This document shows positions 1 to 23,593 of a stretch of DNA of 23,593 bases, in pieces. The DNA lies in the IMG/VR virus record IMGVR_UViG_3300044489_000484, positions 1 to 23,593 of that record, one strand, 5' to 3'. This DNA comes from a virus. The translations under genes were made by a program, and so were the position numbers. Positions within the stretch are counted from its first letter, which is position 1. Every line of letters begins with the position of its first letter. The notes beneath the pieces were generated by a model. It was not told the DNA's origin. It was given only the letters and a program-made list of their open reading frames with translations, and made no database searches.

Positions 1-53
1 GGCTGATGGTCATAATTCTTTTTGGGGGAGATCAATCACACTTCCCAGCCGAC

Positions 54-127
54 TGGGGGATCGTCCAATGGCAGGACAGCGGCCTTTGGAGTCGCCGATC
101 TAGGTTCGAATCCTAGTCCCCCAGCCA
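54..127 (+). tRNA. tRNA-Gln (anticodon UUG), CCA encoded
   Basis: All four arms fold. The 7-bp acceptor stem is TGGGGGA with TCCCCCA, the D stem GTCC with GGAC, the anticodon stem GCGGC with GTCGC (one G-U pair), and the T stem CTAGG with CCTAG around a TTCGAAT loop. The anticodon loop CTTTGGA keeps U33 and reads UUG, so the tRNA carries glutamine. The discriminator is G and the terminal CCA is encoded. It lies on the same strand as the element, with its 3' end facing it, which is the usual arrangement when a tRNA 3' end serves as attB. I saw no second copy of the tRNA 3' end elsewhere in the window. Confidence 0.95.
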
Positions 128-153
128 GAATTTTTAAGGCTTTTCAATAGGTT

Positions 154-184
154 AAAAAAGGGCACCCCCAATTTTCGGGTGTCC
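154..184 (-). terminator. Rho-independent terminator, minus strand
   Basis: On the minus strand an 8-bp stem (GGACACCC with GGGTGCCC, one G-U pair) is followed directly by TTTTTT. It would stop transcripts coming leftward out of the element before they reach the tRNA. No minus-strand gene now lies upstream of it, so it may be left over from a lost leftward gene such as an integrase (inference). Confidence 0.6.
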
Positions 185-360
185 CCAGACTGTCCCCGCC
201 TCTTAAAACCCCAGTTTTTCGTTTTCTTTTTTTCATCTCTCCATCCAACTCTGCTTCTATTTTTCTGGGCTAAGGATTGCCGCCTTTGGGTTGGCTTCCA
301 GGGGTCGCGTTGCTCCTATAGGATAGTTTCGACAAAATCAGTTTTTTCATTTCTTCGACT

Positions 361-400
361 TCCCCAGGGGGCGGTGCGCCCTCTGGGGATTTCTTTTTTG
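361..400 (+). terminator. Hairpin terminator or attenuator ahead of the first gene
   Basis: A 13-bp stem (361-373 with 377-389, one G-U pair) with a 3-nt loop is followed by TTTCTTTTTT. It has the form of an intrinsic terminator, but it ends about 30 bp before the first gene and leaves no room for a promoter after it. It is therefore more likely to lie in that gene's leader, as an attenuator or antitermination target. Confidence 0.7.
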
Positions 401-428
401 ATCAGCCCGGAAAAGGACCTGAAGCCCC

Positions 429-1607
429 ATGAAGTGGTTTGAACACCAGGCGGACGCTGCAGAGAACAAAAAAATCAGGAAGATCGAGGCCTGGGGCGCC
501 AGGCTCAATCCGGAACTCGGGGCCATGGCCGCGGTGGGCTGGTATTTCCGACTCCTGGAGGTGATCACCCGGCACGGACGGGTTTTCAGGCTGCCAGGGG
601 ACTATGATTTGGCTCTCCTGGCCCAGGACCTCAGGACAAGCGAAGAAAACGTGGTGCTCTTTCTAAACCTGCTTTCGGAAATCAACGCCATAGACCGGGA
701 AGCCTGGCAGTCCCGGGTCGTCTTCTGCCCCAAGCTGGCGAAGAGGGCAGATCGCTACACCGAAGAAATGATTAAAAAGGAAGTAGATGCCCTCCTGGGA
801 AGCTCGGAGAAAACCATAAGCTACGAGCTGTACCGCACCATCGAAATGCTGGCGCAGCATCCCGATCCCCGCAAAAGAAATACTTATGGGCAGATTCTGC
901 ACAGGCTTGAGAGCTTCTCCAGGCAGGCTCCGCGCAGCCTCGCAGACGCTGAACATATCTGCACGGACGCTGAACATATCTGTGCAGAGTCTGCACATAT
1001 CTCCCCCTACCACACCACACCATCACCATCACCGGAAAGAGAGGCTAGCGCCTCTGTCGCCGGCCCGGCTGCGCCGGGCGACGACGCGGCGCCCCTGCCC
1101 GAATCCGTTGATTCGGTTGCGGTCAACGCCGGCGAGACGGAGAAAGAGCCGCAGCCGTCCCCAAACAAGTTCGGTCCATCCGGTCTGGTGAAGCTCTGGA
1201 ACGAGATGGGCTTAAAGCCCAAGGTGTCGGAACTCACCGATGACCGACGGAAGAAGGCCGGGCTCCGTCTGCGCAAACGAGGAGATCCCGAATGGTGGCG
1301 AGAGCTATTCGAGAAGGTCCGGGTGCTGAACAAGCCCTGGCTGACCTTCGACTTTCTCATGCGCAGCGACACCAACTGTTTGAAAGTGCTGGAGGGCAAC
1401 TATGACCACGACTTCGGAGCCGGAGGAAACAGCGGGAAAGACAGGCTCCGGTTTGGAGCCCATAAAGAAAAGGATCGAGCGAATCCTGGAAAATATGCCG
1501 CCATCGGCCGCACCTTCGCCACCGACCCCGGAACAGGAGGAGCAGGCCCTGAAGAGGATTCTCCTGGACAAGCGGGTGTTCCCGGTCCATCTGAAGGCCC
1601 GGCTTAG
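429..1607 (+). CDS. Phage replisome-organizer-like replication protein
   Basis: This 392-residue protein resembles phage replication initiators that carry an N-terminal winged-helix domain. That part runs over about residues 1-120 (MKWFEHQADAAENKKIRKIE onward, then a helical segment ending in FCPKLAKRADRY). A variable Ala/Pro/Ser-rich linker follows at about 165-250. A compact C-terminal domain with WNEMGLKPKV and WLTFDFLMRSDTNCLKVLEG is typical of phage O-like or primosome proteins. The expected job is to bind the origin and recruit the helicase loader encoded next. The linker is encoded by three short DNA repeats that may be the origin. The last 68 codons overlap the loader gene in another frame; the tail there is Gly/Pro-rich. 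The ribosome site is weak. The assignment rests on domain pattern and neighbours, not on a clear family hit. Confidence 0.7.
   Translation: MKWFEHQADAAENKKIRKIEAWGARLNPELGAMAAVGWYFRLLEVITRHGRVFRLPGDYDLALLAQDLRTSEENVVLFLNLLSEINAIDREAWQSRVVFCPKLAKRADRYTEEMIKKEVDALLGSSEKTISYELYRTIEMLAQHPDPRKRNTYGQILHRLESFSRQAPRSLADAEHICTDAEHICAESAHISPYHTTPSPSPEREASASVAGPAAPGDDAAPLPESVDSVAVNAGETEKEPQPSPNKFGPSGLVKLWNEMGLKPKVSELTDDRRKKAGLRLRKRGDPEWWRELFEKVRVLNKPWLTFDFLMRSDTNCLKVLEGNYDHDFGAGGNSGKDRLRFGAHKEKDRANPGKYAAIGRTFATDPGTGGAGPEEDSPGQAGVPGPSEGPA
942..1002 (+). repeat. Three 19-bp iteron-like direct repeats inside the replication gene
   Basis: Three copies spaced exactly 21 bp apart: GCAGACGCTGAACATATCT (942-960), ACGGACGCTGAACATATCT (963-981) and GCAGAGTCTGCACATATCT (984-1002). 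A CA/CCA-rich pyrimidine tract follows directly. In the protein they encode DAEHIC-like units in a low-complexity linker. Iterons inside the initiator gene recall lambda ori inside gene O. An origin role is inferred. Confidence 0.6.
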
Positions 1608-2073
1608 CGACTTTCACAACCCCCCGGAGACCCCGCCCGTGTTTGTTCACGGCGGCGCCGGGGTGGGGAAGACCCATCTGGCCGTGGCTTATCTGGTGCG
1701 GGAAATACAGACCCGGGGGGAGGCGAGCAAGGTCTTTATCAGGAGCGTCGATTTGATGAACCGGCTGCGGGATTCTTTTCGCAGCTCTTACAACCAGCCG
1801 GCATCGGAAATTATCAGCGACTTTTCCCGGTATCGCTTCCTGGTGATCGATGACCTGGGAGCGGAACGGCACACCGACCTGGTGCAGGAGGCTCTTTACG
1901 ACGTTTTGGATTTCCGGGCCGGCCATCGGCTGCCCACGGTTATCACCAGCAACTTTTCCCTGGACCGGGTGGCGGAACACTACGGGGATTTCGGAGAGCG
2001 CATCGCTTCCCGGATCGCCGGCATGGGAGAAATCCTGAACCTGCGCGGCAAGGATCGCAGGTGGCAAAAATAA
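1402..2073 (+). CDS. DnaC/IstB-like helicase-loader ATPase
   Basis: This 223-residue AAA+ ATPase has the layout of phage and bacterial helicase loaders. A charged N-terminal region (1-60) precedes Walker A (GGAGVGKTHL). Walker B follows (FLVIDDLGAE), then TVITSNFSLDRV (sensor I) and ERIASRIAGMGEILNLRGKD, which carries the Arg-rich loader signature. It should load the replicative helicase at the origin bound by the upstream organizer. The start was chosen because GGAGG lies 8-9 bases ahead of the ATG. A later Met at codon 32 has no good ribosome site. This start puts the first 206 bp inside the upstream gene in a different frame. Confidence 0.85.
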   Translation: MTTTSEPEETAGKTGSGLEPIKKRIERILENMPPSAAPSPPTPEQEEQALKRILLDKRVFPVHLKARLSDFHNPPETPPVFVHGGAGVGKTHLAVAYLVREIQTRGEASKVFIRSVDLMNRLRDSFRSSYNQPASEIISDFSRYRFLVIDDLGAERHTDLVQEALYDVLDFRAGHRLPTVITSNFSLDRVAEHYGDFGERIASRIAGMGEILNLRGKDRRWQK

Positions 2074-2094
2074 CCTAAACAGAGGAGGAAGCAA

Positions 2095-2298
2095 GTGAAA
2101 GAAATCGGCAAGGTCAAATGGTTCAACGAAACCAAAGGTTACGGCTTTATCGGCCGGGAGAACGGCCCCGATGTGTTCGTGCATTACAGCGCCATCCAGG
2201 GCAACGGCTTCAAGACCTTGGAGGAAGGCCAAGAGGTGGAGTTCGAGGTGACCCGGGGACCCAAGGGGCTGCAAGCAATCAACGTCGTAAGGGTTTGA
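2095..2298 (+). CDS. Cold-shock-domain protein (CspA family)
   Basis: A 67-residue protein that is a single cold-shock domain, the normal family length. It has the [15 protein letters not shown] start with RNP1 (KGYGFI) and RNP2 (VFVHYSAI), and ends in [10 protein letters not shown]. Such proteins bind single-stranded nucleic acid and melt RNA structure. The start codon is GTG, with a strong GAGGAGG just upstream. It sits in the replication operon directly after the helicase loader. It could act on single-stranded DNA or RNA during element replication, or on the hairpin leaders found throughout this element (inference). Confidence 0.93.
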
Positions 2299-2300
2299 CG

Positions 2301-2464
2301 ATGTTCGAAGCCTTCAACTAGGGTACGCAGCCGGGCTGGGAGTGATCGCAGCTGCGATCACCGGCCTGGCTGTCCTGGGGTTTTGGGATTGGCTGGGGGG
2401 AGTCGTCTCCCGGCTAAAAATCGCCTGGAACTACTGGAACCAAGAAAGGAGGCCGAACTCATGA
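2301..2464 (+). pseudogene. Small single-pass membrane protein gene with an apparent 1-base frameshift
   Basis: An ATG follows the stop of the cold-shock gene after two bases, has an AAGGG site, and opens a frame reading MFEAFN before a TAG. Restoring one base at that TAG joins it to a frame reading LGYAAGLGVIAAAITGLAVL, then GFWDWLGGVVSRLKIAWNYW. That is a hydrophobic helix followed by a Trp-rich amphipathic segment, about 53 residues in all. This downstream frame ends exactly in an ATGA overlap with the next gene, as most real genes here do. Either a one-base deletion, a read error, or a start at GTG 2342 (40 residues) explains it. Function unknown; a holin-like or membrane-anchor role is only a guess. 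Confidence 0.5.
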
Positions 2465-2943
2465 AATTTACCATCATTCTGGAACCTAAAGGGCAGAAGC
2501 GGGCCCGGGGCCGGGCTTTTTTGGTGGGCGGCAGGGCCATTGCCGGGAAACCGCGCAAGGACGAGGAGCAGCTCCTGGAGGAGGAAAAGCTCCTCGCCCT
2601 GATGTATGCGCACCGGCCGCCCGAGCCTTTACAAGGCCCCCTGGTGCTGGGGGTCAAGGCATTCCTGCCCATCCCCAGGAGTAAATCCAAGAAATGGCAG
2701 GCCGCGGCCCTGGCCGGGGAAATCCGGCCCACCACCAAGCCGGATTTGGACAACTGCATCAAGAACCTCAAGGACGTGTGCAAAGGCGTTTTTTGGCAGG
2801 ATGACAAGCAGGTGGTGGAATACCTCCCGGGGACCGGGAAATATTACGGTGATCCGGCCCGGTGGGAGGTCGAGATAATGCCTTTGATGGAAAGGGTTGG
2901 CTCCCATGAAGCATGTGCGCAGTCGGCGGGAGGGCTGGTTTAA
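2461..2943 (+). CDS. rusA: RusA-family Holliday-junction resolvase
   Basis: A 160-residue protein with the RusA signature: TKPDLDNCIKNLKD followed by GVFWQDDKQVVEY. The acidic residues D95, D97 and D114/D115 match the metal-binding aspartates of the family (D70, D72 and D91 in E. coli RusA). The enzyme cuts four-way DNA junctions, so here it would resolve recombination intermediates or branched DNA before packaging. The start is the ATG inside an ATGA overlap with the broken membrane-protein frame, behind AAGGAGG. It is longer than E. coli RusA (120 residues), mainly through extra charged sequence at about residues 30-60 and a short C-terminal tail. Confidence 0.88.
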   Translation: MKFTIILEPKGQKRARGRAFLVGGRAIAGKPRKDEEQLLEEEKLLALMYAHRPPEPLQGPLVLGVKAFLPIPRSKSKKWQAAALAGEIRPTTKPDLDNCIKNLKDVCKGVFWQDDKQVVEYLPGTGKYYGDPARWEVEIMPLMERVGSHEACAQSAGGLV

Positions 2944-3146
2944 TGGATGCCTTAACCAGCCCGCAGCCGACCATCACCGTGCCCATCGAGTTTTACCGGG
3001 GGGTCAAGGCCATCGCCCAATTCCTGGATATGCATGAGCGCACGGTGAAGAGGTTGTTATTGGATCGGAGGATTCCGGCCAAGAAGGATGAATCCGGCCG
3101 GTGGGTGCTGACGAACCTCGATTACTACCAGAGCCTGCAGGGGTGA
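2943..3146 (+). CDS. Small HTH (excisionase/MerR-like helix-turn-helix) protein
   Basis: A 67-residue protein. Residues 20-60 form a helix-turn-helix of the HTH_17/excisionase type: GVKAIAQFLDMHERTVKRLL, then DRRIPAKKDESGRWVL. The start at TAATG overlaps the resolvase stop, and GGAGGG lies ahead of it. Such proteins bind DNA as excisionases, repressors or terminase-small-subunit-like adaptors. The next gene, two bases downstream, is a terminase-nuclease-like protein, so it may serve as that protein's DNA-binding partner (inference). Confidence 0.75.
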   Translation: MDALTSPQPTITVPIEFYRGVKAIAQFLDMHERTVKRLLLDRRIPAKKDESGRWVLTNLDYYQSLQG

Positions 3147-3147
3147 C

Positions 3148-3678
3148 ATGGAAGAGATCAAACCAAGAGTTTACGTCGGTATCAAGTGGGGCATGGAAAA
3201 CCCCACGGTCATGGTGGCCGGGAAATACACCCCGGCTCCCAAAGACCATCTCCATATCTTCCGGGAGCTCTACGAGGAGAGCTTCTACTTCGACGACCTG
3301 TTGCCCATCGCCAAGGCCTGGGCCCAGGAGTTGATGATCAAAAAATTCTACTGCGACCCCAAGGAGCCGGAGTTCATCAAGCGGCTTCGGAAACAACGGC
3401 TATGGGCGGTGGCGGCCCCGGAGGAACTGGGCCTGGCCCGGAACCTTCTGGGAAAACGGCTGGGCAATCATGCCCAAGGGCTGCCTGGCGCCATCACCTT
3501 TTCCCCGGACTGTCCCAAGACCGTGCAGGAGTTTTCCAAATACCGGATGCCGGAGCGGGACCCCCGCCGGCCGTTTAGGGATAAACCCCTGGACATGGAC
3601 AATTACGGGATCGGGGCTCTCCATTTCCTGATTTTGGGATTGGCGACCGAGGTGACGCCCCGGGTGAGGTGGCTATGA
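3148..3678 (+). CDS. Stand-alone terminase-nuclease-like (RNase H fold) protein, one catalytic residue changed
   Basis: This 176-residue protein looks like the C-terminal nuclease half of a large terminase with no ATPase half. Strand one reads VYVGIKWGMENPTV, where intact nucleases read G-hydrophobic-D-W/K-G; here K13 replaces the first catalytic Asp. The second acid, D70, is in FYCDPKEPEF. The last sits in DMDNYGIGALHFL (D149/D151), matching the usual D-x-x-DALRY-type end. With one ligand lost it may be a poor nuclease, a decoy or a structural subunit. It ends in an ATGA overlap with the radical-SAM gene. A second, intact copy of this fold lies at 7472-8026. Confidence 0.6.
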   Translation: MEEIKPRVYVGIKWGMENPTVMVAGKYTPAPKDHLHIFRELYEESFYFDDLLPIAKAWAQELMIKKFYCDPKEPEFIKRLRKQRLWAVAAPEELGLARNLLGKRLGNHAQGLPGAITFSPDCPKTVQEFSKYRMPERDPRRPFRDKPLDMDNYGIGALHFLILGLATEVTPRVRWL

Positions 3679-4418
3679 AAAGAACGGTAATTTACGAACC
3701 CCGGGGCAAAGCCAGGGAATATGCGCCCCTGGCCCTGAACCTGTACCGGGGCTGCCTGCATGGCTGCCTTTATTGCTACGCGCCCAAAGCCACGTTCACG
3801 GACCGGGCGAGATTTCATGATCCCTCGTACATAAAACCCCGGCCGGGAATCCTGGAGGACCTGGAAGAGCAAGCGAGCCAGATGGCAAGTGATAAGCGGG
3901 AGATCTTGCTCTCTTTCACCAGCGATCCTTACCAGCCCTTTGAGAGAGAAGCCCGGATAACTCGACGAGCCCTCAAAATACTTATGGCCCACAACCTCAC
4001 GGTCACCATTTTAACCAAGGGCGGGTGCTGGGGGCTGGAGAGAGACCAGGACCTGTTGACCATGAATCCCGCCAATACCTGAAGCGTCACTTTGACGCTG
4101 CATGACCAGGAGCTTAGCGACAAATGGGAGCCTTATGCGGCCTTGCCCCAAGACCGGATCGACTCCTTGCAGCTGGCGAAGCTGTTGGGTCTCAGAACGT
4201 GGGTCTCTTTCGAGCCGGTGATCTCCCCCGAGGCGGTCTATAGCCTGCTGGAGGCGACCCATGAATTTGTTGACCTCTATAAGGTGGGCAAACTCAACTA
4301 TCACCCCCTGGCCAGGGAGATCGACTGGAGGCGCTTCAAAGGGGAGATGGAGGAAAGGCTCACGAAGCTGGGTAAGCCCTACTACCTGAAGAAGGATTTG
4401 CTGGAGGCCGCTGGATGA
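3675..4418 (+). pseudogene. Radical-SAM protein (SPL-like) interrupted by in-frame TGA
   Basis: Read through one TGA (4080-4082), this frame gives a 247-codon radical-SAM protein related to spore-photoproduct-lyase-like enzymes of phages and bacteria. The first part has the cluster motif C27-x3-C31-x2-C34 (LYRGCLHGCLYCYAPK) and LSFTSDPYQPFERE. The second part has VTLTLHDQELSDKWEP and TWVSFEPVISPEAVY, the usual C-terminal half. Both halves are in the same frame and strongly conserved, so the stop is recent, read through or recoded. Homologs usually have an aromatic residue near this point, so a TGG-to-TGA change is likely. A perfect 7-bp hairpin (4083-4089 with 4093-4099) follows the TGA. The start is the ATG of an ATGA overlap. 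Confidence 0.75.
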
Positions 4419-4819
4419 TTTTCACCTCAAATTTCAAAATCGCCGGGCATCTGCCCCAGGCCGTGGCCATCTCTCTGGGAGTGCCCCGGGGTTGGCAGGG
4501 GGTGCGGTTTACTGCTTTGGCTCCGCCCCGGCCGCTTATCAAAATCATGGACCCCGAAACCTTTATCCCACTTTACCGGACGCAAGTCCTTGACCGGCTT
4601 GACCCTTGCCAAATCATCCGGGACCTGGGTGGGGATAATTTTGTCATGCTCTGCTTCGAGGCCCCCGGGGTGTTCTGTCATCGGCGAGTGGTGGCGGTCT
4701 GGCTCAGGAAACATACCGGCATCTTGGTGGAGGAGCTGAACCCGAAACTTAGGCGCCATGCAGAATGGCTGAGAAATTTATCCGCGGGAACCACGGTTGG
4801 GGCATCAGGGCCCACCTGA
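4415..4819 (+). CDS. DUF488-family protein, copy 1
   Basis: A 134-residue protein with the DUF488 pattern. It has an N-terminal region with SLGVPRGWQGVRFTALAP, a middle helix (YRTQVLDRLDP) and the signature FVMLCFEAPGVFCHRRVVAV, where a Cys and the CHRR motif are the conserved core. The family's reaction is not established. The start overlaps the radical-SAM stop as ATGA, so the two are translationally coupled and may work together. Its final 36 bases run into the tRNA-like sequence at 4784. A diverged paralog lies at 17331-17687. Confidence 0.75.
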   Translation: MIFTSNFKIAGHLPQAVAISLGVPRGWQGVRFTALAPPRPLIKIMDPETFIPLYRTQVLDRLDPCQIIRDLGGDNFVMLCFEAPGVFCHRRVVAVWLRKHTGILVEELNPKLRRHAEWLRNLSAGTTVGASGPT

Positions 4820-4852
4820 TCGCCGGTGGTTCGACTCCACCTACCCGCTCCA
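4784..4852 (+). tRNA. tRNA-Gly(CCC)-like sequence with reduced D arm
   Basis: Three arms have exact tRNA dimensions. The acceptor is 4784-4790 with 4842-4848 (GCGGGAA with TACCCGC, one A-A mismatch), the anticodon stem is 4804-4808 with 4816-4820 around a 7-nt loop, and the T stem is GGTGG with CCACC around TTCGACT. TCCA follows (T discriminator plus encoded CCA). The acceptor and 3' end resemble bacterial tRNA-Gly. The D arm is only about 3 bp (CCA with TGG), making the molecule about 6 nt short. Position 33 is G instead of the near-universal U. It may be degenerate, a decoy, or a captured tRNA 3' end. The 5' part overlaps the DUF488 gene. Confidence 0.45.
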
Positions 4853-4869
4853 AGGCAAAGGAAATATAG

Positions 4870-6168
4870 ATGTCTTTCATCGGCTCCATAAATGCGGAAA
4901 CCCGGAAGTGGCTCGGAAACAATGGCGCCGCCTTCGATGGCCGGCAGGTCTATGTGGGCTGCTCCGGCAATTTCACGGCTGAGCAGATTCTCTCCCGGTA
5001 TGCGCCCAAGGCCCGGATTTGGGGAAACGACGTTTCTCTTTACTCCGGGGTCCTTGGGGCCTATCTGGCGAATCAGCCTTTTGATCTCTCTATCCGGGAA
5101 GAAGACTATAAGTGGCTCGAAGCCTACATGGAGGGTGTGGAAGGCAAGACCGCCACCGTGATGGTGCTTCTGGAGGCCCTGAAATACGAGAAAGCGAATA
5201 ATGCCTTCAAAGCCCGCCATTGGAACCACTACCGCCAGAACTTTGCCCAGTTCCACCAGGCCACGGTGGAGAAGCTGCGGGAGAGGAAGCAGGAAGTTCG
5301 CCTGGAAGGCTACACCAGCAAAGATATTTTCGACTTGCTGGATGAGATCCCGAAAGAGGCTGTGGTCATTGCCTTTCTGCCCACCTACGCCGGGGGCTAC
5401 GAGCGGATGTTCAAACGCCTGGGGGAAATCTTCAAATGGGACGAGCCCAGCTACCAGATCATCGATGAGGAGCGGAAAAAGCGCACCATCCTGAAGATGA
5501 TGGAGCGGGACTACCTCTATCTGGACGACCGGGTGTACCCGGGCCTGCCCATGGTGGCGGTGGTTAGGAAAGCGCGGATGAAGCCCGTCTACATCTATTC
5601 CAACATGGCGGCTTTGCGGCTGGCGGTTTTGAAACAGCAACGCCGCTCCCAGTTCATGCCCTTTGCCAGGCTGTCAGACCAGGACGAAATCACAGCCGCC
5701 TCCCAGCTCGCCATCACCCCCACCACCAATGCGGTGGTGAACTATTACCGGGACGTTTACCTGTCCAAGGGGGTGGGGATTCCAGCGGACGGTGAAGCAC
5801 CTTTCGCTGTGGCCGTGGATGGCAAGGTCTTCGGGTTCCTGATCTTTGCCAGGATGCAGGGGCGAGGCGATGTCTACCTCCTGGCGGACTTCGTGGTTAA
5901 TTCCACCCGCTATAAGCGGTTGGCCAAGCTGCTGCTCCTGGTGATTCAGACCAGAGAGATTCGCCGGATGATGGAAGAAAAGCTCCTGGCGGAACTCCCC
6001 TCCTGCACCACCATGGTCTTCACCGACAAGCCGGTGTCCATGAAATACCGGGGCTTATTTAAATTGGCCCGGCGAGACGAAGGAAAGCTGGTTTACCAGA
6101 CCGAGATGGGGATCAGAAACCTAAAGGAGGTCATCGGGTTGTGGCTGAAGAAATACGAGAAGTCCTGA
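4870..6168 (+). CDS. Adenine-methyltransferase-like protein with acetyltransferase-like C-terminal domain
   Basis: A 432-residue protein. The N-terminal half resembles D12/Dam-class DNA adenine methyltransferases and the phage group often labelled putative antirestriction adenine methyltransferase. VYVGCSGNFTAEQIL (27-41) sits where Dam has its SAM-binding loop. IWGNDVSLYSGVL follows like Dam's second SAM strand. L170-P-T-Y173-AGGYE sits where DPPY is expected, so the first catalytic residue differs. The C-terminal part (about 285-432), with FAVAVDGKVFGFLIFARMQG and VFTDKPVSMKYRGLFKLARR, looks GNAT-like and recalls Mu Mom-type modification enzymes; this is tentative. AAGG lies 10 bases before the ATG. 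The ParB-like gene overlaps its 3' end by 28 bp. Confidence 0.55.
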   Translation: MSFIGSINAETRKWLGNNGAAFDGRQVYVGCSGNFTAEQILSRYAPKARIWGNDVSLYSGVLGAYLANQPFDLSIREEDYKWLEAYMEGVEGKTATVMVLLEALKYEKANNAFKARHWNHYRQNFAQFHQATVEKLRERKQEVRLEGYTSKDIFDLLDEIPKEAVVIAFLPTYAGGYERMFKRLGEIFKWDEPSYQIIDEERKKRTILKMMERDYLYLDDRVYPGLPMVAVVRKARMKPVYIYSNMAALRLAVLKQQRRSQFMPFARLSDQDEITAASQLAITPTTNAVVNYYRDVYLSKGVGIPADGEAPFAVAVDGKVFGFLIFARMQGRGDVYLLADFVVNSTRYKRLAKLLLLVIQTREIRRMMEEKLLAELPSCTTMVFTDKPVSMKYRGLFKLARRDEGKLVYQTEMGIRNLKEVIGLWLKKYEKS

Positions 6169-6914
6169 ATCTGCTCAACGATAGGCTGGCGGGCCTTTTC
6201 CCCTACCGCCTGGAGCTTGTGAATCCGGCAGAGTTGAATCTTCTCGACAAGAATGCCCGGTACATGAAGGCCGAGCAGTTTCAGGCATTGGTGGAGAACG
6301 TCAAGAAGGACGGGAACCTCTCTTCCCTGCCCCTGTGCTACCGGGAAAACAGCGGCAAGCTCCTGGTGCTCTCCGGTAATCACCGCACTATGGCGGCCCG
6401 GCAGGCCGGCCTGGAGCAGATTCTGGTGATGGTGGTGGCTGACGAGAAGACCGACGACGAAAAGGTGGGGATTCAGCTCTCCCATAACGCCATCTGCGGC
6501 CAGGATGACCTGGTGATTTTAAAGGAGCTCTGGGAGAGCATCCAGAACGTCCAGGCCAGGCTCTACGCCGGGTTGGATTCGGAGACCATCAAGAGCCTGG
6601 AAGGGATCAAATTCGCCGCCATCTCCGAGCAGAGGCTCCAATACAAACTGGCTAACTTCATGTTCCTGCCAGAAGAGATCGAGGACCTGGACCAGCTTCT
6701 CAAGGAAACGGCCGTGGCCTTCTCCGGAGATGTGGTGTACCTGGCCCACCTGAACACCTTTGACGCCTTTTTCGACCTGGTGGTCAAGATCAAGAAACGC
6801 TGCCAGATCAAGAACAGCGCCGCGGCTTTCCTGAAACTCCTGGAACTGGCCCGGGTCGGGCTGGAGGAGATGATGCATGAGGAGGGGGCGGATGGAAGCC
6901 CAGACAAGCAGTAG
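6141..6914 (+). CDS. ParB/Srx N-terminal-domain protein
   Basis: This 257-residue protein has a ParB/sulfiredoxin-type domain at about residues 20-100. NPAELNLLDKNARYM opens it and VLSGNHRTMAARQAGLEQIL holds the conserved G-x-x-R core used to bind nucleotide. The rest is helical, with no recognisable HTH. The start is GTG, 10 bases after AAAGGAGG and inside the end of the methyltransferase-like gene, so the two products are probably made in step. In phages, stand-alone ParB-like domains near methyltransferases and terminases may mark or prepare DNA for packaging; the role here is inferred. It is unrelated in detail to the full ParB at 17945. Confidence 0.75.
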   Translation: MAEEIREVLNLLNDRLAGLFPYRLELVNPAELNLLDKNARYMKAEQFQALVENVKKDGNLSSLPLCYRENSGKLLVLSGNHRTMAARQAGLEQILVMVVADEKTDDEKVGIQLSHNAICGQDDLVILKELWESIQNVQARLYAGLDSETIKSLEGIKFAAISEQRLQYKLANFMFLPEEIEDLDQLLKETAVAFSGDVVYLAHLNTFDAFFDLVVKIKKRCQIKNSAAAFLKLLELARVGLEEMMHEEGADGSPDKQ

Positions 6915-7095
6915 AGAGGTTTTGCTTTATCGCTGCCATGTCTCCGACTATCTTGCTCCAGCCCTGGTTTTGGGCTGGATTTTGACGCTGGCGCTTTTCG
7001 CTATTGAGCACGAAACCAGGTGGGGGAGGATGATTCTTCCTTCCTGGGGAGGCTGGGGTTGGCTGGCCGATAAAATCTTGGAGAAGATTCGATGA
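6892..7095 (+). CDS. Small single-pass membrane protein
   Basis: A 67-residue protein with one clear transmembrane helix at about residues 20-38 (YLAPALVLGWILTLALFAIE) and a Trp/Gly-rich segment before a basic end. The ATG at 6892 is preferred to one 15 bases upstream because GAGGAGGGGG lies just ahead of it. It overlaps the ParB-like gene by 23 bp and ends in an ATGA overlap with the next gene. The hydrophobic-helix plus Trp-rich-tail layout resembles the frameshifted gene at 2301-2464. Function unknown; a holin-like role is possible but unsupported. Confidence 0.6.
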   Translation: MEAQTSSREVLLYRCHVSDYLAPALVLGWILTLALFAIEHETRWGRMILPSWGGWGWLADKILEKIR

Positions 7096-7475
7096 ACTGG
7101 CAAGACGCCCTTCTGATCCACCGGGCCGCAGAAAACTACGAAGGCGCCGCAATCCTGGCCCAGGACCTGGTGCTGATGCGCCTGGCTGCGGCCTGGCCCA
7201 AGGTGAAGCGCCTTCTTCCGGAGCCCCCGGCCCAGGGCCAGGAGGTGGATATCAATGCCCTCTGGGAGAACACAAAAGTGGATTTTAAAGGGTGGGCGGA
7301 ATTGGCTCAGGTGCAAGCTCCCCAAGTAATGGACGGCTGGCAGGTTTTGAAGGGAAACCAGATTATCCTTCCGGACGGCAGCCTGAACCACCTGGCGGAG
7401 ACGCTGTTGAGGAAAGAGGCGGCCGGCCAGCTTCTGAGCCAGTTGGGGATCAAGCCAGGGGAAATGAAGAAATGA
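7092..7475 (+). CDS. Conserved-looking phage protein of unknown function
   Basis: A soluble, mostly helical protein of 127 residues with no motif I can name. It has an Ala/Leu-rich N-terminal helix pair (ALLIHRAAENYEGAAILAQD) and a C-terminal part (MDGWQVLKGNQIILPDGSLN onward) that could hold a winged-helix-like fold. Both ends are ATGA overlaps, tying it to the membrane protein upstream and the terminase nuclease downstream. Position before a split terminase makes a packaging accessory or adaptor plausible, but nothing in the sequence proves it. Confidence 0.6.
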   Translation: MNWQDALLIHRAAENYEGAAILAQDLVLMRLAAAWPKVKRLLPEPPAQGQEVDINALWENTKVDFKGWAELAQVQAPQVMDGWQVLKGNQIILPDGSLNHLAETLLRKEAAGQLLSQLGIKPGEMKK

Positions 7476-8026
7476 CCCCCGACCGCTTTTATAATCCGGA
7501 CCTGGACCTTTACCTGGGGATCGACAAAGGTTTCCGCAATCCCAACGTCACCATCTGGCTGCAACCCGACCGGAAGTGGGAGCGGGTCCTGGTTCTCTAC
7601 GCCCATTACCAGTGGCTCCGGACCCCGGATGAAAACGCCCGTATCGCCCTGGCCATTCATCGAGAGAGGGGATACGGAGCTGTGACTGCTGGATGGGGCG
7701 ACCCCTCCGCTCCCGATATGCTCCGGGCTTATTCCCTGGCTTTTAGGAAAGAAGGTCTGATCTCCGGTCCTCGGCGGCCGGTGGAATGGGGGGAAGAAGT
7801 TCTTAATCAATGGCTCAAGACCTCGCGTGTGACCCAGGGCCGGATGGGACTGGTGTTTGCCCCTGACTGCACCAGGAAATTCTATGCTCCCAACGACCGC
7901 AAAAGGGAGCAACCCGTGAGCCTGGTCCTGGAGATCCAGCATAAGGAGAAGCATGAGCCCGGGAAGGGCATGCACCACGGCCCGGATGGGCTGCGATATT
8001 TTTTCGGCGGCTGGGAAGGGGCCTGA
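7472..8026 (+). CDS. Stand-alone terminase nuclease-domain protein, catalytic residues intact
   Basis: A 184-residue protein matching the C-terminal RNase H-fold nuclease of large terminases. YLGIDKGFRNPNVTIW carries the first catalytic Asp (D18). AVTAGWGDPSAPDMLRAY carries the second (D77). HHGPDGLRYFF carries the last (D172), equivalent to the common D-x-x-DALRY end. All three metal ligands are present, unlike the related protein at 3148-3678. It would cut concatemeric DNA at the start and end of packaging. It lies upstream of a small-subunit-like HTH gene and of an ATPase-only large subunit, so the terminase here is split with the domain order reversed. The start lies in an ATGA overlap. 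Confidence 0.65.
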   Translation: MTPDRFYNPDLDLYLGIDKGFRNPNVTIWLQPDRKWERVLVLYAHYQWLRTPDENARIALAIHRERGYGAVTAGWGDPSAPDMLRAYSLAFRKEGLISGPRRPVEWGEEVLNQWLKTSRVTQGRMGLVFAPDCTRKFYAPNDRKREQPVSLVLEIQHKEKHEPGKGMHHGPDGLRYFFGGWEGA

Positions 8027-8047
8027 CCTGACCTAACGATGTCAGGT
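8026..8047 (+). promoter_or_regulatory. Leader hairpin before the small-terminase-like gene
   Basis: A 7-bp perfect stem, ACCTGAC with GTCAGGT, has an 8-nt loop and ends 23 bases before the start codon of the next gene. No real T-tract follows. It fits the series of leader hairpins seen before most gapped genes of this element. Confidence 0.4.
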
Positions 8048-8070
8048 TTAGGGGGGATGGAAATCTATAC

Positions 8071-8544
8071 ATGGGGAAACGAGATGAGCTAAATGAGCGA
8101 GCGCTTTTGGCGGCATCGTTGCGCCGTCAAAAGATGACTATTCCCCAGATCGCCCTTTATTTAGGCATCTCAGAGCGCCATGTATATCGTCTCCTGATCC
8201 GGGCCGGTAACCTCTATAAATTGCTGGCCGCGGCCTCTGATTCGGAAAGAAATATCGGCGAGACCCTGACAGTTTTTGAAGAAATGGAAAGGGAGGCGCT
8301 GCAAAAATTCGCCAAGGCGCCTGCGAATAGCACCATAGCGGTGGCATACCTGAACGCGGCCCGGGATGCCCGCAAGGAAATAAAGAAGCTGCTCCAGGAA
8401 GCAGGTCTCATGAAGAAGGTGCCGGACCAGGTGAACGTGGGCTTCGTTACCAAAGAGGACCTGAAAGATGACGAAATCAGGGCCGATTCCCTGGCTCTCG
8501 TGAAAAAGGTCAGGGAACGGAAAGAAAAACCCCCGGAGACGTGA
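8071..8544 (+). CDS. Terminase small-subunit-like HTH protein
   Basis: A 157-residue protein. Residues 15-45 form a helix-turn-helix (MTIPQIALYLGISERHVYRL), followed by long helices and a charged Lys/Glu C-terminus. This is the layout of small terminase subunits: DNA-binding domain, oligomerisation helices, and tail contacting the large subunit. It lies 4 bp before the terminase ATPase gene. The ribosome site is not ideal: GGGGGG lies about 13 bases ahead of the chosen ATG, and an out-of-frame ATG follows it directly. It might instead be a general HTH regulator, but its position strongly favours a packaging role. Confidence 0.65.
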   Translation: MGKRDELNERALLAASLRRQKMTIPQIALYLGISERHVYRLLIRAGNLYKLLAAASDSERNIGETLTVFEEMEREALQKFAKAPANSTIAVAYLNAARDARKEIKKLLQEAGLMKKVPDQVNVGFVTKEDLKDDEIRADSLALVKKVRERKEKPPET

Positions 8545-8548
8545 GAAC

Positions 8549-9514
8549 ATGACTGGCCCGATCACGGCCTCGGACATGGCGCTACTTAGGCGGAACCTGA
8601 TCGAGTATTACCGGCAGGAAGGATTCAAGGACCCCGTGGAATTGCTGGAGTTCATCGAGAGCTTCTGGGGTTTGCGAATTCCCCGGGTGCAGGTCTGTCC
8701 CGAACATACCCCGCCGGCCCAATACATCATCGACAGCTTCTTCGAGCGGGTCCAGGACTCGGTATGCTGGGCCAACAGGGGCGGCGGCAAGACGCTGCTG
8801 GGAGCCCTGGCCACCTGGCTGGATACGGTTTTCAAGCCGGAGTGCGCCACCAAGATATTGGGCGGGTCTCTCGAACAGAGCAAGAAGATGTACCAGCACC
8901 TTACCGGGGAGGGTGACGGCTGGGGACTGGTGACCGAGGATTTTCAGTATCTCACCGAAGGGGAGATGCTGGCTGCTAAAACGGCAACGCTGAACGGCTC
9001 CAACATCAACATCCTGACCGCATCCATGAAATCCGTCCGGGGCCCCCACCCTCAGAAGCTCAAGCTGGACGAAGTCGATGAGTGCGATGACCGGATATAC
9101 GAGGCGGCTCTCCTGATCCCCAAAACCAAGCGGGGTATCAGAGCCAGCACGCAGATTTATTCCACCATGCACAAGGCTTACGGCTTGATGAACCGGGTAA
9201 TCGAGGAAGCGGCCTTAAGCGGGTACAAAATCTATAAGTGGTGTGTTTTCGATGTCATGGAGAGGTGCCCGGAGTGGCGGGAGTGTGCAACCTGCGAACT
9301 CTGGGAGGATTGCCAGGGCAAGGCCCGACATGCGGACGGCTTCTACAGCATCGAGGACGCAATTTCCGAGAAGCGCAAAGTCTCCCGGGACACCTGGTTG
9401 TCGGAGATGTTGTGCCATAAGCCTTCCCAGGAAGGCCTGATTTATAAAGAGTTCGACATCAATGTGCACGTGGTCTCGGACCCGTTTGAGGATGGGCCGG
9501 AGGGTGCAGGCTGA
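8549..9514 (+). CDS. Terminase large-subunit ATPase half, ending before the nuclease domain
   Basis: A 321-residue protein matching the ATPase half of phage large terminases. Walker A is R77-GGG-K81-T82 in CWANRGGGKTLLGALATW. Walker B is L-K-L-D174-E175. SMKSVRGPHPQKLKLDE is a common motif before it, and the sequence ends SQEGLIYKEFDINVHVVSDP, just where the nuclease domain would normally begin. Typical large terminases are 450-600 residues, so this is either a truncated gene or half of a split enzyme whose nuclease is the product of 7472-8026. The stop codon TGA uses the first base of the AT-rich block at 9514, suggesting that block interrupted the reading frame. Confidence 0.85.
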   Translation: MTGPITASDMALLRRNLIEYYRQEGFKDPVELLEFIESFWGLRIPRVQVCPEHTPPAQYIIDSFFERVQDSVCWANRGGGKTLLGALATWLDTVFKPECATKILGGSLEQSKKMYQHLTGEGDGWGLVTEDFQYLTEGEMLAAKTATLNGSNINILTASMKSVRGPHPQKLKLDEVDECDDRIYEAALLIPKTKRGIRASTQIYSTMHKAYGLMNRVIEEAALSGYKIYKWCVFDVMERCPEWRECATCELWEDCQGKARHADGFYSIEDAISEKRKVSRDTWLSEMLCHKPSQEGLIYKEFDINVHVVSDPFEDGPEGAG

Positions 9515-9991
9515 TTTGTTAGGAATTTAGACGGGCAATGTACGTTATTTAAGCTGCGCTAACGGCATTATTAACACCCTGTAAATAACGTCGCTGGAAA
9601 TCCCAATAGGAATTGGCGAGGGTGGAGTTTTGCCTTGTGACTATAATAACGCTTAGGACTAAATGAGTAAAAGTAAGAGGGTTGCGATTGTACTGATCGT
9701 TTAACCTGTTCAAAATATTGTATGTAGGCCGATATAGCTGTCTAATTATTTTAACCGAGTAACTTTTATTACGTACTACAAAAAAGGCTCGGTGATTGCG
9801 GTGAGATTGGCAGGGTATAAATATTTGTCATTATGGGCAGTTAGCGCAATGTAGTATTTAATAAAAGGAATAAGCAGGAGTAACTATCTAAACGCACTAC
9901 GTTATTATTATTCAATTAAGGAGTATTGTAAGACACTTAGGCATGTTGCGTGCATCTACTATTATTGAAAACCAAACCATTCCTAAAAAAT
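9514..9991. ncRNA. AT-rich 478-bp block with closing inverted repeat; candidate large structured RNA or MITE-like insertion
   Basis: No frame codes for protein. Base content falls to about one third G+C in several sampled lines, against more than half in the neighbours. The ends pair: 9514-9526 with 9979-9991, 12 of 13 bases. Inside are many short perfect helices: 9542-9551 with 9582-9591 (10 bp), 9575-9580 with 9619-9624 (6 bp, crossing the previous one like a pseudoknot), 9603-9607 with 9612-9616, 9680-9683 with 9703-9706 enclosing 9685-9688 with 9696-9699, 9754-9759 with 9788-9793, and 9892-9896 with 9947-9951. Size, location in phage-like DNA and the closing helix recall large phage RNAs such as GOLLD and ROOL, but no homology was seen. 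A mobile element with terminal inverted repeats is the alternative; no target duplication was found. Confidence 0.35.
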
Positions 9992-10653
9992 AAGGAGGCT
10001 ACCTTAACGAATAAAGTCACGGCTCTGAAGCCAAAACCAAATATCCCTCTGGGACGGACCAGGGGAGTCGCCGGTCCATAAAAAATCTCCCCCCACCCCA
10101 AATTAGAAGGCAGGCCAGAGGGAGCCCGAAGCTGAAGGGCAACCTGGGATAGCAACCAGGGGAAAAACAACGGCAAATACCCGGCAGCCAGCCGATTGGG
10201 GCGGTGAGAGGGTCCTGGGCCACCTGGTGCGGTAACTCAAACCAGGTGAGACGCAGGTAGGCGGCGCCACCGAAAGCGACCAGCAGATGAGCGGCTTGGT
10301 GATGAACCTGACAGCCCACGGATTTTTGAGTTTTCCGCAAAGAACTCTGGGGTCCTGGCCCCTTATCCAGGGCGAAGCTAAGAACCGGGAAAGAGGCGAA
10401 ACCGGGAGCGAACCGAACCTAACTGAGGCGAGTCCAGCCGGTCCGTGGTGCGAGTGACGGGAGGGCCGGAAGGAAGGAATGGCGAGGCCAGCGAGCGGCA
10501 ATAGCAACCGGGAAGGGCGAAGCGAAACCGTAAACCCTAAAGGGCGGGCGGCCCAGAAAGCCCACGGCGCATGGCTTTGATCGGGGGCGCAAGCGACGCG
10601 GTTTGTGCCCCTCATTGAGCGCCATGCTCAATACCCTCATGGAGGCAACGACG
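9992..10653. other. GC-rich stretch without a credible gene, with repeated motifs and hairpins
   Basis: Long minus-strand frames exist here, but their Arg/Pro/Ser/Leu-rich products have no protein-like pattern and no ribosome sites. The plus strand shows recurrent motifs: AACCGGGAA followed by GGCGA and ACCG near 10383-10405 and again near 10506-10530, and ATAGCAACC near 10150 and 10501. Stems include CACCTGGT with ACCAGGTG (10221-10228, 10241-10248) and ATTGAGC with GCTCAAT (10614-10620, 10626-10632). At the left edge a strong AAGGAGG (9992-9998) is followed by ACG and 24 sense codons to a TAA at 10079, possibly the remains of a lost gene start. The stretch could be a second structured RNA, a packaging (cos/pac) site or decayed coding DNA. 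Confidence 0.4.
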
Positions 10654-10830
10654 ATGGAAAAAGTGAAGAGCACCACCGGCCAGGTGCATATCATCGACCC
10701 GCACCGGAAGGCGGCCAAAGACGACCGGCCCCTCACCCTCTGCATGGCCAAGGTGACCGGGAGGTGGTCTGCTACCGGTGACAGCGTAACCTGTCCCCAT
10801 TGCAGCCGGATTGCCGGTTGGCTTTCGTAG
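10654..10830 (+). CDS. Small zinc-ribbon-like protein
   Basis: A 58-residue protein with cysteines in LTLCMAKVTG and TCPHCSRIAGWL, giving C-x(about 17)-C-P-H-C, a small metal-binding knuckle. The ATG at 10654 was chosen because GGAGG lies 8 bases upstream. Two earlier in-frame ATGs (10624, 10639) lack ribosome sites, and the first lies in a hairpin. It opens the second block of genes after the non-coding stretch. Short CxxC proteins of this type are frequent in phages; the role is unknown. Confidence 0.6.
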   Translation: MEKVKSTTGQVHIIDPHRKAAKDDRPLTLCMAKVTGRWSATGDSVTCPHCSRIAGWLS

Positions 10831-10839
10831 GAGAAAGAG

Positions 10840-11064
10840 ATGATCGCACAGGAAGAGAACCGGGAACACCTGGATATGATGCGAAAAGCATTGGATCTGA
10901 TCGAGGACCGGGCATTCTCCGTCATGCAGAACTTAACAGCACGCGGCGAAACGGTCCCCATGGAATTTGTCGGCCAGTTCAGGAGGATGCATGAGGAACT
11001 GGGAGATATGGTGCGCCACCTGGCAGACCTAGCCGGTTTGGAGCAGGAAGAAGAAGACGAATAA
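10840..11064 (+). CDS. Small acidic helical protein, unknown function
   Basis: A 74-residue protein predicted to be almost all helix, with heptad-like spacing in EENREHLDMMRKALDLIEDR and MHEELGDMVRHLADLAGLEQ and a strongly acidic end (EQEEEDE). The ribosome site AGGAGAAAGAG lies just before the ATG. It follows the zinc-ribbon-like gene after 9 bases. No family is recognised; a coiled-coil adaptor or inhibitor would fit the shape. Confidence 0.6.
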   Translation: MIAQEENREHLDMMRKALDLIEDRAFSVMQNLTARGETVPMEFVGQFRRMHEELGDMVRHLADLAGLEQEEEDE

Positions 11065-11131
11065 ATAATCGGGCCACCCGGGGCGGCATCCTCGAATGGC
11101 CCAAAACCACTTAAACACGGGGGTTAGAGTG

Positions 11132-11446
11132 ATGGCCCTTTATAGCACGGCTGCGGTAGTGAAGCAAGAATATTGCCAAATCCCGGAATTCCGGGTAGTG
11201 GAAAAACCCCTCTACCTGGTGGGCACCCAGGTCCGGGCACTCCACCTCCCTGGAAGCTGGGAAGCTTTCAAGGACGATCTGAGCGTCCTCTACCATCAGG
11301 ACAGCCGCTGGTGCGGCGGACGCTTCCTTCTCTGGACCTTTGAGACCTACGGCGACTTTGGCAAGCGCCTCTCAAGGCGCCAGGGACACTGGATTACTGA
11401 AACCGGGGTTTACATCTATTCCGGCCCCAAAGGAGCAAAGTTATGA
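11132..11446 (+). CDS. Unknown protein coupled to the AAA+ gene cluster
   Basis: A 104-residue protein rich in aromatic residues, with segments such as PLYLVGTQVRALHLPGSWEA and RFLLWTFETYGDFGKRLSRR. No family recognised. An ATG 36 bases upstream is also in frame, but it overlaps a hairpin and has no ribosome site, whereas GGGGGTTAGAGTG leads into 11132. The stop overlaps the next start as ATGA. A hairpin with a 6-bp GGGCCA/TGGCCC stem (11071-11076, 11097-11102) ends 29 bases before the start. Confidence 0.6.
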   Translation: MALYSTAAVVKQEYCQIPEFRVVEKPLYLVGTQVRALHLPGSWEAFKDDLSVLYHQDSRWCGGRFLLWTFETYGDFGKRLSRRQGHWITETGVYIYSGPKGAKL

Positions 11447-11850
11447 CGAAAGAAATTACCTGGAAAGGCGAGAAAGACCGGCTGTTGCAAGTGTGTCGGC
11501 CCTGTCCCTGCGGCTGTGATGTCCGGGGCGGCCGTCCCGGAGTTGGCTACCTAACCGGCTCGGATGAAGAAGGCAACGGCTTCACGGTCTGGATCGAATC
11601 AGAAGAAGTCTACCAGAGACTGGAAAGCTGCACCTCTGGACGTAGCCAGGCGTGGCCGTCCAATGTGCAGACCATCCTTATCCGGATTATCGGACTACTG
11701 GACAAAGGGCTTTGCGGCCTTGCCGGTGAACCGGGGTCTGACGGTAAAGAGATGGGTGATTATGAAGCCCTGAATTTCATCGCCCAGGCCAGGGCGCTTT
11801 TGGTGCTCCTGGCTCAAGTTTCTGAACAAAACATGGAGGCAAGGCGATGA
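11443..11850 (+). CDS. Cys-rich-motif protein of unknown function preceding the AAA+ ATPase
   Basis: A 135-residue protein with a tight cysteine cluster near the N-terminus (QVCRPCPCGCDVRG), likely a zinc or iron site. A beta-rich stretch (GNGFTVWIESEEVYQRLES) and a C-terminal helical pair follow. Both ends are ATGA overlaps. It is the gene immediately upstream of the Ycf46-like ATPase and may be its substrate adaptor (inference). Confidence 0.6.
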   Translation: MTKEITWKGEKDRLLQVCRPCPCGCDVRGGRPGVGYLTGSDEEGNGFTVWIESEEVYQRLESCTSGRSQAWPSNVQTILIRIIGLLDKGLCGLAGEPGSDGKEMGDYEALNFIAQARALLVLLAQVSEQNMEARR

Positions 11851-13286
11851 TTACCGACTATCTGAAAGCCGGGTACCCGGCCTTGTTGGTCAGGACGCAT
11901 GAACCGGAGCGGTTTATCGGCGCGGCCTGCAAGCAGGCTAACGGCCGGACTTCTTGGCAGTGGGACGTGGTCAGGGGCTTTCGGGAACTGGGAAACGGGG
12001 CCGAGTGGCAGGAGTGCGACCCGTTCGATCTACCGAACATGGCAGCGAAAGGAACCGAAAAAGCCGTGTGGTTCCTGCACAATTTTCATTTCTGGCTTAA
12101 TGAGCCGCCAGTCATCCAGGCGATTCAGAACAACCTCCCTATTTATAAAACTAAAGGAATCACTCTGGTCATCGTCTCCGTGGAGGCCCGGCTCCCCCTT
12201 GAACTGGAGCGGGAGGTGGTGGTCCTTGACTTCCCACTCCCTACCCGAGAGGAATTGAAAACCATCCTGGGCGGATTGGTTGAAAGCACCGGCATCGAGC
12301 CTGAGGACGAAGAAGCGGTCCTGGATGCGGCTCAGGGGCTCACCTGGGAAGAGGCGGAAAACGCTCTGGCCCTGGCTTTGGTGCGGCAGAAGAAGTTCGA
12401 CCCCCATACCATTTGCACTTTGAAGGCTCAGATGGTCGAAAAATCCGCAGCCTTGGAGTTCTCCCAGTTCACCGAGACCTTCGCCACCCTGGGGGGCCTG
12501 GAGAATTTGAAAGAGTGGACGATAAACCGGTTTAAGAACCGGAGGACCGGTCTACCCTTCCGGGGCATCCTGCTCCTGGGGGTCCCCGGGACCGGCAAAA
12601 GCCATTTTGCTAAGGCCCTGGGGAATGAAGTGGGCTGGCCGGTACTGTCCCTGGATATGGGCCGGGTTTTCGGGTCCCTGGTGGGAGAAAGCGAGGCCAA
12701 GATGCGGGAGGCCTTAAAGGTAGTAGACGCCATGGCGCCCTGTGTTCTTTTCATCGATGAAATCGAGAAGGGCCTGGCGGGAGTGGGTGGTTCCTCCACG
12801 GACGGCGGCACGACGCAACGGGTGGGCGGCACCTTCTTGCAATGGTTGAACGATCACACCTCCGAGGTGTTCGTGATTGCCACCTGCAACAGTTATGAAA
12901 AGCTCCCGCCAGAGTATACCCGCATGGGCAGGTGGGACAGCATCTGGTTTGTGGATAATCCGGGAGTGAAAGAGCAATTGGACATCCTGGACATCTACCT
13001 CAAGCAGTTTCTGGGCAAGGCTCTGGGAACCCTGATGGCCGAAAGCGATGGCCGGGTCAAAATCCCGGACCTGGACGGTTACAGCGGCGCAGAGATTCGA
13101 CAGGTGGCCATCGAAGCGGCTTACAACGGCAACAATCTGGAGGCCGCGGCCGGTTTTGTGATCCCCATTTCCAAGTCCCAGAAAGCCCATATGGATGCGC
13201 TCCGGGAATGGGCGAGATTTCGGACCATCCCGGCCAGCCGGGCGGTGGTGGAAGAGGCCCGGGGGCCCCGGAGGGTGCAGTTATGA
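11847..13286 (+). CDS. Ycf46-like AAA+ ATPase
   Basis: A 479-residue protein with the two-part layout of the Ycf46 family. The N-terminal half (1-200) is a degenerate ATPase-like domain (ALLVRTHEP, VWFLHNFHFWL, ITLVIVSVEARLPLELE). A full AAA+ module follows: Walker A G245-VPGTGKS-252, Walker B CVLFID304E305, FVIATCN as sensor 1, and PPEYTRMGRWDSIWFVDNP holding the arginine finger. GYSGAEIRQVAIEAAY marks the lid. Such ATPases remodel or unfold protein partners; Ycf46 itself is poorly characterised. It is followed by a small protein, a Ycf35/DUF1257 protein and a DUF2997 protein. This grouping is typical of uncharacterised chromosomal clusters and unusual in a phage-like element. Confidence 0.8.
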   Translation: MITDYLKAGYPALLVRTHEPERFIGAACKQANGRTSWQWDVVRGFRELGNGAEWQECDPFDLPNMAAKGTEKAVWFLHNFHFWLNEPPVIQAIQNNLPIYKTKGITLVIVSVEARLPLELEREVVVLDFPLPTREELKTILGGLVESTGIEPEDEEAVLDAAQGLTWEEAENALALALVRQKKFDPHTICTLKAQMVEKSAALEFSQFTETFATLGGLENLKEWTINRFKNRRTGLPFRGILLLGVPGTGKSHFAKALGNEVGWPVLSLDMGRVFGSLVGESEAKMREALKVVDAMAPCVLFIDEIEKGLAGVGGSSTDGGTTQRVGGTFLQWLNDHTSEVFVIATCNSYEKLPPEYTRMGRWDSIWFVDNPGVKEQLDILDIYLKQFLGKALGTLMAESDGRVKIPDLDGYSGAEIRQVAIEAAYNGNNLEAAAGFVIPISKSQKAHMDALREWARFRTIPASRAVVEEARGPRRVQL

Positions 13287-13510
13287 TGATGGTCGAGATC
13301 AACAACGAGACCAGGGAGATTGTGGAGGTCCCCATTCCTATAAGACTCCCAAGGTGGCTCTGGACCATCCTATATGGGAGGGCCAAAGCTCTCCATGGCG
13401 GCGATCTGGAAGCCTGCGTCCGGCAACTGTTGGATGTGGGGATAGGAGTGGAGATCAAACCCCTGGCCGGAATCCAGGTCATGGATTCGAACGATCCACC
13501 GGAAGGATAG
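13283..13510 (+). CDS. Small protein of unknown function between the AAA+ and DUF1257 genes
   Basis: A 75-residue protein beginning with three Met codons. An N-terminal strand region (VEINNETREIVEVPIPIRLP) is followed by an amphipathic helix with WLWTILYGRAKALHGGDLEA. GGAGG precedes the first ATG, which overlaps the ATPase stop. No family recognised. Its position in the Ycf46-Ycf35 cluster suggests a subunit or regulator. Confidence 0.6.
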   Translation: MMMVEINNETREIVEVPIPIRLPRWLWTILYGRAKALHGGDLEACVRQLLDVGIGVEIKPLAGIQVMDSNDPPEG

Positions 13511-13519
13511 GAGACAGAG

Positions 13520-13927
13520 ATGTCCCATTACAGCGAAGTCTTGATCGAGTTGACCGATGAGGGCTGCCTGGTGGCGGCCCTCGGTCGTTTGGGGTTCAAG
13601 GGCAAGGTGGAGGTGCACCGGGAAGCTCAGGCCCTTTACGGCTACCAGGGAGACGTGCGGGCGCAAAAGGCCCACATTATCATCCGGCAACAGCACGTGG
13701 GTCCCGCGGCCAACGACCTAGGGTTCGAACGGCAGGCTGACGGCAAGTATCGGGTCTGGGTGTCGGACTATGACCAACGTTACAACAAATATGATGACGC
13801 CTGGCTGGGGAGGCTCAAGCAGGCTTACGGGGTGGAAAAAGCCCGGGCCGAAGCCAAGAAGAAGGGATACCAGGTCAGTGAAAAGAAATTGGACGATGGT
13901 CGCATTCGGCTGGTCCTTAGGAGGTAG
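13520..13927 (+). CDS. DUF1257 (Ycf35-like) protein
   Basis: A 135-residue protein with the DUF1257 layout: MSHYSEVLIELTDEGCLVAA at the start, a YGYQGDVRAQKAHIIIRQ strand pair, NDLGFERQADGKYRVWVSDY, and the ending KKGYQVSEKKLDDGRIRLVL. The length is normal for the family. Ycf35 is encoded in some chloroplast genomes and in cyanobacteria, and its function is unknown. Here it follows a Ycf46-like ATPase and precedes a DUF2997 protein, and the three probably act as one unit. A GGATAGGAGACAGAG ribosome site precedes the ATG. Confidence 0.8.
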   Translation: MSHYSEVLIELTDEGCLVAALGRLGFKGKVEVHREAQALYGYQGDVRAQKAHIIIRQQHVGPAANDLGFERQADGKYRVWVSDYDQRYNKYDDAWLGRLKQAYGVEKARAEAKKKGYQVSEKKLDDGRIRLVLRR

Positions 13928-13931
13928 TGCT

Positions 13932-14126
13932 ATGAGCGCAGAGATCGTGCTGGAGTTTTGGGAAGACGGCCAGGTCAACCTGGAGGGCAAGGGCTTCAAG
14001 GGCCAGGCGTGCTTCAAGGAGATGCAGTTTTTAAAAGATGCCCTGGGGGTGGAAACCTCTTTCACTAAGAAGCAGGAATTCTACCAAGCGGAGGTCAAAA
14101 GAGATGGCAAGGTCAAAGCGAGGTAA
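13932..14126 (+). CDS. DUF2997-family protein
   Basis: A 64-residue protein matching the DUF2997 pattern: a strand with EIVLEFWEDGQVNLEGKGFK, then GQACFKEMQFLKDALGVETS with the conserved Gly-x-x-Cys, and a short tail holding EFYQAEV. AGGAGG lies just before the ATG, formed by the end of the DUF1257 gene. DUF2997 genes are commonly neighbours of DUF1257 genes; the function is unknown. The next gene overlaps its 3' end. Confidence 0.75.
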   Translation: MSAEIVLEFWEDGQVNLEGKGFKGQACFKEMQFLKDALGVETSFTKKQEFYQAEVKRDGKVKAR

Positions 14127-14280
14127 GGGGCCGGTGCGGGAAGAACACACCCTGGTCTTCACCGAAGACGGCAAGGCTGCCTCCTGGTGGTGGACGCCGG
14201 AAGTTCAAAAGTTGCTCCTGGTCCTGGGGTCCCCCATCCCGGAGATGGATAACCTGATAAACAACCCGTGGTGTGGGTAA
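14104..14280 (+). CDS. Small protein of unknown function
   Basis: A 58-residue protein with a basic N-terminus (MARSKRGKGPVREEH) and a hydrophobic Trp-rich middle (AASWWWTPEVQKLLLVLG). GGAGG lies 8 bases before the ATG, inside the end of the DUF2997 gene, so translation is likely coupled. No motif is recognised. Confidence 0.5.
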   Translation: MARSKRGKGPVREEHTLVFTEDGKAASWWWTPEVQKLLLVLGSPIPEMDNLINNPWCG

Positions 14281-14291
14281 GGGGGTGTGAA

Positions 14292-14507
14292 ATGGCACGA
14301 GTGGTGATCACCATGGAAGGCGGCCTGATTCAGCATATCATGGCTGATCGGGAGGGTATTGAGGTCATGGTGCTGGATTTCGATACCGAAGGCGGGGATG
14401 GCGAGCGCATCCAAGAATTCGAGGGAAATCCGGTGTATGTTTTCCAGGGGGTGGATGACGTGGACCCGGCGCGGGTCGAGGAAATCGAAGCAGCCCTCTT
14501 TAAGTAA
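14292..14507 (+). CDS. Small acidic protein of unknown function
   Basis: A 71-residue protein with a strand-rich start (MARVVITMEGGLIQHIMADR), then GIEVMVLDFDTEGGDGERIQ and an acidic end. Short proteins with this kind of V-V-I-x-x-E-G-G-L-I-Q opening recur in phages and metagenomes without known function. GGGGGTGTGAA leads into the ATG. It is the last gene before a strong terminator. Confidence 0.6.
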   Translation: MARVVITMEGGLIQHIMADREGIEVMVLDFDTEGGDGERIQEFEGNPVYVFQGVDDVDPARVEEIEAALFK

Positions 14508-14577
14508 AACCTCACTCTTTCACCCAGCCCAGGCGTGGCTCCCTGGTTTGGGATGAGGGAGCGATGGTCTCCCAAAA

Positions 14578-14608
14578 AAGGCCGGCAGAGTCCGGCCTTA
14601 ATTTTTTT
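14578..14608 (+). terminator. Strong rho-independent terminator, closing the AAA+/DUF1257 block
   Basis: AAGGCCGG (14578-14585) pairs perfectly with CCGGCCTT (14592-14599) around a 6-nt loop, followed by AATTTTTTT. The next gene's ribosome site begins only a few bases later, so there is no room for a promoter between them. Confidence 0.85.
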
Positions 14609-14622
14609 CAGAGGAGGCAGTG

Positions 14623-15531
14623 ATGAAAAGCAACGGCAATGGCTTTGAAGAGATGGTGGCCATTCAACTGGCCGTGCGTTCCTGGCCGGGGCAGGCCAAG
14701 TTGAGCGCCGAAGACCTGGGGTTGAAGGAAGATGAGGTCCCGGAAATCTTCAGGTTAGGCAACAAGCGCCTCTACCCCGAGGAATGGCGGCAGGTGTTCG
14801 GGGCCCTGGCCAACAAGGCCAGGAGTTACCTCAACGACCACAGCTACCCTTTCGTGGTCGAGTACGTCCGGGCTATCCCCAAACGGAACCTGGCCAGGAT
14901 GGTGGAGCGGCTGGAGGAACTAAAGGCCGACTACCTGGCCCAGGCCGAGGAGTTCGTGGCGCATTACGAGGCCATTCAGGAGCAGTGGCGGGAGAAATAC
15001 CCGGACATCTGGCCGCGGCTGGCCCCCCACTATCCCACCAAAAACCAGCTTCGCCGGCGGTTCGATTTCTTCTGGAGCGTTTTTGATATCAAAGGTGCGG
15101 AGATCAAGGAAGGGAGCGCCCCGGAAATCATCCATGCCTATGAGCGGGCTAAGGAAGAACTCCAGGCGAGATACGAAGAGATGGTGGAAGATGCAGTAGT
15201 TTATCTGCGCAAAAAGGTCCTGGAGGTGGTGACCAATCTCTCTAGCCGCCTGAAAGACGGCCGCATCGTCCGTAACGACACCCTGGAGAGCGTGCGCCGG
15301 GTGGAAGATTGGTTCCGGGACCTCAACATCTTCGGCGACCGCCAGGTGGAAGAGGCCTTGGGCAAACTGCGGGCTTCCCTCAATGGCACCGATTACGAGA
15401 CCTTGAAAGACAACGAGGGTCTGAAGCAGCAGTTGGCGAACCTGGCTGACCAGGTGGCCGCGGCCGCGGGAAAGCTGGATGACGTGAGCACTATCTCCGG
15501 CAACTATAAGAGGATGATTGATCTCAACTAA
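14623..15531 (+). CDS. DUF3150-like protein
   Basis: A 302-residue, largely helical protein. RLYPEEWRQVFGALANKARS, YPFVVEYVRAIPKRNLARM and the coiled-coil-like VERLEELKADYLAQAEEFVA fit the DUF3150 pattern, whose members often lie near AAA+ ATPases and are of unknown function. The C-terminal half is helical and ends in LNGTDYETLKDNEGLKQQL and an Ala-rich helix. The ATG was preferred to the GTG just ahead because GAGGAGG is better spaced. It comes directly after a terminator, so it needs read-through or a promoter upstream of that terminator. Confidence 0.6.
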   Translation: MKSNGNGFEEMVAIQLAVRSWPGQAKLSAEDLGLKEDEVPEIFRLGNKRLYPEEWRQVFGALANKARSYLNDHSYPFVVEYVRAIPKRNLARMVERLEELKADYLAQAEEFVAHYEAIQEQWREKYPDIWPRLAPHYPTKNQLRRRFDFFWSVFDIKGAEIKEGSAPEIIHAYERAKEELQARYEEMVEDAVVYLRKKVLEVVTNLSSRLKDGRIVRNDTLESVRRVEDWFRDLNIFGDRQVEEALGKLRASLNGTDYETLKDNEGLKQQLANLADQVAAAAGKLDDVSTISGNYKRMIDLN

Positions 15532-15579
15532 TGGGGCGGATTCGGATAACCCGGCGCCCCTCATCTTTTGGAGGAAGGA

Positions 15580-15759
15580 ATGTACCATAATCCGGCTGGC
15601 GTCCAAATCCTCATTTCTACTGTGAGGAACTGCGGGAAAGACCTTTGGGAGAAACATAGACGGTGGCGGAATCCTAACTCGGCGCCACCGATGTTTAAGA
15701 CCCTTGAAGGCAACTTACTTTGCCAAAATTGTTTTTTAAGAAGGGAGGCAAGAACATGA
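15580..15759 (+). CDS. Small protein with C-terminal CxxC
   Basis: A 59-residue basic protein ending in LLCQNCFLRREART, a single CxxC that could be half of a metal site. GGAGGAAGGA precedes the ATG. A GC-rich hairpin (GGGGCG 15533-15538 with CGCCCC 15555-15560, with an inner CGG/CCG) ends 19 bases before the start and is followed by a short T-run. It overlaps the next gene as ATGA. Confidence 0.55.
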   Translation: MYHNPAGVQILISTVRNCGKDLWEKHRRWRNPNSAPPMFKTLEGNLLCQNCFLRREART

Positions 15760-16337
15760 GCGCGCCAACCTCTGCGGCGACCATCATGTTTCCGGCGAAA
15801 TGTTTTGATCAGGAGATCAAGCGATTGCTGGAAAAGGAATACGACATCGAATTTAAACCCCAAATCTTCGGACCCAGCCGGGAGATGGAAATCCATCTCG
15901 TTTACGATTCCATGGAATTTGCCGTTCAAGACGGTCTGATCGTTTTTCACAACGGCGAGGCCCGCTACGGGGAATTCCACGAACTGGAAGAGCTGCTGGT
16001 GAAGAAGGGGATTCCCTTTGACCGGGAAAGCTCCATGGATTATGACCGCCCGCCGGAGACGCGGGTTTTCCGCCCCACGAATCCCCCGTTTGATGCCCAT
16101 ATCCCGGACGATCAGAGTTCCGGAACACTGAAGCGCCTTCTCAAGGCGGCCAAGGGCATCTTGCCTCATTTCAACAACCCGAGAGAAGGAGGGAGCCCGA
16201 GACAACGACAGAATCAGGGAATAGCTCCACGTCTATATGAGGAAGAAGTCTTGGAGCTTGAGGCGGCGATTAAAGAGGCCGAATCCCTCATGCCCTCTTA
16301 CGCTCCTTTGACGGATTGGAAGGAGGCCATGTCATGA
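15756..16337 (+). CDS. Unknown protein, 193 residues
   Basis: The N-terminal half looks like a compact alpha/beta domain (CFDQEIKRLLEKEYDIEFKP, EIHLVYDSMEFAVQDGLIVF, EFHELEELLVKKGIPFDRES). A disordered Pro/Arg-rich middle (about 105-150) and a final acidic helix (EEEVLELEAAIKEAESLMPS) follow. No family recognised. The N-terminal half might be a small nucleic-acid or inhibitor fold. The start is the ATG of an ATGA overlap behind AAGGGAGG. Confidence 0.55.
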   Translation: MSAPTSAATIMFPAKCFDQEIKRLLEKEYDIEFKPQIFGPSREMEIHLVYDSMEFAVQDGLIVFHNGEARYGEFHELEELLVKKGIPFDRESSMDYDRPPETRVFRPTNPPFDAHIPDDQSSGTLKRLLKAAKGILPHFNNPREGGSPRQRQNQGIAPRLYEEEVLELEAAIKEAESLMPSYAPLTDWKEAMS

Positions 16338-16621
16338 CCGGCCCTATCACCTGCGAGAGCGGCGAATGCCACATATGTGGCGATGAACACGAACTCGATG
16401 GACTTCAAGACGGCCTGTGCTACGTCTGCCGGGAACTGCCTGAAGGCTCTTACGAGTGGCATCTTGCCATCTGCTTCAAGGGGGGAGACCCCTCCAGCGA
16501 TGAACGAGGCGCCTTCCGGTCCGGCTGGCTCCGGGGTATCAGCGAGGCAGAAGAAAAGTTCAAAAAAATGACCGGGATTGAGATCGACCTGGGTTTGGAC
16601 CCGAAGGAGGCCGGGTCATGA
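16334..16621 (+). CDS. Small zinc-binding protein with two CxxC motifs
   Basis: A 95-residue protein with CHICGDEH and CYVCRELP near the N-terminus, forming a likely four-cysteine zinc site, followed by a helix (GISEAEEKFKKMTGIEIDLG). AAGGAGG lies ahead of the ATG, and both ends are ATGA overlaps. Function unknown; a DNA- or protein-binding adaptor is plausible. Confidence 0.6.
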   Translation: MTGPITCESGECHICGDEHELDGLQDGLCYVCRELPEGSYEWHLAICFKGGDPSSDERGAFRSGWLRGISEAEEKFKKMTGIEIDLGLDPKEAGS

Positions 16622-16818
16622 TCGAATGCCGCGGCCGCAACGGCTGGTTTAAGTTGCATGAGGCAACCGCCTTTGTTTCCGGCAGTGCCCATGCCTCAAT
16701 ATCTCTCCAATCGAAAAAGCCTTACAGCGATATGCCCCCCATCTATTTCGCCGGTCCCAAGGCAGAGATCGAGGCCTTGCTGCTGGACCTGCTGGAGAAA
16801 GTGAGGGCGAGGGCATGA
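16618..16818 (+). CDS. Small protein of unknown function, 66 residues
   Basis: Short alpha/beta protein (WFKLHEATAFVSGSAHASIS, then a C-terminal helix AEIEALLLDLLEKVRARA). It is linked by ATGA overlaps to genes on both sides, the main evidence that it is translated. No recognisable family. Confidence 0.55.
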   Translation: MIECRGRNGWFKLHEATAFVSGSAHASISLQSKKPYSDMPPIYFAGPKAEIEALLLDLLEKVRARA

Positions 16819-17129
16819 ATGAGCATGGTTTAAATATTCGCTTTCTTGCGCAAGGGATGATCAAACTCACCCCGAACGAGTTGCCGGAAGGCTTCTTCTC
16901 CTGGTCCCGGAAAGACCAGATCGGCTGGGTAAAGGAGTATTGGGACAGTCTCTCAAGAGAAGACCTGCTGCAAGGGGTATCCTACCTTACTATCGAGGAG
17001 GATTCGGTCCCGGATTGCTTGGAGGCGGATAACGAGAATTATGACATCCTGGCCCGGACCCCGGCCTGGGCTGCCTTTAACCGGCCGGGGTCAAGCGTCT
17101 TGGAGCCGGTGGAAACAGAGGAGGAGTGA
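16815..17129 (+). CDS. Unknown protein, 104 residues
   Basis: An acidic protein with a helical middle (KDQIGWVKEYWDSLSREDLL) and an acidic end (VLEPVETEEE). The start overlaps the previous stop as ATGA. A GAGGAG at its own 3' end serves as the ribosome site of the next gene. No family recognised. Confidence 0.55.
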   Translation: MNEHGLNIRFLAQGMIKLTPNELPEGFFSWSRKDQIGWVKEYWDSLSREDLLQGVSYLTIEEDSVPDCLEADNENYDILARTPAWAAFNRPGSSVLEPVETEEE

Positions 17130-17133
17130 ACCC

Positions 17134-17331
17134 ATGCCAGTAATAGGTCTTGAAAATGTAGAGCACCCCGAAAACGGGGTGATCACGGTGGACCTGGACT
17201 TGCTGCGGGAGCAGCTTGCTTGGCTCGAAAATCTTCCAGGTTATGACGCGTGCATCCCGGTTTGTGAAGAGCGGGAAGGTCTTCTAAACCTGCTGGGAGG
17301 CATTATCGACCTGGCAAACCCGGAGGACTGA
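17134..17331 (+). CDS. Small acidic protein of unknown function, 65 residues
   Basis: Contains VITVDLDLLREQLAWLENLP and a helix EEREGLLNLLGGIIDLANPE. AGGAGGAG lies about 8 bases before the ATG, and the stop overlaps the DUF488 start as TGATG. Coupling to the DUF488 gene suggests a shared process. No motif is recognised. Confidence 0.55.
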   Translation: MPVIGLENVEHPENGVITVDLDLLREQLAWLENLPGYDACIPVCEEREGLLNLLGGIIDLANPED

Positions 17332-17687
17332 TGCATACCAGCAACTTTTGGAGGTTTTATCGCAGCGAGGACCTGCGCTTGGTCTCCATCGCCCTGAAGA
17401 CCCCGGAGTGGTTCCAAGGCAGGCAATACCCGGCTCTGGCGCCTACCCGGAAAATGCTCAAGATGTGCGAGATCAAATACCGGGTGGCTTACCAAAAAAT
17501 CCTGAACCGGCTGGACCCACGCCAGGTTTACGAAGACCTGGGACCGGACGCGATCTTGCTATGCTGGGAGCAACCCGGGGAATTCTGCCACCGGCGTCTG
17601 GTGGCGGAGTGGCTGGAGAAGCATTTAGGCGTGGAGGTGCCGGAACTGTCCTCAAATTATGACCAAAGGCAAAACAACCTGTTCTAA
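17331..17687 (+). CDS. DUF488-family protein, copy 2
   Basis: A 118-residue DUF488 protein. The signature AILLCWEQPGEFCHRRLVAE, with the CHRR core, aligns directly with copy 1 (FVMLCFEAPGVFCHRRVVAV at 4415-4819). Both also share a helix of the form ILNRLDP/VLDRLDP just before it. The N-terminus differs. Having two diverged copies in one element suggests a specialised use rather than housekeeping; the biochemical function is unknown. The start overlaps the preceding gene. Confidence 0.75.
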   Translation: MHTSNFWRFYRSEDLRLVSIALKTPEWFQGRQYPALAPTRKMLKMCEIKYRVAYQKILNRLDPRQVYEDLGPDAILLCWEQPGEFCHRRLVAEWLEKHLGVEVPELSSNYDQRQNNLF

Positions 17688-17700
17688 GGAGGCGTGAACG

Positions 17701-17898
17701 ATGCCGTTTTACTTGAGACACTCCATCCGGGAAACTCGGACTGTTTACCTGGTGGAAGGCAAGGACCAAGAGGACGCCGAGCAGCATGACGGCGAATACC
17801 TGGGCTACGTGGACGGGGACGACACCGCTTGTGAGTGGTTCGGTCCCTTTGCAACCAAAGAGGAAGCCCTGAAGAGCGATCAAGCCTGGGTGGAGTAA
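17701..17898 (+). CDS. Small acidic protein of unknown function, 65 residues
   Basis: A beta-rich short protein (MPFYLRHSIRETRTVYLVEG, EYLGYVDGDDTACEWFGPFA) with a C-terminal helix. AAGGAGG lies 8 bases before the ATG. The composition resembles phage-encoded inhibitor-like or DNA-mimic proteins, but there is no specific evidence. It is the last gene before the ParB leader. Confidence 0.5.
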   Translation: MPFYLRHSIRETRTVYLVEGKDQEDAEQHDGEYLGYVDGDDTACEWFGPFATKEEALKSDQAWVE

Positions 17899-17922
17899 CC
17901 AGGGTTACTTTAAGTAATCCCT
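17895..17922. promoter_or_regulatory. Overlapping inverted repeats upstream of the parB-like gene (operator or centromere candidate)
   Basis: GTAACC-AG-GGTTAC (17895-17908) is a perfect 6-bp inverted repeat. It overlaps a second symmetry, GGGTTACTTTAAGTAATCCC (17902-17921). Together they give three GTTAC/GTAAC/GTAAT half-sites in 28 bp, ending 22 bases before the ParB-family start codon. Autoregulation by, or a binding centre for, that ParB is a reasonable inference. Confidence 0.45.
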
Positions 17923-17944
17923 AAATTAAACTGAGGAGGTTTTT

Positions 17945-19066
17945 ATGGCCAAGAAACCCACCGGCGATTGCGCCACCTGCTCCTTTTGGCGCAGGAAAGC
18001 CAGCCCCGTCAAGGGCAAGCTCATTCCCGGGGGTACCGGGAAATGCACCCGGAAAGAGGGGCTGTGCGAGAACCCAAAAGTAAAGGACCCTCGTCCCGAA
18101 CGGAAGGGGAAACCCAAAAAAGAAGGGGGCCTGCCCGAACAGGCCCCCGACATTCAAAAATCTGGAACGGGATTAGTTGCGTTGGCTTCAATATACCCGA
18201 ACCCTGGCCAGCCCCGCAAGGTTTTTCCTAAGGCGGCCCTGGAAGAGTTGGCCCTGTCCATCAAGGAGCAAGGTCTGATCGAACCCCTGGTGGTAGTGGC
18301 CAGGGGTGAGAAGTTCATGCTCATTGCCGGGGAGCGGCGCTGGCGGGCTTGCCAGATGGCCGGATTAACTGACGCCCCGGTAAGAATCCTGGAGGCCGAC
18401 GACCGCCAGATCGCGGAGATGGCCCTGGTTGAGAACATACAGCGCCAGGACCTGACTCCCCTGGAAGAGGCCCGGGCCTTCAAGGAGATGCTGGAGAAAA
18501 ACGGCTACACCAAGGAGGAACTGGCCCAGAAGCTGGGGTTCAAGCAGGTCTGGCGAGTGGATGAGCGTTTGTCGCTCTTGAATCTGGCCCCGAAGTTCCA
18601 AGATGCGCTGACTTTCGGGGTCATTACCCCTTCCCAGGCCTTTGAAATCAGCCGTCTTCAGGACGCTGAGGACCAGGAAGTGGTGTTCCGCAAGATCAAG
18701 GCCGGGGAACTCACTACTTATAACCATCTCCGGCGTTTCGTTAATGCCATGGTGGACTCGAAGAAGGATAAGGTCCTGTTTACAATGCCCAAAAAGCAGG
18801 ACCTGGAGGTCGTCTCCCGCTGGGAAAAGACCTTGGACGCGGTCACCGGATTGATTGTCAAGTCTTTTTCGCCTGAAGACTGCAAGGTGCTGGCCCGGGT
18901 CTGCCAGGGTAACGCCCAGGTGAACCTGATAAAGGTCGATATGATCATCAAGCACCTGAACCTGGTGAAAAAGGCCATGCTGGAAAACGCCAGCCGCCAG
19001 GAAGTTTACGGCATCATTAATGGCGGTGGGAACCTTGTACCGGTGGAAAACTTGAGCACGGCATAA
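17945..19066 (+). CDS. parB: ParB/RepB/Spo0J-family DNA-binding protein with N-terminal Cys cluster
   Basis: A 373-residue protein. A zinc-like N-terminus (C9-x2-C12, C34-x6-C41) precedes the ParB core. Within it, NPGQPRKVFPKAALEELALS and MLIAGERRWRACQMAGL form the CTP-binding fold and ENIQRQDLTPLEEARAF the next motif. A helix-turn-helix (GYTKEELAQKLGFKQVWRVD) and a helical C-terminus follow. Classical ParB spreads from parS and segregates DNA with ParA, but no ParA is visible here. It may act as a regulator, a DNA-marking factor, or a partner of a host ParA. GAGGAGG precedes the ATG. Paired inverted repeats upstream and a palindrome downstream are candidate binding sites. Confidence 0.88.
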   Translation: MAKKPTGDCATCSFWRRKASPVKGKLIPGGTGKCTRKEGLCENPKVKDPRPERKGKPKKEGGLPEQAPDIQKSGTGLVALASIYPNPGQPRKVFPKAALEELALSIKEQGLIEPLVVVARGEKFMLIAGERRWRACQMAGLTDAPVRILEADDRQIAEMALVENIQRQDLTPLEEARAFKEMLEKNGYTKEELAQKLGFKQVWRVDERLSLLNLAPKFQDALTFGVITPSQAFEISRLQDAEDQEVVFRKIKAGELTTYNHLRRFVNAMVDSKKDKVLFTMPKKQDLEVVSRWEKTLDAVTGLIVKSFSPEDCKVLARVCQGNAQVNLIKVDMIIKHLNLVKKAMLENASRQEVYGIINGGGNLVPVENLSTA

Positions 19067-19095
19067 ACCGAGGCTTCAAGACGTGATGTGCAAAA

Positions 19096-19117
19096 GCGAG
19101 TGATTCGAATCACCCGC
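19096..19117. promoter_or_regulatory. 14-bp perfect palindrome downstream of parB
   Basis: GTGATTCGAATCAC (19100-19113) is fully self-complementary and is flanked by GCG and CGC, which extend the pairing to about 17 bp in total. It sits between the parB-like gene and the clamp gene. It could be a ParB or repressor site, or the stem of a weak terminator. Confidence 0.5.
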
Positions 19118-19148
19118 CTTTGTCATTTTCGGAAGACATCAATATTAG

Positions 19149-19171
19149 GGCCTGCTTTTAGCGGGCCTTTT
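19149..19171 (+). terminator. Rho-independent terminator after the parB-like gene
   Basis: GGCCTGC pairs with GCGGGCC (one G-U) around TTTTA and is followed by TTTT. It ends 23 bases before the dnaN start codon, leaving no room for a promoter after it. Confidence 0.65.
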
Positions 19172-19194
19172 CAAATTTTGAGGAGGAAATCGAC

Positions 19195-20325
19195 ATGCAG
19201 GTGAATATCGAACGCGAGATTTTGTTAAAAGGCATCGGCCACGCCCTGGGCGTGGTGGATAAACGGGGAAGTCTCCCCATCTTGAGCCATTGCCTGCTGC
19301 AAACCAACGGCAACGGCGTCTATATTTCGGCCACCGACTTGGAGGTCAGCTTCCGGGGTTTTTATCCCGCGGAAGTGAAGGAAGCAGGCGCCCTCTCGGT
19401 TCAGGCCGGGTTTTTCAACAATATCCTCAAGGACCTGCCCAAGGGTCCCCTGGCCCTGGTGGGCACGGACAAGGCCGCCATGGAGATCAGGACCGGAGAT
19501 TCCCATTATCAACTTTACGGCCTGGCCGCGGACGAGTTTCCCGTCATCCCGGAAGCAGGCGAAGAGAACCTGGTGGAGGTGGAAAGCCGGCTGCTCAAAG
19601 AGATGATCCAGAAGACCATCTTTTCGGTATCAGGCGAAGACCTGCAATTCAACCTCTCCGGCATCTTCTGGGAGAAAGTGGAAACCGAGGAGGACGACTT
19701 CCTCCGCCTGGTCTCCACCGATGGCCACCGTCTCACCCTGGTGGAACGGGTTTTCCCCGGAAGTGAAAAGATGGACCTGGGTGAGGGCATCCTGGTTCCC
19801 TATAAGGCCATGAGGGAAATCGGCCGGTTCCTGGACGGCCAGGAGAAGGTGAGCCTGGGGCTGAGCAAGAAAACTCTGGTATTGCAGGCAGCCGATAAGC
19901 ATCTCTTTATCCGGCTCCTGGACCGCAAGTTCCCCGAGTACCGGCGCATCATCCCGGAAGGCTTTGCTTACCGCTTCTCGGTCAACCGCAAAGAACTCAC
20001 CGACACCCTGAAGCGCATCGCCCAGCTTTCCTCGGACCGTTTCAAAGGGGTGATCTTCAACCTGGCCACAGACTCCGCGGAGGTCACCTTCGCCAACCCG
20101 GACGTGGGGGAAGGCCGGGAACTGCTGCAGGTGACCCTGGAGGAGGGTGACGCAGACCAGCTTCCCCTGGAAGTGGGCTTCAACGCCCGCTATCTTCTGG
20201 AGCCGCTCCAGGCCATGGCCAGCGACACGGTCTTCCTGGAGATCAATGACCGGGATCACCCCTGCCGGCTCATGGGACCGGGAGATTCCCATTACTTCAG
20301 CATTGTGATGCCAATGAGTCTCTAA
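19195..20325 (+). CDS. dnaN: DNA polymerase III beta subunit (sliding clamp)
   Basis: A 376-residue protein, the normal clamp length, with all three clamp domains. Typical pieces are GSLPILSHCLLQTNGNGVYI and ATDLEVSFRGF in domain 1, VSTDGHRLTLVERVF in domain 2, and FKGVIFNLATDSAEVTFANP and the hydrophobic C-terminus IVMPMSL in domain 3. It tethers the polymerase to DNA and serves as a loading dock for repair and replication factors. GAGGAGG precedes the ATG. A host dnaN normally lies beside dnaA and recF, so a clamp among phage-like genes is most likely the element's own copy, letting it build or redirect a replisome. Confidence 0.93.
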   Translation: MQVNIEREILLKGIGHALGVVDKRGSLPILSHCLLQTNGNGVYISATDLEVSFRGFYPAEVKEAGALSVQAGFFNNILKDLPKGPLALVGTDKAAMEIRTGDSHYQLYGLAADEFPVIPEAGEENLVEVESRLLKEMIQKTIFSVSGEDLQFNLSGIFWEKVETEEDDFLRLVSTDGHRLTLVERVFPGSEKMDLGEGILVPYKAMREIGRFLDGQEKVSLGLSKKTLVLQAADKHLFIRLLDRKFPEYRRIIPEGFAYRFSVNRKELTDTLKRIAQLSSDRFKGVIFNLATDSAEVTFANPDVGEGRELLQVTLEEGDADQLPLEVGFNARYLLEPLQAMASDTVFLEINDRDHPCRLMGPGDSHYFSIVMPMSL

Positions 20326-20349
20326 AGGTAAAAACCAATCTTTTCAACC

Positions 20350-20385
20350 GGGGGAGGTGATGAAGGTCACCTTCCCCATTCTTTT
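20350..20385 (+). terminator. Hairpin terminator or leader structure between the clamp and next gene
   Basis: An 11-bp stem (20350-20360 with 20367-20377, one G-U pair) with loop TGAAGG is followed by ATTCTTTT. An internal GGGGGAGGTG-ATG ribosome-site-like sequence lies within the stem. It ends 20 bases before the next start codon. Confidence 0.6.
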
Positions 20386-20397
20386 AAGGAGGAATCA

Positions 20398-21531
20398 ATG
20401 GCTATCAAAAACCTGGTGCCCCGGCTGGCAGAGCGGGGGAAGATCAAAATCGGAGAAAAGGGCGAGATCAAGACCTCCCAGCAGGGCAAGCAGTTCGCCC
20501 AACCAAGGAAGTTGGATCATTTCCTGGTGACGACCATGCAGCGGGACGTTGCCGGGCGAATGCTCCCGGACCTGGAGTTGATACGTAAATTGGCCCCGCA
20601 AGGCGGCAAGCTGAAGGAACTGCCGGTGATGCTGCTCTATAACGATCCGGACATCAATTTTCAGACCCGGTATGCTTGTTATACTGGAAACCGCCTGTGG
20701 TGTTGCGGGGATGGGGAAGGGGCCCAGAGGCTTGGGGAAGATGGCAAGTACCAGGCCGTCCCCTGCCCCTGCCTACGCCTGGAAGCCAATTATGCCGGCA
20801 AAGAAAAGTGCAAACCCAATGGCACCTTGCAGGTGCTGCTCCAAGGGGTGGACCGGATCGGGGGGGTCTGGAAGTTCAGGACGACCTCATGGAACAGTGT
20901 CAACTCCATAATGTCTTCCCTGAAGCTGATCCAGGCCATCACCGGCGGGGTTCTGGCCGGAATTCCTCTCAAGTTGGTCCTCAGTCCCAAAACCGTCACC
21001 ATCCCTGGAACTGGGCAGAATATGATTGTCTATGTCGTCAGTCTGGAGTTTCCCGGCACGGAGCAGGAACTGGCGAAGATCGGCTACGACATCGCCAAAC
21101 GTCGGGCCGATCATAGGGCCAAGATGGACCAAATCGAGGCCGAGGCCCGGAAAGCCTTGGAGCACCTGGAGGAGACCCCGGAGGAAATGCGGGAGGTGCA
21201 GGAAGAGTTTTATCCCGAAGGGGTGACCATCGAGGTGCAGCCCGAGGAGGCGTCGGAGCCCGAACCGGAACCCGGGCAAGAGCCCTTGGCAGAACCGGTT
21301 CCCGAAGCAGACCCTCCTGTGCTGGGTGATAAGCTGGAAGCATCGACAGGATTTTCTCCTGTGCCCGAGCCGGTACTGGAAGAAGAGCCGGTACCGGTGT
21401 CCTGGGATGCGCCCCCAGTGCAACCCCATCTCTCCCCTAATACCAAAGCCAATAAAGGCAGGACCGTTCCGCCTTCACCCCCTCCACCGCCAGGCGAAAT
21501 GGCGGAAAATGGCAAACCCACCCTCTTTTAA
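20398..21531 (+). CDS. Phage metal-binding / recombination-directionality-factor-like protein
   Basis: This 377-residue protein resembles a phage family annotated as hydrolase or metal-binding protein and related to serine-integrase directionality factors (phiC31 Gp3 type). The conserved core is about residues 1-230. It holds VPCPCLRLEANYAGKEKCKP with three cysteines, GTLQVLLQGVDRIGGVWKFR, and the repeated-strand end GVLAGIPLKLVLSPKTVTIP. A charged coiled-coil (AKRRADHRAKMDQIEAEARK) and a Glu/Pro-rich disordered tail (about 265-377) follow. If the directionality assignment is right, it would control excision, which is notable because no integrase is present here. Other roles in DNA metabolism are possible. 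AAGGAGG precedes the ATG. Confidence 0.5.
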   Translation: MAIKNLVPRLAERGKIKIGEKGEIKTSQQGKQFAQPRKLDHFLVTTMQRDVAGRMLPDLELIRKLAPQGGKLKELPVMLLYNDPDINFQTRYACYTGNRLWCCGDGEGAQRLGEDGKYQAVPCPCLRLEANYAGKEKCKPNGTLQVLLQGVDRIGGVWKFRTTSWNSVNSIMSSLKLIQAITGGVLAGIPLKLVLSPKTVTIPGTGQNMIVYVVSLEFPGTEQELAKIGYDIAKRRADHRAKMDQIEAEARKALEHLEETPEEMREVQEEFYPEGVTIEVQPEEASEPEPEPGQEPLAEPVPEADPPVLGDKLEASTGFSPVPEPVLEEEPVPVSWDAPPVQPHLSPNTKANKGRTVPPSPPPPPGEMAENGKPTLF

Positions 21532-21652
21532 CCCCGAACAACAAGGCTCAAAGCGAATCCTGGGGGCGATCGTGGGAGGTCCCATTATTACCCACTTCGC
21601 CCCAGGTCTAAGTACCAGGCATGTTCTTCGGGAACCTAAACCGTCATTCCCA

Positions 21653-21670
21653 GGGACCTTTGCTGGTCCC
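21653..21670 (+). promoter_or_regulatory. Leader hairpin before the RecB-like nuclease gene
   Basis: GGGACC pairs perfectly with GGTCCC around a 6-nt loop. There is no T-tract. It lies in the 170-bp gap 21532-21701, ends 31 bases before the start codon, and fits the series of leader hairpins in this element. A short frame starting at 21509 crosses this gap but has no good ribosome site and was not called as a gene. Confidence 0.35.
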
Positions 21671-21701
21671 CGAGCGATGATTTTCATGAGGAGAAAAAAC
21701 C

Positions 21702-22817
21702 ATGCCGCCAAAACAGAAGAGACAATATTCTTTCTCCCGCCTCGATCTCTATGAGAAATGTCCGTGGGCGTATAAAAAGGTCGTCCTGGATGGGGTTCCC
21801 CGGGTATCCAACGAAGCCATGGTGACCGGAAAGGTGCTCCATGCCCTGATTGCCGACTACCTGTTGAGGCTTATCGACCAGAAGCAGCAGACCGACTGGG
21901 ACTGGGCGGAAGGGGCGGCCCCCAAGGATGCCTCGCCCGATGTCCTGGAAATCTGGCAAAGATTTTATAATTCTTTCATCCTGCCTCCCGCCCTGGAGGT
22001 CTATGGGGTGGAGCACCAGTTGGCTTTCGACCGCAACTGGCAGCCCTGTGAGTTTTCCTCCGCAGACGCTTACTTTCGGATGATAGCGGATTTTCATTTC
22101 CGGCAGGGGGACCTGGCGGTGGTATTGGACTGGAAGAGCAACCGGGCAGTTCCAGAGAAGGTCGATAAGAATCTGCAACTGCGCACCTATGGCTGGGGAC
22201 TAAAGCAAGTGGTCTATCCCGATGCCCAAGAGGTCCTTTTGCGTCTCCACTTCCTGCGCTACTGCAAGGAGCGGGAAGTGCTCCTGGCCCCCCAGGACCT
22301 CGAAGGTGTGCCGGAAATCCTGGCAGACAAAATAAAGATCATCGACGAAGACCAAGACTATGATCCCACTCCCGGGTCCTTTTGCGGCTTGTGTGGAATC
22401 ACGGCTCACTGCCCGGTGATGTCCAAAACCCTGGCTCCTATCGAAGTCATCGCCCCCGCCACCCGGGAACAGGCTGAAAAAGCCGCCTCTTTGCTTCTGA
22501 CCCTGCAAAAGATGGAAAAGGAGCTGACCGCCCGCTTGAAGGATTGGGTCAAGGGAAATGGCCCTATCCCGGTAGGTGATATGGTTTATGGCGCCTCCCC
22601 AATCATATCTTACGACTTCGATCCTCAAAAGGTCACAACCATCCTGCTAAACGCCGGCCTTTCCCGGGAAGAAGTATGGCCGTTGCTCTCGATGACCAAA
22701 ACCAATCTGGAGAAAGGGCTGCGGAAGCTCAAACGGAGGGACCTGCTTGAGCAGGTCTTATCTACAGCTACGGCCAAGGGTTCGGAAAAGATCGACTTTA
22801 GGAAGGCAAATTCTTGA
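21702..22817 (+). CDS. RecB-like PD-(D/E)XK nuclease with Fe-S cluster motif
   Basis: A 371-residue protein of the Cas4/AddB/RecB-nuclease type. The N-terminal SFSRLDLYEKCPWAYKKVV gives C20. GKVLHALIADYLL holds the family's His. MIAD130FHFRQGD and AVVLD143WK145SN give the D...(D/E)xK catalytic core, and QLRTYGWGL is the QxxxY motif. CGLCGITAHC gives C228, C231 and C237, which with C20 make a likely 4Fe-4S site. It should be a single-strand-directed exonuclease used in recombination or end processing. About 130 further C-terminal residues are helical. A short purine-rich site (GAGGAGA) precedes the ATG. It is the last gene of the element. Confidence 0.85.
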   Translation: MPPKQKRQYSFSRLDLYEKCPWAYKKVVLDGVPRVSNEAMVTGKVLHALIADYLLRLIDQKQQTDWDWAEGAAPKDASPDVLEIWQRFYNSFILPPALEVYGVEHQLAFDRNWQPCEFSSADAYFRMIADFHFRQGDLAVVLDWKSNRAVPEKVDKNLQLRTYGWGLKQVVYPDAQEVLLRLHFLRYCKEREVLLAPQDLEGVPEILADKIKIIDEDQDYDPTPGSFCGLCGITAHCPVMSKTLAPIEVIAPATREQAEKAASLLLTLQKMEKELTARLKDWVKGNGPIPVGDMVYGASPIISYDFDPQKVTTILLNAGLSREEVWPLLSMTKTNLEKGLRKLKRRDLLEQVLSTATAKGSEKIDFRKANS

Positions 22818-22825
22818 TCCATGAG

Positions 22826-22860
22826 AAAGAAAGGGGCATCCTTTTGATGCCCCTTTCTTA
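22826..22860. terminator. Strong bidirectional terminator at the right end of the element
   Basis: A 14-bp near-perfect stem (22827-22840 with 22846-22859) around CTTTT. A-rich on the left and T-rich on the right, it can stop both the rightward element transcript and the leftward dehydrogenase transcript. About 70 bp of AT-rich DNA without features follows. Confidence 0.9.
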
Positions 22861-22931
22861 TATGTACTTAAATATTTTGAAAAATAAAAAGATTTTCAAT
22901 CAAATAGTGACAGATTTTACATAATTGTGAC

Positions 22932-23593
22932 TCAAGCCTGGTAAATATGTGCTGAGGCTTGATTCTTGAAGGCATTCCTGGTATCCACGATGAGGCGCGC
23001 CTGGGAAGCAATCCACGAGTAATCATAGGCGGAGTGGTCTGTCACCAGCAAAACCAGGTCTGCCTCTTGAAGCGTCTCGGCCGTTAGTGGCGTTGAGGTC
23101 ATATCGATTTGGGGATAATGTCTCATCCCAAAACACCGGGGAATATGAGGGTCGTTATAACTGACCTCGGCTCCTCCTCGCTGAAGTAAATCGATAATTT
23201 TATATGCCGGCGATTCCCGGTCGTCGTCCACGTCTTTTTTGTAGGCTATTCCAAGCACCAGAACCTTAGCGTCCTTTAGTGGCTTGCTGTTCTGATTCAA
23301 AACTGCGGACACACGCTGCATCACAAAATAGGGCATGCCGGTATTGATTTCCCCGGCTAACTCGATGAAACGGGTAGTAAAGTCATATTCTCGGGCTTTC
23401 CAGGTTAGATAAAAGGGGTCAATGGGGATGCAGTGACCGCCCAGGCCGGGCCCTGGATAAAAGGCTTGAAACCCGAAAGGCTTAGTTTTAGAAGCCTCAA
23501 TGACTTCAAAAATATCTACCCCCATTCTCAGGCAAAGCATTTTAAGTTCGTTTACCAAGGCGATGTTCACAGCCCGATAAATGTTTTCCAGAA
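22932..23593 (-). CDS. UDP-sugar dehydrogenase (UDP-GlcNAc/ManNAc dehydrogenase type), C-terminal part
   Basis: The visible 220-residue C-terminal part of a nucleotide-sugar dehydrogenase; the gene runs off the right edge, so its NAD-binding start is not seen. The frame is open to the edge and reads LENIYRAVNIALVNELKML. GPGLGGHCIPIDPFYLTWKA contains the catalytic Cys. VLVLGIAYKKDVDDDRESPA begins the UDP-binding domain, and LVLLVTDHSAYDYSWIASQA lies near the end. These enzymes oxidise a UDP-sugar to a uronic acid for surface polysaccharide. Sequence type suggests the WbpA/TviB branch. Orientation, function and the terminator between it and the element mark it as host chromosome. Confidence 0.85.
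   Translation of the reverse strand, partial: LENIYRAVNIALVNELKMLCLRMGVDIFEVIEASKTKPFGFQAFYPGPGLGGHCIPIDPFYLTWKAREYDFTTRFIELAGEINTGMPYFVMQRVSAVLNQNSKPLKDAKVLVLGIAYKKDVDDDRESPAYKIIDLLQRGGAEVSYNDPHIPRCFGMRHYPQIDMTSTPLTAETLQEADLVLLVTDHSAYDYSWIASQARLIVDTRNAFKNQASAHIYQA

Follow-up and report, generated by a model that had tools for sequence, protein, structure and literature searches.

To our knowledge, few bacterial or phage RNAs longer than 500 nt have a strong conserved structure, and the best-known phage examples are without an assigned function. The OLE RNA is carried inside an operon, and the put RNA is tens of nucleotides long. Among phage and prophage RNAs, ROOL is large, multi-domain, pseudoknotted and non-coding, with a solved example of 659 nt, and GOLLD, whose function is unknown, often exceeds 800 nt and has a complex covarying structure (PMC12286853). 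In phage HK022, early operons begin with the put RNA, a structured leader (PMC9378689).

Here, we describe a locus in the virus record IMGVR_UViG_3300044489_000484, analysed from position 1 to 23,593; this whole stretch of 23,593 nt is referred to as the window. The explanation that best accounts for the locus overall, and which we regard as likely, is a promoter block followed by a structured non-coding leader RNA of ~670 nt that contains a pseudoknot. The AT-rich block would drive transcription of an operon from ~9966, the first ~670 nt of the transcript would form a multi-domain structured RNA, and a hairpin, termed element C, would end this RNA just upstream of the first small gene.

By size and complexity, the nearest known kinds would be ROOL, GOLLD and OLE, and by position the put RNA; the RNA at 9966-10634 is itself longer than 500 nt and non-coding, with extensive covarying structure. 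It resembles ROOL in its similar length and in being a multi-domain, pseudoknotted, non-coding phage RNA, and GOLLD in being large, phage-borne, without an assigned function and complex in its covarying structure, but it has no Rfam match to either, stands at the front of an operon next to terminase genes where ROOL lies near tRNA islands, and, unlike GOLLD, has no tRNA in or beside it. The usual location of both near tRNA islands is thus not seen: the sole tRNA of the window, a tRNA-Gln gene, lies at 54-127 at its left end, and the RNA follows an ATPase gene. As with OLE, a large structured RNA sits within an operon, although here there is no Rfam match, the operon belongs to a phage rather than a host, and there is no known partner protein. 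Its position fits that of HK022 put as a structured leader at a phage operon start, whereas its ~650 nt and many domains contrast with the tens of nucleotides of put. The phi29 pRNA is likewise a phage RNA, and ours adjoins packaging genes; however, there is again no Rfam match, location alone is insufficient to make a packaging RNA, and other genes separate the RNA from the packaging genes in some relatives, such as L032.

The packaging genes immediately upstream form a split terminase, in the following order.
7472 to 8026: nuclease-like protein.
8071 to 8541: small-subunit-like HTH protein.
8549 to 9514, plus strand: ATPase part of the terminase large subunit (ATPase-only protein), a complete gene of 321 aa with Walker A (NRGGGKT) and Walker B (LKLDEVDE) motifs.

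The ATPase is named from its motifs and context, because the protein found no sequence match in Pfam, PHROG or PDB (profile and single-sequence PDB searches) and its AlphaFold2 model was unusable (pLDDT 45); annotated phage genomes gave one weak match to a terminase. Further upstream, window positions 4870-6168 encode a phage DNA adenine methylase-like domain fused to a GNAT-like domain.

Searching with the ATPase protein yielded 22 viral contigs, and alignment-based searching 42 viral loci; genome contigs gave 19 loci, nearly all in MAGs named Deltaproteobacteria, Syntrophales or Syntrophobacterales. A DNA profile search placed the non-coding element in ~44 loci, in most of them at full length, from the terminase stop to ~10640. 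The first-pass annotation had treated 9514-9991 as a unit, but the conserved non-coding element runs instead from the terminase stop at 9514 to ~10640, so that this block corresponds to roughly its 5' 40%. Most relatives share a two-part composition, an AT-rich stretch followed by a GC- and purine-rich one. The whole sample of homologs represents one phage lineage, with ~30 distinct RNA sequences.

It is the second of these stretches that carries the structure, the features of which are as follows.
~9966 to 10634, plus strand: large structured RNA, GC- and purine-rich, ~650-670 nt, its predicted start set by the promoter and its end by element C.
9992 to 9998, plus strand: AAGGAGG, Shine-Dalgarno-like with no start codon following, kept across most of the homologs carrying the TTAGGCA promoter.
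10020 to 10033, plus strand: hairpin GGC...GCC, score 41.6 against a null maximum of 33 in one of two block alignments.
10057 to 10076, plus strand: helix 10057-10060/10073-10076, score 38.4 against a null maximum of 25.7 in one of two block alignments.
10179 to 10212, plus strand: helix 10179-10183/10208-10212, score 64-86 against a null maximum of 25-35.
10215 to 10256, plus strand: helix 10215-10219/10252-10256, score 66-75, then a conserved GGTAGG.
10318 to 10347, plus strand: H-type pseudoknot, 10318-10322/10334-10338 crossing 10328-10332/10343-10347.
10385 to 10511, plus strand: domain closed by 10385-10388/10508-10511, with inner stem 10438-10444/10463-10469.
10562 to 10634, plus strand: element C, a long hairpin of 10570-10575/10621-10626 and 10587-10591/10604-10608.
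10617 to 10629, plus strand: alternative small hairpin in element C, GAGC (10617-10620) with GCTC (10626-10629).

Computation shows a conserved, covarying RNA structure downstream of the AT-rich block. Covariation was tested helix by helix as a G-test with average product correction, summed over five stacked pairs, the null model re-placing each column's substitutions on the tree. With this purpose-written statistic (not R-scape), applied to alignments that were not structure-aware and to sequences from one lineage, ten helices, the H-type pseudoknot at 10318-10347 among them, scored 44 to 107 where the null maximum was 35 in 30 runs (31 non-redundant homologs, 9972-10660). Block realignments confirmed most of these helices and pointed to a further two towards the 5' end, both seen in only one of two alignments. 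The aligned fold reached -196 on the plus strand, as against -160 on the minus strand and about -107 to -118 for column shuffles, and model scores were far higher on the plus strand, which is the RNA strand. The fold of the single sequence is not more stable than its shuffles (z -0.62); the case for the RNA rests on covariation. The region is called non-coding because indels within it are mostly not multiples of three (10 of 80 are), and on the same grounds reading frames across it, such as 10103-10615 on the minus strand, were rejected. From the position of the promoter we infer that transcription starts at ~9966.

Independent pair counts for several of the domains agree with this test. The pseudoknot, with a U-rich loop 1 and an A-rich loop 3, has a covariation of 0.461 in an ungapped alignment, compared with 0.172 +/- 0.024 in shuffles (0/500), and sliding abolishes the signal; eight of its ten pairs change on both sides, its second stem is 96% paired, and three of the five pairs of its first stem hold in most sequences. 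In some relatives (L043 and L044), a second pseudoknot of the same type (GGCC-UUUU-GGGUU...GGCC...AACCC) is inserted in the stretch that links the 142-nt domain to element C. For the domain at 10377-10514, covariation is 0.364 against 0.089 +/- 0.015 (0/500), a signal carried by the seven-pair inner stem, which is 96% paired, with five of seven pairs changing on both sides and single positions showing as many as four Watson-Crick pair types; the closing stem is 85% paired, with no double changes in that alignment. The RNAalifold structure underlying model R2 was poor (5 pairs), so that the model acted mainly as a sequence profile, and the domain structure was supplied by hand. Element C, in an alignment fitted to its own model, has 95.6% of cells paired, 12 of 20 pairs changing on both sides and a covariation of 0.423 against 0.206 +/- 0.012; it scores 48-75 bits on the plus strand and below 30 on the minus strand. 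Within 10617-10629 the pairings GAGC/GCTC and GCC/GGC overlap, both being kept by compensating changes in some relatives, and could form a switch or a pseudoknot.

The first-pass annotation had proposed an undescribed large structured RNA, and one does exist, but further along: it starts at ~9966, close to the 3' edge of the block then indicated, and reaches ~10634. No Rfam family matches it: a covariance-model search of the window and 14 homologous loci found nothing relevant at gathering score, and permissive thresholds, applied to the window region and five homologs, gave nothing relevant either. In one relative, the start of a group II intron (RF02012) lies downstream, at L103:3322-3377. 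A blastn search of annotated phage genomes returned no homolog of the RNA, and a literature search, which covered few subscription papers or preprints, found no paper describing it. Of 29 genomes of the host's class, 8 have element C; the 142-nt domain model finds 7 of 395 genomes of the phylum, and six of these seven were already known from the class set. Pattern loci with no domain-model match (L075, L076, L078, L081, L085, L088-L090, L092-L097 and L100-L102) were discarded as chance matches. Scanning 2.9 million viral contigs with a pattern blind to the terminase returned 13 contigs, all of them this RNA by profile, and two that were new carry this terminase too. Homologs of the RNA always lie beside this terminase lineage, and only the promoter module is also found elsewhere. 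Judged by these searches, the RNA family appears to be new: it is lacking in Rfam and occurs in many uncultured phages of a single bacterial group.

Downstream of the RNA lies the operon, beginning with the following gene.
10654 to 10830, plus strand: first small ORF of the operon, 58 aa, with a Shine-Dalgarno sequence, GGAGG, at 10641-10645.

Its genes include an AAA ATPase, DUF1257, DUF3150, ParB, a beta clamp, a recombination directionality factor-like protein and a PD-(D/E)XK nuclease, a content that marks it as an operon of the replication and excision kind. There is no terminator-like site on the plus strand between 9966 and the first gene. Relatives keep the RNA while the first gene after it varies; extra copies of element C stand ahead of a second gene in four of them (L028, L037, L044 and L058); and in L028 and L058 the promoter and element C are kept, with a short leader between them and the body of the RNA missing. 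Taken together, these features fit an accessory-cassette leader RNA, in which the RNA body would be an accessory cassette within the operon leader. Such an RNA could be made as a leader, parted from the mRNA near element C, and then act in trans, as a large RNA with a structural or protein-binding role comparable to operon-borne OLE or to phage ROOL and GOLLD. The missing bodies in L028 and L058, and the retention of the RNA in front of varying genes, point towards such a trans or accessory role, which we put forward tentatively as the likeliest account of function and not as an established one.

That the RNA always heads the same operon suits a role in cis also, which is the main alternative. 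The RNA would then stay on the operon mRNA and control either elongation, by put-like processive antitermination, or translation, with element C as a translational or processing part. Its constant place directly upstream of the operon and in the same orientation, with no terminator-like site intervening, speaks for this, as do the repetition of element C before the second gene and its two overlapping pairings (TGAG/CTCA and GCC/GGC), as in a switch. We nevertheless consider a cis-acting leader somewhat doubtful, given that ~650 nt is far above the size of put RNA and of most leaders generally known, that the gene following it is not the same across relatives, and that two of these do without the body yet have both promoter and element C. 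A bolder extension of the trans-acting reading, rather unlikely in our estimation, is that the family represents a new class of giant trans-acting phage RNA, which by analogy with ROOL and GOLLD might form an RNA-only or RNA-protein particle, possibly multimeric and produced where the replication operon begins, while being unrelated to them in sequence and structure and having exchangeable promoters.

The AT-rich block in front of the RNA fits a phage operon's promoter together with its upstream control region, for which the following features were mapped.
9515 to 9936, plus strand: AT-rich upstream regulatory region, conserved in sequence without covariation (31 homologs; fold z +0.77).
9757 to 9779, plus strand: candidate regulator-binding repeat D1, copy 1 (GAGTAACTTTTATTACGTACTAC), a direct repeat.
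9878 to 9900, plus strand: candidate regulator-binding repeat D1, copy 2, 74% identical to copy 1 and 121 bp apart from it.
9937 to 9954, plus strand: promoter core TTAGGCATGTTGCGTGCA, with a GG-to-GC distance of 12, as in sigma-54 -24/-12 elements.
9960 to 9965, plus strand: TATTAT after the promoter core.

In an alignment of 22 homologs not selected for the motif, TTAGGCAY-N6-TGCA reaches at least 90% conservation; a second alignment of 31 sites (AGGCAY...TGCA) was chosen with the motif, and its invariance there is therefore by construction. The site has the spacing of a sigma-54 promoter (GG and GC with 10 bases between) and only partly the context TGGCAC-N5-TTGCW: the -26 T of the consensus is an A in the window, and the nearest site to consensus is that of L058 (AGGCACGACAGTTGCA). 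In many sites TATTAT-like hexamers stand 17 bases after TTAGGC, making a sigma-70 reading (TTAGGC-17-TATTAT) possible. We lean towards recognition of a sigma-54 type, the alternatives being sigma-70 or a phage sigma-like factor. All eight host genomes examined (8/8) encode RpoN (rpoN), and nine viral records, some of them fragmentary, yielded no phage-borne enhancer-binding protein. The motifs duplicated upstream of the promoter core are the D1 copies, within which GTAACTt..tACG.ATTAC is conserved in the homolog alignment. 

The promoter and the RNA are separable. Four relatives (L063, L065, L067 and L072) have the promoter module without the RNA, 2-31 bp ahead of a sigma-like gene. The product of that gene is related to sigma-70 region 2, at a score under the curated cut-off. 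A family weakly similar to sigma-70 region 2 is encoded directly behind the module or later in the operon (L065:7621-8298, L058:3783-4673) and could be the phage's own transcription regulator. Conversely, the RNA is kept without the TTAGGCA motif in L009, L010, L011, L027, L003, L029, L033, L062, L021, L030, L037 and L039, and some relatives have a different AT-rich promoter region, with a TATAAT-like sequence, before the same RNA; the promoters in front of this RNA are interchangeable. The same observations bear on whether the block is a replication origin or partition site in place of a promoter, as its AT-richness, its repeated GTAAC-type motifs and the nearby ParB-like and replication genes might suggest. 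This is improbable, since the module stands so close before a gene start in the four relatives mentioned, its core motif lying ~45 nt before the L065 start codon, and since a TATAAT-bearing region takes the place of the block in others.

Less credible still is that the AT-rich block is itself the large structured RNA, as had first been supposed from its internal helices. Its basic description holds: G+C is ~37% in 9501-10000 against 54-62% in the surroundings, there is no long or conserved reading frame in it, and its ends do pair, as a closing inverted repeat of 16 nt (9511-9526 / 9979-9994, 88% complementary) whose left arm overlaps the terminase stop codon. Several internal inverted repeats also exist, but the fold of the block is matched by its dinucleotide shuffles (z +0.77; 82 of 100 are at least as good), and the compensatory changes expected of real helices are absent, none scoring above the phylogenetic null in 31 non-redundant homologs (best E ~0.1), whereas the adjoining region gives its ten covarying helices with an equal number of sequences. 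In some relatives, moreover, another promoter replaces the block.

We give almost no credence to a MITE-like insertion that split the terminase gene: the AT-richness, the terminal inverted repeat and the presence of the element on several contigs of one MAG would suit it, but 21 of 22 relatives have an ATPase gene that stops at roughly the same residue or a few residues further on (the other being cut by the contig end) and the nuclease part is a separate gene upstream, with the order nuclease, small subunit, ATPase kept in many relatives, so that no gene has been split, while the MAG copies are each accompanied by their own terminase, neither arm of the terminal repeat is preserved in sequence in relatives (alignments, by inspection), and, in place of dispersal across different sites, full-element copies accompany this terminase lineage, mostly at the same gene junction.

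The locus illustrates that, if covariation is left unchecked, a promoter that is AT-rich and bears repeats may pass for a structured RNA. The structured leader RNA that probably follows this promoter adds a family to the large RNAs, with ~30 distinct sequences, a mapped pseudoknot, a defined position in an operon and natural variants that lack the body, which makes the choice between a function in cis and one in trans directly testable.
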